Shown: in pieces, positions 1 to 60,554 of the stretch
How the letters are laid out: each line of letters opens with the position of its first letter
How positions within the stretch are numbered: the first letter of the stretch is position 1
Assembly: GCA_016928955.1 (NCBI GenBank)
Contig: JAFGJV010000054.1
Span: 1-60,554, forward strand
Length of the DNA: 60,554 nucleotides
DNA from: Spirochaetales bacterium
Lineage (GTDB): Bacteria > Spirochaetota > Spirochaetia > Treponematales > UBA12059
Direction of reading: 5' to 3'
Notes under the pieces: model-generated
The model's input: only the letters and a program-made list of their open reading frames with translations
Told to the model about the DNA's origin: nothing
Database searches by the model: none
Made by a program: the position numbers and the translations under genes

Positions 1-29
1 CCGTTGGCTTCGAGTGAGAAATCAGCACC

Positions 30-77
30 GAAAAGCGGAAAGTTGAAATCGGTGAAAAGCGGAAAATCTAAATCGGT
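30..77. repeat. Two tandem 24-bp repeats
   Basis: Two adjacent 24-base units (30-53 and 54-77) both begin GAAAAGCGGAAA and end AAATCGGT, differing only at a few internal bases. Such subterminal repeats are common at the ends of insertion sequences, and the window may begin just after one. No transposase is visible here, so this is only a suggestion. Positions 78-208 contain no gene I can support. Confidence 0.6.
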
Positions 78-127
78 GTTGACAGATGACTTGAAAAGAG
101 ACGCGTAGACTACAGAAAAAGAATACT

Positions 128-157
128 AATAGACTGTTAGCTATGCTGTCAGAAAGA
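128..157. repeat. Left copy of resolvase-region repeat
   Basis: The segment reads AATAGACTGTTAGC followed shortly by TGTCAGAAAG. A close relative (AATAGACTGTATTAGC, then TGTCAG) occurs at 834-866, so these two similar segments flank the small minus-strand gene. They may be recombination-site halves or a duplication. Confidence 0.45.
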
Positions 158-208
158 CATACCGCTTTCTAGTGAACAGCAGATATTGAAAGTAAAAAGT
201 CAATCAAA

Positions 209-799
209 TCAGGATTTTTCTTTAGGGAAAAAATTCTCAATAATTGCAGAAAACAGACTCTCACCAGTTAGGTCAAAGACTCCTACCCCATCGATGCTAA
301 TCGTTGCATGCAAAGACAGTTTTGCTATTTCGGAGAATACACCATCTGGGCTTTGCCCAGAGGAAACAAGTTTAATTGCATCCAGTTGAAGCTTATCAAA
401 GTACGTTTTTGTTTTATCAGAAACATATGCGTCATTAACGTAGATTGTGCAGTTGCTAAATTCATCTATAGTCTCACCCTGAGAATAGTACATGGCTATT
501 TTTAGTAGGTCTTGTGGAACAAATAGAATATATAGATTGGTAAAATTATTCTTACTCCAAAGTTCTGCTCGGATGATGCTCTTTCCTTGGCAGAATTTTA
601 TGGTATTTGAATCTTTAGATTTCTTCAGTATATCAATACAGTTTTCTATCAAGGTTCTTTTGAAACCGTTGTTGATCAAACTGTTCGAACATAGTTCATA
701 GCTCTGATTCCATGTACGATCCTTCAATTCCGCTATTTTTACATTGTACTGCTTTTTCAGCCTGTCTAAGAAGTCAGGTGAGAGGGGTTGATAGTTCAC
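209..799 (-). CDS. Hypothetical protein of the AT-rich island
   Basis: The product is a soluble-looking protein of about 196 residues with no signal peptide or membrane segment and no family I recognise. The frame opens at a TTG at 835, but a GTG at 799 has a good ribosome binding site (AGGAG, complement of 806-810) six bases upstream, so I take 799 as the start. The gene diverges from the resolvase and shares a repeat-rich upstream region with it. The C-terminal part (KLSLHATISIDGVGVFDLTG) is the only segment that looks like a defined beta-rich motif. Function unknown. Confidence 0.6.
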   Translation of the reverse strand: MNYQPLSPDFLDRLKKQYNVKIAELKDRTWNQSYELCSNSLINNGFKRTLIENCIDILKKSKDSNTIKFCQGKSIIRAELWSKNNFTNLYILFVPQDLLKIAMYYSQGETIDEFSNCTIYVNDAYVSDKTKTYFDKLQLDAIKLVSSGQSPDGVFSEIAKLSLHATISIDGVGVFDLTGESLFSAIIENFFPKEKS

Positions 800-833
800 A
801 AATTTCTCCTTCAGTATTTTACAATTATAGTCC

Positions 834-962
834 AATAGACTGTATTAGCAAGAGTCTAAATGTCAGCAATGCTTACCTTTCTGACGCTTTGTTTTAATGT
901 GTCAGAAAATATATTTGATTCATTTCTGACACTATGTTATTATTAGACAAGGTTTCTGACAC
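834..962. repeat. Inverted and direct TTTCTGACAC repeats (possible res site/operator)
   Basis: GTGTCAGAAA (899-908) faces TTTCTGACAC (923-932). A further identical TTTCTGACAC lies at 953-962 and a variant TTTCTGACGC at 878-887. The cluster sits directly upstream of the serine resolvase, the usual place for a res site, where resolvase dimers bind and repress their own gene. The role is inferred from position and symmetry. Confidence 0.55.
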
Positions 963-981
963 TTGGGGAGGAAGATTAAGA

Positions 982-1554
982 ATGGCAAGACTGGGCTATG
1001 TGCGAGTCTCCACTACTTCTCAATCGACGGATCGGCAGGACGATGCCATGAAGGCTTTGGGAGTGGATAGGCTCTTTGTTGAAAAGCTGAGTGGCAAGAA
1101 TGCCAACCGCCCTGAACTCAAGAAGATGTTGGACTATGTCCGAGAAGGGGATACTGTCGTTGTTTCAGACATTAGTCGCCTTGCTCGCTCTACCCGAGAC
1201 CTACTTTCCATTATTGACCACCTAAACCAGAAGCAGGTGGGGTTTGTGTCCCTCAAGGAGTCTATAGATACCACCAGCCCTCAAGGTCGCTTCATCCTTA
1301 CCCTTTTTGGAGCTTTGGCAGAGTTGGAACGTGAAAACATTCTCTCAAGGCAGAAGGAAGGCATAGAATCAGCCAAGGCGAGGGGTAAAAAGCTAGGGCG
1401 ACCGGCTAAAGAATTTCCCAAAAACTGGGAAGCGATCTATACTAAGTGGAAAGATGGGCAGATCAGCCCTACTGATGCGGCTAAGGAACTGAAGCTAAAA
1501 CGACCTACTTTTTATCTGATGGTGAAGAGGTGGGAGCGAATTGCTGTAATCTGA
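982..1554 (+). CDS. Serine recombinase (resolvase/invertase family)
   Basis: A 190-residue small serine recombinase. The N-terminal catalytic domain begins MARLGYVRVSTTSQSTDRQ, with the nucleophilic serine in the RVST motif near residue 10. It continues with the conserved VSDISRLARSTRDL and GRFILTLFGALAELERE segments around residues 65-120. The C-terminal 45 residues, after GKKLGRPAK, are a Hin-like helix-turn-helix DNA-binding domain. Start 982 is chosen because GGGAGGAAG lies just upstream; an in-frame ATG at 934 lacks a site and falls in the repeat region. It probably resolves or inverts DNA at the adjacent repeats. Confidence 0.93.
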   Translation: MARLGYVRVSTTSQSTDRQDDAMKALGVDRLFVEKLSGKNANRPELKKMLDYVREGDTVVVSDISRLARSTRDLLSIIDHLNQKQVGFVSLKESIDTTSPQGRFILTLFGALAELERENILSRQKEGIESAKARGKKLGRPAKEFPKNWEAIYTKWKDGQISPTDAAKELKLKRPTFYLMVKRWERIAVI

Positions 1555-1577
1555 AAACTTCTGTAAAAGGACTCAAA

Positions 1578-3920
1578 ATGCATGACGTATCTCCTAAAGG
1601 ATTTTATGCTTATCCTTCATACCCTGCTCACCTTGATGAGACCATCAATGAGGCGATAAAAAAAATTGCAAAAAGAGGTGTTATCATTGAACCATGGAGA
1701 GCAGTTTCGCCTACGGGGCAGGTGGTTATTCAGAAAATATTAGAAAGAATTGATAAGGCAGATTTCTTCTGCTGTGATATTACGGGCTTAAATCCGAATG
1801 TAATGTTTGAGCTTGGATATGCTATATCTAAAGGGAAGAGAATTTGGATCACTATAAACACTCAAAATAAAAAGAACTTAGATTTGGTAAAAGAATTTGA
1901 TTGGTTGTCCTCAATTGGCTATTTAGGTTATGTAAATGATGATGAAATTGTCACTGCGTTTCTAGCCGAAGCTCCTCATCACGACCTTCATCACAATATT
2001 CTCGATGACCTGAAAGGGCTGATGGAAGAGTTGATGCAAGGTGAAAAAGTGCATGAAATTGTTTACTATAAATCCATAGTTGATAATACTTCATCAAGAA
2101 AGCTTACGAAATTCTTGGAATCTTTGAAACGAAAGATGGTTATTGTTGACATATTTGAAGATAGCTATCAGCCATTGAGCAATGCAATCCTCAATGTTCT
2201 GCGAGCTAAAATATGTATCTGTCATCTTTCAAATGATGAATCAGGTGACAAACTTCTAGCAAATGCAAAATATTCCGCTTTTGCTGGAATGGCACATGGC
2301 TTTGCTGTAAAAACATTACTTGTAGCACAAGAGCCATTTTCATCTCCATTCGATTACAAAGATATGTTAATTCGGTTTGATACTGCGGCAAATTTAGAAA
2401 AGAATGTTAAAAACTGGTTGTATCCAATTCTTGCAATTGGTACAGTGACTTCAAAACAGCCGATAGCTCGCAAAGATACTTCCCTTACTTTGATACGATT
2501 CGTGCTTGGTGATGGTCAAGCAGAACATGAAGAAGATGAGCTGGATAATTATTTTATAGAAACAAGTAGTTATCATATGGCATTAAGTTCAAACATAGGC
2601 GTTTTTGTTGGTAGAAAGGGTGCAGGTAAAACCGCTAATCTCTATCAGATACGAAACAAGTTGCTAAGTGAAAAAAGTAATCTAGTTGTACTTATTAAAC
2701 CAGTCTCATTTAAGCTTGAAACGTATGTAAAAGTTGTAACTGAGTTCTTCCCTGATTTAGATATACAGTCGGAGTTAACAGAACGGATTTGGGAGTTTAT
2801 AACTTATACGGCAATCGCATTTGAGCTATATCAAGATTTAACATTACGAAATAAAAAAATGGAATATACGCATGATGAACATGAATTTATGAAGTTTGTT
2901 AATGATAATAATGATATGATTACAGCAGATTTTGGAGAGAAACTTGACTTCATCTATGATCATGCAAAGAAACTTAAAGAAGCCGAAAGTCCCCCCAAAA
3001 AAATACTGCAAGAGATATTTCAGCTGTATCTGACTTCATTAAGAAATATGCTTAGAGGTTTGTTGAAGCAAAAAGGCAAGATTGCAATACTTGTTGATAA
3101 TTTGGATAAGGCTTGGGATTTTGGTAAAAATATAAATCTTCAATGTAAAATAATTTATGGACTAATAGGTTTTCATAATACTCTGATAAAAAATCTAGAT
3201 CATGGAAAAGCTTCTCTCAAACTATTAATATTTCTTAGAGAAGATATTTTCGATTATGTTTTAGAGAACGCAAGAGAGCCAGATAAGATTAAACTTAATA
3301 CTCATACAATTGAATGGGATGATAAAGATTTGCTGATGAGAGTTGTAGTCGAAAGATTTATTGCTTGCGACGACAATCTTGATGAAGATTCTGTTTGGAA
3401 TACTCTATTCTGTGAGGCGATAGATGGTGTAGACACCAAGACATATTTATACTCACATATAATTCCTCGACCAAGAGATTTAATATATTTGGTTCAGGCA
3501 TCAATAAATGAAAGTATTAATCACCAGCATGAGATAATAGAAGCTGGTGATATACAACTGGCACTTAGAAAATACTATGAGTTTATTGTTGCTAATACTA
3601 TAACAGAGTATAAGTTGTTTTGTCCAAGAATAAAAGAATTGTTGCATAGCTTCTATGCGTCTCCTGAGTATTTTGGAATTAAGCATATTGCACAAAGAGT
3701 TAAAAAGTACGCAAATTCTAAGGAGGAAGAAGAAAAATACACGAAAATGTTATTCTCTGTCTCTCTATTGGGATTAAGGGAAGGGGATTCAATCAAGTTT
3801 GCTTTTAGACATACGGATGTGGAGTTGTTATATAACCAGTATTCATTTTATTCGAAGAAAATCCTTCCACAAAAGATTCAGTTCTCACTACATCCTGCGT
3901 TTGCAATTGGCTTGAGATGA
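1578..3920 (+). CDS. P-loop ATPase with N-terminal deoxyribosyltransferase/TIR-like domain (candidate defence protein)
   Basis: A 780-residue multidomain protein. Residues 1-130 resemble the nucleoside 2-deoxyribosyltransferase/TIR-like fold (CDITGLNPNVMFELGYA, residues 66-82), with Glu78 at the catalytic position. Residues 158-290 look like a second, degenerate copy (FAGMAHGFAVKTLL) lacking that Glu. A P-loop NTPase follows: Walker A GRKGAGKT at 345-352, Walker B KIAILVDNLD at about 501-510, resembling the Sll1717-type P-loop ATPases. The start at 1578 has AAGGA upstream. The gene follows the resolvase by 23 bases and is very AT-rich. By analogy with other nucleotide-cleaving effector/STAND-like ATPase fusions it may be an abortive-infection anti-phage protein; this is inference. 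Confidence 0.75.
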   Translation: MHDVSPKGFYAYPSYPAHLDETINEAIKKIAKRGVIIEPWRAVSPTGQVVIQKILERIDKADFFCCDITGLNPNVMFELGYAISKGKRIWITINTQNKKNLDLVKEFDWLSSIGYLGYVNDDEIVTAFLAEAPHHDLHHNILDDLKGLMEELMQGEKVHEIVYYKSIVDNTSSRKLTKFLESLKRKMVIVDIFEDSYQPLSNAILNVLRAKICICHLSNDESGDKLLANAKYSAFAGMAHGFAVKTLLVAQEPFSSPFDYKDMLIRFDTAANLEKNVKNWLYPILAIGTVTSKQPIARKDTSLTLIRFVLGDGQAEHEEDELDNYFIETSSYHMALSSNIGVFVGRKGAGKTANLYQIRNKLLSEKSNLVVLIKPVSFKLETYVKVVTEFFPDLDIQSELTERIWEFITYTAIAFELYQDLTLRNKKMEYTHDEHEFMKFVNDNNDMITADFGEKLDFIYDHAKKLKEAESPPKKILQEIFQLYLTSLRNMLRGLLKQKGKIAILVDNLDKAWDFGKNINLQCKIIYGLIGFHNTLIKNLDHGKASLKLLIFLREDIFDYVLENAREPDKIKLNTHTIEWDDKDLLMRVVVERFIACDDNLDEDSVWNTLFCEAIDGVDTKTYLYSHIIPRPRDLIYLVQASINESINHQHEIIEAGDIQLALRKYYEFIVANTITEYKLFCPRIKELLHSFYASPEYFGIKHIAQRVKKYANSKEEEEKYTKMLFSVSLLGLREGDSIKFAFRHTDVELLYNQYSFYSKKILPQKIQFSLHPAFAIGLR

Positions 3921-3965
3921 TTTCCTGTTATTGGATAGCTCAAGAGGGGGCATCGTAGATTTAAA

Positions 3966-3987
3966 AGGGCGGGTTTGTGCCCGCCTT
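3966..3987. terminator. Bidirectional intrinsic terminator
   Basis: GGGCGGG (3967-3973) pairs with CCCGCCT (3980-3986) around a 6-base loop, with A and T tracts outside. It lies between the convergent ATPase gene and the histone-like gene and can serve both. Confidence 0.7.
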
Positions 3988-3991
3988 CTGC

Positions 3992-4303
3992 CTACTTCTT
4001 GCCCCGCTTCTTCGTAGGGGTCTCAAATGATGGTTCGGCGTTCAGCATTGAGAGGTAGTTCGGTTTTACCTCGACCTTTGCCTTCGCCGGTCTTCCTCGC
4101 TTCTTAGGTTCGCCGGTTGCAGAAGCCTTCTTGGCGACTGGCTTCTTAGCGGCAGGAGTAGGGGTAGTAGAAGAAACCTTAGAGGCTTCGGCGGCTACAA
4201 GAGCGGAGAGGTCGGCAATCTCTTGGGCAAGTTTCTCGGATTTAACTTTGAGGGCTTCGAGTTTCTTGGAGATGGGAAGAAGAGGATTGGCTGGCTTGGG
4301 CAT
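3992..4303 (-). CDS. Histone H1-like, AT-hook protein
   Basis: 103 residues. The N-terminal third (to about residue 40) is a Leu/Lys/Glu helix likely to form a coiled coil. It is followed by an Ala/Lys/Pro-rich H1-like tail (TPAAKKPVAKKA) and an AT-hook type core KKRGRPAKAK at about residues 67-76, ending in TKKRGKK. The composition indicates non-specific or minor-groove DNA binding. GAGG lies about 8 bases before the ATG. It diverges from the HTH gene at 4387. A xenogeneic-silencer-like or nucoid-associated role on the island is plausible but unproven. Confidence 0.7.
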   Translation of the reverse strand: MPKPANPLLPISKKLEALKVKSEKLAQEIADLSALVAAEASKVSSTTPTPAAKKPVAKKASATGEPKKRGRPAKAKVEVKPNYLSMLNAEPSFETPTKKRGKK

Positions 4304-4386
4304 AAATAAACCTCGACGATTAGGATGATACGAGTATGTAACACCTTGATTTGTGATGCAAGCCGATTTTCGAAAAGGAGGCTGTC

Positions 4387-4767
4387 ATGTATCGAAGGCT
4401 TATATCAGTAAAGGAAGCGGCGGAACTATTAAACCTTTCTAAAAGTACCATATATAAGATGGTTAAAGAGAGGCGACTTGAGTTTAGGAAATTAGGCAGT
4501 AGAGTGCTTTTTGACCCCGAAGCTCTTGGAATCCAAGAAAAGTCAGATGAAAAAGTGAATGACTTTGATCCAAAAAAACAAAAACCAGAGATAAAGCCCA
4601 AATTCGAGACCATCCCTGAAGACCTAATCCCAGAGCTTGAAAGGGCATTCAAGTTTGTACCTGCTTTCAGAGAGGTCGGTTTTAAGGTAGTATTTCATGA
4701 AGGTCAGCCTGTAAGGATTGAAACTATGACTTCGGTTTCAAGGCAGGTGAAGTCTAAAGTGCGGTAA
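4387..4767 (+). CDS. Excisionase-family helix-turn-helix protein
   Basis: 126 residues. The first 50 (LISVKEAAELLNLSKSTIYK, then LEFRKLGSRVLFDPEAL) are the winged-helix DNA-binding domain of the Xis/MerR-like 'excisionase' family. The Lys-rich C-terminal half has no recognised domain. AAAGGAGG sits 5-6 bases before the ATG. Such proteins act as directionality factors of integrases or as small regulators; the island context fits either. Confidence 0.8.
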   Translation: MYRRLISVKEAAELLNLSKSTIYKMVKERRLEFRKLGSRVLFDPEALGIQEKSDEKVNDFDPKKQKPEIKPKFETIPEDLIPELERAFKFVPAFREVGFKVVFHEGQPVRIETMTSVSRQVKSKVR

Positions 4768-5001
4768 GCTGAATGATGAAGAGGTCTTGATTATATCATT
4801 TACCTTTCAGCACACTCACTACTACCTGCTCCTGACCACTGATGGGAAGAGCTTATTAGCATTGCTTGTACTGTTTGATGACTCTACATTTATTCTGAAA
4901 ATTGACCAAAAATATCAAATATTAAACTATACTAATTACATACTGGGTAGAATAAAATATTGGGAGTAACTTATTAACTTACTGTCAGAGGGGAATCGCT
5001 T

Positions 5002-5418
5002 ATGAAATCTTATACAAAGGAACTATGGTTCGAAACACAAGAAAGATATGAATTTATAAATATAACTGATCAGTTAGCCACCATATTGAATGAGTCCATG
5101 ATTCAAGAGGGCATTCTGTTATGCAATGCCATGCACATTACTTCATCAGTTTTTATAAATGATGATGAGAAGGGGCTTCATAAGGATTTTCTTGATTGGC
5201 TTGAAAAAATCGCTCCACATGAACCAGTATCAAGTTATAGACATAATGTTGGTGAAGATAATGCTGATGCTCACATCAAGCGGCAGATATTTGGGAGAGA
5301 AGTCGTTATTGCCATAACTAAAGGACAAATGCACTTTGGTCCTTGGGAACAGGTGTTTTATGGTGAGTTCGATGGTCGTCGTCGAAAGAGAATCTTGGTA
5401 AAAATTGTAGGAGAATAG
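5002..5418 (+). CDS. yjbQ: YjbQ family protein, island-borne complete copy
   Basis: 138 residues, the usual length of the YjbQ/UPF0047 family, some members of which have weak thiamine-phosphate synthase activity. Conserved motifs are all present: [10 protein letters not shown] (45-54), [19 protein letters not shown] and GREVVIAI...[18 protein letters not shown]. The codons are AT-rich, unlike the neighbouring host copy. AGAGGGG lies upstream of the ATG. From residue 44 on, the protein is nearly identical to the truncated copy that follows, so it can replace the host function. Confidence 0.9.
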
Positions 5419-5419
5419 G

Positions 5420-5782
5420 TTGAAGACTATCCAAAACCATGCTAAGTATATATACTATAAAGTAATAAAGATTATGTATGATATTGTTCAAACCATGCAC
5501 ATCACGGCCAGCGTGTTCATCAACGACGCCGAGTCGGGACTGCACGCGGATTTTGCGCAGTGGCTGGAACGCATGGCGCCCCACGAGCCTAAGTCCGCGT
5601 ACCGGCATAACGTGGGAGAGGACAACGCGGACGCCCATATCAAGCGGCAGATTTTTGGCCGGGAGACCGTGGTGGCCATTACCGACGGACGGCTACACTT
5701 TGGGCCATGGGAGCGGATTTTTTACGGAGAGTTCGACGGCCGGCGCCGGAAGCGTGTCCTGGTCAAGATACTCGGCGACTAG
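5420..5782 (+). pseudogene. yjbQ: 5'-truncated host yjbQ at the island boundary
   Basis: From position 5493 the DNA is GC-rich and encodes the YjbQ C-terminal two thirds ([20 protein letters not shown] to the end). The first ~43 residues of the family are missing. In their place lie 24 codons of AT-rich DNA in frame, opened by a TTG at 5420 that has AGGAG upstream and follows the intact copy by one base. It could therefore still be translated as a hybrid, but without the normal N-terminal strands. Best read as the remnant of the host gene after island insertion. Confidence 0.8.
5493..5502. repeat. Candidate attachment core CCATGCACAT
   Basis: The same 10 bases occur at 5129-5138 in the intact yjbQ and at 5493-5502, exactly where the composition switches from AT-rich to GC-rich. 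This is where a crossover between island and host yjbQ would sit. Coding conservation alone could also explain the identity. Confidence 0.45.
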
Positions 5783-5823
5783 CGGGGCATCCCCGGCTGA
5801 GGATGTCCCGCTCGCCGCCACGC

Positions 5824-7059
5824 TCAGATAACGAAGTTGCCAGCGCGGAAAACGGGCGTCACGGCGCCGGACGCGTCCACCCCGTCTATACTGAGGTCCG
5901 GGCTGCCGACCATAAAGTCCACGTGTACCAGGGAGTCGTTGGCTCCGGCCGCCGCCAGCTCTTCCTTGCTCATGTCCGGGCCGCCTTTGACGCAGGTGGG
6001 GTAGGCCTTGCCCAGGGCAAAGTGGCAGGATGCGTTCTCGTCGAACAGGGTGTTGTAAAACAAGATGCGCTGGTTGCTGATGGGCGAATCGTGTGGTACC
6101 AGGGCCACCTCTCCGAGTCGCCTGGCCCCGCCGTCGGTTTCCATCAGTTCCTTGAGCACGGACAAGCCTTCCTCGGCGCCGTAGTCAACCACCAGGCCGT
6201 CCTTGAACTGGAACCAGAATTTGTTAATCAGGTTGCCGTTGTGGCTCAGAGGCATGGAGCTGACCACCTTGCCGTTGGCCCCGGCAGAGTGCGGCATGGT
6301 AAAGACTTCTTCTGTGGGCATGTTGGCCACGAACACGTATCCGTTCGGGTGCGGGTCGCCGCCGCCGAACCACAGGTGGTCCTTGGGCAGTTTCACACTG
6401 AGCTCCGTGCCCAAAGCGTTGCTGTAGCGCAGTTCAGAGAACTGTTTTGTGTTGAGGAAGTCCAGACGTTTGTTCAAGGCTGCCTGGTGGTCGCGCCACG
6501 CATGTACGGGGTCGTCTTCCGTAACGCGCACCGCCGAGAAGATCGAGCTCCACAGCAGGGCCATGGCATCCGCATCCGGCTTGCCGGGAAACACCTTGCG
6601 CGCCCAGGCGATTGACGGCACGGAGCCAACGCACCAGGAATTCTGGTTGCTCATCTGGCGATTGCGGAAATACTCAAGAGCCGAACTGCGCGCCTTGACC
6701 TGGCGGCTCATGCGCTTAGGGTCCGCGCCCTTCATGATCTCTGGGTCGCTGGCGACTATGGACAGGAAGGCTGCGCCGTCCTTGGAGTAGCCGTTGAAAA
6801 AAGCCTTGCCCCATTCGGGGAACTCGTCAAACACGGCGTCGTCTGCCATGTCCAAAGTCAGGCGCGACACACGTTCGTCTATCCAGCGCATGACCACTTC
6901 TCTGGCACCCGCCTTGTATGCCTCCTCCACCAAACGGTGCGCGAACTCGGCGCACTCCACAGGGCAGGCAAGCACCAAAGTCTGGCCCTTCTGTACATTG
7001 ACGCCGACGCGCACCAGCAGTTCGGCGTACAGTCGCTCGTTCTCGCTCTGGCTTCTCAT
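5824..7059 (-). CDS. M29 family aminopeptidase
   Basis: 411 residues, the typical length of thermophilic-type M29 metallo-aminopeptidases (AmpS/AmpT). The expected metal and catalytic residues are in place: Glu251 (PTEEVF), Glu317 (LGEVALV), His346 (CHFALG), Tyr353 (AYPT), His379 and Asp381 (HVDFMVGSPD). It is cytoplasmic and removes N-terminal amino acids using two divalent metals. GGGAGG lies 6 bases before the ATG. It appears monocistronic, with the MFS gene in the same direction 127 bases upstream. Confidence 0.93.
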   Translation of the reverse strand: MRSQSENERLYAELLVRVGVNVQKGQTLVLACPVECAEFAHRLVEEAYKAGAREVVMRWIDERVSRLTLDMADDAVFDEFPEWGKAFFNGYSKDGAAFLSIVASDPEIMKGADPKRMSRQVKARSSALEYFRNRQMSNQNSWCVGSVPSIAWARKVFPGKPDADAMALLWSSIFSAVRVTEDDPVHAWRDHQAALNKRLDFLNTKQFSELRYSNALGTELSVKLPKDHLWFGGGDPHPNGYVFVANMPTEEVFTMPHSAGANGKVVSSMPLSHNGNLINKFWFQFKDGLVVDYGAEEGLSVLKELMETDGGARRLGEVALVPHDSPISNQRILFYNTLFDENASCHFALGKAYPTCVKGGPDMSKEELAAAGANDSLVHVDFMVGSPDLSIDGVDASGAVTPVFRAGNFVI

Positions 7060-7186
7060 GCAATCCTCCCTTTATGCGCGCCGCACAGGCGCCGTGCAAG
7101 AATACCACGGAGGCTCTCTTGCCGTCCACGCGCGATTGTGACGATGAGGCCGTGTAGGCTGCGCCCGGCGTGCCTGCGCCAAGGCA

Positions 7187-8470
7187 CTACCGACTTTTTT
7201 CCGCGCTTCCTTGGCTGGCCCCGGAGGACGTTCTGCGCTCGGCTGCGGACAGGCCCAGGACGCCAACACTGGCCAGGAAAGCGACGGCGCCGACTATCAG
7301 CCAGGTTGCCGGTATGCCGAAGGAATCCACCGTCAGTCCCGACACGGGCGTGGCAAGGGCCCAGCCCAGGCCCCATATAAACGGCAGAACGGCGTTGAAC
7401 CTGGCCCGATGCGACAGCGGCGTGTGATTGGCCACGTACACTTCGGAATTCGTGGCGTTGAGTATCTCGCCCAAGGTCCACAGGAACGTGGACAGATAGA
7501 ACATCCAGGGCGTGCGGGCGAACGCCAGCATGCCAAAGCCCACCGCGAACAAAAACCCGGACAGCGCGGTGTTGACCAGCGGTCCAAAGCGGCGGAACAG
7601 GGCAACGGCCGGCACGTTCAGGACAACCACCAGGGCCGCGTTCGTGGTCATGAGCAGGCCGTACAGCACGTCTCCAGAAGAGCCGAACAAACCGGCCGTC
7701 TGCAGGGGCAACAGGAAACGGTGCTGGGCGTACGCAAAGCTGAGCCAGGTGCTGATGGCCACGTAGGCCAGGAGGAGCGGACGCGACAGGAGGGCCTTGA
7801 TGACGCCACCGCGCTCAGCCCGTTCAGACGATGTGCTTTCATAGCTGGCGGCTATCTGGGCCTGGCTTGGCTTCGTTTCCGGAACAAGGACAAGCACGAG
7901 CACCGAGGCAAGCCCGGCCGCCAGGGCATTGCCCCAGAAAAGCCACTGCGGAGCAACGTTAAAGAGGAAACCGGCTATTAGAGGTCCGGCGGCAAAGCCA
8001 AGGTTGTGTCCCAGATAGAGCAGTGAGTACGCGGTTTGCCTGTTCTCCGGCGTCGTCAGATCCATGTTCATGGCTGCCCTGGCCGGGTCCGTGATGCCGT
8101 CGAAGAGGAGCGACACGACGATGAAGGGAATGATAGCCGGCGAAGCTGGCATGAAGCCGCAGGGTATAAGGGCTCCTACGGAAATGATCTGGGTGGCCAG
8201 CATGACGGTTTTCCTGCCAAAGCGGTCAGCCAGCTTGCCGCCTATGAGTCCGCCCGGCAGATAGGCCAACGACAACAGCATGATGACAGCGCCCGCCTCC
8301 GACGCGGACATGCCGAGGTTTTTGGTCAGGATGCGCGTCATGAAAGGAAAGACGAATATGCCAACGCCGTTGACCAACGTGGCCATGAAGATGATGTATA
8401 TGCCGCGCGGGAGCTCCAGGTAGGGCCGGAGGGCTCGCGCAAGGCGATTGTCGGTCGGTGGCTTCATCAT
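7187..8470 (-). CDS. Major facilitator superfamily transporter
   Basis: About 427 residues with roughly 12 hydrophobic segments. The MFS signature between helices 2 and 3 is visible (GGLIGGKLADRFGRKTVM), and a second-half loop is seen near ERAERGGVIKALL. The reading frame extends far upstream, but the family begins at MMKPPTDNRL. I use the first of two adjacent ATGs (8470), preceded by CCGGAG. An inner-membrane efflux or uptake carrier; the substrate cannot be told. It is divergent from the histidine kinase. Confidence 0.88.
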   Translation of the reverse strand: MMKPPTDNRLARALRPYLELPRGIYIIFMATLVNGVGIFVFPFMTRILTKNLGMSASEAGAVIMLLSLAYLPGGLIGGKLADRFGRKTVMLATQIISVGALIPCGFMPASPAIIPFIVVSLLFDGITDPARAAMNMDLTTPENRQTAYSLLYLGHNLGFAAGPLIAGFLFNVAPQWLFWGNALAAGLASVLVLVLVPETKPSQAQIAASYESTSSERAERGGVIKALLSRPLLLAYVAISTWLSFAYAQHRFLLPLQTAGLFGSSGDVLYGLLMTTNAALVVVLNVPAVALFRRFGPLVNTALSGFLFAVGFGMLAFARTPWMFYLSTFLWTLGEILNATNSEVYVANHTPLSHRARFNAVLPFIWGLGWALATPVSGLTVDSFGIPATWLIVGAVAFLASVGVLGLSAAERRTSSGASQGSAEKSR

Positions 8471-8586
8471 GCTGCTCCGGGCACAGGCTAGCATAACGGC
8501 CGCGTGCGGCATAGGAGTCCGGGGAATACTTGTCGTTTGTAAGGAAAAAGTACCACGCATCGCCCGCCAGGTGATACTTCGTTGCC

Positions 8587-8615
8587 TTGCGGGCCACCGG
8601 CATTGGACGTACACT
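8587..8615 (+). promoter_or_regulatory. Promoter of histidine kinase, leaderless type
   Basis: TTGCGG (8587-8592), a 17-base spacer, TACACT (8610-8615), then exactly 6 bases to the ATG at 8622. No Shine-Dalgarno sequence is present. Confidence 0.6.
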
Positions 8616-8621
8616 GGACCT

Positions 8622-9770
8622 ATGGTTACAGGCCGGCGGAACGCCGAAAGTGCAACAGGGGAGGGCGGACGCTCGGACCTTCCGTGGGATAGGTGGTTCA
8701 GGCTGAGCCCAACCCCCATGTGGGTGGAGGATTTCAGTCCGCTCAAGCGGCTTATGGACGGCCTCATAGCGCAAGGTGTGGCAGACGCGGCGGCCTGGCT
8801 CAAAGACAATCCGGACGCCGCCTTGGGCCTGGCCCGGGACATACGCGTGCGTGACGTCAACCAGGCCGCCGTAGACATCCTGGAGGCCGATAGCCGGGAC
8901 CAGCTGATCGGCGATCTGACAGGCGGCTTTGACGACGAGTCGTACGGGCCCTTTCTGGATGAACTGGCCCGCATAGCCGGTGGCGAGCGTCGCTTCAGCA
9001 TCGACATAAGCGCCCGTTCGTTCAAGGGCCGGAAAAAGCTCCTCCGCATGCAGTGGACAGCCGCCCCCGGTCACGAGGAAGACCTGTCCACGGTCGTGCT
9101 CAGCGCCGTCGACCTCACCGACCTGGTGGAGGCCGAACAGCGCCTGCGCGTAGCCCTTACGGACAAGGAATTCCTCTTGCGCGAGATCCAGCACAGGGTC
9201 AGGAACACCCTGAGCCTGATAGAATCGCTCATCGGTCTCCAGGCCGAACGCTCGCCGGCAGCCGCGGAAGCGCTGAACGCCTCGGCGCGCCGGGTCGAGA
9301 TGCTGGAGCTCGTCCATGATTCGCTCTACCGAGAAGGCGATCCTTCCAAAGCCAAGCTGCGGGATTGCGTGGAAGGCGCGGTACGGCAAGTGGCTCACCG
9401 GGAACGAGCCGGGACAGAGGTACTCCTGGACCTGTCCTGCGACGAAGCCGACCTGGCCGTGGAACACGCTCCGTCAGTGGCCTTGATCGTGGGCGAGCTT
9501 GCGTCCAACGCCCTGCGTCACGGGGGGGTGGACGGACGGCGGCCCCAGGTAGGCATACGGGCCAGAATGGACCCCGACGGTAGGCTTGAGTTGACCGTTG
9601 CGGACAATGGCCGCGGTTTTGACCCCGCAGATGAGCAGGGCGGGAGCCTGGGGCTCAAGCTGGTCCGAGCCCTTGTGGAACAACTCGGCGGCACCATGGA
9701 TATCCACGCCTCCAACAGCGGCACCACGGTCAGCATGTCGCTTGGCCTCAACAGTGGCACAAAGCTTTGA
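8622..9770 (+). CDS. PAS-domain sensor histidine kinase (HisKA_2 type)
   Basis: 382 residues without membrane segments. A PAS-like sensor covers residues 25-165 (RWFRLSPTPMWVEDF onward). A HisKA_2 dimerisation domain has the phospho-acceptor His191 in LLREIQHRVRNTLSLIESL. It is followed by an HATPase_c domain with an N box (VGELASNALRHG) and a G1 box (VADNGRGFDP). The start at 8622 is the ATG in MVTGRRN; the upstream in-frame extension overlaps the divergent MFS gene and is not protein-like. The transcript is probably leaderless. No response regulator is adjacent, so the partner is unknown. Confidence 0.9.
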   Translation: MVTGRRNAESATGEGGRSDLPWDRWFRLSPTPMWVEDFSPLKRLMDGLIAQGVADAAAWLKDNPDAALGLARDIRVRDVNQAAVDILEADSRDQLIGDLTGGFDDESYGPFLDELARIAGGERRFSIDISARSFKGRKKLLRMQWTAAPGHEEDLSTVVLSAVDLTDLVEAEQRLRVALTDKEFLLREIQHRVRNTLSLIESLIGLQAERSPAAAEALNASARRVEMLELVHDSLYREGDPSKAKLRDCVEGAVRQVAHRERAGTEVLLDLSCDEADLAVEHAPSVALIVGELASNALRHGGVDGRRPQVGIRARMDPDGRLELTVADNGRGFDPADEQGGSLGLKLVRALVEQLGGTMDIHASNSGTTVSMSLGLNSGTKL

Positions 9771-9966
9771 CGCGCCAAGAGGTGTGGGGTTCCGCGCCCC
9801 AACAGGCTTTGTAAAGCGGTATACCACGGCGACTGTCCAGACGACATCAAAGCTTCGACACACCGGGGTAAGCGGTCAAAGGTATCTATAAAAAACCATT
9901 TATGAAGGCTCTTTTAAAAGTCGGACGAGTTTTGAAAGAACTACATATTGAGACGTGATGTGCGTA

Positions 9967-10040
9967 GCGGTTGCGATGTATGCAAACAACCGCGAGCAAT
10001 CGCAAAGCCAATTTCAGAAGTAACAGACTTTTGAAATTGG
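9967..10040. other. Inverted repeats upstream of glucosidase promoter
   Basis: The 508-base gap 9771-10278 has no gene. This part contains GCGGTTG (9967-9973) facing CAACCGC (9987-9993), and a 9-bp stem CCAATTTCA (10008-10016) with TGAAATTGG (10032-10040). They may be terminator or regulator sites; there is no T-run. The rest of 9771-9966 shows nothing I can name. Confidence 0.35.
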
Positions 10041-10087
10041 CTCTATGGTAAGGAAAAGGCCATAAAAAAGTACCGAAACCGGTTGCG
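10037..10087 (+). promoter_or_regulatory. Glucosidase promoter with LacI-type operator
   Basis: TTGGCT (10037-10042), an 18-base spacer and CATAAA (10061-10066) form a plausible promoter. The operator CGAAACCGGTTGCG (10074-10087) covers the expected transcription start. The same operator occurs twice before the sugar-binding protein gene at 16117. GAAACC/GGTTGC has the central CpG symmetry usual for LacI-family sites. Confidence 0.7.
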
Positions 10088-10130
10088 TAACCCGAAAAAC
10101 TGTCGTATTCTTCTCTTGTCCGAGCGGAAC

Positions 10131-10203
10131 GAGCGATCCGTGGACCATCCGGAGGCCCCGCGCGTGGGGCATCCTCCCTCCGGGGAAGCCACGGATCGTG
10201 CTC
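10131..10203 (+). promoter_or_regulatory. Large structured hairpin in the glucosidase 5' leader
   Basis: Three nested stems: GATCCGTGG (10135-10143) with CCACGGATC (10189-10197), CCGGAG (10149-10154) with CTCCGG (10178-10183), and GCCCC (10155-10159) with GGGGC (10166-10170). It lies between the operator and the ribosome binding site. No T-run follows, so it is more likely a stabilising or translation-modulating structure than a terminator. Confidence 0.5.
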
Positions 10204-10278
10204 GGCGCCTTCCTTGACTCAAGCACCCACATTTGGCGTGGCGTGGCTCGATGGCTTCCGGACGGACAAGGAGTATGC

Positions 10279-11604
10279 ATGGCACGTTTGGTTTTTCCCC
10301 CGGACTTTCTGTGGGGCAGCGCCACAGCCGCCTATCAGGTGGAAGGCGCGACCCGCGAGGACGGCCGGGGTGAGAGTATATGGGACGTTTTCTCCCGGCG
10401 GCCGGGGAGGGTGCATGCCGGGGAGAACGGCGACATAGCGGCCGACCAGTACCACCGGTACCCTGAGGACATAGAGCTGATGCGCGGGCTCGGGGCGGGG
10501 GCGTATCGCTTTTCCCTGGCCTGGCCGCGGGTGTATCCCGAGGGGAGGGGCAAGCTCAACCCCAAAGGTTTTGATTACTACCAACGCCTGGTGGACGCTC
10601 TCCTTGGCTCAGGCATCAAGCCTGTGGTGACGCTGTACCACTGGGATCTCCCCCAGGCTCTGGAAGAAAAGGGCGGCTGGACCGCGCGTGACACGGCGTA
10701 TGCCTTCGCGGATTACGCGTCGGCATGCTACACGGCTCTTGGAGACAGGGTGCGCGACTGGATTACCATCAACGAACCCTGGTGCTCGGCGTACCTCGGC
10801 TATGGACGCGGCGTGCACGCGCCGGGCCACCGTTCCGAGTCCATGGCCGCCAGCGCTGCCCACCACCTGAACCTAGCCCACGGCCTTGCCCTTGCGGCAT
10901 ACCGGGCGACGGGACAGGGCGGTTCGGTGGGCATAGCCCTGAACCTGTCCACGCCCCGCCCGGCTACGGCCAAGCCGGAAGACGCCGCGGCGGTGGAACG
11001 GCTTGTGGACAGGGACAGCCGCATGTTCACCGGGCCTCTGTTCGGCCACGGTTACCCTGAGGCCTATCTCAAGAAGGAAGGCCTTGCCCTGCCCGTGGAA
11101 CCGGGTGACATGGAGCTCATAGCGGCCCCCATGGATTTCCTAGGACTGAATTACTATTCCGAGCCGGCGGCGGTGGACGATCCGAGCGCGCCGCTCGGGG
11201 CAACGCACGCGCCGTCGGGCTATCCGGAGACCGGCATGGGATGGCCAATCGTGCCTCAGGGACTCCTGCGACAGCTCCGTTGGGCGACCCGAGAGTCCGG
11301 GGGCATACCGCTGTACATAACGGAGAACGGCGCGGCCTTCGAGGACAGGGTCCAGGGCGAGCGTGTCCACGACGAGGGACGCGTGGCATACCTGCGGGAC
11401 CATTTGGCCGTATGCTCGGAGGCCGTGCATGAAGGCTTGCCCCTCAAAGGCTATTTCCTGTGGTCGTTCATAGACAATTTTGAGTGGGCCTGGGGATATA
11501 GCCAGCGCTTTGGCATCGTGCACTGCGATTTCACAACCCTGGAGCGCAAGCCCAAGGACAGTTACTACTTTTACCGTGACGTCATAGCCGGCACGGCCGA
11601 ATGA
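10279..11604 (+). CDS. GH1 beta-glucosidase
   Basis: 441 residues, the full length of family 1 glycoside hydrolases, no signal peptide, hence cytoplasmic. The N-terminal FLWGSATAAYQVEGA signature is present. The acid/base is Glu166 in TINEPW and the nucleophile Glu349 in YITENGAAF. The start ATG has AAGGAG 5 bases upstream; the 27 in-frame codons before it are not family-like. The operator upstream matches that of the sugar ABC transporter. It therefore most likely hydrolyses a beta-glucoside such as cellobiose after import. Confidence 0.95.
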   Translation: MARLVFPPDFLWGSATAAYQVEGATREDGRGESIWDVFSRRPGRVHAGENGDIAADQYHRYPEDIELMRGLGAGAYRFSLAWPRVYPEGRGKLNPKGFDYYQRLVDALLGSGIKPVVTLYHWDLPQALEEKGGWTARDTAYAFADYASACYTALGDRVRDWITINEPWCSAYLGYGRGVHAPGHRSESMAASAAHHLNLAHGLALAAYRATGQGGSVGIALNLSTPRPATAKPEDAAAVERLVDRDSRMFTGPLFGHGYPEAYLKKEGLALPVEPGDMELIAAPMDFLGLNYYSEPAAVDDPSAPLGATHAPSGYPETGMGWPIVPQGLLRQLRWATRESGGIPLYITENGAAFEDRVQGERVHDEGRVAYLRDHLAVCSEAVHEGLPLKGYFLWSFIDNFEWAWGYSQRFGIVHCDFTTLERKPKDSYYFYRDVIAGTAE

Positions 11605-11610
11605 ACACCG

Positions 11611-11643
11611 GCCATCACGGGCTGCCCAGAGCCGCCCGTGATG
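11611..11643 (+). terminator. Hairpin after glucosidase gene
   Basis: CCATCACGGGC (11611-11621) pairs with GCCCGTGATGG (11633-11643) immediately after the stop codon. No clear T-run follows, but a second hairpin with a T-run lies at 11690-11715. Confidence 0.5.
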
Positions 11644-11689
11644 GATCCGGTCGCCGGGCCGCGCCGGCTATAGGAAGCTCTAAAGGGGC

Positions 11690-11789
11690 CTCTAAAAACT
11701 TCAGTTTTTTTGAGGGCTACCTTAGAAACCCTGCGTTTTCTGCCGAAAACGCAGGGAACCTCTACTAACCAAGGGGTTATTAGAGGTTC
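11690..11789. repeat. AT-richer cluster of nested palindromes (terminators or MITE-like element)
   Basis: Three perfect or near-perfect hairpins follow each other between the convergent glucosidase and LacI genes. CCTCTAAAAAC pairs with GTTTTTTTGAGG (about 11690-11715), with a T-run. CCCTGCGTTTTC (11729-11740) pairs with GAAAACGCAGGG (11745-11756). GAACCTCTA (11756-11764) pairs with TAGAGGTTC (11781-11789). The outer halves are also partly complementary (CTTCAGT near 11700, ACTGAAG at 11801-11807). It surely ends both transcripts; its overall symmetry also resembles a small repeat element. Confidence 0.55.
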
Positions 11790-11820
11790 CTAAAGTAAAG
11801 ACTGAAGATTTAAAAGGCTC

Positions 11821-12840
11821 CTAGAGCGAGGCCGCGCTGTCTCGCGCGATGAGTTGTGTCGCCACCCTCGGTACGCTTTCCGGCCGTATATCTTCCCCGG
11901 ACAGGATTCTCAGCATGAGTTCGGCGGCCTCCGTGCCCAGGCGAACGCGGTCCTGCCGTATAGTGGTCAGCGACGGGGTCAGGTACGCCGATACCTCGTA
12001 GTCGTCAAAACCGACAAAGGATATGTCGCCGGGTACAGACAGGCCGCGATCTCGGGCGGCGGCCATGGCCCCATAGGCTATGGTGTCGCAGGCCGCGAAC
12101 ACGGCGCTGGGGCTGGCGCCAGAATCCAGGAGGGCGTTCATGGCCTGTCGGCCCGCCTCTGCGTGCCAGTACGCGCATTCCACGGTCAGTTCTGGCTCAG
12201 CCTTGATGCCGCGGGCTGACAGTTCGTCCAGATAGCCAGAGCGACGCTCGAGGCCGGCCGGCGATTTTTCCGTGATGGGGCCGGAGAGGTGGGCGATGCG
12301 ACGGTGCCCCATATCGCAGAGGGCGGCAACGGCAGTCCTCGCTCCCTGGTAATTCTCCGATACAACGCGCGGCACGCCGGGGAAAGGATCGTTGGCGGAC
12401 ACGCAGGGCAGGTCCCCCGCCACCAGTTCGTCCATGCCCGTGTCGCCCAGGGACGTATTCACGATGTACACGCCGTCTATGTGGCGCATGCGGGCGTGAT
12501 CGAGGTAGTTGAGCTTACGCGGACCGAGTTGCCTGGACAGGAATATAAGCTCGTAGCCGGCCACCTCTATGCGCGACTTGAAGGCGTCTATGATACCGGC
12601 GAACAGGGGATGCTCCATGCCCCGGAGCATGTACAGGTCGTCGTATATGATGCCTATGAGGTAGCTTTTTTTTGTGGACAGGGCCTTGGCCATGGCGTTG
12701 GGCGTGTAGCCCATGCGCTTGGCCGCGTCCACGATGCGCTCGCGCGTGCGCTCGCTCACCTCGGGCGAGCCGTTGAGCGCCTTGGACACCGTGGGCGCGG
12801 AGTAGCCAGTTTCCTTGGCGATGTCGTAAATCGTCGTCAT
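11821..12840 (-). CDS. LacI family transcriptional regulator
   Basis: 339 residues. The N-terminal LacI helix-turn-helix TIYDIAKETGYSAPTVSKAL (residues 3-22) is followed by the hinge (YTPNAMAKAL) and a periplasmic-binding-protein-like effector domain to the C-terminus. It is the last gene of the sugar transporter operon; its ATG overlaps the stop of the upstream permease (ATGA). The CGAAACCGGTTGC sites before the transporter and the GH1 gene are its probable operators, giving local repression relieved by the imported sugar. Confidence 0.93.
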   Translation of the reverse strand: MTTIYDIAKETGYSAPTVSKALNGSPEVSERTRERIVDAAKRMGYTPNAMAKALSTKKSYLIGIIYDDLYMLRGMEHPLFAGIIDAFKSRIEVAGYELIFLSRQLGPRKLNYLDHARMRHIDGVYIVNTSLGDTGMDELVAGDLPCVSANDPFPGVPRVVSENYQGARTAVAALCDMGHRRIAHLSGPITEKSPAGLERRSGYLDELSARGIKAEPELTVECAYWHAEAGRQAMNALLDSGASPSAVFAACDTIAYGAMAAARDRGLSVPGDISFVGFDDYEVSAYLTPSLTTIRQDRVRLGTEAAELMLRILSGEDIRPESVPRVATQLIARDSAASL

Positions 12841-13682
12841 TCCTTGACGCCGCCTATCGTGATGCCAGCTATGATGTGCCGCGACATGAACGCGTAGAAC
12901 ACCAGGATAGGAACGATGGACACCGCTATGCCCAGGTATATTCCGCCGTACTCCGTGCGGTATATGTCGGTGCGCAGGAGCTGGACGAGCATGGGCAGGG
13001 TGTACTTGTCCTTGTCCGATAGCAGTATATATGGGGTGATGAAATTATTCCATGATCCTACAAAGCTGAAGATTGCCATGGTGGCCATGGCGGGAGCTAT
13101 CACCGGCGTCACGATGGTGTTGAATATCCTGAATTCGCTGGCCCCGTCCATACGGGCTGCTTCCACCAGCTCCAGGGATAGGACCGACTTCAGGTACTGC
13201 CTGATGAACAGGACGGTGGCCGGGGAGGCCATGGCCGGCAGGATCAGCGGCACAAAGCTGTCAAGGAGTTTGAGCTGGGCCATCATGCGGTAGAAGCCTA
13301 TCAGGCCGAGCTGGGGCGGCACCATGATGACCACCAAGATGACGCTCCAGAGAACCTTCTTGCCGCGGAACTGGAAGACGTGCAGGCCATACGCGGTCAT
13401 GGCCGAGAAGTACACGGCCACGGCCGTGGTAGCCAGGGCTATGAAGGCCGAATTGAAAAAGCCCCTGGTGATGTTGAAGCCCCGGTTGGTCAGGGCCTTC
13501 CAGTTGTGGGCAATCTGGTTGCCGGGCAGCAGCGACAGGCCCTGCTGGATGGCTTCCGTGGAGCGCGTGGCGTTGATGAGCATGAGGTAGATGGGCACCA
13601 CGGCGAGCATGGCAAAAAACGTGAATACGGCGTACACGGCTGTGCGGGACAGGCCGAGCCCCAGTCGGTGGCGGCTGATCAT
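12837..13682 (-). CDS. Sugar ABC transporter permease (MalG type)
   Basis: 281 residues with six predicted membrane segments. The EAA loop is visible (ELVEAARMDGASEFRIFNTI). The start is the ATG at 13682, which overlaps the stop of the preceding permease by 4 bases and has GGGAGGG upstream; an earlier in-frame ATG at 13724 lies within that gene. It pairs with the MalF-type permease in a CUT1-type uptake system for oligosaccharides. No ATPase gene is present, so a shared MsiK/MalK-type ATPase elsewhere is likely. Confidence 0.93.
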   Translation of the reverse strand: MISRHRLGLGLSRTAVYAVFTFFAMLAVVPIYLMLINATRSTEAIQQGLSLLPGNQIAHNWKALTNRGFNITRGFFNSAFIALATTAVAVYFSAMTAYGLHVFQFRGKKVLWSVILVVIMVPPQLGLIGFYRMMAQLKLLDSFVPLILPAMASPATVLFIRQYLKSVLSLELVEAARMDGASEFRIFNTIVTPVIAPAMATMAIFSFVGSWNNFITPYILLSDKDKYTLPMLVQLLRTDIYRTEYGGIYLGIAVSIVPILVFYAFMSRHIIAGITIGGVKE

Positions 13683-14671
13683 CGAGCCCTCCCTTCCTCG
13701 TGAACGGCGTTCCTGCGGAGCCACGCGGCGCTCGGGCCGAACTTGCCGGGCCGGAGCTGGCTCGGGTGGTGCCTGTCGCGCATCACGGCGTACATGAGGA
13801 TGGCGGCCGTGGACGTGAGGAGGAAGAGGCCAGTGGATATGGCGGATGCGTACGCGTAGTTGTTCGAGCCCGTGAAGGCGTGGTTGTACAGGTACACGGC
13901 CGTTGTCAGGATGGATCCGTCCGGGTCGCCCCTGCGGTTGGTGATCAGGTACGGTATGTCGAACATCTGCATGCCGCCTATCATGCTGGTGACAAGGATG
14001 TACAGCATGACCGGTTTCAGCATGGGCAGGGTAACGTGGCGGAACATCTGCCTGGCGTTGGCTCCGTCTATGACCGCCGATTCATAGAGAGCCACGGGTA
14101 TGCCGGCTATGCCGGCTGATATCATGATGAGCGTGTGGCCGTACCACATCCAGAACTGGATAAAGGCCACAATCAGCCTCGTGAAGGTCGAATCCCGGAA
14201 AAAGTTGAACGCCACGTCCCTCATGCCAGCCTGGACCAGGGCCTGGTTGATGGGACCATTGGGGTAATAAAACAGCGTTGCGTACAGGACCGCTATACTC
14301 GCGGCGGTCAGCAGGTTGGGAAGATAGAAGATGGCCTTGAACAGGCCCTGGGCCTTGAGCCGGAGCCGCACGTCCGAGCACCAGACGGCGAACAGGAGGG
14401 CCAGGCCGAGCTGGGGGATAAAACTGATGCCCCATATCAACCAGGTGTTCGAAAAGGCCTTCCAGAAATACGCGTCGGAAACAAGGTGGACGAAATTCTC
14501 CAGGCCGACGAATTTGAAATTCCTGGACATGCCGCGGAAGTCGGTTAGTCCCAGGGCAAAGGTGTATATGATGGGGTAGAGCTGAAGGGCCAAGAAGGCG
14601 ACGACGAAGGGTAGTACGAACAGGTAGCCTTGTCGTTCCAGCCTGGCCCGGGTACCGAGCGCGTTCCGCAT
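13679..14671 (-). CDS. Sugar ABC transporter permease (MalF type)
   Basis: 330 residues with six membrane segments. The first is GYLFVLPFVVAFLALQLYPI and the EAA loop is ALYESAVIDGANARQMFRHV. It is the second gene of the operon, 135 bases after the binding-protein gene. That gap contains a small GGCGGG/CCCGCC hairpin (14703-14717) which may keep binding-protein mRNA more abundant than permease mRNA. Confidence 0.93.
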   Translation of the reverse strand: MRNALGTRARLERQGYLFVLPFVVAFLALQLYPIIYTFALGLTDFRGMSRNFKFVGLENFVHLVSDAYFWKAFSNTWLIWGISFIPQLGLALLFAVWCSDVRLRLKAQGLFKAIFYLPNLLTAASIAVLYATLFYYPNGPINQALVQAGMRDVAFNFFRDSTFTRLIVAFIQFWMWYGHTLIMISAGIAGIPVALYESAVIDGANARQMFRHVTLPMLKPVMLYILVTSMIGGMQMFDIPYLITNRRGDPDGSILTTAVYLYNHAFTGSNNYAYASAISTGLFLLTSTAAILMYAVMRDRHHPSQLRPGKFGPSAAWLRRNAVHEEGRAR

Positions 14672-14806
14672 GGGGTGTTCTCCTCAGGGCTCTAGCGGCC
14701 AAGGCGGGATACCCGCCCAAAACCGCCAGCCGGAGCCCTGCGAAGGCGTCCGGCCGGCGGGTACCGCCTTGATCAGCATCCGGGAGACAGAGCTCCCGGT
14801 GCCGGC

Positions 14807-16117
14807 TTATTGGACCGAGAGTTCGGTGAACTGGCTGGCAACGGCAGCCTTGAAGTCGGCAAGAGCCTCGTCCAGGGGTTTTTCCCCGTTCACATACGCG
14901 TTCATCTGTTCCTGGAACAACACTTCGATCTCCTGGTCGTAACCGGTGAGCACCTTGGCTGATATGTTGCGGGCCATGTCCGCAAAAGCAGCGTAGTGGT
15001 TCTGACCGGACAGGAAGGGCTCAACATAGCTGTCCTTGATCTTGTTGACCACGGCCATGTTGGATACCAGGTCGCCGGTTTCCTTGGCCCAGGGTTCCAG
15101 GAAATCCGGGTCCGTGGTCAGGAACCGTATCAGGTCCAGGGCCAGATCCTTCTGCTTGGTGTCGGCAAAGGCACCGAGCCATGTACCGCCCCAGAAATAG
15201 GGCATGGGGCCCTGTATCATGGCCCAGTCGCCCGAGGTATCGGAACTGCCGTCCGCCGCTTTGGCGTTGGCCTTGAGGACGTAATGGAGGCCCCAGGTGG
15301 GCAGGAAGTAGCCGAATACCTCCACGGGGGCGCCGCTTTCGTCGGTCAGGGTGCCTTTCATGCCGGCAAACCAGCCCTCTCCCCACTGTGCCTGGCGGCC
15401 TTCGTAGTCGTTGTCATGGAACAGCTTGCCCTGTTCCATCATTTTGACCATCAGGGGATCGATGCCGAATACGCTGTCCTTTACCCAGGGCACGGTTCTG
15501 CCGGACTTGTATACCTGGAACAGGTCTCCGACTGACGACACGATCACGGCTCTGCCGCCGGATTTCTGCTTCAGTTCCTCAGCCACGTCAAGGAATTTGT
15601 CAAAGTCGGACAGCATGGCCTGCACGGCCACGGGGTCGTCGGTGCCCAGGTACTTTTTGGCCATGGAGCGGCGGTAGAAGTACGCGCCGGGCGTGGCCTG
15701 CCAGGACAGGCCCATTAGCTTGCCCCGTGAGTCCAGGGCGGCGTCCTTGGTGTACTGGACCGTATCCTTGGCCGCTGACGCGATGGGGGCCAGATCCAGC
15801 ATGAATCCTGTGTCAACGTACCCTTTAATGTACGCCGCTTCCAGGGCAAAGACGTCCGGCGCACCCTGGCCGCTCTGGAGAACCGGCTTCAGTTTGGACT
15901 GGTACACGTCATTCGGCACCATGACAAACTCGATCTCGACATCCGGGTTCAGCGCCTTGTACTTGTCCAGCATGCCGCCCAATTCGTCGCTGAATGACCA
16001 CACCACCAGTTTTTTGGGACCGGTGTCCTTGGGAGCGCACGCGCTCAAAACCACCAGGGCGGCGACCGTCAAAGCGAGCGCCGCGGCGAATATTCGCCAC
16101 GTTCCACGTTTCCGCAT
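14807..16117 (-). CDS. Sugar-binding lipoprotein of ABC transporter
   Basis: 436 residues. The N-terminus has a positively charged start, a hydrophobic stretch and the lipobox VLSAC at about residues 22-26, so it is exported and lipid-anchored. The rest fits family 1 extracellular solute-binding proteins (VVWSFSDELGGMLDKYKA near the N-terminus). AGGAGG lies 8 bases before the ATG. It is the first gene of the operon and is controlled by two LacI-type operators just upstream. The likely substrate is a beta-glucoside, from the co-regulated GH1 enzyme. Confidence 0.93.
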   Translation of the reverse strand: MRKRGTWRIFAAALALTVAALVVLSACAPKDTGPKKLVVWSFSDELGGMLDKYKALNPDVEIEFVMVPNDVYQSKLKPVLQSGQGAPDVFALEAAYIKGYVDTGFMLDLAPIASAAKDTVQYTKDAALDSRGKLMGLSWQATPGAYFYRRSMAKKYLGTDDPVAVQAMLSDFDKFLDVAEELKQKSGGRAVIVSSVGDLFQVYKSGRTVPWVKDSVFGIDPLMVKMMEQGKLFHDNDYEGRQAQWGEGWFAGMKGTLTDESGAPVEVFGYFLPTWGLHYVLKANAKAADGSSDTSGDWAMIQGPMPYFWGGTWLGAFADTKQKDLALDLIRFLTTDPDFLEPWAKETGDLVSNMAVVNKIKDSYVEPFLSGQNHYAAFADMARNISAKVLTGYDQEIEVLFQEQMNAYVNGEKPLDEALADFKAAVASQFTELSVQ

Positions 16118-16209
16118 ACCATGAGCCTCCTATACCGTGCTACTTGTCGCGTCCGTGTCGCCATCCCCTGCGCCGGAGCATGGCTGCGTGGCTTGTCCTC
16201 GCAAGCTCA

Positions 16210-16251
16210 CGAAACCGGTTGCATTATACACCGAAACCGGTTGCAGTCCAG
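16210..16251 (-). promoter_or_regulatory. Transporter promoter with twin LacI operators
   Basis: CGAAACCGGTTGCA occurs at 16210-16223 and again at 16232-16245, 22 bases apart (two helical turns). On the minus strand TATAAT (16228-16223) lies between them, with a weak -35 around 16246-16251. Binding at both sites would block RNA polymerase. Confidence 0.75.
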
Positions 16252-16259
16252 TAAAAAAA

Positions 16260-16922
16260 TCAATTTTCTTGCTCTTTTCTGTCTCCTGCCCTAAAACACG
16301 CTCCATCCTTTCCATTATCGAGCCAGAGGCGCAGCCCGAGAGAGCCCAGGAAGCTTTCCTGGCAACGCAGGCTGAAAAAGCCTACATGGCTTATGTCTTG
16401 GCGATACCACCACGCGGAAAAGGCCCGGGCGTCAGCTGGCGGTCGGCCGGTCCTGATAAAGAGAAACCCGCCCGGCGCAAGGCGGGAAGCAGCGAGACGC
16501 AACGCGTCGCCCGGCCAGTGCATATGCTCGGCAACCTCGTGGAGCACGATGGCGTCCCACGTGGCGTCTGTCCAGGCGCAATCGGGATGGAAAAAAGGAT
16601 CCCATGACGATACGTTGAAGTCCCGTTCGGTCAAGAGAGCCGACAGGGCCGGCTCGGGGCCGCACCCGTAGTCCAGGACGCGCGCCCCCGGAGCCAGCGC
16701 TGGCATGATCAGCTCGTCAACAAAGCCGGTAAGCCAGGAGCGGTATCCGGGGTCGGCAGGGTCGTTTCTGTGAAGCAGATAGCGCTTTCGCTCGTCGTCG
16801 CCCGTAGGCAGATGGCTCTGGGCAAGCTGCAGGTATCCGCACTCGCTGCACGACTCGTATCTTGAGAGCGGAGCGCTTGGCCCAAGAGCGTCGGTGGGCG
16901 ACCCGCATAGCCTGCACGTCAT
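16260..16922 (-). CDS. Class I SAM-dependent methyltransferase with N-terminal zinc ribbon
   Basis: 220 residues. The N-terminus MTCRLCGSP ... CSECGYLQL carries four cysteines of a zinc ribbon. The SAM-binding motif is RVLDYGCGPEPALSALL at about residues 80-96, and a methyltransferase-like HEVAEHM follows. The start at 16922 places MTCRLC first; the longer frame adds 14 non-conserved residues. The -10 box TACACT ends 6 bases before the ATG and there is no ribosome binding site. The substrate is unknown. Confidence 0.82.
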   Translation of the reverse strand: MTCRLCGSPTDALGPSAPLSRYESCSECGYLQLAQSHLPTGDDERKRYLLHRNDPADPGYRSWLTGFVDELIMPALAPGARVLDYGCGPEPALSALLTERDFNVSSWDPFFHPDCAWTDATWDAIVLHEVAEHMHWPGDALRLAASRLAPGGFLFIRTGRPPADARAFSAWWYRQDISHVGFFSLRCQESFLGSLGLRLWLDNGKDGACFRAGDRKEQEN

Positions 16923-16928
16923 GCGTAC

Positions 16929-16957
16929 AGTGTAGCGTTGGCGCGCCCGAAGGGCCA
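16929..16957 (-). promoter_or_regulatory. Leaderless-type promoter of the methyltransferase
   Basis: On the minus strand TACACT (16934-16929) is followed by six bases and the ATG at 16922. The -35 at 17-base spacing (TGGCCC) is poor. Confidence 0.45.
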
Positions 16958-17129
16958 GCAGCATAGCGGGGCCTTGTAACCGGCGGCTGCCCCGGATCGC
17001 ACTGCCTTCCGTCCTTGACTAAGGTTACGTGCCTGTGTAGCTTGTGCTTGAACGCTTGGATCCCCCAAGGGCAGGCCGATGGCTATACGCTCATCCGCCG
17101 CCCGTCATGGACCGAGACGCGAGGTGATC

Positions 17130-18899
17130 ATGTCCACATCGCTCGGCACACCCGAGCCGGCCGTCCGGCACGCCCTCATAGATATCCACTCCCTGTCATA
17201 CCGCTATCCGTCCAGGTCCGAGCTCGTGTTGGACGACGTATCGTTTTCCCTGGCACCCAGAGAGTATGTTGCCCTGGTGGGCGCGAACGGCTCTGGCAAA
17301 AGCACGCTTGCCCGTTGCGTGTGCGGACTTCTAGAGCCGCCTCCGGGATCCGTGAACGTTGGGGGCCTGGATCCATCCAAGCGAGCGGACGCGTTCGAGA
17401 TCAGGAAAAGGCTGTCCCTGGTATTTCAGTCGCCGCTGGACCAGATTGTGGCGTCCGTGGTCGAGGAGGATGTGGCTTTCGGGCTGGAGAACCTGGGCGT
17501 GCCCAAGTCGGATATGGACACGCGGGTTGAAGCCGCCCTCAGGGCTGTGGATTTATGGTCGGTCCGCAAACGGCCCACGCGCTTTTTAAGCGCCGGACAG
17601 CAGCAACGCCTGGCCCTGGCGGGCGCCATGGTCATGGAGCCAAAGGCGATCATTTTTGACGAAGCCACCGCCATGATAGACCCCGCCGGCAGGGAGTCCA
17701 TACTGGACCACATGGACATACTGGCCGAGGGCGGCACGGCCATACTCCACATCACCCACGATATGGGCGAGGCGGCCAGGGCGGACCGCGTTCTGGTGCT
17801 GTCCGGGGGGCGACTCGTGTACGACGGCCGGCCCCAGGCCTTGTTCGAGCGTGAGGATGTATCCGCCTGGGCTTTGGCGGAACCTCCGTCCATGGCCACC
17901 GCGCGGGCCCTCGGCATGAAAGCCGTGGCCGGTGAGAGCGCGCGAGATTTCGGGCGACGGCTGGCCGGGTTGTCCGTCCTGCGGCCCTCCAAGGAAGCGG
18001 CGCATGGAGCGCCCCCTACGGAAACGGCGGAGGGGAATTCCCTGGCCTGGTCGGCCACCACGGCGGGTTTTTCCTATCTAAAAGGTACGGATCAGGAAAC
18101 CAAGGCCTTGGAGGGCGTGGATCTGGCGCTCTCTGGCGGACGTTCGCTTGCCCTGGTCGGCGGCACCGGCTCGGGGAAATCCACCCTGCTGCAGCTCCTG
18201 TCCGCCCTGGCCGAACCATCTGAAGGCAGGGTGCTGGTCTTCGGGCAGGATACCCAGGATCCTAAAACAGACGTTCGGAAACTGCGCATGCGCTCGCCGC
18301 TTGCCGTACAGCGCCCGGAAACTGCCATATTCGAACTGTACGCCGCCGACGAGGTATCCTTTGGCCCGCGCAACGCCGGCCTGGAAGGCAAGGCCCTGGT
18401 CGAAAGGGTTCGTTCGGCCATGGACACGGTAGGCCTGCCCTACGCCCAGTTCAGGGACCGGCAGTGCAGGGCCCTGTCCGGCGGGCAGAAGCGTCGCCTG
18501 GCCCTGGCGTCCATTCTAGCCATGGAGCCTGATGGCCTCGTGCTGGACGAACCGACATCGGCCCTGGATCCCCTGTCCAGGCAGGCCCTGATGGACGTGA
18601 TTTGGTCTCGGGTGGAAGCCGGCCGAGCCCTCGTATTTTCCACGCACTCAATGGAAGAAGCCGCCCGGGCGGACCTGGTCGCCGTCATGCGCGGTGGCCG
18701 GCTCGTGGCCCTGGGCCCGCCGTCCAGCGTCTTTGGCCCCGCCTGGAGAGAGGATTGGGGCATAGGGCTCCCCTTCGCGGCCGAGCTGAGCCGCTCGGCT
18801 CGCCAGGAGGGCCTGGACCTTCCCGACGGTATTATTGACCTTGCAGGCTTGGCCGCCGCCTGCGGAGCCTTGGCCAGCGTGGGCAGGGAAGCGCCATGA
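17130..18899 (+). CDS. ecfA: ECF transporter ATPase, two ABC domains fused
   Basis: 589 residues containing two ABC ATPase domains that are normally separate EcfA and EcfA' proteins. Domain 1 has Walker A GANGSGKST (51-59), signature LSAGQQQRLALAGA and Walker B IIFDEATAMIDP. Domain 2 has GGTGSGKST, LSGGQKRRLALAS and LVLDEPTSALDP. The start at 17130 follows GAGGTG. The TGA overlaps the EcfT start by 4 bases. It energises vitamin uptake through EcfT and an S component, both encoded next. Confidence 0.93.
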   Translation: MSTSLGTPEPAVRHALIDIHSLSYRYPSRSELVLDDVSFSLAPREYVALVGANGSGKSTLARCVCGLLEPPPGSVNVGGLDPSKRADAFEIRKRLSLVFQSPLDQIVASVVEEDVAFGLENLGVPKSDMDTRVEAALRAVDLWSVRKRPTRFLSAGQQQRLALAGAMVMEPKAIIFDEATAMIDPAGRESILDHMDILAEGGTAILHITHDMGEAARADRVLVLSGGRLVYDGRPQALFEREDVSAWALAEPPSMATARALGMKAVAGESARDFGRRLAGLSVLRPSKEAAHGAPPTETAEGNSLAWSATTAGFSYLKGTDQETKALEGVDLALSGGRSLALVGGTGSGKSTLLQLLSALAEPSEGRVLVFGQDTQDPKTDVRKLRMRSPLAVQRPETAIFELYAADEVSFGPRNAGLEGKALVERVRSAMDTVGLPYAQFRDRQCRALSGGQKRRLALASILAMEPDGLVLDEPTSALDPLSRQALMDVIWSRVEAGRALVFSTHSMEEAARADLVAVMRGGRLVALGPPSSVFGPAWREDWGIGLPFAAELSRSARQEGLDLPDGIIDLAGLAAACGALASVGREAP

Positions 18900-19732
18900 A
18901 GAACCTGGAATTTTTCCGGAGGGTATCCATAGGCCAATATCTGGACGCGGACAGTCCCGTGCACAGGCTTACCCCGGCCACCAAGTATCTCTGGCTGTTC
19001 GCGCTCATCCTCCCCGCCAGCATGGCCAGATCGTCGTTGGCCATTATTCTCGTGGCCGCGGCCTGCCTGGCGGCGGCCAAACTTGCCCGTGTGCACCTGC
19101 GCTACCTGCTGCGAGGTTTTGGGCCGGTTCTGCCGCTTGTGCTCCTTACGGCCGTCCTGCAGTTCGTTTTCGGCTGGAGGGACGACGGGAGCCTGGTGCT
19201 TGCGGACCTGGGCCCGATCAGCGTGACCATGAGGGAGGTTCTGTCCGTCCTGGGCATGGCGGCACGATTCCTGGCCATCATGATGGCGCTGGGCTTGTTC
19301 ACGGCCACTACCACAGAAGGGGATTCGGCCAGGGGTATTGAGGACCTGATGCAACCCCTTGCCAGGCTTGGCATCCCGGCCCACGGCCTGGCCCTGGCCG
19401 TTGCCGTGGCTTTCCGCTTCATCCCGATCGTTGCCGGCGAGCTGGAGGCCGTGGTCAAGGCCCAAGCCGCCCGGGGCGCGGATTTTGGCGCGGGTAGGGG
19501 CGGTATCGTGCGCAAGGTCAGGGCGTATCTCCCTCTGGTCGTTCCCGTAACGGTCCGCGCCCTCGAGCGGGCTGAGGCTTTGGCCGAAGCCATGGACGCG
19601 CGCTGTTACCGTTCCAAAGGCAGGACGCGCTTTGTCGTGACCGTGGGTGGGCGGGGAGAAGCCCTGCTACGGCTCTCGGCCATCGTTTTTGGGGCGGGCG
19701 TCATGGTCCTGTCCGGTATGCTCTCCTGGTGA
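18896..19732 (+). CDS. ecfT: ECF transporter transmembrane coupling protein EcfT
   Basis: 278 residues with several membrane helices. The cytoplasmic coupling segment AQAARGADFGAG, followed by ALERAEALAEAMDARCY, is the Ala-Arg-Gly containing helix pair that contacts the ATPases. It starts inside the stop codon of ecfA (ATGA). It links the fused ATPase to the S component. Confidence 0.92.
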   Translation: MKNLEFFRRVSIGQYLDADSPVHRLTPATKYLWLFALILPASMARSSLAIILVAAACLAAAKLARVHLRYLLRGFGPVLPLVLLTAVLQFVFGWRDDGSLVLADLGPISVTMREVLSVLGMAARFLAIMMALGLFTATTTEGDSARGIEDLMQPLARLGIPAHGLALAVAVAFRFIPIVAGELEAVVKAQAARGADFGAGRGGIVRKVRAYLPLVVPVTVRALERAEALAEAMDARCYRSKGRTRFVVTVGGRGEALLRLSAIVFGAGVMVLSGMLSW

Positions 19733-19852
19733 CAGGGGGCTGGTGTTTCGGCGCTACATGCCGCTTATGGTTGGCCGCGCTGGCCATGCCAAAGGGGCAA
19801 TATATAACGGGCGACTCGACCCGAGCGGGCGGGTACGCTCAAGGAGGTTTGT

Positions 19853-20458
19853 ATGGAAGGTTCGTCAGTTCGGAAGCTGGTTACGGCTGGTGCCCTTGGC
19901 GCCGTGTCGGTGGTCATGGCCGTCACGCCCCTGGGTTTTCTCCCCTGGTTCGGGGGCGCATCGCTGACCATCATGCACATACCGGTGATCATAGCCGCCG
20001 TGCTAGAAGGCCCCCTGGCAGGCACCATCGTCGGCCTTATTTTTGGCGTGTCCAGCCTCATGAAGGCGGGCATAGCGCCCACATCGGCTTTTGATCCCCT
20101 GTTCACCAATCCCCTGGTATCCGTGTTGCCCAGGCTGTTTATCGGGGTGGCGGCCTGGGCTGTGTTCAGGCTGTTCCGCGGCAAGTTTACGCCGCTGGCT
20201 TCTGGGGTGGCGGGTGCCGTTGGCGGATTCACCAACACGGTGCTGGTGCTCGGCATGCTCGGCATAGCCGAGGGTCCCAGGCTGGCCAGTGTCACGGGGC
20301 TGGAGTCCGGAGGCATCGTGCCCTTCCTGGCGGGCATTGCCGTCAGCAATGGCCTGATCGAGGCTGCTGCTGCGGCCGTGCTGACAGCGGCCGTGGTCAC
20401 GGCATGGAAGGGAATAGCCGGCGGAGGCAAGGCCCGCCTGGCCGACGAGGATAAATAA
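19853..20458 (+). CDS. ECF transporter S component, pantothenate (PanT) type
   Basis: 201 residues, about six hydrophobic helices, with the SLTIMHIPVIIAAVLEGPLA segment typical of PanT-like S components that bind pantothenate. AAGGAGG lies upstream of the ATG. A 120-base gap separates it from ecfT and includes a possible -10 TATATA near 19801, so it may also be transcribed alone. The next gene is a CoaX-type pantothenate kinase homologue, which supports pantothenate as substrate. Confidence 0.8.
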   Translation: MEGSSVRKLVTAGALGAVSVVMAVTPLGFLPWFGGASLTIMHIPVIIAAVLEGPLAGTIVGLIFGVSSLMKAGIAPTSAFDPLFTNPLVSVLPRLFIGVAAWAVFRLFRGKFTPLASGVAGAVGGFTNTVLVLGMLGIAEGPRLASVTGLESGGIVPFLAGIAVSNGLIEAAAAAVLTAAVVTAWKGIAGGGKARLADEDK

Positions 20459-20459
20459 C

Positions 20460-21218
20460 ATGCTTCTGGCCCTGGATGCCCGCAACGGGTCACTCACGGT
20501 TGGGTTCCGCCATGGCAATGCCTGGTTGCCTCTGACGCGTCTTGGCGTGAACAGGACGGAAGACGAATACGCCTTCCTGTTGAATGCCGCCCTGGACAAG
20601 GCCGGACCGGGCTTGCGACCAGACCGGGCCTGGCTGTCCAGCGTGGTGCCCGGCCTTACGCCCGTGCTCAAGGAAGCCGTGCGGCTGGCCTTCGGGCTGG
20701 ATGTGACCGTGGTGGGCCCGGGAGTCAAAACCGGGGTCAAGATACGTGTGGACCAGCCGGCCGAGCTGGGGAGCGACCTTGTGTGCCAGGCGGCGGCCGG
20801 GTACGCGCTGGCGGGCGGCGCTTGCCTGGTCGTCGACTTTGGCGCTGCCCTTACCATGGCAGCCGTCAATGGCAAGGGTGAATTCATGGGCGCCGCCATA
20901 GCGCCGGGACTGGAGACGGCCGCCACGGCGCTCAGGCGAACGGCCGCCCAGTTGCCGGAGGTGAGGCTGGAGGCAAGCGACAAGGCCATAGGAAGAAATA
21001 CGCCTGACGCCGTCCGTTCAGGACTCATACTAGGGTATACCGGCCTGGTCGAACGCCTGGCCGAGCGCATGCGCTCAGAGCTGGGCGAGGACGCCGCGCT
21101 CATAGGCTCGGGCGACAAACTTGGCCGGCTGGTGCTTGACGGCCTCCCGGCTCTGGCCTTTGTACCCGACCTGGCGCTGGATGGCCTGGCCCTTATAGCC
21201 GAACGCAACACGCCATGA
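20460..21218 (+). CDS. coaX: Diverged type III pantothenate kinase (CoaX) homologue
   Basis: 252 residues, the normal CoaX length. The three key aspartates are kept (Asp6; GSD; VVDFG), as are IAPGLETAATAL and IGRNTPDAVRSGLILGY. However, several motif residues differ from the usual family: DxGNT is DARNGS, GADR is GSDL, DFGTATT is DFGAALT and ATGG is GSGD. It begins 2 bases after the S-component stop, so uptake and phosphorylation of pantothenate would be coupled. Activity of this variant is uncertain. Confidence 0.82.
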   Translation: MLLALDARNGSLTVGFRHGNAWLPLTRLGVNRTEDEYAFLLNAALDKAGPGLRPDRAWLSSVVPGLTPVLKEAVRLAFGLDVTVVGPGVKTGVKIRVDQPAELGSDLVCQAAAGYALAGGACLVVDFGAALTMAAVNGKGEFMGAAIAPGLETAATALRRTAAQLPEVRLEASDKAIGRNTPDAVRSGLILGYTGLVERLAERMRSELGEDAALIGSGDKLGRLVLDGLPALAFVPDLALDGLALIAERNTP

Positions 21219-21279
21219 CGCGAGGCAGGTCCCAGGGACGAGCCGGGGCGCGGTTTCAGAATGCGCAGAGGAAATCCCG

Positions 21280-21309
21280 TTGACACAGGCGGGGCCTTTC
21301 TTGTATAAA
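21280..21309 (+). promoter_or_regulatory. tRNA-Met promoter
   Basis: Consensus TTGACA (21280-21285), an 18-base spacer and TATAAA (21304-21309), 17 bases before the tRNA. Confidence 0.75.
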
Positions 21310-21326
21310 GACCGCGCACAGGCAAC

Positions 21327-21399
21327 GGCGGCGTAGCTCAGCTGGCAGAGCAAGCGGCTCATATCCGCTGTGTCGAGGGTCCGAGTCCCCCCGCCGCCA
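21327..21399 (+). tRNA. tRNA-Met (CAU)
   Basis: A full cloverleaf: acceptor GGCGGCG/CGCCGCC, D arm GCTC..GAGC, anticodon stem AGCGG/CCGCT with loop CTCATAT (anticodon CAU), and discriminator A. CCA is not encoded. The fully paired acceptor stem points to the elongator type. The T arm is odd: the loop reads TCCGAGT instead of TTCGAGT, and the stem GAGGG/CCCCC has one A-C mismatch. Confidence 0.88.
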
Positions 21400-21409
21400 T
21401 GTCGTCGCC

Positions 21410-21440
21410 ACGGCCGCCTTAACAGGGCGGCCGTTTTGTT
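21410..21440 (+). terminator. tRNA-Met terminator
   Basis: ACGGCCGCC (21410-21418) pairs perfectly with GGCGGCCGT (21426-21434), followed by TTTTGTTT. Confidence 0.85.
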
Positions 21441-21497
21441 TGACCGCGGGAGCGGCGGTCCCGCACGAGAGGCGGCCTTAGGGCGATAGGAGCGAGC

Positions 21498-21749
21498 GTG
21501 AGTTCGACTGCGTGGCGAGACGAGGCCTTCCGGACATCGTACGACGATACCCTGGCCAGCCTCACTAAGCGGAGGAACAGCGAGCCGGACTTTTCGGTTG
21601 ACAGCCTCCGTGGTATACTCAAGCACCTGTACGAGCAAGACGGAAACGACCAGTTTGGCCGAGGTGAGCTTCAGGATCTGATCCTGCGCGGCATCATCGA
21701 GGCGCACGAGGACTTTTTGGCAGGCTGGGAAGCCGAGCGTCGCCAGTAA
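21498..21749 (+). CDS. Small hypothetical protein
   Basis: 83 residues, GTG start with AGGAG seven bases upstream. Charged, soluble and mainly helical (SLRGILKHLYEQDGNDQFGR, then LILRGIIEAHEDFL). No family recognised. It precedes the GNAT-like gene by 86 bases and may be co-transcribed with it. Confidence 0.7.
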   Translation: MSSTAWRDEAFRTSYDDTLASLTKRRNSEPDFSVDSLRGILKHLYEQDGNDQFGRGELQDLILRGIIEAHEDFLAGWEAERRQ

Positions 21750-21835
21750 GAAGGCCCGAACGGCACATGCCGCGTTCCTCGGGGCGCGGGTATACAGTAG
21801 GCTGGCGGCCATACGGCGGCCGGCAGGAGCGATCC

Positions 21836-22960
21836 ATGGCATTGGAAATTCGCGAGCTCGCGTCACCGCGCGAACTTAAGGCGTTTGTCAACTTTCCCTT
21901 CACGCTGTACAAGGGCAATCCCAACTGGGTGCCCGCCCTGGTGCTGGACGACCTGTCAACGCTGAACCTCCGCAAGAACCCCGCGGGGGAGTTTTGCCAG
22001 TCCGCCTACTGGATGGCCTACCGCGACGGCAAGCCCGTGGGCCGCATCGCCGGCATCGTGAACCAGGCGTATATCCGGAAATGGGGCAACAAGTACGCCC
22101 GTTTTGGCTGGTTTGACGTGGACGACGACTTCGAGGCCGCGCAGGCCCTGGTTGCCGCCTTTGAGGATTGGGCCAGGCGCAGGGGCCTGGAAGCTGTCCA
22201 CGGCCCCCTTGGTTTTACCGACCTGGACAGGGAAGGCCTCCTGGTTGAGGGATTCGACGAGAAAGGCACCCTGGCGACCAACTACAACCATGCCTACTAC
22301 GGGCCCTTTCTCGAGCGCCTAGGCTATGCCAAGGACGTTGACTGGATAGAATTCCAGGTCAAAGTGCCGGAGGCCATACCCGATAAGGTGCTCAGGGTAA
22401 ACGACCTGATAGCCAAGCGCACGGGCGTGCGGCTGTTTACCTGGAAGAGAAATTCCGAGCTGGTCCGAAAATACGGCGCCCAGCTGTTCGAGCTCATCGA
22501 TGAGGCATACGCGGGCCTGTACGGCACGACGCCCCTGACCAGGCGCCAGGTAGAGGTGTACATCAAGCAGTACCTGGGCTTTGTGGACACCCGCTTCACC
22601 AAGATCATGATCGACGAGCACGACAAGCTCGTCGGGTTTGGCATAGCCATGCCCAGCCTGTCCGACGCCCTGATCAAGTCTCGCGGGCGCTTATTCCCCC
22701 TGGGCTGGTGGCACCTTCTGTCAGCGCTGAAAAAGCCATCCGTCATAGACATGTATCTGGTGGCCGTGCGGCCCGAATACCAGTCGCGCGGGGTCATAGC
22801 CATACTGATGACCGACCTGAACAAGAGCGCCATGGAAGAAGGCGTCCTGTACGCCGAGACCAATCCTGAGCTTGAGTCGAATTTTGCCGTCCAACAACTC
22901 TGGAAGGATTACGAGCGGCGCCAGCACAAACGGCGCAGGGTGTACCTCAAAAAACTGTAG
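21836..22960 (+). CDS. GNAT-fold N-acetyltransferase-like protein
   Basis: 374 residues. The N-terminal half (FPFTLYKGNPNWVPALVLDD, then GPLGFTDLDREGLLVEGFD) and the C-terminal acetyltransferase-like part (VIDMYLVAVRPEYQSRGVIAILM) match a family of large GNAT-like proteins of unknown substrate. The ATG at 21836 has CAGGAG upstream; the in-frame extension before it is not conserved in character. It ends 53 bases before the convergent HD-GYP gene. Confidence 0.82.
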   Translation: MALEIRELASPRELKAFVNFPFTLYKGNPNWVPALVLDDLSTLNLRKNPAGEFCQSAYWMAYRDGKPVGRIAGIVNQAYIRKWGNKYARFGWFDVDDDFEAAQALVAAFEDWARRRGLEAVHGPLGFTDLDREGLLVEGFDEKGTLATNYNHAYYGPFLERLGYAKDVDWIEFQVKVPEAIPDKVLRVNDLIAKRTGVRLFTWKRNSELVRKYGAQLFELIDEAYAGLYGTTPLTRRQVEVYIKQYLGFVDTRFTKIMIDEHDKLVGFGIAMPSLSDALIKSRGRLFPLGWWHLLSALKKPSVIDMYLVAVRPEYQSRGVIAILMTDLNKSAMEEGVLYAETNPELESNFAVQQLWKDYERRQHKRRRVYLKKL

Positions 22961-22972
22961 TCGCCTTTTGTC

Positions 22973-22994
22973 CCGCGCCCTGAACGGGGCGCGG
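22973..22994. terminator. Convergent terminator hairpin
   Basis: CCGCGCCC (22973-22980) pairs with GGGCGCGG (22987-22994). On the minus side the preceding CAAAAGG gives no strong T-run. Confidence 0.45.
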
Positions 22995-23013
22995 CAGGCG
23001 GTATCCGCGCGGG

Positions 23014-24108
23014 TCACGCGTCCTTTATGTCGTTGTATATACGCTCAAAATCCTCGTGCATTTCCTTGAACAGGTCCACCAGTTCGGGATCAAAGTGGGT
23101 GCCGCCGTCGGCCGTGATGAGCAGGGTAGCCCGCTTGTGGTCAAAGGTTTCCTTGTAGCTCCGCCTCATGCGCAGGGCGTCGTAAACGTCTGCCAGGGCG
23201 ACGATGCGCGCGGGCAGGGGAATCATGTCGCCCACCAGCCTGTACGGGTATCCGGTGCCGTTCCACCATTCGTGGTGGGACTGGGCAATCTGCTTGGCCA
23301 TGGGATTGGGATAGCTGGACAGGATGAAGGCGCCGTTTATGGTGTGTTCTTTCATGATGGACCACTCGAATTCGTTCAAAGGGCCCTGCTTGTTCAGGAT
23401 GTCGTCCGGTGTGCCTATCTTGCCGACGTCGTGCATGGCAGCCAGAAAGCCAATATTGTCCACAAAGTCCACGTCCACTTCCGGCCAGCGTGCGTCGCCG
23501 TACATAGCGCTGGCAAGGAGATGGCTGTAGCGGTTGACGCGCTCTATGTGCCGTCCCGTGTCCCTGTCCTTGAGCTTGGACGCTTCCAAGAGGCTAGAGA
23601 ACATGGTGCGGAGAAAGCGCTTGTTCTCGTCGGTCACGTCGTCAAAGAGCACGACCCAGGCCAGGGGAGAGCCGTCCCCGTCGTCCGGTATGAAGGGCAG
23701 TATCTGGACGCGCGTGCGCATGGTGCCCGCGTACTTGGCGCGATGCTCAAGATAGTCGCTCCAGGTATAGCCGTGCGACGGATCCTTGATGGCCCTGCAC
23801 AGGGCGGCCGCTTGCCCGGGGCTGATGCAGCGCTTGAACGTGTCCAGGAAGGACGAATGGTCGGGGTATTCGAAGGAGCGCACCACGGTGCGGAACGGAT
23901 CGTTACGGTATATGAACGACAGGGACGCGTCCAGGAGGGCCATGGGCGAAGGTATTCCTTCATAGGATTTAAGGAGGCCTCGAACGCAGCCAAAGGACAG
24001 GAGAGGGGAGGCCGAGGGAGCCTTGTTCGTCTCGTCCTCAAGCTCCTGGAGCTCGGCCAGCTCTTCCACGTCGGCCACCTCTATCAGGGGGTGAAGGTCC
24101 TTATCCAC
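23014..24108 (-). CDS. HD-GYP domain phosphodiesterase with PAS-like N-terminus
   Basis: 364 residues. Residues 50-160 resemble a PAS-type sensor (PSPMALLDASLSFIYRNDPF). From 180 onward is an HD-GYP domain: HD at 226-227 in AAMHDVGKIGTPDDIL, then HHEWWNGTGYP with GYP at 286-288 and ARIVALADVYDALRMRRSYK. It is predicted to hydrolyse cyclic-di-GMP. It starts with GTG and overlaps the tsaB stop by 8 bases. A PilZ (c-di-GMP receptor) protein is encoded nearby at 25.7 kb. Confidence 0.9.
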   Translation of the reverse strand: MDKDLHPLIEVADVEELAELQELEDETNKAPSASPLLSFGCVRGLLKSYEGIPSPMALLDASLSFIYRNDPFRTVVRSFEYPDHSSFLDTFKRCISPGQAAALCRAIKDPSHGYTWSDYLEHRAKYAGTMRTRVQILPFIPDDGDGSPLAWVVLFDDVTDENKRFLRTMFSSLLEASKLKDRDTGRHIERVNRYSHLLASAMYGDARWPEVDVDFVDNIGFLAAMHDVGKIGTPDDILNKQGPLNEFEWSIMKEHTINGAFILSSYPNPMAKQIAQSHHEWWNGTGYPYRLVGDMIPLPARIVALADVYDALRMRRSYKETFDHKRATLLITADGGTHFDPELVDLFKEMHEDFERIYNDIKDA

Positions 24109-24850
24109 GGGCCGCCTCCGCCGCTTCCTCGGCGTCGCTCGCGCGCAGGTACGCCGGCGCGGCGTCGGACGCCGCGGGGCCGTGGGCGGTAAATTCCGTG
24201 ACAGCCAGGTCCAGCATGGCGACAGCGGGGGAACGGCGCGATCTCTCGGCCAGCCTGAATCCCGTCCGCTCGGCCAAGATACCCTCCAGCATGTCGGCGT
24301 CCGGACCTGCGAAAAGCACCTCGGGATAGCCGCTTACGGCGGCCAGTATGGCGTCAGCTCCCGCGTCTCGCGGACCCTCGACCAGGCGTCCCGCCTGATA
24401 GACTGCCCAGAAGTACCGCGAGCGCTTGGCGTCGATCACGGGCACGACCACCGGGGACACTCCCGCCCACTCGGAAGCCATGGCGTCAAGGGTGGGCACA
24501 AGGACAAAGGGTTTTCCAGTGCCGTACGCCAGGCCTTTTATGGTCGAAAGGCCTATGCGGAGGCCCGTGAACGATCCGGGCCCTTTCGAACACGCAAAGA
24601 GGTCTATGTCGGCCAGGGCAAGGCCGCATTCGTCCAGGCAGAAGTCCACCGCCCCCATGAGGCGCTCGGCGTGGCGGTAACCGGCGTCTATGGCCACGGA
24701 CGCAAAGCCTGCGCCGGGCGCCGGATCGTGTCCGGTGCTATCGCGATACGGGTGTTTGGGGGCCAGGGGCGACGATTCGGGCGTACCCCTGTTCCTACCG
24801 GCGGCCACGGCGAGGATGTCTGTTGAGCAATCCACGGCAAGCACATTCAC
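24101..24850 (-). CDS. tsaB: tRNA t6A biosynthesis protein TsaB
   Basis: 249 residues. The N-terminal ASKHA fold (MNVLAVDCSTDILAVA) and the hallmark SKGPGSFTGLRIGLSTIKGL at about residues 90-109 identify TsaB, the scaffold partner of TsaD in making threonylcarbamoyl-adenosine at tRNA position 37. The GTG start overlaps the tsaE stop (GTGA). The C-terminal ~30 residues (AEEAAEAARG) are an Ala-rich extension. Confidence 0.92.
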   Translation of the reverse strand: MNVLAVDCSTDILAVAAGRNRGTPESSPLAPKHPYRDSTGHDPAPGAGFASVAIDAGYRHAERLMGAVDFCLDECGLALADIDLFACSKGPGSFTGLRIGLSTIKGLAYGTGKPFVLVPTLDAMASEWAGVSPVVVPVIDAKRSRYFWAVYQAGRLVEGPRDAGADAILAAVSGYPEVLFAGPDADMLEGILAERTGFRLAERSRRSPAVAMLDLAVTEFTAHGPAASDAAPAYLRASDAEEAAEAARG

Positions 24851-25284
24851 CGCAACAACTCCTCAAGCCCGCCGGACACGCGGACACGGCGGGTGTCGTC
24901 CGTTAGGACATCCAGTTCCACGACCGTTGCGTCAGGGGGAAGGATGCCTTCCACCCGTTCGCTCCACTCTATGGCGCATACGCCCCTGCCGTAGAGATAG
25001 CGCCGAGCGTCCAGAAAGTCGAATTCGTCGGGGCCGCCCAGCCGGTAACAGTCTATATGATACAAAGGGAGGCGGCCTCCGTCGTACTCGTTGACCAGGG
25101 TGTAGGTCGGGCTGGTCACCTGATCTGATATCCCTAGGCCACGGGCCAAACCCCTTGAGAGGACTGTCTTGCCCGCGCCCAAACCACCGCGGAAAGCCAA
25201 GACGGTTCCGGGCACTGCGACAGTTCCCAGCCGTTCTCCCAAAGCCTCGGTATCGCCCACGCTCGGGCACTCGAACTCGATCAG
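24847..25284 (-). CDS. tsaE: tRNA t6A biosynthesis ATPase TsaE
   Basis: About 145 residues. Walker A GGLGAGKT, followed by TSPTYTLVNEY and HIDCYRLG, are diagnostic of TsaE. A GTG at 25260 would cut into the first strand and helix. The family N-terminus (IEFECPSVGDTEALGERLG) continues upstream to a CTG at 25284, which overlaps the stop of the preceding gene as CTGA and has GGGGAG before it. I therefore propose a CTG start. The protein drives the TsaBDE cycle by ATP hydrolysis. Confidence 0.9.
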   Translation of the reverse strand: MIEFECPSVGDTEALGERLGTVAVPGTVLAFRGGLGAGKTVLSRGLARGLGISDQVTSPTYTLVNEYDGGRLPLYHIDCYRLGGPDEFDFLDARRYLYGRGVCAIEWSERVEGILPPDATVVELDVLTDDTRRVRVSGGLEELLR

Positions 25285-25541
25285 GGCAAGCTCCCCCTGG
25301 AGTGCAAATCCAGAATCAGATGCTTCAGCTTTGAAACCACAGGCAGGACGGGGTAATCCAAATCCTCGGTCAGGGCAACACGGATATCCACGCCTCCCAG
25401 AGGTTTGTGCTCGAGCGTGAATTCCACGGGCGAGCTCACCGTCTGTTGGAGATATTCCAGTACCACATCCGCCGTGAACTCGCGCCGGTAGTACAGGTGA
25501 GTGTCCTTGCGTTTGATGTTGACCAGCTCGAGTACTTTCAC
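25281..25541 (-). CDS. Small conserved-looking hypothetical protein
   Basis: 86 residues, GTG start, no signal peptide. Amphipathic beta-alpha pattern (TLEHKPLGGVDIRVALTEDL), no family recognised. It heads the tsaE-tsaB-HD-GYP operon. A promoter TTGACC-N18-TAGAAT ends 7 bases before the GTG. Confidence 0.72.
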   Translation of the reverse strand: MKVLELVNIKRKDTHLYYRREFTADVVLEYLQQTVSSPVEFTLEHKPLGGVDIRVALTEDLDYPVLPVVSKLKHLILDLHSRGSLP

Positions 25542-25548
25542 GGCCTCA

Positions 25549-25578
25549 ATTCTATTGTCCGGAGGCTACCGCGGTCAA
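25549..25578 (-). promoter_or_regulatory. Promoter of the tsaE-tsaB operon
   Basis: On the minus strand TTGACC (25578-25573), 18 bases, TAGAAT (25554-25549), then 7 bases to the GTG start at 25541. The leader would be at most a base or two. Confidence 0.55.
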
Positions 25579-25667
25579 GGCAAGGGCGGTGAAGATTGCC
25601 GCCCGGTCTGGCAAAACAGGCGATTAGGCTCCCAGGAGGAGCTGGTAGAAACCAAGGGAAACCCTTG

Positions 25668-26753
25668 CTACTCAAAACCGTATACGTATGAAAGTATCTC
25701 GTTGACCGTTTTCCGGGGGATTTTGACGAATTTCAGGTGCAAAGACGTGCCGGAACGAAGGCGACTGGCCCTGACCACGCTGGCGTACGCCCAGCGTGTG
25801 CCAGCGCCGAGGTCGAATTCTATTTTTACGAATTCACCCACGTTCGCTGGGCTCATGGTCTGCATGGACAGGCCGCCGGCGGATACGTCCGTGATGATGG
25901 ACGGCACGGCGGCTTTTTCCACCTGCACGCTTTTGACAACTTTGCCCCTGTCCCTGGCGGCGTGCACATGCACCAGGTAGAACCGGCCGGACAGCCTGGC
26001 TTCCCTGCGCTGGTGCCTTCTGGACGGCAACTGCTTGACCGAGTCGTTATGGGACAGCGCCAGTAGCTGGCGGCCGTCTAGGTTCACAAGACCGCCTGAG
26101 CGGGTATGGAAGTTGTAACCCACATGGTTACCCGCGTAGAAAAAGACCGTCAGTTTGGAGCCCCGAGGGAATCTGATGGGAACCCCAAAGGCGTCCAGGG
26201 CAGGCTCCACATAGAGCGCGCGCGGTTCGTTGAAGACGATCAGGGACGCGTAATGGGCTTCCTTGTTGGTAACCAGGGAAATAGGCGTCCTGGCTTTCAG
26301 CTGGCGGCTGGACCGTATGGCCGCTCCCGAGTTGATGCGGAGCGACAGGGCTTCCCGGATGGCAAACAGCCGACCCTTCAGATCCTCGGCGCTTTCTTCT
26401 GTTTCAGCGTGGCGGTCTATGTAGCGGAAGGTAGCCTTGATGAAGGAGTCCAGCTGTTGCCGGGTGCCGAACACCGATTGTGGGTTCTGGACTCCTAGTT
26501 TCCTGGCATAATGCTCTAGAAAGTCTGCCTCGGCGTCAGAAAAACCGACATCCAGGGCTTTTCTCCTGAAGGTTCCTGAGCGGAAGCCAGGCACCCGTGA
26601 TGATATGGTTCCGGAGGACAATTTTTTGATCAAGCTGTACACCAGGGCCACAGCCACCAGCGCTCCGAGCACAATGAGGAAAATCCGGCTATCTTCCGGG
26701 TTGGATTGCTTCCAGTATGTCTGCGCCAGCAGGGCAGGCCAGACGGGCATCAC
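25668..26753 (-). CDS. PilZ domain protein, membrane-anchored
   Basis: 361 residues. One membrane helix near residues 22-44 (IFLIVLGALVAVALVYSLI), a cytoplasmic helical middle, a YcgR-like domain, and a C-terminal PilZ domain with the c-di-GMP signature RRHQRREAR ... DVSAGGLSM. The GTG start overlaps the upstream stop (GTGA). As the last gene of the flagellar filament operon it probably couples c-di-GMP to motility. Confidence 0.85.
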   Translation of the reverse strand: MMPVWPALLAQTYWKQSNPEDSRIFLIVLGALVAVALVYSLIKKLSSGTISSRVPGFRSGTFRRKALDVGFSDAEADFLEHYARKLGVQNPQSVFGTRQQLDSFIKATFRYIDRHAETEESAEDLKGRLFAIREALSLRINSGAAIRSSRQLKARTPISLVTNKEAHYASLIVFNEPRALYVEPALDAFGVPIRFPRGSKLTVFFYAGNHVGYNFHTRSGGLVNLDGRQLLALSHNDSVKQLPSRRHQRREARLSGRFYLVHVHAARDRGKVVKSVQVEKAAVPSIITDVSAGGLSMQTMSPANVGEFVKIEFDLGAGTRWAYASVVRASRLRSGTSLHLKFVKIPRKTVNEILSYVYGFE

Positions 26754-27595
26754 GGCAGCACCCCATCGAGGGCCGCAAACAGGGATTCCAGCCTCGGGAG
26801 TATCTCGTATTCAGCCAGGTCGCCTATGAGCACCCCGTCCTTTGCCTCGAACGCTCCCGCCAGCTCGCGGAGTATTTTGTTAAAGCCGTCAAAGAAGTCA
26901 GCCAGAGCCGCGTCCCCCACCTTGAGGGCTGCCACTTCTGGCGAAAGCCGCATGACATCGGGAAGGACGCGCACGATCTTGTTAATGAGTTCCACCGTCA
27001 GCATCATGGTGCGTATGGCTTCCGGATCCTTGCCGGTCTGCATCCGCACGGGCACCTCGGCCAGGTCCGGAGCCAAACCCGTAAAAAGGCGGGAAGCGCT
27101 GCGAAGGGAACCGAGCGGATCTTCCACCTCAGACAGGCGCTCTCCGAAGAACGACATGAGCTTGCCAGCGCTTCCGGACGCATCGGCAAGGCCCGAGTCC
27201 AGTTCCGTACCGAACGCGTCTAAAAACGACAGCTCTTCGGCCGAGTGGAGGCCGGAGAACGACGTTCGGTAGGTGGACCATGCCTGGCGGAGGGCGGGCA
27301 GGGCTTCAGGGCCTGCCTTTGACGCGGAGTCCAGCAGGGCAAGCAGGGTGCGGAGGGCCTCCGTCCGGAATGCAGACACGCTTTCCGCGCGTACATCCAG
27401 TGTGCCGGGGCCGTCAGCGGGCGTGTGGGCCAGTTCCGACAGCCTGTCCGCGTCCAATTCCGCCCCGTTCAGGCTGAGCGCGGTTATGATAAGCCCCGCG
27501 GCCTCGAGCCGTTCATCCACAACGCCAAGAATCTCAGCCAGGTTGGCCGCGCCTTCCGCCATGGATGTGGGTTTTCCGTTTACTGTGATGTCCAT
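26750..27595 (-). CDS. Hypothetical protein of the flagellar operon
   Basis: 281 residues, soluble, Leu/Ala-rich and mostly helical, beginning MDITVNGKPTSMAEG. AGGAG precedes the ATG. It sits between fliD and the PilZ gene with short spacing (60 bases and a 4-base overlap), so a role in filament assembly or export is possible. I recognise no domain. Confidence 0.75.
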   Translation of the reverse strand: MDITVNGKPTSMAEGAANLAEILGVVDERLEAAGLIITALSLNGAELDADRLSELAHTPADGPGTLDVRAESVSAFRTEALRTLLALLDSASKAGPEALPALRQAWSTYRTSFSGLHSAEELSFLDAFGTELDSGLADASGSAGKLMSFFGERLSEVEDPLGSLRSASRLFTGLAPDLAEVPVRMQTGKDPEAIRTMMLTVELINKIVRVLPDVMRLSPEVAALKVGDAALADFFDGFNKILRELAGAFEAKDGVLIGDLAEYEILPRLESLFAALDGVLP

Positions 27596-27655
27596 ACATT
27601 CTCCTGGCGTCCCGTAGATGCCACACGCGCGGCCACCCGGGTTTCGCGGTCGTAG

Positions 27656-29650
27656 TTAGTCGCCCTGATTCATGAAATTCTGCCAGGCGCTCGAGCTACT
27701 TTCCATCTGCTCAAGCGCACCCTCCATCATACCGTACTTGCGGCGGTATTCTTCTTCCTTTGCTGCCAGCTGTTTGTCCAAGCTGGCAATCTCGGAGTTT
27801 ATGGAGCTGATCTGGCTGTCAAAGGTCGACGTTTTGAGAGCTATGATGCCGCCGGTTTCCACATAGCCCTTGGTGAGCGTGTCCAGCTTGAGGGCCACGC
27901 CAGAGTCTATGAGCAGGTCGCCATCGGTGTCGAAGCCGAACGTGTCTTTGCTCCGGAGGAAGAAATCCTTGAGGGCGCGATCCAGCTTGTCTTCGTCGAT
28001 GTCCAGATAGCCTCGGAGCCTGGACGCGTCATAGCCGCCTCCCGACGTGGCGTTGGTGCTGATGCCCATGGCGGACAGAAGCGACGCTCCATCCCGGGTC
28101 GCGTAGGGATCCATCATGATGCGCTGGAGATTCGACCGTATGGACGACAGGGTCATGTCGCCCTGCATGAGCCCGAGGCGTTCGGAGTAGGTTTCCCTCT
28201 CGTCGTCGGACAGGTACTCCAGCTCGTCCAGGATAGTCTGGTCGGCCCGGGACAGGATGTTGATCTCGGCCATGAGCCGGTTGTACTTGCCCACCAGGTC
28301 TATGACGGAATCCTTCACGGCCTCGCGGTCGGGCTCTATGGTGAGGTCCACGGGTTCCTTGGACGGGCGTTTGACGTCCAGCGTCACCCCGGGTATGAGG
28401 TCGTCTATGGAGTTGTCCGGGCGGGTAACCTGTATGCCGTCCATTTTTATGACGGCGTCCTGGGCGGTGGACACGGGATTCTTGGGGGAAAAGCCGGATA
28501 CCTCGTTCGGATCGTACACGCGGATCGACGTTATCCGGACGTCCCGGTGGGTGTTCTGGTTTCGCACGCCAAGGCCGGCCACCGTGTCCGAGTATGCGGA
28601 CAGGGGTACCGTTATGGTCTTGTATCCCCCGCCAGCTTCCAGGGCCGGCAGGGCGTAGGAGCGGCCCGAACCGTCTATGAGGTACAGGACCCGTCCGTTG
28701 TCAACGCGGGGCGGCTGAACGGGAGGAGCCCATTCGGGCAGCTCGGCGTCCGACGGGAGGCTGTTTATGTGGATGCCTTCATAGTCGATGCCGCCTATGC
28801 CAGGTATGGCGGGGCCTGGCGGGGGGCCGCTTAGGCCTTCATCGGGCCGCTCAGCCAGCTCGACGACGATTTCCATAACCAGGCCAGAGCTGGGTAGGGC
28901 GGAGGGGAGCCGGGACGCGGCCTCGCCCCCGGGGCTGACCGTGAGGACCTTGCCATCGGTGCGGGCCTTTGCCGCGTCCAGTGGCTGTTCGAAACGGGAC
29001 AGGGGGCTCAAGGCCAGTTCCTGCCTGGATGACCGGCTGGGTTCTATGAGACCGGCCGAAAGCCCCAGGCTTTCAGCAGCATCCGTAAAGGTCAGGCGGT
29101 TGTCCTTGCCGGTTTTCATGGATTCTATGACGAGGACCCGGGCATCGGGGCTGACGTTGACCACCTGGGCCCGGACCAGCTCGGGATTCTTCTTGTTCAG
29201 GGCGGCTACGAAGTCATCCAGCGTGCCGCCGGAGAAGGATAGCTTGACCGACCCGTCGCCGACGCCGAACACGTAGGTGCCAGCGGGAACTGTGTAGTCC
29301 TTGCCCAGCTGGTCGGACATGAAACGGTCGGCCGCGGCCGCCTGGAGCACCTCGATGGAATGGGTCGCCTCCACGGCTTCCCTGGTCGCCGTGGCCTCAA
29401 GCACGGACGGATTGGCCGACGTGGCCACGCGCTCGTTGAAAGGGGTCTGGAAGGAGAACAGCACCCGCGCGCTCTCCCGCAACGACGACAGCTTGCGGCT
29501 GAATTCCAGCCACACGGTCTTTTGGAGCTTGACTTCCTCAAGGCGCTCGGCCGCGCGATCCCTGGGGATGCGCTCGACCTTCATGAGCCCCTCGATGAGC
29601 GTCTGAGTGTCGTATTTGCTTGTTACCCCCGGGATGGTGACGTCCGACAT
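27656..29650 (-). CDS. fliD: Flagellar filament cap protein FliD
   Basis: 664 residues. The N-terminus MSDVTIPGVTSKYDTQTLIEGLMKVE and the C-terminal coiled coil (INSEIASLDKQLAAKEEEYR) are characteristic of FliD, which caps the growing filament and helps fold flagellin. In spirochaetes it acts in the periplasm. Length is typical for spirochaetes. Downstream of flaG by 72 bases. Confidence 0.94.
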   Translation of the reverse strand: MSDVTIPGVTSKYDTQTLIEGLMKVERIPRDRAAERLEEVKLQKTVWLEFSRKLSSLRESARVLFSFQTPFNERVATSANPSVLEATATREAVEATHSIEVLQAAAADRFMSDQLGKDYTVPAGTYVFGVGDGSVKLSFSGGTLDDFVAALNKKNPELVRAQVVNVSPDARVLVIESMKTGKDNRLTFTDAAESLGLSAGLIEPSRSSRQELALSPLSRFEQPLDAAKARTDGKVLTVSPGGEAASRLPSALPSSGLVMEIVVELAERPDEGLSGPPPGPAIPGIGGIDYEGIHINSLPSDAELPEWAPPVQPPRVDNGRVLYLIDGSGRSYALPALEAGGGYKTITVPLSAYSDTVAGLGVRNQNTHRDVRITSIRVYDPNEVSGFSPKNPVSTAQDAVIKMDGIQVTRPDNSIDDLIPGVTLDVKRPSKEPVDLTIEPDREAVKDSVIDLVGKYNRLMAEINILSRADQTILDELEYLSDDERETYSERLGLMQGDMTLSSIRSNLQRIMMDPYATRDGASLLSAMGISTNATSGGGYDASRLRGYLDIDEDKLDRALKDFFLRSKDTFGFDTDGDLLIDSGVALKLDTLTKGYVETGGIIALKTSTFDSQISSINSEIASLDKQLAAKEEEYRRKYGMMEGALEQMESSSSAWQNFMNQGD

Positions 29651-29722
29651 TGGGCTACGCTCGCTCCTTCCGGCCAGGATGGCAGCGGAGACCGGCCCTG
29701 GCCGTCCTGCACGCTCCGCGTG

Positions 29723-30061
29723 CTAGGCCCGCTCGTCGAACAGGATGCCCATCACCTCTCGGATGCGCTCGTGCACGTGCTGGACCTCGGCGGGCGGGAT
29801 CTCCCGTATAACCTTATCGGTTGCGTTGTCTATGACCTTGACGACAACCTGGCCGAGTTTCTCGTTCAGGCGGAAGGACAGCCGGCGGTTGAAGGTAGCG
29901 CTGATATCGGTCAGCTTGGCAAGCATCTCCTCGATATCGGGGGCGCTTTCTTTCCTGTCCGGCGCTTCAGCTGCGGCCTGAACAGCCTGTTCCACTGCCC
30001 GTGGCTTCTGAACGGTGAGTATGGCTTGCGCCGGGGTCACGGCGCTGATTTCGAGGGACAT
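29723..30061 (-). CDS. flaG: FlaG family flagellar protein
   Basis: 112 residues from the ATG at 30061, which has AAGGAGG upstream. The C-terminal FlaG domain is clear (NRRLSFRLNEKLGQVVVKVI, then VIREIPPAEVQHVHERI). FlaG proteins influence filament length or cap function. The longer frame to 30115 lacks a ribosome site. Confidence 0.9.
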   Translation of the reverse strand: MSLEISAVTPAQAILTVQKPRAVEQAVQAAAEAPDRKESAPDIEEMLAKLTDISATFNRRLSFRLNEKLGQVVVKVIDNATDKVIREIPPAEVQHVHERIREVMGILFDERA

Positions 30062-30087
30062 ACGCTCCTCCTTGAAAAAGAGGCACA

Positions 30088-30111
30088 AGGAGGGGGGCGC
30101 GATCCCCTCCT
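30088..30111 (-). terminator. Hairpin between flaB and flaG
   Basis: AGGAGGGG and CCCCTCCT form an 8-bp stem. On the minus strand it is followed by a weak T-rich stretch (TTGTGCCTCTTTTT). It could terminate or attenuate flagellin transcription before flaG. Confidence 0.5.
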
Positions 30112-30193
30112 GCACCTGCCTGCGTCCACGTCCGGGAAAGACGACGTCCAGGAAGCTCTCCTTTACGTGAACGCGTGAACGGTTTTTACAGCA

Positions 30194-31045
30194 TTACCCC
30201 AACAGCTGCATGACCGACTGGGTCCTGGTGTTGGCCTGGGCGAGCATGGCTCCACCGGCCTGAGACAGGATGGTGTTCTTTACGTAGTTCACCATCTCGT
30301 TGGCCATGTCGGTGTCGCGGATGCGGCTCTCTGCGGCCTGCAGGTTCTCAGCGGCAATGGCGACGCCCTTGGCGGCCATCTCAAAGCGGTTCTGGTAGGC
30401 GCCAAGGTCGGCGCGCTGCTGTGAAACCGTCCGGAGGGCGGCGTCCAGCATGCCGATGGCCCTATTGGCGGCCTCGGGATCCTCGATGGAGATGGTCTCC
30501 TCAGTACCCTGGATCTTCTCAAGACCAAGGGCCTGGGCGGTCATGGTGCCGATGTAAATGCGCTCGTTCTGGTCCATGTTGGCGCCGACCTGCAGCTGCA
30601 TGACCTGGGTGCCGCCGTTCCTTGAGAAACGGCCGGTGAGCAGGTTCATGCCATTGAACTGCGCGTGGCTGGCGATGCGGTTGATCTCGTCGACCAGCTG
30701 GGAAACCTCAACCTGGATCTGCATGCGGTCCTCGGCGGTGTAAATGCCGTTGGCGGACTGCACGGACAGCTCGCGGAGCCTGTGCAGGATATCCTGCGAC
30801 TCCTGGAGGTACCCTTCGGTGGTCTGGATGAAGGACACGCCGTTTTCGATGTTCTTGGTGGCCTGGTTCAGGCCGCGGATCTGGCTGCGGAGCTTTTCCG
30901 AAACGGCCAGGCCGGAAGCGTCGTCGCCGGCGCGGTTGATGCGCATGCCGGAACTCAGCTTCTCCATGTTCTTGTTGAGCTCGGACTGGGTGACGCCCAG
31001 GGACCTCGATGCGTACATCGCGCTCATGTTGTGGTTGATGATCAT
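30194..31045 (-). CDS. flaB: Flagellin FlaB (first of two)
   Basis: 283 residues, the size of spirochaete core flagellins. The conserved D0/D1 ends are present: [18 protein letters not shown] and [22 protein letters not shown] at the N-terminus, and [14 protein letters not shown] with a final VMQLLG at the C-terminus. The short central region and absence of a signal peptide are typical. AAGGAGGG precedes the ATG. The paralogue at 31422 is highly similar, so both form the periplasmic filament core. Confidence 0.96.
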
Positions 31046-31238
31046 ATGACCCTCCTTGCGGACTCACGTCGCGGCAATCCGTGCCGCGCGTCCCGCGCGC
31101 ATGGCTTATGTCCGGGGCCGGGATTCGATAGGTTCGCGCCCTCTCCCGTCCGTTCATGCCCCGTGCGGCGGGGAATCAGCTCCAGGGCTTTGGCGTCCGC
31201 GCCTGTGGCGTCCGCTTAAGCGACCAAGGGCTGCCTCC

Positions 31239-31265
31239 CCGTCGGCATGCGCATGAGGGTGTTTG
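31239..31265 (-). promoter_or_regulatory. Possible sigma-28 promoter of the first flaB
   Basis: On the minus strand CAAA (31265-31262), 15 bases, GCCGACGG (31246-31239), compared with TAAA-N15-GCCGATAA. This gives a leader of about 190 bases before the ATG at 31045. The 376-base gap 31046-31421 holds no gene. Confidence 0.5.
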
Positions 31266-31367
31266 TCAAAGATCAGGCGGGCCGGCACGGAACCTGCAAA
31301 GGCCCCGCCGGCAACCCGCATTCAGAAACCCCGATGGCGTTCACTCGTGAACCGCCGGGGAAGGAAG

Positions 31368-31400
31368 CCTGGAAGGCCGCTTTTATGGCGACCCTCCAGG
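31368..31400 (-). terminator. Hairpin after the second flaB
   Basis: CCTGGA and TCCAGG form the outer stem, with an inner GC-rich stem (GGCCGC and GCGACC, imperfect). No good T-run. Confidence 0.4.
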
Positions 31401-31421
31401 ACCAACCTTAACTATATCCCC

Positions 31422-32282
31422 TTACTGGAGCAGCTGCAAGACCGCGGCCGTCTTCTGGTTGGCCTGGGCCAGCATGGCGTTGGACGCCTGCATGAGGATC
31501 TGGTTCTTGGAGTACTCGACCATCTCGTGGGCCATGTCCGCGTCGCGGATGCGGCTCTCGGCGGCCTGCATGTTCTCCGCGCCGATGTCGATGCCCTTGA
31601 TGGCGTGTTCGAGGCGGTTCTGGTAGGCGCCAAGGTCGGCGCGCTGCTTGGAAACCTTCTTCAGGGCTGCGTCCAGGACACCGATGGACCTGTTGGCGCC
31701 GTCGGGGGAGGACAGGGACAGGATTTCGTCGCTCGAAACCTGCTTGACGCCCAGACCCTTGGCGGTCATGGTGCCGATGAACACCTGCTCGCGCTGGTCC
31801 ATGTTGGCGCCGATGTGGAACCACATCGAGCCGGTCACGATGTTCTCGCCGTCGGCGCGGGCAAAGCGGCCGGTCAGGAGGTTCATGCCGTTGAACTGGG
31901 CATGGCTGGCTATGCGGTCGATTTCGTCGATCAGCTGGGACACCTCGACCTGGATCTGCATGCGGTCCTCGGCGGAATAGATGCCGTTGGACGCCTGGAC
32001 GGACAGCTCGCGGAGTCTCTGGATGATGTCCTGGGTTTCCTGGAGATAGCCTTCAGTCGTCTGGATGAACGATATGCCGTTCAGGCCGTTCTTGGACGCC
32101 TGGTTGAGGCCGCGGATCTGGCTGCGGAGCTTTTCCGACACGGCCAGGCCGGACGCGTCGTCCCCGGCGCGGTTGATGCGCATGCCGGAGCTGAGCTTTT
32201 CCATGTTCTTGTCAACGTTCAGGTTGTTGATCCCGAGCTGGCGGTTGGCGTACATGGCGCTGAGATTGTGGTTGATGATCAT
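31422..32282 (-). CDS. flaB: Flagellin FlaB (second of two)
   Basis: 286 residues with the same conserved ends as its neighbour ([56 protein letters not shown]). AAGGAGG precedes the ATG. A sigma-28-type promoter lies about 220 bases upstream. Tandem flaB copies are usual in spirochaetes, where several core flagellins are mixed. Confidence 0.96.
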
Positions 32283-32506
32283 GACTTCCTCCTTGAGTCG
32301 GTACGGGAAGCATCCGTGCTTCCCTTATCATCCCGATGTCGGCTGTGTTACCCTACGGACGGCCCTCCCTTCCGCCCATCCGCGTCCGGCTATCCTCCAA
32401 CGGAGGCGTTAAGCCGGCTCGCATGGCGGCCGATCATCGTGGGGAGGAGCGCTCCGGGTGTGTCCGGCCATCCTGGCCGCCCCGGTGTGGGCTCTCCCCG
32501 TTCCTT

Positions 32507-32534
32507 ATATCGGCAGGGCTACCGGAAAACTTGA
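32507..32534 (-). promoter_or_regulatory. Sigma-28-type promoter of the second flaB
   Basis: On the minus strand TCAA (32534-32531), 16 bases, GCCGATAT (32514-32507), very close to the flagellar consensus. The leader is about 220 bases. The 390-base gap 32283-32672 otherwise contains only the divergent promoter at 32639. Confidence 0.7.
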
Positions 32535-32638
32535 GCGGAAATCGAAAAAAAACCACCCCGGCAAGCGGGCCCCCAAAATCCTACCCGGAGCTAGCGTTGC
32601 CGGCCGGCATACCGACCCTCAGGCGCGAGCGGCCGTCC

Positions 32639-32666
32639 TTGCCAGAATCCGCCAACGATATATACT
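32639..32666 (+). promoter_or_regulatory. Leaderless-type promoter of the hydrolase
   Basis: TTGCCA (32639-32644), 16 bases, TATACT (32661-32666), then exactly 6 bases to the ATG at 32673; no Shine-Dalgarno sequence. Confidence 0.65.
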
Positions 32667-32672
32667 GCAAGC

Positions 32673-33602
32673 ATGAAAGCACAGGAATTCTCATATATCT
32701 CGGACGACGGCAAGAGCATACACGTGCGGCGCTGGACCCCGTCGGGCAAGCCTTTGGCCCTGATCCTGGCAGCGCACGGCATGGCTGAGCACGGAGGGCG
32801 CTACGCTGCCTTTGCCGAGGCCATGACAGGCCGCGGCTACGAAGTGTGGGCCCCCGACCACCGCGGACACGGTAAAACGGCGGCTGAAGGCGAGTTGGGA
32901 TGGCTGGCCGAGAAAGACGGTTTCCGGAGGGTGGTGGACGACCTTCACGGCCTGGCCGAACGCATGCGCTCGGACGTTCCCGGCGTTCCCTTGTTCCTGC
33001 TCGGCCATTCCTGGGGATCCATGTTGTCCCAGGGCTTCGTCGGCCTGTACGGCAAGCTCTTGTCGGGCTGTATCCTGTCGTCAACCACGGCCGACGGAGG
33101 CCCGGTGGCGGCCGTGGGCAAGCTGATCGTCGCCCTCGGAGGCCGGATGCGCGGGTGGAAAACGCCGTCTCCCCTGGCCGACACCATGAGCTTTGGCGCG
33201 TACAACAAGCCCTTCAAGCCAACGCGGACAAAATTCGACTGGCTGTCCCGAGACAACGCCGAGGTTGACGCATACGTGGCGGACCCCTTCTGCGGTTTTG
33301 TGTGCACCTGGGGGTATTTCCGTGACATCCTGTCCGGCATGAGCTGGATGTCGTCCCGGGACGTGAGAAACGGCATTCCCAAGGACCTGCCGATTCTGTT
33401 GGCTTCCGGCACGGACGACCCCCTGGGAGGCACCAGCGGCGGACTCCAGCGCCTGATCGACGCGTACAAGGCGCAGGGCCTTACATCGGTGGACGTGTCG
33501 CTCTACAAGGGCGGACGGCACGAACTGCTCCATGAGACCAACAGGGCGGAGGTCACAGGCGATATCGGGGACTGGATAGCCCGGCACCTGCCGGCCAGGT
33601 AA
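32673..33602 (+). CDS. Alpha/beta hydrolase, lysophospholipase/monoacylglycerol lipase type
   Basis: 309 residues, no signal peptide. The oxyanion region HGMAEHGGRY (35-44), nucleophile Ser113 in LLGHSWGSM, a catalytic Asp in SGTDDPLGG and His in GGRHELLHE fit the PF12146 serine hydrolases. It likely cleaves monoacylglycerol or lysophospholipid. Start at the only sensible ATG, directly downstream of a -10 box. Confidence 0.9.
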   Translation: MKAQEFSYISDDGKSIHVRRWTPSGKPLALILAAHGMAEHGGRYAAFAEAMTGRGYEVWAPDHRGHGKTAAEGELGWLAEKDGFRRVVDDLHGLAERMRSDVPGVPLFLLGHSWGSMLSQGFVGLYGKLLSGCILSSTTADGGPVAAVGKLIVALGGRMRGWKTPSPLADTMSFGAYNKPFKPTRTKFDWLSRDNAEVDAYVADPFCGFVCTWGYFRDILSGMSWMSSRDVRNGIPKDLPILLASGTDDPLGGTSGGLQRLIDAYKAQGLTSVDVSLYKGGRHELLHETNRAEVTGDIGDWIARHLPAR

Positions 33603-33608
33603 GAAGCC

Positions 33609-33638
33609 CGGGGAGAGTCCGGCCGGACCTTCCCCGGC
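33609..33638 (+). terminator. Hairpin after the hydrolase gene
   Basis: CCGGGG (33609-33614) pairs with CCCCGG (33633-33638) around an inner GTCCGG/CCGGAC stem; no T-run. Confidence 0.4.
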
Positions 33639-33763
33639 GCATCTTGCCTCCCGGGCCCGGCAAGGAGTATAGTGTACCAGCCTGGGCGGGCGAGGCCTCC
33701 GCAGGCGCCCGCCGGACGTTATCCACGCGGTTCGGGCTTTCAAAACCAAGGCCAGAGGACATC

Positions 33764-35059
33764 TTGCTTATACGCTACCATACGGGCCCCGACGGCAAAC
33801 CGGTAAAAAAAGCCGTCGTGTACACCAGAAACGAGCATGGCATACAGCCGCGGTCCGTCGACCAGGACGCGGTCCGTATCGTGGAACGCCTCAGGCAGAA
33901 CGGCCACGACGCGTACATAGTCGGCGGGGCCGTGCGCGACCTTTTGGTCGGCAGGGTGCCAAAAGACTACGACATCGTCACGGACGCCGAACCGAGCCGG
34001 ATCAAGCGGCTGTTTTACCGTTCGAGGATCATAGGCAAGCGTTTCCGCCTGGTGCACGTGTACGTGGGCCAGCGCATATACGAGGTGTCAACCTTCCGTT
34101 CCATCAGCAACGGCACCGTGGGCAACACCTACGGCACGATCGACGAGGATGCCCGCCGCAGGGACTTCAGCATGAACGCCCTGTACTTTGACCCGACCGA
34201 GGGCATCATTGTCGATTACGTCAACGGACTGAAGGACATCAAGGCTCGCAGGGTAATGCCCGTCATACCCCTGGCCAGCATTTTCTCCGAAGATCCGGTG
34301 CGCATGATACGCGCGGTCAAATACGCCTGCGCCACAGGTTTTTCCATACCCCTCCTGACCCGTATGGCCATACGCCGGAACGCGGCCGCCTTGGCGTCGG
34401 CATCGGTGTCCCGCCTGGGAGAGGAAGCCATCAAGATACTCGGTTCCGGCCATGCCGGAGCCATTATAGACATGCTCCACGCCTACAAGCTCCTGGCTTA
34501 CATCCTGCCTGAGGTGGGAACGGCGCTCGCGGACAAGGGCGCAGAGGCGGACAAGCTACGGGAGGCACTCAGGTCATTAGACGACCACGTGCGTTCGGCC
34601 GGCGACAAAACCTTGGGAACGCTCTTGTCCTTCCTGGTCAAGTTGCCCGTGGACAAGGCGGCGGCTTTGCCGGCGCCTGACGTTCAGACAGCGGCCCGCA
34701 ACGCCATGGACGCGGCCCGCGCTTTCCTCTCGCCACTCACCCTGCCGAGGGTCGAACTGGAGGCCGCCGTGGCGTCCGTCTTTGTGGCCCCGGAATTTCC
34801 CGCCCGCGTCAGGAAGGCGCGCAAGCGCAAGCGACGAAAGCCGGGTTCGCGCACGGACGCGCAGGATGCCGCCGCTCCGGACGGGGAAGCCGCAGAGGCG
34901 GCTGAGTCAGGTACGGACGGGCGCGCTACCGACCAGGGAGGCAACGGGCCGGACCGTCAAACAGGCACGTCTGCGTCGGCGCGCCGCAGGAAGCGCAGGC
35001 GCAAGGCAGCAGCCAAGCGTTCGGACGGAGCCCAGGACGGCTCCGCCCCCGGACAGTGA
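33764..35059 (+). CDS. pcnB: Poly(A) polymerase / CCA-adding family nucleotidyltransferase PcnB
   Basis: About 431 residues. The class II nucleotidyltransferase core is clear: GGAVRDLLVGRVPKDYDIVT and RRRDFSMNALYFDP. A Lys/Arg-rich tail (RKARKRKRRK and SARRRKRRRK) marks PcnB and binds RNA. I prefer the TTG at 33764 (LLIRYHTGPDG) with AGAGGA upstream; the frame is open to 33644 but that part is not family-like. A possible -10 TATAGT lies at 33667-33672. It adds A tails that promote mRNA decay. Confidence 0.88.
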   Translation: MLIRYHTGPDGKPVKKAVVYTRNEHGIQPRSVDQDAVRIVERLRQNGHDAYIVGGAVRDLLVGRVPKDYDIVTDAEPSRIKRLFYRSRIIGKRFRLVHVYVGQRIYEVSTFRSISNGTVGNTYGTIDEDARRRDFSMNALYFDPTEGIIVDYVNGLKDIKARRVMPVIPLASIFSEDPVRMIRAVKYACATGFSIPLLTRMAIRRNAAALASASVSRLGEEAIKILGSGHAGAIIDMLHAYKLLAYILPEVGTALADKGAEADKLREALRSLDDHVRSAGDKTLGTLLSFLVKLPVDKAAALPAPDVQTAARNAMDAARAFLSPLTLPRVELEAAVASVFVAPEFPARVRKARKRKRRKPGSRTDAQDAAAPDGEAAEAAESGTDGRATDQGGNGPDRQTGTSASARRRKRRRKAAAKRSDGAQDGSAPGQ

Positions 35060-35069
35060 TCCGTCCCGC

Positions 35070-35098
35070 TTGACACTCAAGAAGCATTTTCGGATGAT
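35070..35098 (+). promoter_or_regulatory. Leaderless-type promoter of the DUF4912 gene
   Basis: Perfect TTGACA (35070-35075), 17 bases, GATGAT (35093-35098), exactly 6 bases, then GTG at 35105. Confidence 0.55.
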
Positions 35099-35104
35099 GC
35101 CAAC

Positions 35105-35809
35105 GTGAACGTCGAACGCCTGAACGGACTATCCCTTGAAGCTCTCTACGCCTTGGCCGAGAAAATGGGCCTGGATCTGCCCGCTGGGCTGGAACGGGTG
35201 TTCGTGGTCGAGGCCGTGCTGGAGGCCTTTGACGAGGATAATGAGGAGCGCCGCGCGTCCGGGGACGCGGCCATCCATATCGAGGAAAAGAAATTCTCCG
35301 GCTCGGAACTGGACGAGATCGACGCGTCGCTGGACGCGGCTCCGTGCATCGTTGGCAGGTACAACGAGACGGTCATCCATTGCGTGCCCCGGGACCATGA
35401 GTGGGCCTTTGCGTTCTGGGACGTGAGGGACGACGAGCAGGACCTGCTCAAGGCCGAGGGCGGTTTTTCAGGCTTTTTCCTCCGCGTGGTCAAAAACCCG
35501 TCCCATGACGGCAAAGGGTCGTCAGGCTTTGACATACCGGTCGAGGACGACGACAACCACTGGTACATCCACCTTCCCGAGCAGGATACCGTGTACAGGC
35601 TGGATCTGTGCGCGCGCTTTGGCGCCAAATTCCGGCCTATAGCCCATTCGCACGCTTTCAGGACACCCCGCTCGGTGCTCACTACCGCCGACGATGGCCT
35701 AGAGCCCAAGCAGGCAGCGCTGGCTGGCTTGTCAGGCATAGACCATCTCATGATCCAGAACCTTCCCGATCGTCATCCCTCCCGCATACTCGGCGGCTTT
35801 GACGACTAG
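35105..35809 (+). CDS. DUF4912 domain protein
   Basis: 234 residues. An N-terminal SAP/Rho-N-like helical segment (LNGLSLEALYALAEKMGLDL) is followed by an acidic linker and a DUF4912 beta-rich domain (VPRDHEWAFAFWDV; WYIHLPEQDTVYRLDLC). DUF4912 genes commonly sit beside GH57/DUF1957 genes, as here (15 bases to the next start). A polysaccharide-related accessory role is inferred from that association. Confidence 0.82.
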   Translation: MNVERLNGLSLEALYALAEKMGLDLPAGLERVFVVEAVLEAFDEDNEERRASGDAAIHIEEKKFSGSELDEIDASLDAAPCIVGRYNETVIHCVPRDHEWAFAFWDVRDDEQDLLKAEGGFSGFFLRVVKNPSHDGKGSSGFDIPVEDDDNHWYIHLPEQDTVYRLDLCARFGAKFRPIAHSHAFRTPRSVLTTADDGLEPKQAALAGLSGIDHLMIQNLPDRHPSRILGGFDD

Positions 35810-35824
35810 GGCGGAGGCATACTC

Positions 35825-37411
35825 GTGCAAACCGGAACCATTGCCCTGGTCTTGAACGCCCATCTCCCTTTTGTCAGGCAGCCGGATTATCCTCGCTTCC
35901 TGGAGGAGCGCTGGCTGTTCGAGTCCCTGTCAGAAACCTATCTCCCCCTGTTGCGCCTGTTCGCGCGCCTTGAGGCCGAGCACATACCCTGGAAGCTGAC
36001 CATGGCCATATCGCCCACGCTCCAGGCCATGCTGTCCGACAAGCTCCTGCGCGAGCGCTACTCGTCATGGCTTGAAACCCAGCTCGAGCTCGCCGAGCGC
36101 GAGCTGGCCAGGGTAGGCTCCGACCCGGTGCAGGGACCCCTTGCCCGCATGTACCACGACCTCTACCGCCAGAACCTGGAGGATTTCAACGTCCTGCACG
36201 GCGGCAACATACTGGGCGCCATAGATTTCTACTTCAAGAAGGGCCGGCTGGATCTCCTGACCAGCGGCGCAACGCAGGCCTTCCTGCCCATTTACCGCTG
36301 TTTCCCCGAGGCGGTGGCCGCCCAGGTGGAGGCATCCGTCGTTTCGTACCGCGCAACCTTCGGGCGCTCGCCGTCCGGATTCTGGATGCCCCAGCTGGGC
36401 TGGTACCCCGGCGTGGAGTCCATACTGGCGGCATACGGATTGTCCTACAGCGTGGTGTCCACGCGGGGCGCCATGCTGGGCAAGCCCACGCCCAAGGCGG
36501 GATCCTACGCCCCCGTTGCCTGCCCGAACGGTTTCACCGCCTTTGTTCGCGACGTTGCCGCCACCGAGGCCGTATGGTCGGAGACTGAGGGGTATCCGGC
36601 AGATCCAGCGTACAGGGATTTTTACCGCGACATAGGTTTTGACCTGCCTTTGGACTACGTGGGTCCATACGTCGAGCAGGGACAGATACGGACCTTCACG
36701 GGTTTCAAATACTGGGCCGTGACGGGCCCGGGCGACGACAAAAAACCTTACGACCCTGAGCTGGCTTCGGCCAAGGCCGTGGAGCACGCGGAAAACTTCC
36801 TGTACAACAGGGCACGGCAGGCGCGCAAGGCTGCCGCCCTCATGGACAGGCCACCCCTCATGGTGGCGCCCTACGACGCCGAACTGTTCGGCCATTGGTG
36901 GTTCGAGGGCATACAGTGGCTCGAGGCCCTGTTCCGCAAGGCACAGGGCACCTCGGAGCTGGCGTTCACCACGCTGGCCGAGTACAAGAAAAACTGGCCA
37001 GACAATCAGGAGTCCTTGCCGGAGTTCTCAAGCTGGGGCGACGGCGGCTACGCGGGGATATGGCTGGAAAAGGCCAACGACTGGGTATACCGGCACACCT
37101 TCAAGATGATAGAGCGCATGATAGAGCTCGCCGAGCGCTTTCCCAACGAAAGCGGCCTCAGGGAGCGGGTGCTCAACCAGGCCGCCCGCGAGGTGCTGCT
37201 CTCCCAGGCGGCGGACTGGCCCTTCCTCTTGCGTTCGGGCAAGTCAGGCTCGTTCGCGCGCAAGCAGATAGAGGACGCGGTGACCAATTTCAACCGCATC
37301 TACGAAATGCTGTGCGCCAACACTGTTGGTACCGAGTGGCTGACCCGGCTCGAGAAACGCAACAACATCTTCCCGTCCATCAACTACCGCATATTCAGGC
37401 GCAAGCGCTAG
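35825..37411 (+). CDS. GH57 branching-enzyme-like protein lacking the usual nucleophile
   Basis: 528 residues, GTG start with GGAGG upstream. The GH57 motifs are HLPF (13-16) and YDAELFGHWWFEG, with the acid/base Asp351, and a helical DUF1957 C-terminal domain follows. The family is 1,4-alpha-glucan branching enzyme. In motif 3, where the nucleophile Glu is expected (WLPE-type), the sequence is WMPQ, giving Gln190 (codon CAG). This looks like one of the GH57-like proteins that lost catalytic residues, or an inactive or altered enzyme. Confidence 0.85.
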   Translation: MQTGTIALVLNAHLPFVRQPDYPRFLEERWLFESLSETYLPLLRLFARLEAEHIPWKLTMAISPTLQAMLSDKLLRERYSSWLETQLELAERELARVGSDPVQGPLARMYHDLYRQNLEDFNVLHGGNILGAIDFYFKKGRLDLLTSGATQAFLPIYRCFPEAVAAQVEASVVSYRATFGRSPSGFWMPQLGWYPGVESILAAYGLSYSVVSTRGAMLGKPTPKAGSYAPVACPNGFTAFVRDVAATEAVWSETEGYPADPAYRDFYRDIGFDLPLDYVGPYVEQGQIRTFTGFKYWAVTGPGDDKKPYDPELASAKAVEHAENFLYNRARQARKAAALMDRPPLMVAPYDAELFGHWWFEGIQWLEALFRKAQGTSELAFTTLAEYKKNWPDNQESLPEFSSWGDGGYAGIWLEKANDWVYRHTFKMIERMIELAERFPNESGLRERVLNQAAREVLLSQAADWPFLLRSGKSGSFARKQIEDAVTNFNRIYEMLCANTVGTEWLTRLEKRNNIFPSINYRIFRRKR

Positions 37412-37414
37412 GGC

Positions 37415-38161
37415 ATGGCCAGGGCACGGTTCCGTATCCAGTCCATGGAACGAGTCACGCCCTTGGCCGCGCGCCTCAGGCTTGCGCCGGAGGACGGCAA
37501 GCTCCCGGAAGCCTTCCGGCGCAGGAAACCCGGCCACGCTTGCGCGTTCAGCTTTGGCGTACCCGGCTTCCCGCCCTGGTCGGGGCCCTTCATTCCCGTA
37601 AACGCCCCGTCCGATGCCGGCCTGGACATCATCGTGCCAGCCGTTGACCAGTGGACGCTAGCCCTGGTCGACGCATGCGAGCGCTTTCCGGGCCCAGACG
37701 CGAACCGGCCGTGGACGGCGGACGTGAAAGGTCCCGCGGGCGGATTCGTGGTCGCTCGCGGCACCGGCCCCATCGTCATGATAGCCTGCGGTTCTGACGC
37801 GTCGCCCTTCCTGGCCGTGGCATCGGACATGGCGCGTACGGGCGACAGGCGCAGGGCCGTTTTCCTGTGGTCGGCCCGCACCCGGGATGACCTTGCCGGG
37901 CTGGACGCGCTGACCGCCGCAGGAAAGCCAGCGGTACTCACCATACCCATACTGTCAGGCGATCCTCTGTGGACGGGCAGGCGGGGGGCCGTGGACGAAG
38001 CAGCGCTGAGGGAACTCGCAGCGCCGGAACTGGCGGACGCAGGCACCGGATTCTGGCTGTCGGCTCCGGCTGAGGAACTGCGCAGACTGTCGCGTGTCCT
38101 GCGCCAGCTGGGAGTCGGGATGGGGCGCGTCCATGCCCGCCGCGTGCCGGGCAGGGACTGA
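37415..38161 (+). CDS. Ferredoxin-NADP reductase-like oxidoreductase fragment/domain protein
   Basis: 248 residues beginning 4 bases after the GH57 gene. The fold order resembles FNR-type flavoproteins: an N-terminal beta-barrel (MERVTPLAARLRLAPEDG) followed by a nucleotide-binding-like GPIVMIACGSDASPFLAVASDM. A typical FAD-binding RxYS motif is not obvious, so cofactor use is uncertain. Part of the DUF4912-GH57 operon by position. Confidence 0.6.
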   Translation: MARARFRIQSMERVTPLAARLRLAPEDGKLPEAFRRRKPGHACAFSFGVPGFPPWSGPFIPVNAPSDAGLDIIVPAVDQWTLALVDACERFPGPDANRPWTADVKGPAGGFVVARGTGPIVMIACGSDASPFLAVASDMARTGDRRRAVFLWSARTRDDLAGLDALTAAGKPAVLTIPILSGDPLWTGRRGAVDEAALRELAAPELADAGTGFWLSAPAEELRRLSRVLRQLGVGMGRVHARRVPGRD

Positions 38162-38166
38162 AGGCC

Positions 38167-38631
38167 ATGACGACCAACGCCATACGCATGGTGAAGGCGC
38201 TCGGCCTGAGCGCGCGTGTGCTCGAGTACGAGGTGGACGACAGCGACCTTTCGGCGGGGCACGTGGCCGCGGCCCTTGGCCTGGACCCGGACCGCGTATT
38301 CAAGACCCTGGTGGCTGTGGGCGACAAAACAGGACCTTTTATGTGCGTCATACCGGGTTCCTTGGAGCTCAACCTCAAGAAAGCAGCATCTGCGTCCGGC
38401 AACAAGTCGGTGGCCATGCTGCCGCTGAGGGAACTTGAGCCCCTGACCGGTTACGTCCGGGGCGGCTGCTCGCCGGTGGGCGCCAAAAAGCGCCTGCCCG
38501 TGTATCTGGACGAGACTGCGGCCCTCTGGGATGACATAGCGGTGAGCGCGGGGATCAGGGGTGCCCAGATGGTCCTTGCTCCGGGAGACCTGATTACGGC
38601 ATCCGGCGGGAGCTACGCCGACCTGACCTGA
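38167..38631 (+). CDS. YbaK/EbsC family aminoacyl-tRNA deacylase
   Basis: 154 residues matching the YbaK fold (Cys-tRNA-Pro deacylase family): DDSDLSAGHVAAALGLDPDRVFKTLV, NLKKAASASGNKSVAML and GYVRGGCSPVGAKKRLPVYLDE. It likely removes cysteine or another wrong amino acid from tRNA-Pro. Follows the previous gene by 5 bases. Confidence 0.92.
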   Translation: MTTNAIRMVKALGLSARVLEYEVDDSDLSAGHVAAALGLDPDRVFKTLVAVGDKTGPFMCVIPGSLELNLKKAASASGNKSVAMLPLRELEPLTGYVRGGCSPVGAKKRLPVYLDETAALWDDIAVSAGIRGAQMVLAPGDLITASGGSYADLT

Positions 38632-38728
38632 CGGCGGAACCGAAGAGCCCGATCCGGGCCCTGGGCCACTCGCGACGTGCCCGCGGCAAGCCCATCCTGT
38701 GCGGCTGGTTTTAGGGGCTGTCGTTTTT

Positions 38729-38758
38729 TTAACACACGACTAGCAATTTCAATATAAT
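38729..38758 (+). promoter_or_regulatory. Leaderless-type promoter of the phosphoesterase
   Basis: TTAACA (38729-38734), 18 bases, perfect TATAAT (38753-38758), exactly 6 bases, then ATG at 38765. Confidence 0.65.
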
Positions 38759-38764
38759 CTTTTC

Positions 38765-39955
38765 ATGGTTGGCGGGCATACTGCCGCAAGTTCGCAGGCG
38801 CGTACTCAAACGCGTAAGCTTCTAATCAGGGAGGCGCGCCGGATAGCCCGGACCTGGGCGCCCGCGCGGACGGCCTACTGGCGGAAGGATGGACGCTTGA
38901 AGCTTGCGGAGTTTCTGAAAACCATGCATGAGCTTATGGATGGCGCGCGGCGGGAGACGCTGGGTTCAGGCGACCGCATCGTGTTCGTAAGCGATCTGCA
39001 CCTAGGTGACCGTTCGGGCAGCGACGACTTCAGGCGAAACGAAGACCTGGTGCTCGGGGCGCTGTCGTCGCATTACCGCGAACGGAACTACCGCCTTGTG
39101 CTCAACGGAGACATAGAGGAGCTGCATAAATTCCGCCTCAGCGCCGTTCGGTCGGCGTACAGCCATCTGTTCGACCTGTTCAGGGACTTTGCCGCGGGCC
39201 CCGGCCTGGTCAAAATAGTGGGCAACCATAATTTGCCCCTGCTTCTTCTGCCTGAAGACGAGTTTCCCCGCGACCACGCGCTCAGGCTTGACTGGAACGC
39301 CAACACCATACTGGCTTTTCACGGGCACCAGTCCCACAAGCTGTTCACCAAATACAACTACATCTCGAATTTTATCGTACGGTATCTAGCCAATCCCCTG
39401 CATCTCCATAACGTGGACATACCCATGACCAGCGCCAGGCGGTTCCGCGCCGAGAAAAGGATTTACCGGGCGTCCAAACAGCTTGGCATCGTAAGCATAG
39501 CCGGGCACACGCACCGGCCGCTCTTTGAGTCGTACAGCAAGTACGATACCCTCAGGTGGAACATAGAGACCATGCTCAGGCGCTATACGCTGGCCGACGA
39601 GACGGGCAAGAGCGAGCTGAGCCAGCTCATATCGATATACGCCGACGAATTCAGGCGCCTTGGCAAACGGGACAGGACACGGAAGGTGTCACGGAGCCTG
39701 TACGAGCGAGAGGAGCTGCTGTACCCCTGCATGTTCAACTCGGGGTGCCTGACCGGACGGGGCGGGTTTACCGCCATAGAGATAGCCGACGGGACCATAG
39801 CCCTGGTGTACTGGGCCAGGGACGGCGCGGCCAGGAACTATGTGGAAAAGGAGGCGCAGCTCAAGGAGCGCGCCTCCGGTACTCCGTGGATAAAGTACAC
39901 CATAGCCAGCGATTCCCTGGACTACGTGTTTGCCAGGATACAGCTGCTCGGCTGA
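38765..39955 (+). CDS. Calcineurin-like metallophosphoesterase
   Basis: 396 residues. All five metal-binding motifs are seen: VSDLHLGD, NGDIEE, GNHN, HGHQ and GHTHRP. The first ~70 residues are a basic helical extension. An alternative TTG start near 38896 with GGAAGG upstream would remove 44 residues, but the consensus promoter ending 6 bases before 38765 favours the long form. The substrate is unknown; UDP-diacylglucosamine hydrolase-like proteins share the motif order. Confidence 0.88.
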   Translation: MVGGHTAASSQARTQTRKLLIREARRIARTWAPARTAYWRKDGRLKLAEFLKTMHELMDGARRETLGSGDRIVFVSDLHLGDRSGSDDFRRNEDLVLGALSSHYRERNYRLVLNGDIEELHKFRLSAVRSAYSHLFDLFRDFAAGPGLVKIVGNHNLPLLLLPEDEFPRDHALRLDWNANTILAFHGHQSHKLFTKYNYISNFIVRYLANPLHLHNVDIPMTSARRFRAEKRIYRASKQLGIVSIAGHTHRPLFESYSKYDTLRWNIETMLRRYTLADETGKSELSQLISIYADEFRRLGKRDRTRKVSRSLYEREELLYPCMFNSGCLTGRGGFTAIEIADGTIALVYWARDGAARNYVEKEAQLKERASGTPWIKYTIASDSLDYVFARIQLLG

Positions 39956-39962
39956 CTGATCC

Positions 39963-41312
39963 CTACAAGCCGAGCCCGCCAAGAGCGTCGTGGATAAGCT
40001 CGCTGACCGTGGGGTGGGGGAACACGACGGCGTCCATATCCCCGACGCCGGCTCCCTGGGCAATGGCATACTGCAGGCCCCATATCAGCTCGCTGGCGTA
40101 GGGCGCCACCACGGTGGCTCCGAGCAGGCGGCCGGTTTTGGCGTCGGCCAAGAGCTTGCACATGCCGTGGGCCCCCATGCCGTTTTCCGCCAGAAAGCGG
40201 CCATTGGCGCGGGCGGGCAGGGAGCTTTTTGCGTACTCCACCCCGGCAGCCTTGAGCTCGGCCTCGGTGGCTCCAACACCGGCGGCTTCCGGTTCGCCGT
40301 ACACCACCCAGGGTAGGGCCTTCCAGGGCACGGACGCGGTTTTGCCCGCTATGGCGTCTGCCACGGCGCGGCCCATGGCGCTGGCCGAGTGGGCAAGGAG
40401 CGAGCGGCCGGTCACGTCGCCTATGGCCCACACGCCGGGCACGTTGGTGCGACACTGGTCGTCCACGATTATGCCCTTGGGCCCGAACTGCACACCGGCC
40501 GCTTCCAGCCCAAGGCCAGACACCAACGGTTTGCGGCCGGCTGCCGCGAGGATAAGGTCGCCCGTGACCGACCCGTTGTCGTCGCCCTTGGTATAGCTGA
40601 CCACGCCGCCCTCTATGCCGGTCACCCTGGCGCCCGTGTGGATGGTCACGCCCTTGAGCGAGCGGCGGAACACGCCCACCGCCTCTGCGTCCATGAAAGG
40701 AAGGATCTCGCCCATCATCTCAAGCACCGTGACACCCACGCCCAGGGCCGAGAAATAGGTGGCGAATTCTATGCCCACTACCCCGGCGCCTATGATGACC
40801 AGGGAACCGGGCAGTTCCTTGAGGTTCAAAAGCTCGGCGCTGGTAAGCACGGATGGATTGCCGGCCAGGCCCGGTATGGGCGGCAGGGCGGGTTCCGAAC
40901 CGGACGCCACTATGATGTGCCTGCCTTCCAGCATTTGTCCGCTTTCCTGAACGCGGATGGATGAGGCCGACGCCAGTTCTCCGGTGCCCTGGATTACGTC
41001 GACCTTGTGTTTCTTCATGAGAAAGTCCACGTTGGCCACCAGGCGTTTGACCGTCTGGTTTTTCCACTCCATGGCGGCGGCCAGGTCATAGCGGGCCCCA
41101 TCCACGCGGATGCCCATGGCCTCCGATTCAAGTGCGTGGCGGTAGCGTTTGGCTCCAGCCAGGAGGCTTTTGGTCGGTATGCAGCCCCGGTTCAGGCAGG
41201 TGCCACCCAGGGCGTCCTTCTCGACCAGGGCCACGCTGAGACCAAGCGATCCGGCCCTCTCGGCCGCCACATAGCCTCCGGGACCTCCGCCCAGAATGAC
41301 GATGTCGTACAC
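39963..41312 (-). CDS. lpdA: Dihydrolipoyl dehydrogenase
   Basis: 449 residues. N-terminal FAD-binding IVILGGGPGGYVAAERA, redox-active disulfide GGTCLNRGCIPTKSLL at about residues 38-53, an NAD-binding GAGVVGIEFA, and a C-terminal dimerisation domain with the catalytic His-Glu motif (VFPHPTVSELI). E3 subunit of 2-oxoacid dehydrogenases or the glycine cleavage system. GTG start with AAGGGGG upstream. Appears monocistronic, divergent from dnaE. Confidence 0.95.
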   Translation of the reverse strand: MYDIVILGGGPGGYVAAERAGSLGLSVALVEKDALGGTCLNRGCIPTKSLLAGAKRYRHALESEAMGIRVDGARYDLAAAMEWKNQTVKRLVANVDFLMKKHKVDVIQGTGELASASSIRVQESGQMLEGRHIIVASGSEPALPPIPGLAGNPSVLTSAELLNLKELPGSLVIIGAGVVGIEFATYFSALGVGVTVLEMMGEILPFMDAEAVGVFRRSLKGVTIHTGARVTGIEGGVVSYTKGDDNGSVTGDLILAAAGRKPLVSGLGLEAAGVQFGPKGIIVDDQCRTNVPGVWAIGDVTGRSLLAHSASAMGRAVADAIAGKTASVPWKALPWVVYGEPEAAGVGATEAELKAAGVEYAKSSLPARANGRFLAENGMGAHGMCKLLADAKTGRLLGATVVAPYASELIWGLQYAIAQGAGVGDMDAVVFPHPTVSELIHDALGGLGL

Positions 41313-41455
41313 GGTATCCCCCTTTTTTTAGCGAGTACCCACCCGCCACCGGCATAGTGGACAATAGTCGTCCCCCGCGTCAACCGTGGGCGACGCGGCC
41401 ATCGGGCGACGCGGCCTTTACGGGTCCTCCCCCCGGATGCTAGACTGGCCGCACC

Positions 41456-44400
41456 ATGTCCTTTGTCCACATCCACACGCACAGCGACTTTTCGCTCCTT
41501 GACGGCGCCGCCTCCATTCCGAGCCTGGTCGGCAAGGCCAAAGCCCTGGGCATGCCCGGCTTGGCTATTACCGACCACGGCAACATGTTCGGCGCCCTGA
41601 AATTCTACAAAGAGTGCCGGAAAGTCGGTATCAATCCCATAGTCGGGAGCGAATTCTACGTTGCGGGGGCGTCCAGGAGGGAAAAAACCGGCACCGAGGG
41701 CGGAAACAAGTACTACCACCTGGTCCTGGTCGCCAAGAACGAGGAAGGGTACCGCAACCTGGTGCAGTTGTCGTCGTTGTCGTATACCGAGGGCTTCTAT
41801 TACAAGCCGCGCATAGACTGGGAACTCATGGAGAGCTACCACGAGGGGCTGATATGCTCCACGGCGTGCATAGCCGGCGAGGTGCCCCAGTATCTGCTTC
41901 TGGGGCGCAACGACGAGGCAGAGCGCGTGGCCGCCCGGTACCGCGATCTGTTTGGGGCGGAAAACTACTATCTGGAGCTTCAGGACCACGGCATGGACGA
42001 GGAACGCCGCGTCAACAGGGAGCTCGTACCCATGGCCAAGCGGCTGGGCGTGGGCATCATTGCCACCAACGACGTGCACTATCTGGAAAAATCCGACGCG
42101 GCGGCCCACGACGCCCTCCTGTGCGTGGGCACCAACCGCAAGGTGTCGGACGTGTCGCGCATGCGCTTTCCCTCTCCCGAGTTTTACCTCAAAAGCCCCG
42201 ACGAGATGGCCAGCCTGTTCCGCGAGCTGCCGGATGCCCTGTCCAACACCCTCCGTATCAACGAAATGGTCAACCTGACCATACCCCTGCCAGGGCCGCT
42301 CCTTCCCAAATTCGATATACCCCAGAGCTTCTGCTCGGACGACGATGAGAAAGCTGCCCCGGAGGTGGAGCGCGTACGGGCCTTCCTGGGCGCCATGAGC
42401 GACGACGATATATGCAAACCCAATCCCAAGTACGGTAAGGTAGCGGCGGGGGAGCTGGCACCCGGCATTAGGAAGACCCTGGAGCGAAGGCTTTCAGACC
42501 CGGTGACCCGGTATTTCATATTCAGCGCCAACCGCGGGCTTGAGAAGCGCTATCCGAACCTGAGCGACGACATACAAAAGCGCCTGGACTACGAATTGTC
42601 CACCATCATCCTGATGGACTTTGTGGGCTACTTCCTGATCGTGGCCGACTTCATCAACTGGGCCAAGGATAGGGATATACCCGTTGGCCCGGGGCGCGGC
42701 TCCGGCGCCGGTTCCATCGTCGCCTATTCTCTGCGCATCACGGACATAGAGCCCCTGCGCTTCAACCTGCTGTTCGAGCGCTTCCTCAACCCGGAGCGCG
42801 TGTCCATGCCGGACTTTGACGTGGACTTCTGCTACGAGCGGCGGGGCGAGGTGATCGACTATGTGACCAAGAAGTACGGTGAGGACCGCGTTGGCCAGAT
42901 CATCACCTTTGGCACGCTCAAGGCCAAGGCCGTGATCAAGGACGTGGCGAGGGCCCTGGACATATCGATAGACGAGTCCAACATGATCACCAAGCTGGTG
43001 CCGGACGACCCCAAGATGACCCTGGCCCTGGCCTTTGAGCAGGAACCCAAGCTGGCCGAGCTCGCTGAAAATCCCCGCTACCAGGAACTGTTCGAGATGG
43101 CCCGCAAGCTGGAAAACAAGAACAGGCACACCAGCTTTCACGCGGCAGGCATAGTCATAGGCAAGTCCAAGCTGTCGGACTTTGTTCCCCTGTTCAAGGA
43201 CCCCAAGACGGGTATCGTGGCCACGCAGTTCACCATGGACCAGCTTGAGGAATGCGGCCTTGTAAAGATGGATTTTCTGGGTCTCAAGACCCTGACCCTG
43301 ATCAAGAACACCCTGTCCTTGATGCGCAAGCGCGGCGTGGACATAGACATCGGCTCCATACCGGAGGACGACGCCAAGACCTACGCCATGCTGGGAGAGG
43401 GCCGCTCGACCAGCGTGTTCCAGTTCGAGTCTGACGGCATGCAGGGCATCCTCAGGCAGGCCAAGCCGTCGCGCATAGAAGACCTCATAGCCCTGAACGC
43501 TTTGTACCGGCCCGGGCCCATGGACAACATACCCCAGTTCGTGGACTGCAAGTTCGGCCGCAAGCCCATCACCTATCCCCATGCGTCGCTCAAGCCCATC
43601 CTGGAGGAGACCTACGGCGTGATCGTCTACCAGGAACAGGTGATGCAGGCCACGCAGATCCTGGGAGGGTACACGCTCGGAGGCGCAGACATCCTACGCC
43701 GCGCCATGGGCAAGAAGAAGATCGAGGAGATGGCAAAACAGCGCGCCCTGTTCAACGCGGGCTGCGCTCGCATCCACGGCATAGACGAGCGCCAGGGCAA
43801 CGATATCTTTGACCTCCTGGAAAAATTCGCCGGGTATGGTTTCAACAAAAGCCACGCGGCGGCCTACGCCGTGCTGGCCTACCACACGGCCTGGCTCAAG
43901 GCGAACTACCCGGCCGAATTCATGGCCGCCAACCTGACCAACGAAATCAACGACACGGACAAGCTTACCCAATACATAGCCGAGGCCCGGTCCATGGGCA
44001 TAGAGGTGAGCGCCCCTGACATCAACCGTTCTGAGAGCAGGTTCACGGTGGCCGACGGCCGGATAGTGTACGGGCTCATAGGCATCAAGGGCGTGGGCGA
44101 GGGCGTGGCCATGGACATCCTGGCCGAACGCCAGAAGGGCGGCCCGTTCAAGGATTTTATAGACTTCCTGGAGCGGACGGGCGTCCAGTCAGCCAACAAG
44201 CGCGTCATAGAAACCCTGGTGCGCGCCGGCTGTTTCGACTCCCTGGGCGGACGGAGGGCTGAACTGGTCCTGAACCTGGAGCGCGCCTACGACTACGCAG
44301 CCAAAAAGGCCGAGGCGGGCGAGTACGGACAGGCCAGCCTGTTCGAGGGCGCGAGCGACGAGGAATTCCCGCCGTTCCGCTTCGAGCCGGCCGACGAGTG

Positions 44401-45031
44401 GCCGCGGGCGGAGCTCCTGCGCCAGGAGAAACAGCTTCTGGGCTTCTATTTCTCCGGCCACCCCCTGGACGAATTCAAGGACGTCTACGAGCGCTGCTGC
44501 GATGTGGATTTTGCCCATCCCGAGCGCTCGAGCCCGGACCGCCAGTACACCCTGGTCGGCCAGCTTACGGAATTCCGGGAAATTCTCACGCGCAGGGGCA
44601 AGAAGATGGCCTTTGGCAAGGTGGAGAGCTACCAGGGATCCATAGAAATAGTCGTGTTCGCCGACACGCTGGAGCGCAATCCCGGCCGCTTTGAGCCGGA
44701 CGCCATCGTATTCCTGCGCGGCAAGGTGGACACGGACCGGGAGAACCCCAGCTTCAAGGTGGAGGAATTCGCCCTGCCAGGCGACCTACGGGAAAAAAGC
44801 TACCGAGAGGTCCATATAGCCCTCCACGCCGTGCGGCGCGAGGACGACCTTGCCTGCCTGAGAGACATACTCTTTGCCTCAAGCGGCCAGTGCGCCGTGG
44901 TGTTCCACGTTCCTGAGAACGGTGGAAACGTGCCGGTCAAGGCCCATGCCCAGATATCCTGCGCGCCCAGGGATGATATCCTTGAGCGCATACGGGAAAC
45001 GCCCGTGGTGGCGGACCTGTGGCTGTCGTGA
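41456..45031 (+). CDS. dnaE: DNA polymerase III alpha subunit
   Basis: 1191 residues, full length. N-terminal PHP domain (FVHIHTHSDFSLLDGAAS; ITDHGNMFGALKF), polymerase core with GPGRGSGAGSIVAYSL and the catalytic aspartates in PDFDVDFCYERR near residue 451, helix-hairpin-helix region (GLIGIKGVGEGVAMDIL) and a C-terminal OB fold. The replicative polymerase. No Shine-Dalgarno site. A possible promoter TTTACG (41417-41422)-N18-TAGACT (41441-41446) ends 9 bases before the ATG, so the leader is very short. Confidence 0.97.
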   Translation: MSFVHIHTHSDFSLLDGAASIPSLVGKAKALGMPGLAITDHGNMFGALKFYKECRKVGINPIVGSEFYVAGASRREKTGTEGGNKYYHLVLVAKNEEGYRNLVQLSSLSYTEGFYYKPRIDWELMESYHEGLICSTACIAGEVPQYLLLGRNDEAERVAARYRDLFGAENYYLELQDHGMDEERRVNRELVPMAKRLGVGIIATNDVHYLEKSDAAAHDALLCVGTNRKVSDVSRMRFPSPEFYLKSPDEMASLFRELPDALSNTLRINEMVNLTIPLPGPLLPKFDIPQSFCSDDDEKAAPEVERVRAFLGAMSDDDICKPNPKYGKVAAGELAPGIRKTLERRLSDPVTRYFIFSANRGLEKRYPNLSDDIQKRLDYELSTIILMDFVGYFLIVADFINWAKDRDIPVGPGRGSGAGSIVAYSLRITDIEPLRFNLLFERFLNPERVSMPDFDVDFCYERRGEVIDYVTKKYGEDRVGQIITFGTLKAKAVIKDVARALDISIDESNMITKLVPDDPKMTLALAFEQEPKLAELAENPRYQELFEMARKLENKNRHTSFHAAGIVIGKSKLSDFVPLFKDPKTGIVATQFTMDQLEECGLVKMDFLGLKTLTLIKNTLSLMRKRGVDIDIGSIPEDDAKTYAMLGEGRSTSVFQFESDGMQGILRQAKPSRIEDLIALNALYRPGPMDNIPQFVDCKFGRKPITYPHASLKPILEETYGVIVYQEQVMQATQILGGYTLGGADILRRAMGKKKIEEMAKQRALFNAGCARIHGIDERQGNDIFDLLEKFAGYGFNKSHAAAYAVLAYHTAWLKANYPAEFMAANLTNEINDTDKLTQYIAEARSMGIEVSAPDINRSESRFTVADGRIVYGLIGIKGVGEGVAMDILAERQKGGPFKDFIDFLERTGVQSANKRVIETLVRAGCFDSLGGRRAELVLNLERAYDYAAKKAEAGEYGQASLFEGASDEEFPPFRFEPADEWPRAELLRQEKQLLGFYFSGHPLDEFKDVYERCCDVDFAHPERSSPDRQYTLVGQLTEFREILTRRGKKMAFGKVESYQGSIEIVVFADTLERNPGRFEPDAIVFLRGKVDTDRENPSFKVEEFALPGDLREKSYREVHIALHAVRREDDLACLRDILFASSGQCAVVFHVPENGGNVPVKAHAQISCAPRDDILERIRETPVVADLWLS

Positions 45032-45080
45032 CGGAGGGACGCGGGGAAAGGGCGAGCGCGTTCGGCGCGTTACCGGCCGG

Positions 45081-45776
45081 TCAGCTGCGCGACGCTATCC
45101 ACGGGCAGAGCTCGGCGTAGGTGCTGAAGGCGAAATCGGCCGTGCTCACCGCACGCTTGCGGGCTTGCCTGGCTATCAGGGCGGTCATCATTCCGGCGGC
45201 CTTGGCTCCCCGCACGTCATACGCCTCGGAATTGCCCACGTAGAGCACTTCGTCATTGCGGACGCCCAGGCGCTCGGCCAGAAGGTCAAAGGGCGCGCGG
45301 TCGGGTTTCACCAGGCCCGTTTCCTCGCTGGTCATGGCCACGTCAAAGTGGGATGACAGTCCCATCAGTTCCAGTTTGCGTTCGCAGGGGAAATCGGACA
45401 GGGCTCCGAGCTTGAAACCCCGGGACCTGAGTTCCTCAAGGCAGGCCTTGGCCCCGGGAAAGAGCCGTATGCGGTCAAAGGGCTCAAAGGCCTGGTGGTA
45501 GAAAAATCGCTTGATGGCGTCGCGCGTGGCTTCCTCGTCGGCTCCCAGGCGCCTGGCCACCAGACCGGCCTGAAGGCGGTGAAATTCGTCTATGGACCCG
45601 GGCGGGCTGTTCTGGAAGGGCAGTCCCGGGTTGAGCAGCCTGAGCTCCCGACGCACGGCGTTGAAGGCCCGCAGGAGCTTGAAGGACACGATGGCCCTGG
45701 GCAGCATGCGAAGGAACAGGGCTGATGAAGGGTAGAGCGTGCCGTCTATGTCGAAACCAACCGCGCGTATGGCCAT
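45081..45776 (-). CDS. HAD family hydrolase
   Basis: 231 residues. Motif I GFDIDGTLYPS with the nucleophilic Asp, motif II (LGALSDFP), motif III Lys in GLVKPDRAPF and motif IV (VLYVGNSEAYDVRGAKAAG) give a complete HAD phosphatase with an alpha-helical cap. The small-molecule substrate is not predictable. No ribosome binding site; a -10 box lies 6 bases before the ATG. Confidence 0.9.
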   Translation of the reverse strand: MAIRAVGFDIDGTLYPSSALFLRMLPRAIVSFKLLRAFNAVRRELRLLNPGLPFQNSPPGSIDEFHRLQAGLVARRLGADEEATRDAIKRFFYHQAFEPFDRIRLFPGAKACLEELRSRGFKLGALSDFPCERKLELMGLSSHFDVAMTSEETGLVKPDRAPFDLLAERLGVRNDEVLYVGNSEAYDVRGAKAAGMMTALIARQARKRAVSTADFAFSTYAELCPWIASRS

Positions 45777-45782
45777 GGCTGG

Positions 45783-45811
45783 TTTATAACGGAAAGCGCC
45801 CCGCCTGTCCA
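45783..45811 (-). promoter_or_regulatory. Leaderless-type promoter of the HAD gene
   Basis: On the minus strand TGGACA (45811-45806), 17 bases, TATAAA (45788-45783), exactly 6 bases, then ATG at 45776. The -35 lies in the loop of the terminator hairpin of the upstream gene. Confidence 0.65.
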
Positions 45812-45825
45812 GCTAGGCGGGGCGC
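45796..45825 (-). terminator. Terminator hairpin downstream of nrdJ
   Basis: A perfect 11-bp stem, GCGCCCCGCCT (45796-45806) with AGGCGGGGCGC (45815-45825). On the minus strand only a short TTTCC follows. Confidence 0.6.
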
Positions 45826-45838
45826 CCAGGATTTTTAG

Positions 45839-46015
45839 CTACAACCGGTGGTACTCCCACAGGTCTCTCGTCGGCCCTGCTGGCCGACGGTTCGGTTCCG
45901 CTTGAGCGGAACCAAGCCGGGATTGAACCTGAAATGCGAGACCACAAGCCAGCGTACAGCCGCCTTTTCCAATCAACTACAACCGGTGGTACTCCCACAG
46001 GTCTCGCATTTCAGG
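45839..46015. repeat. Duplicated 3' tail of nrdJ with internal palindromes
   Basis: The 29 bases at 45977-46005, which encode the final residues of NrdJ, recur exactly at 45839-45867, again followed on the minus strand by a stop codon. Between them are two hairpins (CGTCGGCC/GGCCGACG at 45869-45889; GGTTCCGCT/AGCGGAACC at 45894-45913). There is also an inverted copy of 16 bases of the gene tail (45928-45943 against 46000-46015). Confidence 0.75.
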
Positions 46016-49000
46016 CAGGTTCCGTTGCGCACCAGGGTCAGGTGGCCGCATATCGGGCAGGGGTCGCCCTCGTAGCCCTTCATGCGTGCGCTACGCACCT
46101 CGTCGCGGGCTGTTTGGGCCGTCTGGGCGGGGGCGCGCTTGGCTGCCGCGGCCGCCTGGTCCTCGGCGTGCCGTTCCGCGGCCATGCGCGCCTTGCCGTT
46201 CTGCGTGGCCGTGGCTATGAGGTCCTCCGGTTTGACCTGGCCAAGGTCATACCGGTCCTGGTAGCTGATGGCCAGGTCCCTGAACACGTAGTCCAGGACG
46301 CTGGTGGCCATCTTGATGTACTCATGGCCGCGGACCATGCCGTTGGGCTCGAAGCGGCTGAACGTGAACGCGTCGACATACTCCTCAAGCGGGACGCCGT
46401 ACTGCAGGCCAAGGGACACGGCTATGGCAAACGAGTTGAGCAGGCTCCTGAAGGCCGCCCCCTCCTTGTGCATATCCAGGAAAATTTCCCCGATGCGGCC
46501 GTCGTCGTATTCTCCGGTGCGGATGAAGACGGAATGGCCGCCGATCTTCGCCTTTTGGGTGTAGCCCATCCTGCGGTTGGGCAGGGGACGCCGTACGCTG
46601 GTAGGCGCCTTGTCCGACGGTTGGGGGGTAGGCTGGGATTCAGCCTGCACGGCCAGAATGCTCTCAGCCAGCGCGTCGTCCATGGCCGCGATGGAACTCA
46701 GGGGCTGGGACAGCTTGGATCCGTCGCGGTACAGGGCTATGGACTTGAGCATGCTCTGCCATGCCAGCATGTACGCGCCCTTGACGTCTTCCACCGTGGC
46801 CGAGTTGGGCATGTTGATGGTTTTCGAGATTGCCCCGGACACAAAGGGCTGGGTGGCGGCCATCATGGCTATGTGCGCTTTCCACTGGATGGAGCGGGTG
46901 GCGTTGCGGCCTGAGGGCGTGGCCGTGTCGAACACCGCGTAATGGGCCTTCTTGAGGTGCGGCGCGCCTTCTATGCCCATGGTGCCGCATGCCCAGCCCT
47001 CGGCCGCCGCGATATCCTGGATGGAGAAGCCAAGAAAGCGGAGTATGTCAAAGCCTGGCTCGGAGCGCACGGCCGCCGTCGCGCCCACGGCGTCGCAGGC
47101 TTCAGCGCCCAGGGTAAAGGGATTGAAGGCCGAATCCAGGCTCATGGCGTTGCGAACGGCCGCGTCCGCCTTGAGAATGGCCTCCTCGGGCAGGCCCTTC
47201 TCGCGCAGGGCTGCCAGCGGCACCCCGGGCGCCCCTTCCAGGGTCCCCGTGCCAACCATGTACGTGCGGATGTCTTCTATCGCCTCGTCGGAATATCCCA
47301 GGGCGCGCAGGGCAGGCAGCACCGAATTGTTGACAATCTTGAAATAGCCGCCGCCGGCCAGCTTCTTGAATTTGACCAGGGCAAAATCGGGCTCTATGCC
47401 GGTAGTGTCGCAGTCCATGAGCAGGCCTATGGTGCCCGTGGGCGCTATGGCCGTGGTCTGGGCGTTGCGGTAGCCGTGTTTTTCTCCCAGGGCGACAGCC
47501 TGGTCCCAGGCGTCGCGGGCGGCGGCCGCCAGCTCGGCCGGGGCTTTGCCGTCGGCTAGTCCCTGGGGTTTGACCGACAGCCCCTCGTACTCCGACTGGT
47601 CGGCGTTCCAGGCGGCCTTCCTGTGATTGCGCATGACCCGCAGCATGGACTCGGCGTTGGGACCGTAGGCGGGAAAGACGCCAAAGGCCTGGGCCATGCG
47701 CGCCGACTGGGCATAGGCCTCGCCGGTGGTGATGGCCGTCAGGGCGGCGGCCGTGGCGCGTCCCTCGTCAGAGTCGTAGGGCAGGCCCATGAGCATGAGG
47801 AGGGTGCCCAGGTTCGCGTAGCCCAAGCCCAGGGTGCGGTAGTCGTAGCTCTTGCGCGCTATCTCCTTGGACGGGAACTGGGCCATGACCACGGATACCT
47901 CAAGCACCGTGGTCCACACGCGTATGGCGTGGCGGTATGCGCTGTCGTCAAAACGCCGCGAGGCTTCGTCATAGAAGGTGGCAAGGTTGAGCGACGCCAG
48001 GTTGCACGCGGTGTCGTCCAGGAACATGTACTCCGAGCAGGGATTTGAGCCCCGGATCTCGCCGCCTGCCGGGCAGGTGTGCCAGTCGTTCACGGTGGTG
48101 TGGAACTGGAGGCCGGGGTCGGCGCATTGCCAGGCCGCGCGGGCTATCTTGTCCCACACGGCGCGGGCCTTGACCGTTTTCATGGTCTTGCCGCCCCGCC
48201 TCATGGTCAGGTGCCAGTCTTTGTTCTTGACCACGGCTTCCATAAAGGTGTCGGCCACTCGCACCGAGTTGTTGGACGCCTGCCCGGCCACGGTGGCGTA
48301 CGCTTCGCCCTCCCAGTTGGTGTCGAACACGGCGCCGTCCACGTCGGGTTCGCCCTCGGCCGCCCTCCTGAGGGTCTGGTATACGTAGGAACCCGGCACG
48401 CCAGCGTCCAGGGCCTGCTTGGCCGCCCGCTGCAAGGCCGGGTTCTTGTCGAACGAAAGCCTGTCCCCGGCCGGCACCGACGCGTCGGCGGCGGCGTCCC
48501 TGACCGCCACCGTGAAACGCCGTATGGCCTGGGACCCGGCGACCATGCTGGCTACCTTGTGCTCTTCCCCCGTTTTCCAGTCTATGAAGGTCTCTATGTC
48601 CGGGTGGTCCGCGTCCAGGATCACCATCTTTGCGGCACGGCGGGTGGTTCCGCCAGACTTGATGGCGGCGGCGGAGCGGTCGGCTATCTTGAGAAAGGAC
48701 AGAAGGCCGCTGGAAAATCCTCCGCCGGACAGGGGCTCGTTGAGGGCGCGGATCTTGGAAAAGTTGGAGCCGGTGCCCGAGCCGTACTTGAACAGGCGGG
48801 CCTCGCGCTCCACCAGGTCCATGATGCCGCCGTCGTTCACCAGGTCGTCCTGTACATCCAGGATGAAACAGGCGTGGGGCTGGGGGCGCTCGTAGGCGCT
48901 GGTGGACGCTACCACCGTGTCGGTCTCGGGATCGACGTAATAGTGGCCCTGGGCCGGCCCTTCCAGGCCATACACGGCGTGGAGCCCGGTGTTGAACCAC

Positions 49001-49437
49001 TGGGGGCTGTTGGGGGCCGCCATCTGGTGGGCGAGCATGTAGCAAAGCTCGTCGTAAAAAGCCTTCTCGTCGGCCTCAGTTTCGAAGTACCCGGCTTTTT
49101 TGCCCCACAGGAGCCAGGTGTAGGCCAGGCGGTGGAACACCTGGCGCGCGTCGTGCTCGCTCCCCTGCTTGGGAGACGGGCCGGCCATTGCCTGCTGTTT
49201 TTCCGGTACCCAGGCGCGCCACGCGTCGGCCTTGTCGTCGGGGACGCCTGCCTTGCGGAAGTACTTCTGGGCCATGATGTCAGTGGCTATCTGGCTCCAG
49301 GTGGACGGAACCACGACGCCGTCCATGCGGAAAGCCACGCGACCATCGGTGTTGCGTATTTCCGACACCCGTTTTTCCCAGGTGATGCCTTCATAGGGGC
49401 CTTTGCCGGCCTTGGTGAAACGACGTTCTATCTTCAT
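45973..49437 (-). CDS. nrdJ: Adenosylcobalamin-dependent (class II) ribonucleotide reductase
   Basis: 1154 residues. Contains the active-site [21 protein letters not shown] region, the phosphate-binding [16 protein letters not shown] loop and a C-terminal zinc-ribbon-like cysteine tail (CPICG ... [13 protein letters not shown]) that re-reduces the enzyme. GGAGG lies before the ATG. Makes dNTPs with or without oxygen, requiring vitamin B12. No B12 riboswitch is evident in the 147-base divergent gap. The gene's 3' end is partly duplicated just downstream. Confidence 0.96.
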
Positions 49438-49546
49438 GCTCGCCTCCAGGCTAAAATATTCTCGTAGGAAGGCGAAGTATACTACATGTTGTGGTCTATG
49501 GAAAGACCTCTACAACTAAAAGTGGGATAAAAGAAGCGCCTAGGGC

Positions 49547-49574
49547 TAAGACAAAGCGGCGCCACGGCCGATAC
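49547..49574 (+). promoter_or_regulatory. Sigma-28-like promoter before the spiro-SPASM operon
   Basis: TAAG (49547-49550), 16 bases, GCCGATAC (49567-49574), one base off the usual GCCGATAA. The transcript would begin around 49581, a few bases before the ATG at 49585. Confidence 0.55.
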
Positions 49575-49584
49575 TATGGAGGAT

Positions 49585-51114
49585 ATGGCTACCATCGTCA
49601 TCGTCAACGCCACCCATTGTACCAGGCACGCTTTTGTGCCCTTCGCGGGGTCGGACAGCGCCTTCCGGCGCGTGCTGGCCTTTGCCCGGACGCTCGCGTC
49701 TCCTAACGCGGTCCATGTGGTGGCCCTGAAGGGCTTTTCGGAGGCCGTGCCGGACGCCGGCCTGAGCCTGGTCGATACGGGCGACATGCGCGCGGTGCTC
49801 ATGGCGGCGCTCGCTGCCTGCCCTGACCCGGACCAGCTTCACGAACTGGTGTACGTGCATGGCGACGCTCCCTTCCTGGACGCCGAGCTTAGCGCCACCC
49901 TGTTGGACACCCACAGGCGCTACCGGGCGGAATACACCTACGCTGACGGCTATCCGGCCGGCTTTGCCCCGGAAATCCTGTCGAGCAGGGCTCTTCCCAA
50001 CCTGGTGGAACTGGCGTCAAGGAACGACATAGCGGCGGAACGAGACGGCTTGTTTGCCCTGATCCAGAAGGACATCAACTCATACGACATAGAGACAGTC
50101 CTGTCGCCGGTCGATCTCCGCTCCTACCGTTTTTCTCCCGTATGCGACACCAGGCGTAACATGGATGCAGCCCTGGCTTTGGCCGCACTTGGACCGGTCA
50201 GCGCTGCCGGCGTGGTGCGCGAGCTGCCTGAGCGCCCGGAGTTGCTACGCACCCTGCCAGCCTTCCTGTGGGTCCAGGTTACGGAAGGCTGTCCGCAAGC
50301 CTGTTCCTACTGCCCCTATCCTTTGATGGTGGGCGACCCCCGTGGGCGGAACGGCTTCATGCCGCTTGAGCGCTTCGAGAGCATCATGGCCCAGGCGGAG
50401 GATCTGTGCGACGACCTGGTGGTCGACCTGTCCCTGTGGGGCGAGCCGGCCCTGCACCCTGACTTTGCCGGCCTTGCCTCGGCGGTGCTGGCTAGAAAGC
50501 GCTTTACCCTGATCGTGGAGACGTCCGGCCTTGGCTGGGCGCCCGGGTTGCCCGAGTCCGTGGCCAGGGCTGGCAGGGAGCGCGTTCACTGGATCGTGTC
50601 ATTGGATGACGACGACGATGCCGGCTATCGGGCGCTACGGGGCGAGGGGCGGGACGAAGCCGCTGCTTTTGTCCAGCGGATGGCCGCGTCCTGGCCCAAG
50701 CAGACCCACGTCCAGGCCGTGCGCATGGCCGATACCGAAGAGAGGCTGGAACCGTTTTACAGGCACTGGAAGGGCGTGCTGGACGGTGTGATCATCCAGA
50801 AATACGATAGTTTTGCCGCTTGTCTTCCAAAGCGCTCGGTAGCCGACCTTGAGCCGCTTGAGCGCATACCCTGCCGCCACCTTGCCCGCGACCTGGCCGT
50901 ACTGCTGGACGGATCGGTTCCGCCGTGCAAGCACGCCCTGGCGCGGCAGGCGGACGGCAAGCTGGCCTATGCCGCCACCATGGGCAACGCGTTCGCGCCG
51001 GGCGGGCTCAAGGCCGCCTGGGACGCCATGGGCGCCTGGTACGCCGACCACGCGGCGGGTAGACTGCCTCCACCCTGCGAGCACTGCGATGAATACCATA
51101 CCGTTAACGCTTGA
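49585..51114 (+). CDS. Radical SAM/SPASM protein of the spirochaete 'spiro-SPASM' type
   Basis: 509 residues from ATG 49585 (an ATG at 49576 would add MED). Residues 1-200 resemble a nucleotide-sugar transferase-like fold (VYVHGDAPFLDAELSATLL). The radical SAM core starts at Cys236-x3-Cys240-x2-Cys243 (EGCPQACSYCPYP). C-terminal cysteines (IPCRH, VPPCKHA, PPCEHCDEYH) form a SPASM-type auxiliary cluster site. First gene of a tightly overlapping operon ending next to flaA. The reaction is unknown; SPASM proteins often modify peptides. Confidence 0.88.
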   Translation: MATIVIVNATHCTRHAFVPFAGSDSAFRRVLAFARTLASPNAVHVVALKGFSEAVPDAGLSLVDTGDMRAVLMAALAACPDPDQLHELVYVHGDAPFLDAELSATLLDTHRRYRAEYTYADGYPAGFAPEILSSRALPNLVELASRNDIAAERDGLFALIQKDINSYDIETVLSPVDLRSYRFSPVCDTRRNMDAALALAALGPVSAAGVVRELPERPELLRTLPAFLWVQVTEGCPQACSYCPYPLMVGDPRGRNGFMPLERFESIMAQAEDLCDDLVVDLSLWGEPALHPDFAGLASAVLARKRFTLIVETSGLGWAPGLPESVARAGRERVHWIVSLDDDDDAGYRALRGEGRDEAAAFVQRMAASWPKQTHVQAVRMADTEERLEPFYRHWKGVLDGVIIQKYDSFAACLPKRSVADLEPLERIPCRHLARDLAVLLDGSVPPCKHALARQADGKLAYAATMGNAFAPGGLKAAWDAMGAWYADHAAGRLPPPCEHCDEYHTVNA

Positions 51115-52042
51115 CGACCGGAAAACCAGCTACGCGGTGGTCGGGGGGCGGGGCTGTCCTGGCAACTTCCCCGTGTCCGTGGTCATCCTGAACCGAGGTC
51201 CGCGTATATACCGGGCCGCCTTGGTACAGGACATCCTGGATGCGGGCTTCGACTCGCTGATATCCGTGGAAACGGGGCGGCCGTCTCCAGAGCTGGAAGG
51301 GGTGGCGACGCGCTTTCCCCAGTTGCGTTTTATACTCCTGCGCGACGACGTGTCTGTAGGCGAGCAGATTAACATAGCCATGCGGGAAGCATGCTCGCCG
51401 TACGTCTTTGTGATCTGGAACGACATGCGCCTGGCGTCCAGTGCCCTGTCCGCCCGATTTTTTGATAGAGTGGCCGAACTGGACGCGGCCTGCCTGGTGC
51501 CCCAGCTCAGCTCGGCGGACGGAAGCGTCGTGCCATCCGTCATGCATCCGGCCCTGGCTGGCCAGGCTCTCAGGTGCGTGCCCCTGCCGCCGGCCAAGGA
51601 CGGGGAGGGGAGCCTCTTCCCCTACGACTATTGCGGCATATACTCGCGGGAGCGTTTTGTGCTGTCCGGCGGCTTTGACTGGACCATAAGCCAAGCGTAC
51701 TGGCAGCTCATGGATTTCGGTATGAGGCTGTGGCTGTGGGGCGAGCGGGTATCCCACGCCCAAGCCTTGAAAATCCGCTACCAGGGCAGCCCTCCGGACA
51801 CCGACCTGACGCCGGACGCGTCGTATGCCCGCTTCTGGCTCAAAAACCTGGCTCCCCGGCACCGTGGCGACTCGGCCTACCTGCCTGGCAGGCGCTTTTT
51901 CCGCTTTCTCCTGAGTTCCCGCCTGGGTCCCGTGGAGGCCAGGAACGAGTTCCTGGCGGCCAGGACCTGGGTAAAGGCAAACGAATACAGGTTCAAGCAG
52001 GACGCCGCGCGCCTTGTGAACCTGTGGGATCCCCTCCCATGA
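51089..52042 (+). CDS. Glycosyltransferase-like protein
   Basis: 317 residues, overlapping the previous gene by 26 bases. The N-terminal half follows the GT-A (family 2) pattern: FPVSVVILNRGPRIYRAALVQ, then LRDDVSVGEQINIAM and YVFVIWNDMRLA in the place of the DxD region. The usual DxD is replaced by NDM, so activity is uncertain. The upstream in-frame extension is a shadow of the SPASM gene. Its stop overlaps the next start (ATGA). Confidence 0.72.
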   Translation: MNTIPLTLDDRKTSYAVVGGRGCPGNFPVSVVILNRGPRIYRAALVQDILDAGFDSLISVETGRPSPELEGVATRFPQLRFILLRDDVSVGEQINIAMREACSPYVFVIWNDMRLASSALSARFFDRVAELDAACLVPQLSSADGSVVPSVMHPALAGQALRCVPLPPAKDGEGSLFPYDYCGIYSRERFVLSGGFDWTISQAYWQLMDFGMRLWLWGERVSHAQALKIRYQGSPPDTDLTPDASYARFWLKNLAPRHRGDSAYLPGRRFFRFLLSSRLGPVEARNEFLAARTWVKANEYRFKQDAARLVNLWDPLP

Positions 52043-52722
52043 ACCCCGCCAAACGTATCGTCCTCATCGTACAGATGCGCCTGGATTCCACGCGACTGCC
52101 GGGCAAGGCCCTCTTACCCCTGGCCGGTGGATGCATGGCCCAGGCTGTCATGCGGCGGCTCTCAAGCGTGCGAGCCGATCGGCGGGTGCTTGCCACGGAC
52201 GCCGACGGGGCGGCCGCCCTTGGTGCCATGGCGGCCAGCCAGGGGTTTGCCGTTTTTGAGGGACCCAAGGACGATGTGCTCAGGCGCTTTGCCCTGGCCG
52301 CATCCAGGCACGAAGCCGCGTACGTCGTCAGGGCCACCGGCGACAATCCCCTGGTGTCCTACGAGCTGGCCAACGCGCTTGTGGAGCACGGCATGCAAAC
52401 GGGTGCCGATTACGCGGGATACACGGGCATGCCCACGGGCATGGGCGTGGAATTCATCCGGGCGGAAGCCCTGCTCACGGCGGACGAGGAGGCTGACAGC
52501 GCCTATGACCGCGAGCATGTATGCCCGTACCTGTACACCCATCCCGAGCGCTTTAGCGTGTTCCGGCCGCCCTGCCCCGATGCATGGCGCCTGCCGGCAG
52601 CCAGCGTGACCGTGGACACGGCCTTGGACTACCAGCGCGTCACCCGAATCTTCGAGGAACTTGGCCGGGATCCGTCAGACGCGCGGCTCATGGACTGGCT
52701 CAGGGCGGAGGCAGGGTCGTGA
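52039..52722 (+). CDS. SpsF-like cytidylyltransferase
   Basis: 227 residues. IVLIVQMRLDSTRLPGKALLPLAG is the nucleotide-binding signature of the acylneuraminate cytidylyltransferase/SpsF family, followed by VRATGDNPLVSYELA. It probably activates a sugar acid as a CMP derivative. Both ends overlap neighbours by 4 bases. Confidence 0.9.
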   Translation: MNPAKRIVLIVQMRLDSTRLPGKALLPLAGGCMAQAVMRRLSSVRADRRVLATDADGAAALGAMAASQGFAVFEGPKDDVLRRFALAASRHEAAYVVRATGDNPLVSYELANALVEHGMQTGADYAGYTGMPTGMGVEFIRAEALLTADEEADSAYDREHVCPYLYTHPERFSVFRPPCPDAWRLPAASVTVDTALDYQRVTRIFEELGRDPSDARLMDWLRAEAGS

Positions 52723-54506
52723 AATCCATACTGCTGGTACCCTCGGTGCGGCGCGGCAACGGTTCGGGCCATTTGGTACGCTGTTTTTCCCTGGCCAAGG
52801 CCCTGGGCAGGGGTGCTGCCGTTTTTCTCTCCGAAAACCCGCGGGCGGACGAACGCGGCTCAGCCGAGCTTCAGCTTGCCTACCATAACGATTTTGAGGC
52901 GATCCGCGTGATTACCGCCCTGCGCGACGAGCGTTGGGACCTGATCGTCCTGGACCGATTTACCAGCACGTATGACGAGTACCTGTTCTGGTCCACCTAC
53001 GGCCCCGTGGCGGCTATAGACGAGGGGGGTGGGGCCAGGGCATACGCGGAATACCTGATCGACGCTCTTCCCCACCTGCCGTCAGGAACCACGGGCTGGG
53101 ACGGGGCTAACGTGTCGTCCCTGGGCTTTCTTGCCCTACCGGAAGCCAGAAGGACGGCTCCCGGGCGCATTTCGTCGGTGCTCGTATCCTTTGGCGGCGA
53201 GGATCCCGCCGGCCTCACTGAAGCGTTTCTGGCCGCCGCCGTGGACTCAGGCCGCCTGAGTCCGGGGAGCGTCACGGTTGTGTGCGGCGCACTGGCCCAA
53301 CAATCAGGCGCGCGCCGGGACGGCATCACCTACCTGGGACCCATCCAGGATCTCAGGGAAAAGCTTTCGAGCTACGACCTGGTGGTTACCCAGTTTGGCC
53401 TGACGGCCTTCGAGGCCGCCTGGGCGGGTTGTGCCGTCCTCCTGCTCAATCCAAGCGCCCTGCACCAGCGCCTGTCCGCGGCGGCCGGTTTTGTCAGCCT
53501 GGGCGTCCGGAAGCCGTCTTTTGCGCGCTTGGACGCGGCTCTGGGCGACGCGCGGGCCCTGGCCCAAGCCAGCGCCGCTGCCGCCCCGCCTGAGCGTCTG
53601 GATCTGGCCGCGCGCCTTGCGTCGCTCGAACCCAGGCACCACGGGCCGTGCCCAGCCTGCGGGAGCCGGACGCTTAGGGCCGTGTACCGCGACCAAGACC
53701 GCAGTTACCGGCGCTGTGCCGACTGCGGCCTTGTGTCCATGGCGTATTTTGGCCCGCGCAGGAACCCCTATGACAACTCGGCGTACTTTTTTGAGGATTA
53801 CAAAAAGCAGTACGGCCGCACCTACCTGGAAGACCTGCCGTCCATACGGGCTTTGGCGGCCCGTCGATTGGATGTCATGGAACGCTATCTGCCGGCTGGC
53901 CGTGATGGCGCCGTGGTTCTGGACGTAGGCTGCGCATACGGCGCCTTCCTTATGGAAGCCCATGCCAGGGGCTGGCATCCCGTGGGCACGGACCTGTCCA
54001 CGGACGCCGTTGCCTATGTCCGCGACACGCTGCGACTGCCGGCCTTTGTGTCCGATTTTTCAGGCGAACAAGCTACCGGGCTGTATCCGGACACGCTGGA
54101 CGCCTTGACCCTCTGGTACGTGATAGAGCATTTTGACGACCTGGGCAGGGTGCTCGCTCGGGCGCGAGGACTGCTCAGGCCAGGCGGGGTGCTTGCCCTG
54201 TCCACGCCGTCGGCGGCCGGCGTGTCGGCGCGGCTCCGCCCCGAGTCGTTCTGGTCGTCGTCGCCGGCAGACCACTTTACCGTGTGGGATCCACGGACAA
54301 CGGCCGGATTACTCAGGCGCTGGGGCTTCAAAATGGTCGCCGTACGGATAACCGGACATCACCCGGAACGTTTCCCCGGCGTGCCGAACAAGCCGCGCTC
54401 GCTCCGCTACCGGCTGGCCATGGCCGCGTCCAGGCTGTTCGGCCTGGGCGACACCTTTGAGTGCTACGCACTGCGCGTCGACGACGGGCACAAGGACGGG
54501 ACATGA
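52719..54506 (+). CDS. SpsG-like glycosyl hydrolase/transferase fused to a methyltransferase
   Basis: 595 residues, GTG start overlapping the previous stop (GTGA). Residues 1-320 are SpsG/PseG-like (RRGNGSGHLVRCFSLAKAL; SVLVSFGGEDPAGL; VVTQFGLTAFEAAWAG), a GT-B-fold nucleotide-sugar hydrolase. From about 350 a zinc ribbon (CPACGSRTL ... CADCGLV) leads into a class I methyltransferase (VVLDVGCAYGAFLMEA; LTLWYVIEHFDDL). The zinc ribbon plus methyltransferase arrangement also appears alone at 16260. A natural fusion of two sugar-modifying steps. Confidence 0.88.
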   Translation: MKSILLVPSVRRGNGSGHLVRCFSLAKALGRGAAVFLSENPRADERGSAELQLAYHNDFEAIRVITALRDERWDLIVLDRFTSTYDEYLFWSTYGPVAAIDEGGGARAYAEYLIDALPHLPSGTTGWDGANVSSLGFLALPEARRTAPGRISSVLVSFGGEDPAGLTEAFLAAAVDSGRLSPGSVTVVCGALAQQSGARRDGITYLGPIQDLREKLSSYDLVVTQFGLTAFEAAWAGCAVLLLNPSALHQRLSAAAGFVSLGVRKPSFARLDAALGDARALAQASAAAAPPERLDLAARLASLEPRHHGPCPACGSRTLRAVYRDQDRSYRRCADCGLVSMAYFGPRRNPYDNSAYFFEDYKKQYGRTYLEDLPSIRALAARRLDVMERYLPAGRDGAVVLDVGCAYGAFLMEAHARGWHPVGTDLSTDAVAYVRDTLRLPAFVSDFSGEQATGLYPDTLDALTLWYVIEHFDDLGRVLARARGLLRPGGVLALSTPSAAGVSARLRPESFWSSSPADHFTVWDPRTTAGLLRRWGFKMVAVRITGHHPERFPGVPNKPRSLRYRLAMAASRLFGLGDTFECYALRVDDGHKDGT

Positions 54507-56086
54507 CATCGATATTCATTCTGGGAGCCGGCGTAATGCAGGGGCCGGCCATACAGGCGGCCAGGAACAAAGGCTACCACGTTGCCGTGGCAGATGGCGA
54601 CCCGAACGCGATCCATGCCCGGGACGCCGACGTTTTTTTCAACGTTGACCTCAAGGACAGGGAAGGGCTGGCAGCCGCTGCCGCAAGCGTGCCGAACCTG
54701 CGCGGTGTGTTTACCGCAGGAACGGACTTTTCAGCGTCCGTGGCCTGGGTGGCCGAGCGGCTGGGCCTGCCAAGCATATCGTATGAAACGGCCCTAGACG
54801 CGTCGGACAAGGCCCGGATGCGGGCCAGGCTGGAAGCAGCCGGCGTACCGGTGCCAGGCCACGCCGTGGGCTCCAAGGGCGACGATCCCGAGATCCTGGC
54901 AACCGGCTCCTCCGGAAGAACGCTGTCGTACCCCGTGGTCGTCAAACCCGTGGACAATATGGGAGCCCGCGGCTGTAGGCTTGCCCGGGACAGGCACGAG
55001 CTGGCGCATGCATGGACGGACGCCCTGGCGCACTCGCGCTCGGGCAGGGCCATTGTGGAAGAATACCTGGACGGCCCGGAATTCAGCGTGGACGCATTGG
55101 TCCATGGCGGCAACATCGTTATCCGGGGTCTGGCAGACAGGCATGTGTATTTTGCGCCGTACTTTGTCGAGCTGGGACACACCATGCCCAGCGCCTACGG
55201 AGCTGACGTACAGGCGGAGGTCCTGGCCGTTTTCCAGGCGGCCGTACGCGCCCTTGGCATTACCACGGGGGCGGCCAAAGGCGATATCAAGTACACCCGC
55301 AGGGGTGCCTTCGTGGGTGAGATAGCCGCCCGGCTGTCCGGCGGCTTCATGTCCGGCTGGACCTATCCCTACGCAAGCGGCGTTGACCCGGCGGCTGAGG
55401 CCATAGACCTGGCCTGCGGCGTGACGCCGGCCTTCCAGAGCTCGACGCGGGACTGGGTGTCGGCCGAGCGCGCCTGGATATCCATACCGGGCACCGTGGC
55501 CGAGGTACGGATGCTGGACGCGGCCAGGCGCCTTCCCTACGTCAAGGACGTGTTCCCACGGCTGTCCCGCGGTGACCGTGCCGTGTTTCCCTCAAACAAC
55601 GTCCAGAAAGCCGGCAATGTCATCAGCCAGGCTCCGGATCGCGCCAGCGCCGAACAGGCGGCCGAGCGCGGGGCCAGAGCCGTGCTGATACGCCTGGAAC
55701 CTGGTGACCCGGACACCCTGGCCTTTTTGGACGGAGCCATGGACATACGCTCAGATTCCGGCCAGCTGTGGCCGCCTCCGGCCTACCAGCCATCGGCCAT
55801 GGCGCTGGCCTCAGCGGACAAGCTTCCGGATCTGGTGAGGAATGGCGGGGAGGGGACCACCGTGTCGATCGCGCCGCTCCGTGGGCTGGACGGCGACACG
55901 TCAACGGACTGGCTCGGCCGTACCCTGCCGGAAACTCTGGACGCCGTCAGGGAGCTGACCGGGGCCAGGGTGGGCGACCATGGCGATCTGGTGCTCGGTC
56001 GTAGATTCTGGAAAGCCTTGTTCCGGGGCGGCTACCAGGCCGGGGCCTGGGTGGTGGATAGCGCTCGGCGGGGAGGGGATCGATGA
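54503..56086 (+). CDS. ATP-grasp ligase
   Basis: 527 residues. N-terminal Rossmann-like segment (IFILGAGVMQGPAIQAARNKGY), central ATP-grasp (YPVVVKPVDNMGARGCRLA; IVEEYLDGPEFSVDALV; FVGEIAARLSGGFMSG) and a C-terminal extension of about 150 residues. Related to PurK/carbamoyl-phosphate synthase-type carboxylate-amine ligases. It probably joins an amino acid or amine to a carboxylate made in this pathway. Overlaps both neighbours by 4 bases. Confidence 0.9.
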   Translation: MTSIFILGAGVMQGPAIQAARNKGYHVAVADGDPNAIHARDADVFFNVDLKDREGLAAAAASVPNLRGVFTAGTDFSASVAWVAERLGLPSISYETALDASDKARMRARLEAAGVPVPGHAVGSKGDDPEILATGSSGRTLSYPVVVKPVDNMGARGCRLARDRHELAHAWTDALAHSRSGRAIVEEYLDGPEFSVDALVHGGNIVIRGLADRHVYFAPYFVELGHTMPSAYGADVQAEVLAVFQAAVRALGITTGAAKGDIKYTRRGAFVGEIAARLSGGFMSGWTYPYASGVDPAAEAIDLACGVTPAFQSSTRDWVSAERAWISIPGTVAEVRMLDAARRLPYVKDVFPRLSRGDRAVFPSNNVQKAGNVISQAPDRASAEQAAERGARAVLIRLEPGDPDTLAFLDGAMDIRSDSGQLWPPPAYQPSAMALASADKLPDLVRNGGEGTTVSIAPLRGLDGDTSTDWLGRTLPETLDAVRELTGARVGDHGDLVLGRRFWKALFRGGYQAGAWVVDSARRGGDR

Positions 56087-57123
56087 TTTCTCGCCTTCTG
56101 GCCATACTTCTGGCCGTGGCGGCCGGTTGGGGCTCCGCCTTTGCCGGAGCCCAGGGCGGGTCCGTTGACCTGGCTGTCAAGGCAACTGAATGGAAGGCGA
56201 GCTTTGCCTTCGATCCGGTCACGGGCACGGGGCATGTGCTCAGGGGCCAGGATCTGGTACGCTTCCGAGTGGGCACCGGAGCGTTGATGATGGGCAACGG
56301 CGCCCTGGTGGCCAGCGATGCTCCGGAGTGGACTGGTTCGAGCGTGAAGGTAAGCCCCGCCGTCGTGGAAGCGATCCAGGCCTGGTTCGATACAATCGAC
56401 GAGGAGCGGGCTTCCCGTTTTTCGGTGGCCGCCATCCTGATTGACCCTGGCCACGGCGGCCGGGATCCTGGGGCAATAGGCGAGCACGGATCGGGTGGGG
56501 CCCGCCTGCGGATAGCCGAGAAGGACATCGTGCTCAGCGTGGCAACGGATCTGTACGCCAGGCTGAAAGCCAGGTGGCCGGACAAGACCATCATGATTAC
56601 CCGCGCGGGCGACAGCTACCCGAGCCTGGACGAACGCGTCGCCATGGCCAACCAAGTGGATCTGGCCCTGAACCAGGCCATCATATACATATCGATACAC
56701 GCAAACGCGTCGTTCAACAAAAAAGCGTCCGGCTACGAGGTGTGGTACCTGAATCCGGAATACCGGCGCACCGTGGTCGACCAGAAAAAGGCCGGGGACG
56801 TGGACGAGGACGTACTGCCCATCCTGAACGCCATGCTCGAGGAAGAGTACACCACAGAAAGCGTGTTCCTGGCAAAATCCATCCTGGAAGGCCTTGGCCT
56901 GGCCGTTGGGACGGACACGGCAAGCAGGGGCATGCGGGCAGAGGAGTGGTTCGTGGTAAGGAACGCCAAGATGCCATCCGTGCTGGTGGAGCTCGGATTC
57001 GTGACGAACGAGAAGGAAGCCCGCCTGTTGGCCGACCCTGGCTACTTGCGGAAGCTCGCGGACGGCATCTATAATGGAATAACGTCGTTCGTCGATTATT
57101 TTGAGACTCGGAAAGGTCCGTAA
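56083..57123 (+). CDS. N-acetylmuramoyl-L-alanine amidase (Amidase_3)
   Basis: 346 residues with a signal peptide (first ~24 residues, LLAILLAVAAGWGSAFAGA), so periplasmic. The zinc amidase motifs are VAAILIDPGHGGRDPGAIGE (first His ligand), IISISIHANAS-like YISIHANAS and VLVELGFVTNEKEA. It cuts the peptide from peptidoglycan, useful for periplasmic flagella or cell separation. Starts in the stop of the ATP-grasp gene. Confidence 0.93.
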   Translation: MISRLLAILLAVAAGWGSAFAGAQGGSVDLAVKATEWKASFAFDPVTGTGHVLRGQDLVRFRVGTGALMMGNGALVASDAPEWTGSSVKVSPAVVEAIQAWFDTIDEERASRFSVAAILIDPGHGGRDPGAIGEHGSGGARLRIAEKDIVLSVATDLYARLKARWPDKTIMITRAGDSYPSLDERVAMANQVDLALNQAIIYISIHANASFNKKASGYEVWYLNPEYRRTVVDQKKAGDVDEDVLPILNAMLEEEYTTESVFLAKSILEGLGLAVGTDTASRGMRAEEWFVVRNAKMPSVLVELGFVTNEKEARLLADPGYLRKLADGIYNGITSFVDYFETRKGP

Positions 57124-57129
57124 GCCATC

Positions 57130-57708
57130 GTGAAGCACAGCGCATCCGACCTGTTCTCAGCGTGCAGGAAGTACCTGGACGCATTCCTTTTGCCCAAAAT
57201 CCTGTGGCCGTCCCTTCTGGCCGTTCTGCTTGCCATTGCCCTGGTCACCGTACTGGCCGGCGGGCTGGGCAGGCCAGCCACCCTGTGGTTCCCCAAGGCC
57301 CGGGGTCAGGGGGTGGGGGCCGAACTCCGCTACCTGCCCGTTCGGGGCGATGTGGAACTGGGCGTGCGAGACCTGGTGGACGAACTGGTGCTCGGCCCCA
57401 TGGACGAGGACCACGCTCCCCTCTGCGAGCCGGGAAGCGACGTATCGGCCGTGTTGGCCCGGGGCAAGACCCTGTATGTTGACCTGTCGTCTGACGTGCT
57501 GTTCGGCAGGAAGGCGTCCACGGGAATATGGTCCGAGGGCCAGGCCGAACCAGCCCTTATCCTCGAGCTTGTCCGCAAGACCGTCTCATGGAACTACCCC
57601 GGCAGGAAGCTGGTATTGACCATAGGAGGCAAGGAAGCGCTGACGCGGACCGCCGAGCCTGAAAAAACCGCGCCTGATACCGGTGCGAAAATAGAACAAA
57701 ATAATTGA
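57130..57708 (+). CDS. GerMN domain protein
   Basis: 192 residues, GTG start. One N-terminal membrane helix (LWPSLLAVLLAIALVTVLAG) and an extracytoplasmic GerMN domain (GDVELGVRDLVDELVLGPM; TLYVDLSSDVLF; ELVRKTVSWNYPGRKLVLTI). GerMN domains are often found with amidases and bind or organise at peptidoglycan. Follows the amidase by 6 bases. Confidence 0.85.
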   Translation: MKHSASDLFSACRKYLDAFLLPKILWPSLLAVLLAIALVTVLAGGLGRPATLWFPKARGQGVGAELRYLPVRGDVELGVRDLVDELVLGPMDEDHAPLCEPGSDVSAVLARGKTLYVDLSSDVLFGRKASTGIWSEGQAEPALILELVRKTVSWNYPGRKLVLTIGGKEALTRTAEPEKTAPDTGAKIEQNN

Positions 57709-57732
57709 CAAAGGGTTTGGCGCGACTATAAT
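57705..57732 (+). promoter_or_regulatory. Consensus promoter of flaA
   Basis: Perfect TTGACA (57705-57710), 16 bases, perfect TATAAT (57727-57732). The -35 overlaps the stop codon of the GerMN gene. The leader to the flaA ATG is about 170 bases and contains the palindrome GGAGCCGCTAGCGGTTCC (57843-57860). Confidence 0.85.
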
Positions 57733-57910
57733 AAATTTCGCGTAGCCAGGTTCTAGAGCGCGTGACGCTTATGTCCTGGATTCGCGTCCGTCCGGGCGCC
57801 TCGGGAGGGTACCGGAACGGCCGTTTTGAATAGCACAGTGCCGGAGCCGCTAGCGGTTCCGCACCCTGACAGGGAAAAAACGAACGCGCACTTAGGAAAG
57901 GAGCACGTGA

Positions 57911-58999
57911 ATGAGAAGGCCGATTTTCGTGATCGCCGTGGCCCTGATGATTCTGGGCGCCGTCTCCGCATTCGCAGACGAAGCCGTCGTCATCGATTTC
58001 TCTCTCCTGACGGCGGACATCATCGACGATCCGATGAACCCCGGAACCATGACGCAGAACCGGGCTACCATGATGGATTTCTCCACCGTGGCCGGTGCCA
58101 GCTATACCCCGGAGCAGAAGAAGCAGATGGCCATATCGCTGGCCATCGTCAACTGGGATGTCGTGCTCGCCTCATCGTCGCGCACCAACGACAACCAGTC
58201 GCTCTCCTACACCAAGGAAGCCACGGTTGACGCCGAGGCCAAAAAGTATGCCGGCCAGACCGTCATGGGCATCCGCGTCCGCTTCCCCCTGGAACCTTTC
58301 AATTCCTGGGCGCGGATAGAGCCGCCGTTCGAGGTCCCCGCCTTTGAGCCCGCGGCCACCGTGGGTGACGACGGCGTGATCACCGAGGACCCCACCAAGG
58401 CGTCGCTCAGCGCTAACAACACCAGGCTGAGCCGCTTCGAGGGCAGCTACAACGCCGAGTCCAAGGTCACCACCGCGTTCGGCGTGGTCAAGAACGTGGG
58501 CGTTGTCAAATCGGTGGCCGTCAACGTGAAGGGACTTAATTTCCCGCACGGCATGTCGGTGATCTTCAAGGACAACGACGGCAACGAGAAGGTCATGTTC
58601 CTTGGCTACCTGAACTTTGACGGCTGGCGCGAGCTGCGCTGGGACAACCCCCAGTACATCACCGACGTCCGCAACCGCGAGCTCAGGATTTTCCCCCTGT
58701 ATCCCAAGTCCACCCCCTATGTGAAGCTGGCCGGCTTCCTCGTGACCCGCGACGCGGCGCATGAGGGCGGAGACTTCATCGCGTACATCAAGGACGTCAA
58801 GATCCTATACGACAAGGCCGTGCTCGAGCCCGTCAAGGACATTGACGACGAGGCAGTGTGGGGCATCGTTGGCCAGAAGGAAGAGGAGCGCAAGCGTCTT
58901 GAGAGCCTCCGCTTCGGCGCCAACCAGGTCCTGCGCTACATCGAGCGCATGAAGCAGGAGCAGAAGACCGAGTTCACCGGTACGGAAGCTACCGAGTAA
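57911..58999 (+). CDS. flaA: Flagellar filament outer layer (sheath) protein FlaA
   Basis: 362 residues. A cleavable signal peptide (VIAVALMILGAVSAFADE) exports it to the periplasm, as for spirochaete FlaA, which coats the FlaB core. Typical segments are VMGIRVRFPLEPFNSWARI, VKNVGVVKSVAVNVKGLNFPHG and FDGWRELRWDNPQYI. AAGGAG precedes the ATG. Own sigma-70 promoter and terminator make it a strongly expressed single gene. Confidence 0.95.
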   Translation: MRRPIFVIAVALMILGAVSAFADEAVVIDFSLLTADIIDDPMNPGTMTQNRATMMDFSTVAGASYTPEQKKQMAISLAIVNWDVVLASSSRTNDNQSLSYTKEATVDAEAKKYAGQTVMGIRVRFPLEPFNSWARIEPPFEVPAFEPAATVGDDGVITEDPTKASLSANNTRLSRFEGSYNAESKVTTAFGVVKNVGVVKSVAVNVKGLNFPHGMSVIFKDNDGNEKVMFLGYLNFDGWRELRWDNPQYITDVRNRELRIFPLYPKSTPYVKLAGFLVTRDAAHEGGDFIAYIKDVKILYDKAVLEPVKDIDDEAVWGIVGQKEEERKRLESLRFGANQVLRYIERMKQEQKTEFTGTEATE

Positions 59000-59020
59000 C
59001 GGTCCGACTCTCGTAAAACA

Positions 59021-59050
59021 AGCCGCCCGGCCTAGTCCGGGCGGCTTTTT
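59021..59050 (+). terminator. flaA terminator
   Basis: AGCCGCCCGG (59021-59030) pairs with CCGGGCGGCT (59037-59046), followed by TTTTT. Confidence 0.9.
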
Positions 59051-59055
59051 ATCGC

Positions 59056-59084
59056 TTGCGCCACCGGGCTTTTCAGCGTATCCT
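59056..59084 (+). promoter_or_regulatory. Leaderless-type promoter of the RelA/SpoT gene
   Basis: TTGCGC (59056-59061), 17 bases, TATCCT (59079-59084), exactly 6 bases, ATG at 59091. Confidence 0.6.
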
Positions 59085-59090
59085 GAGCCC

Positions 59091-60335
59091 ATGGAGTCAG
59101 CGGAGACCATCCCGAGCCGGTCCGAGCTCGAAGCCGCCTACAGGGCATCCTATGTCGGCATCGAGCGGATCCTCGGGCAAATGCTGTCGCGCATCAAGGC
59201 GCTGGTAGAGGCAGTCGGACTCTTTCCCGCGTACAAGCACCGGGTAAAATCCTTCAATAGCTATTTTTCAAAACGGGTCAAATTCATGCGCGACGCAAAG
59301 GCCCAGGGTCGGGATCCTCTGCCCATCACGGACGTGCTTGCGGTCCGCATTATATGCCCGTTCATAGGCGACCTGGCGCGCGTCGAGGAAGCGCTCCTAG
59401 ACGGCTTTACGGTTACCGAGGTGGAGCGAAAAGGGGCTGAAACATCCTTCAAGGAGTTCGGCTACCAGTCCACACATCTGCTGCTAAAAATACCAGAGGA
59501 ACTTATCGGGAGTACCGGCTTTCTCAATCCGCCTGTATGCGAGGTGCAAATCAGGACCATATTGCAGGACGCCTGGGCGGAGGTGGAACACGAGCTGGTA
59601 TACAAAGCGGATTTCACGCCCTTTGACGACCCCATGCGTCGCAAGCTGGCAGCCCTGAACGCAACGCTGACGCTGTCCGACATGCTGTTCCAGGAAATCC
59701 GCGACTACCAGCACCAGCTGAACAACGAGCTTGCCAAACGACGCGTCGCCTTCTTCAAAAAGGTTGAGGACGCAATAGACGGGGACCTGTACGCGGGGCT
59801 CAAGGCCAAGGCGAGGGAGGGCGACGACCGGCGCGCCGACTCCGGTTGGCTTGGCCCGTGGAAATCCCAGGACGACCTTTTGCTTGAGGCGCTGAATGCG
59901 CACAACCGCTCAGACTATGTCCGCGCCATAGACATTTACTCGCACATACTGGCCATGAACCCCAAGGCGGAGATCCGCGCCATCATCCACAAGCACCGCG
60001 GTATGGCCTATTTCGCTGAAAGCCGTTACGACGAGGCTGCGGAAGATTTTTCCGATACCCTGACGCTGGACGCGGCGTGCTACAAGGCGGCATATTACCG
60101 CGGGGTCGTATCCAGCGTCCGCCAGAACTACGCGGCTGCGATAGATGATTTCAACGCGGCCCTGGCCATACATCCCTACCACTTCTACTCGACATACCGG
60201 AGAGCCCAGGCCTTCTACCACATTGGAGACTATCCAAAAGCCCTTGCAGACTGCGAGGTGGCGCTGGAACTCGAGCCGGACAACGAAAACGTAAAAATGC
60301 TCAAAACCATGATACTTGCCCAGCTCAAGATGTAA
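59091..60335 (+). CDS. RelA/SpoT-domain (p)ppGpp synthetase with TPR repeats
   Basis: 414 residues. Residues 30-220 form a RelA/SpoT synthetase domain: ATP-binding HRVKSFNSYFSKRVK, ITDVLAVRIICPF, FGYQSTHLLL and CEVQIRTILQDAWAEVEHEL keep the key residues. There is no hydrolase HD domain. Residues 260-410 are three to four tetratricopeptide repeats (AIDIYSHILAMNP; YDEAAEDFSDTLTL; YPKALADCEVALELEPDN). It probably makes alarmones, with the TPRs sensing a partner. Starts without a ribosome site. Confidence 0.9.
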   Translation: MESAETIPSRSELEAAYRASYVGIERILGQMLSRIKALVEAVGLFPAYKHRVKSFNSYFSKRVKFMRDAKAQGRDPLPITDVLAVRIICPFIGDLARVEEALLDGFTVTEVERKGAETSFKEFGYQSTHLLLKIPEELIGSTGFLNPPVCEVQIRTILQDAWAEVEHELVYKADFTPFDDPMRRKLAALNATLTLSDMLFQEIRDYQHQLNNELAKRRVAFFKKVEDAIDGDLYAGLKAKAREGDDRRADSGWLGPWKSQDDLLLEALNAHNRSDYVRAIDIYSHILAMNPKAEIRAIIHKHRGMAYFAESRYDEAAEDFSDTLTLDAACYKAAYYRGVVSSVRQNYAAAIDDFNAALAIHPYHFYSTYRRAQAFYHIGDYPKALADCEVALELEPDNENVKMLKTMILAQLKM

Positions 60336-60355
60336 CGTCCGCAGACAGGTCCGTA

Positions 60356-60385
60356 TTGACACCCCCTGCCGTTTTCTGGTAATTT
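60356..60385 (+). promoter_or_regulatory. tRNA-Glu promoter
   Basis: TTGACA (60356-60361), 18 bases, TAATTT (60380-60385), 14 bases before the tRNA. Confidence 0.65.
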
Positions 60386-60399
60386 CTCACGCGTTGTCT

Positions 60400-60471
<72 letters not shown>

Positions 60472-60480
60472 ACCAAGAAA

Positions 60481-60503
60481 ACCGGCCGACAGGTCGGTTT
60501 TTT
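60481..60503 (+). terminator. tRNA-Glu terminator
   Basis: ACCGGCC (60481-60487) pairs with GGTCGGT (60492-60498), followed by a T-run. Confidence 0.85.
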
Positions 60504-60511
60504 CTTTGGAA

Positions 60512-60528
60512 CCCTAGGGGAATCGAAC
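60512..60528 (-). repeat. Inverted copy of the tRNA-Glu 3' end
   Basis: Seventeen bases are the exact reverse complement of tRNA positions 60451-60467 (T loop and acceptor start). The bases beyond do not continue as a tRNA, so it is a fragment. Confidence 0.7.
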
Positions 60529-60554
60529 GTGAGCGGCTGGAGTGAGAGAACACG

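Follow-up and report, generated by a model that had tools for sequence, protein, structure and literature searches.

Layout of the spiro-SPASM to flaA locus

The window, that is, the whole 60,554-nucleotide stretch of Spirochaetales DNA analysed here, carries on its forward strand the gene order spiro-SPASM, glycosyltransferase (GT)-like, SpsF, SpsG-methyltransferase, ATP-grasp, amidase, GerMN and then flaA, with overlaps of 4-26 nt. The genes from spiro-SPASM to flaA contain no internal stops. The spiro-SPASM gene (49576..51114, +; homologues favour the ATG at 49585 as start) encodes an N-terminal SpsF-like cytidylyltransferase fold, a radical SAM core and a SPASM-type domain with four conserved cysteines. 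It is overlapped by 26 nt by a gene for a GT-A-fold glycosyltransferase-like protein (51089..52042, +), assigned by fold match, and this gene in turn shares an ATGA with SpsF (52039..52722, +), a cytidylyltransferase and predicted CMP-nonulosonate synthetase with a 100-bit match to PF02348 (CTP_transf_3) and an intact SxRLPGK motif, here STRLPGK. The next gene (52719..54506, +), which has a GTG start within a GTGA overlap, encodes a fusion of SpsG (a PseG-like UDP-sugar hydrolase), a zinc ribbon and a SAM-dependent methyltransferase (Methyltransf_23). It is followed, again through an ATGA overlap, by an ATP-grasp ligase of the L-amino-acid-ligase type with a LAL_C2 domain (54503..56086, +), predicted to be an amide-forming acyl ligase.

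The remaining genes form a neighbouring block. An N-acetylmuramoyl-L-alanine amidase (Amidase_3; 56083..57123, +), which is not a glycan enzyme, starts in a further ATGA overlap, and a GerMN-domain membrane protein (57130..57708, +), whose PF10646 match lies slightly below cut-off, precedes the conserved neighbour FlaA, the flagellar sheath protein (57911..58999, +; FlaA match 252 bits). On the reverse strand, the window also encodes two FlaB flagellins (30194..31039 and 31422..32276), both predicted substrates with the VEVSQL and RIAS serines present.

The overlapping gene set up to flaA had been proposed in a preliminary description, and its genes and overlaps are borne out. The sigma-28-like promoter proposed with it was not supported: the best matches in a promoter scan had 3 mismatches, a quality expected about 0.3 times per 150 bp, and none exceeded chance expectation. 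The scan itself is weak because the window's flaB genes, which served as the positive control, score no better.

Distribution across spirochaetes

The order from spiro-SPASM to flaA is conserved across class Spirochaetia, so the linkage in other spirochaetes on which the original proposal had been staked was present in the gene-order comparison. As the identical order recurs in many genomes, the cluster is more than a chance arrangement. A survey of 148 genomes (117 with flagellin, 31 without) found spiro-SPASM in 100/117 flagellin-bearing genomes compared with 0/31 flagellin-free ones, and flagellin in 100/100 genomes with spiro-SPASM. Borrelia-like genomes account for 11 of the 17 flagellin-bearing genomes that lack it. 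Strong NeuB matches occur in 104/106 flagellated non-Borrelia genomes, 0/11 Borrelia-like genomes and 2/31 aflagellate genomes. In a panel of 38 genomes (23 cluster-bearing, 5 Borrelia-like, 10 aflagellate), the ATP-grasp orthologue and Maf-type PF01973 proteins were each found in 23/23, 0/5 and 0/10 of these groups, respectively. Nearly all flagellated spirochaetes retain the gene set, including one of syphilis size (1.14 Mb), with Lyme-type Borrelia as the exception. Co-occurrence partly reflects shared ancestry, and Borrelia counts as one evolutionary contrast.

The operon, described initially as one unit, is contiguous in the window but not everywhere. In a Treponema pallidum-like genome, amidase, GerMN and flaA sit well away from the genes for the glycan, with the ATP-grasp gene at yet another place; the first three are a separable block. 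In the five Treponemataceae loci read, SpsF, SpsG and the methyltransferase form one fused ORF (5/5). An apparent SpsG-methyltransferase-ATP-grasp fusion at one locus (L012) was rejected, as a run of N rather than a fusion lies there.

A predicted nonulosonate pathway for FlaB

The remainder of the pathway, comprising PseB-like, PseC-like, NeuB/SpsE and several Maf-type glycosyltransferase genes, is encoded away from the cluster. For example, the window's genome (G000) has a NeuB at 178 bits against a cut-off of 22.1 (G000:C1; best solved match Bacillus subtilis SpsE) and four PF01973 Maf-type places, while a PseB-like and PseC-like pair is present in both this and the T. pallidum-like genome. 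Because the cluster is found together with genes for NeuB, PseB-like, PseC-like and Maf proteins, the product class is read as a CMP-activated nonulosonic acid, a sugar of the sialic-acid-like kind. The earlier idea of a sugar activation, methylation and ligation set tied to the periplasmic flagellum is thereby kept, with conservation in its favour, and given this product class. The window's genome falls below the curated cut-offs for PseC (338/423.5 bits), PseI (178/340), PseB (168/408) and PseH (25/93), and its SpsG reaches 37.6 bits against 153.6 for TIGR03590 (PseG), making it PseG-like rather than PseG proper. Judged by these models, the pathway is not a canonical Pse pathway and, with PseB, PseC, PseI and PseG below cut-off, the sequences do not decide between Pse, Leg and another sugar. 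Across the 38-genome panel, PseH exceeded the 93-bit cut-off in 0 genomes; PseH-like acetyltransferases of 66-69 bits occur in g3 Treponema genomes.

With a probability of about 0.8, the five overlapping genes would constitute that half of a nonulosonic-acid pathway for FlaB O-glycosylation in which the sugar is activated and decorated; the gene set as a whole most likely makes, activates and decorates an unusual nine-carbon sugar on the spirochaete FlaB core proteins. In this scheme, the PseB-like dehydratase and PseC-like aminotransferase would yield a UDP-4-amino-dideoxy sugar, whose amine the ATP-grasp ligase would join to a sugar-derived carboxylic acid, replacing the PseH acetyltransferase. 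SpsG would then strip UDP, the NeuB/SpsE-type synthase would condense the product with phosphoenolpyruvate, and SpsF would form the CMP sugar. Before FlaB is exported, Maf proteins would attach this sugar to its Ser/Thr residues in the cytoplasm. An O-methyl group would come from the methyltransferase. Gene content, linkage, co-occurrence with flagellin, NeuB and Maf, the covarying FlaB sites and the motif loss are observed directly. The functions are all assigned by homology, and we infer this reaction order, as well as the acyl substrate and what spiro-SPASM and the GT-like protein do.

Two FlaB serines have been reported as glycosylated in Treponema denticola (PMC7431986). In all 14 cluster-positive FlaBs read, the corresponding residues are serines; in all 8 of the Borrelia type they are Glu or Asp. 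Together with the Maf-type glycosyltransferases, these covarying serines make FlaB the likely target rather than FlaA or peptidoglycan. Of the targets first suggested, the flagellum is therefore retained, as FlaB, and peptidoglycan is not; FlaA itself is probably not glycosylated. The T. denticola FlaB glycan (Kurniyati 2017, cited in PMC9481697) has a mass of 450.2 Da and filament assembly depends on it (PMC9481697). In Leptospira, putative glycans lie between the flagellar core and sheath, and FlaB1 of the saprophyte L. biflexa shows glycan-like densities (PMC13144727); against the proposed pathway, nonulosonic acid was not detectable in this species (PMC3438082).

The literature searched named no biosynthetic gene set for the spirochaete FlaB glycan. 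In T. denticola, this glycan is reported to combine a mono-N-acetyl nonulosonate and a 2-methoxy-4,5,6-trihydroxyhexanoyl amide; the mass computed for such a structure is 450.185 Da. The enzyme set of the cluster fits such a methylated, acylated nonulosonate, and the ATP-grasp and methyltransferase proteins would suit its methoxy-acyl group. Spirochaete flagella are internal, and the glycan is required by their core protein. The cluster would supply a named gene list for its synthesis, retained even in a 1.14 Mb genome, and predicts the step producing the odd acyl group, while its absence could explain why the glycosylated serines are missing from Borrelia-type FlaB. Flagellar sugar synthesis in spirochaetes thereby becomes testable one gene at a time.

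The closest solved structure to the ATP-grasp protein is the L-amino acid ligase BL00235 (3vot), with which it shares the ATP-grasp and LAL_C2 domains. Compared with these ligases, its predicted acceptor is an amino sugar and its predicted donor a sugar acid, and it carries either an extra C-terminal extension or an FMN dehydrogenase fusion. The latter, a fusion to an FMN alpha-hydroxyacid dehydrogenase seen in four genomes outside class Spirochaetia, indicates a hydroxy or keto acid substrate. A search for a free-standing FMN alpha-hydroxyacid dehydrogenase confined to those Spirochaetia that have the cluster found none, the matches there being mostly weak and non-specific.

For spiro-SPASM, the literature searched contained no relevant paper, nor did it for TP0562 or for ATP-grasp with spirochaete flagellin. 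The window protein clearly belongs to NCBIfam TIGR04321 (449 bits, cut-off 250, residues 7-512), a family that the present analysis links to flagellin glycosylation and in which it shows repeated loss of the radical-SAM motif. Its SpsF-like domain is without the SxRxPGK motif. The CxxxCxxC motif is intact (CPQACSYC) but is kept in only 19/51 homologues, with T. pallidum-like among the lineages that have lost it, while the SPASM cysteines are retained in all 51 bar one truncated and one substituted row. This loss in many lineages suggests that radical chemistry is not the general role of the protein; the radical SAM/SPASM assignment holds for family and window motif, and a radical step is doubtful. 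Spiro-SPASM may instead be an obligate partner, possibly of SpsF, with radical chemistry dispensable in many lineages. More tentatively, and with the balance somewhat against it, the route could be a CoA-independent nonulosonic acid pathway in which ATP-grasp amidates the amino sugar with an O-methyl-bearing 3-deoxy hydroxy acid and spiro-SPASM, a former radical SAM enzyme, has become across many lineages a non-radical iron-sulfur scaffold on which the CMP sugar is made or presented.

The GT-like gene had no match to any family in a profile search. Its predicted model is a clear GT-A fold, closest among solved folds to the polypeptide GalNAc-transferases (GT27; Z ~20 over 260 residues; next group Z 16). 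GT27 enzymes have the catalytic motifs DxH and WGGE. Neither was found in the GT-like alignment when read by eye, in which WND (not universally conserved) and YWQxLDFGFR occur instead. The gene is found at spiro-SPASM loci of class Spirochaetia and is absent from those read outside the class. A role as sole flagellin transferase was rejected as unnecessary, given the Maf-type proteins and this absence.

Alternative explanations and known systems

An unlikely alternative is that the nonulosonic acid made by the cluster, or an acidic sugar related to it, is destined for a different structure of the envelope, such as a surface glycolipid, lipoproteins or a periplasmic polymer, with an indirect flagellar link. 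Leptospira nonulosonic acids have been reported on surface lipoproteins (PMC3438082), and Pse-like clusters are not necessarily flagellar; two aflagellate genomes have strong NeuB matches. However, spiro-SPASM is missing from all 31 flagellin-free genomes, the cluster is linked to flaA, and Maf-type proteins, flagellin-specific in known systems (PMC13317340), match it exactly in the 38-genome panel. Less likely still is a sugar-peptide or peptidoglycan modification, in which ATP-grasp adds an amino acid to a muropeptide and wall remodelling by the amidase serves the flagellum. The L-amino-acid-ligase type of the ATP-grasp protein and the overlap of its gene with the amidase gene would suit this, but the dispersal seen in the T. 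pallidum-like genome, the alpha-hydroxyacid dehydrogenase fusion and the absence of ATP-grasp from flagellated Borrelia-like genomes all argue against it. A KDO/LPS-type route, with SpsF acting as KdsB towards a lipid-linked sugar, is the most improbable: KdsB enzymes are among the weaker sequence matches of SpsF, yet among solved structures SpsF matches a Leptospira cytidylyltransferase best, and NeuB is nearly always present instead. This role was rejected, as KDO8P synthase exceeded cut-off in neither the window's genome, the T. pallidum-like genome nor the panel members of class Spirochaetia.

The preferred reading, FlaB glycosylation by a nonulosonate, has parallels in known systems. Pse/Leg flagellin glycosylation in Campylobacter, Helicobacter and Clostridium uses PseB-C-H-G-I-F and Maf (PMC13317340), and the logic from UDP-sugar to nonulosonate, CMP-nonulosonate, Maf and flagellin is common to both. 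By comparison, the spirochaete enzymes have diverged below curated cut-offs, their genes are spread over several loci, no PseH exceeds its cut-off, and an ATP-grasp ligase is predicted instead of CoA-dependent acylation. The legionaminic acid pathway of B. subtilis (SpsM-C-D-G-E-F; PMC7439481) shares SpsG, SpsF, an SpsC/PseC-like aminotransferase and NeuB. The spirochaete cluster differs in having no SpsD-type acetyltransferase and in adding ATP-grasp, a fused methyltransferase, spiro-SPASM and the GT-like protein, and its target is apparently flagellin rather than the spore crust.

Organisation and conservation of the cluster

The cluster is best read, with a probability of roughly 0.8, as a system for nonulosonic-acid glycosylation of flagellin, with FlaB as its target. 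The system class is ordinary; its form is unusual and phylum-specific. Eight genes, from spiro-SPASM to flaA, were read directly from the window sequence. Overlaps of 4 to 26 nt link the five biosynthetic genes, the amidase start sits inside the stop codon of the fifth, and spacers of 6 nt and 202 nt follow between amidase and GerMN and between GerMN and flaA. Family scans identified spiro-SPASM (TIGR04321), SpsF (PF02348), a fusion of PseG-like domain, zinc ribbon and Methyltransf_23 domain (SpsG-methyltransferase), an ATP-grasp ligase with a C-terminal domain of L-amino-acid-ligase type, Amidase_3 and FlaA, with GerMN scoring slightly below the family cut-off. The overlapping run ending at flaA in the preliminary description is confirmed. 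The operon is flanked by a divergent class II (B12-dependent) ribonucleotide reductase with a TSCPD domain (45973-49437) and, directly past flaA, by a RelA/SpoT-domain protein with C-terminal TPR repeats (59091-60335).

Comparison of gene order around spiro-SPASM homologues found the linkage conserved in multiple spirochaetes. The complete eight-gene order recurs in four loci from spirochaete MAGs (L003, L006, L011, L012) and in genomes G063, G157, G091, G116, G006, G130 and G142, while G096 has the same order with no amidase match. In G056, a T. pallidum-like genome of 1.14 Mb, spiro-SPASM, GT-like and a fused SpsF-SpsG-methyltransferase remain grouped, with amidase-GerMN-flaA at a second site and ATP-grasp at a third. 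Likenesses to named species or genera given here follow genome size and FlaB sequence. Outside the class, the loci read retain spiro-SPASM together with SpsF (and in some cases SpsG) or on its own. The amidase, GerMN and flaA genes thus form a block separable from the glycan genes. SpsF, SpsG and the methyltransferase form a single ORF in all five Treponemataceae loci read, and SpsF-SpsG is fused in three Leptospira-like loci.

Co-occurrence with flagellin, NeuB and Maf

Among 148 genomes of the class, 117 encode flagellin and 100 encode true spiro-SPASM (E below 1e-20), every one of them flagellated (0 of 31 without flagellin). Spiro-SPASM is missing from 17 flagellated genomes: 11 belong to one family (1.0-1.8 Mb, Borrelia-type FlaB), and the remaining six are mostly draft assemblies, with strong NeuB still present in five. 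Strong NeuB occurs in 104 of the 106 flagellated genomes outside the Borrelia-like group, in none of the 11 within it and in 2 of the 31 aflagellate genomes. Neither these counts nor those of the panel below are phylogenetically independent; they reflect several distinct losses and a single contrast with Borrelia. Within family f8, genus g129 has both flagellin and spiro-SPASM and g13 has neither. Two aflagellate genomes of family f51 (G201, G247) have strong NeuB and no spiro-SPASM; their NeuB probably serves a different nonulosonic acid use.

In a panel of 38 chosen genomes (23 cluster-bearing, 5 Borrelia-like, 10 aflagellate), ATP-grasp orthologues, weak paralogues aside, were found in 23/23, 0/5 and 0/10, respectively. 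The flagellin glycosyltransferase type Maf (PF01973) was present in 23/23 cluster-bearing genomes, mostly at 3 to 5 places, against 0/15 others. PseC-like proteins were strong in 23/23 and present too in some aflagellate genomes; a PseB-like gene adjoins the PseC-like gene in the window's genome and G056. No KDO8P synthase scored above cut-off among the panel's Spirochaetia. At L095:9386-13178 and L096:6859-10376, in the T. pallidum-like genome and a g3 Treponema genome, the genes after NeuB encode a weak DnaJ-like protein of 137 aa and one of 650-680 aa; the T. pallidum-like version of the larger protein has no Pfam match.

FlaB as the probable substrate

A 450.2 Da glycan on T. denticola FlaB is essential for filament assembly (PMC9481697). 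The serines that carry glycan in this protein lie within VEVSQL and DRIAS motifs, and B. burgdorferi FlaB has other residues in their place (PMC7431986). In Leptospira, FlaB1 shows densities resembling glycans where core meets sheath (PMC13144727). In an alignment of FlaB from cluster-bearing and Borrelia-type genomes, including two rows from the window, both serines occur in 14/14 cluster-bearing FlaB, except one row with Asn-flanked spacing variation; Glu and Asp occupy the two sites in 8/8 Borrelia-type FlaB. Because these sites are kept with the cluster and replaced in Borrelia-type FlaB, FlaA is probably not the target, which agrees with the title of Wyss 1998, cited in PMC13144727.

Proposed acylation step and individual enzymes

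Step order is given by the B. subtilis Sps (PMC7439481) and Pse/Leg-Maf (PMC13317340) pathways: dehydratase, aminotransferase, N-acylation, UDP removal, NeuB condensation, CMP activation and Maf transfer. In the panel, cluster-bearing genomes always have an ATP-grasp of amide-forming type, and no PseH scored above cut-off. The ligase would perform the acylation by amide formation where PseH is missing; we put its role as acyl ligase at a little short of an even chance. Four genomes outside the class fuse it to an FMN-dependent alpha-hydroxyacid dehydrogenase, which suggests a hydroxy or keto acid as its carboxylic substrate. These ligases span 720-780 aa (L133:4416-6659, L134:5173-7341, L135, L136), the dehydrogenase domain being C-terminal by Pfam in L133 and L134 and by in-frame genome matches in G003 and G141. 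The T. denticola glycan is reportedly a sugar of pseudaminic type that bears a single acetyl and an N-linked 2-methoxy-4,5,6-trihydroxyhexanoyl group, a structure with a computed residue mass of 450.185. Methyltransferase and amide ligase would supply what this acyl group needs, and we infer that both act on it. A PseB-like dehydratase, PseC-like aminotransferase and molybdopterin xanthine/aldehyde-oxidase-like large subunit form a conserved trio of overlapping or adjoining genes (L139:8337-13004 on contig C50 of the window's genome, L140, L146, L147, L148), the T. pallidum-like genome included; the oxidase-like member may produce the acid that the ATP-grasp ligase uses, or may be a relic.

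The preliminary description's combination of sugar activation, methylation and ligation with a flagellar link stands, as nonulosonic type; its radical SAM step is doubtful, the motif being lost in 32 of 51 distinct spiro-SPASM homologues. CxxxCxxC is intact in 19, the window's among them, and lost in, for instance, G056, g3 Treponema and genus g21, which is Brachyspira-like in genome size. On the tree, strongly supported branches call for 3 or more changes, and with regain disallowed about 10 losses are needed (some branches are long). Of 51 rows, 49 retain all four SPASM cysteines; one of the exceptions is truncated. Because CxxxCxxC was lost repeatedly and these cysteines were kept, radical chemistry is dispensable for the pathway in motif-less lineages. 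In the model of the window protein (pLDDT 94), the N-terminal domain resembles a Leptospira cytidylyltransferase (6oew), with SxRxPGK found in 0/62, and the radical SAM/SPASM part resembles SuiB, anSME and BtrN. A structural role near SpsF may be envisaged, a weak assignment.

The pathway role of the GT-like protein is equally weakly assigned. It matched no family in the scans, and its AlphaFold model (pLDDT 88) shows a GT-A fold, for which polypeptide GalNAc-transferases are the closest group (Z about 20 over 260 residues; next group Z 16). These enzymes (GT27) carry DxH and WGGE motifs; neither is conserved in the GT-like alignment, so the protein has a GT27-like scaffold yet is not filed as GT27.
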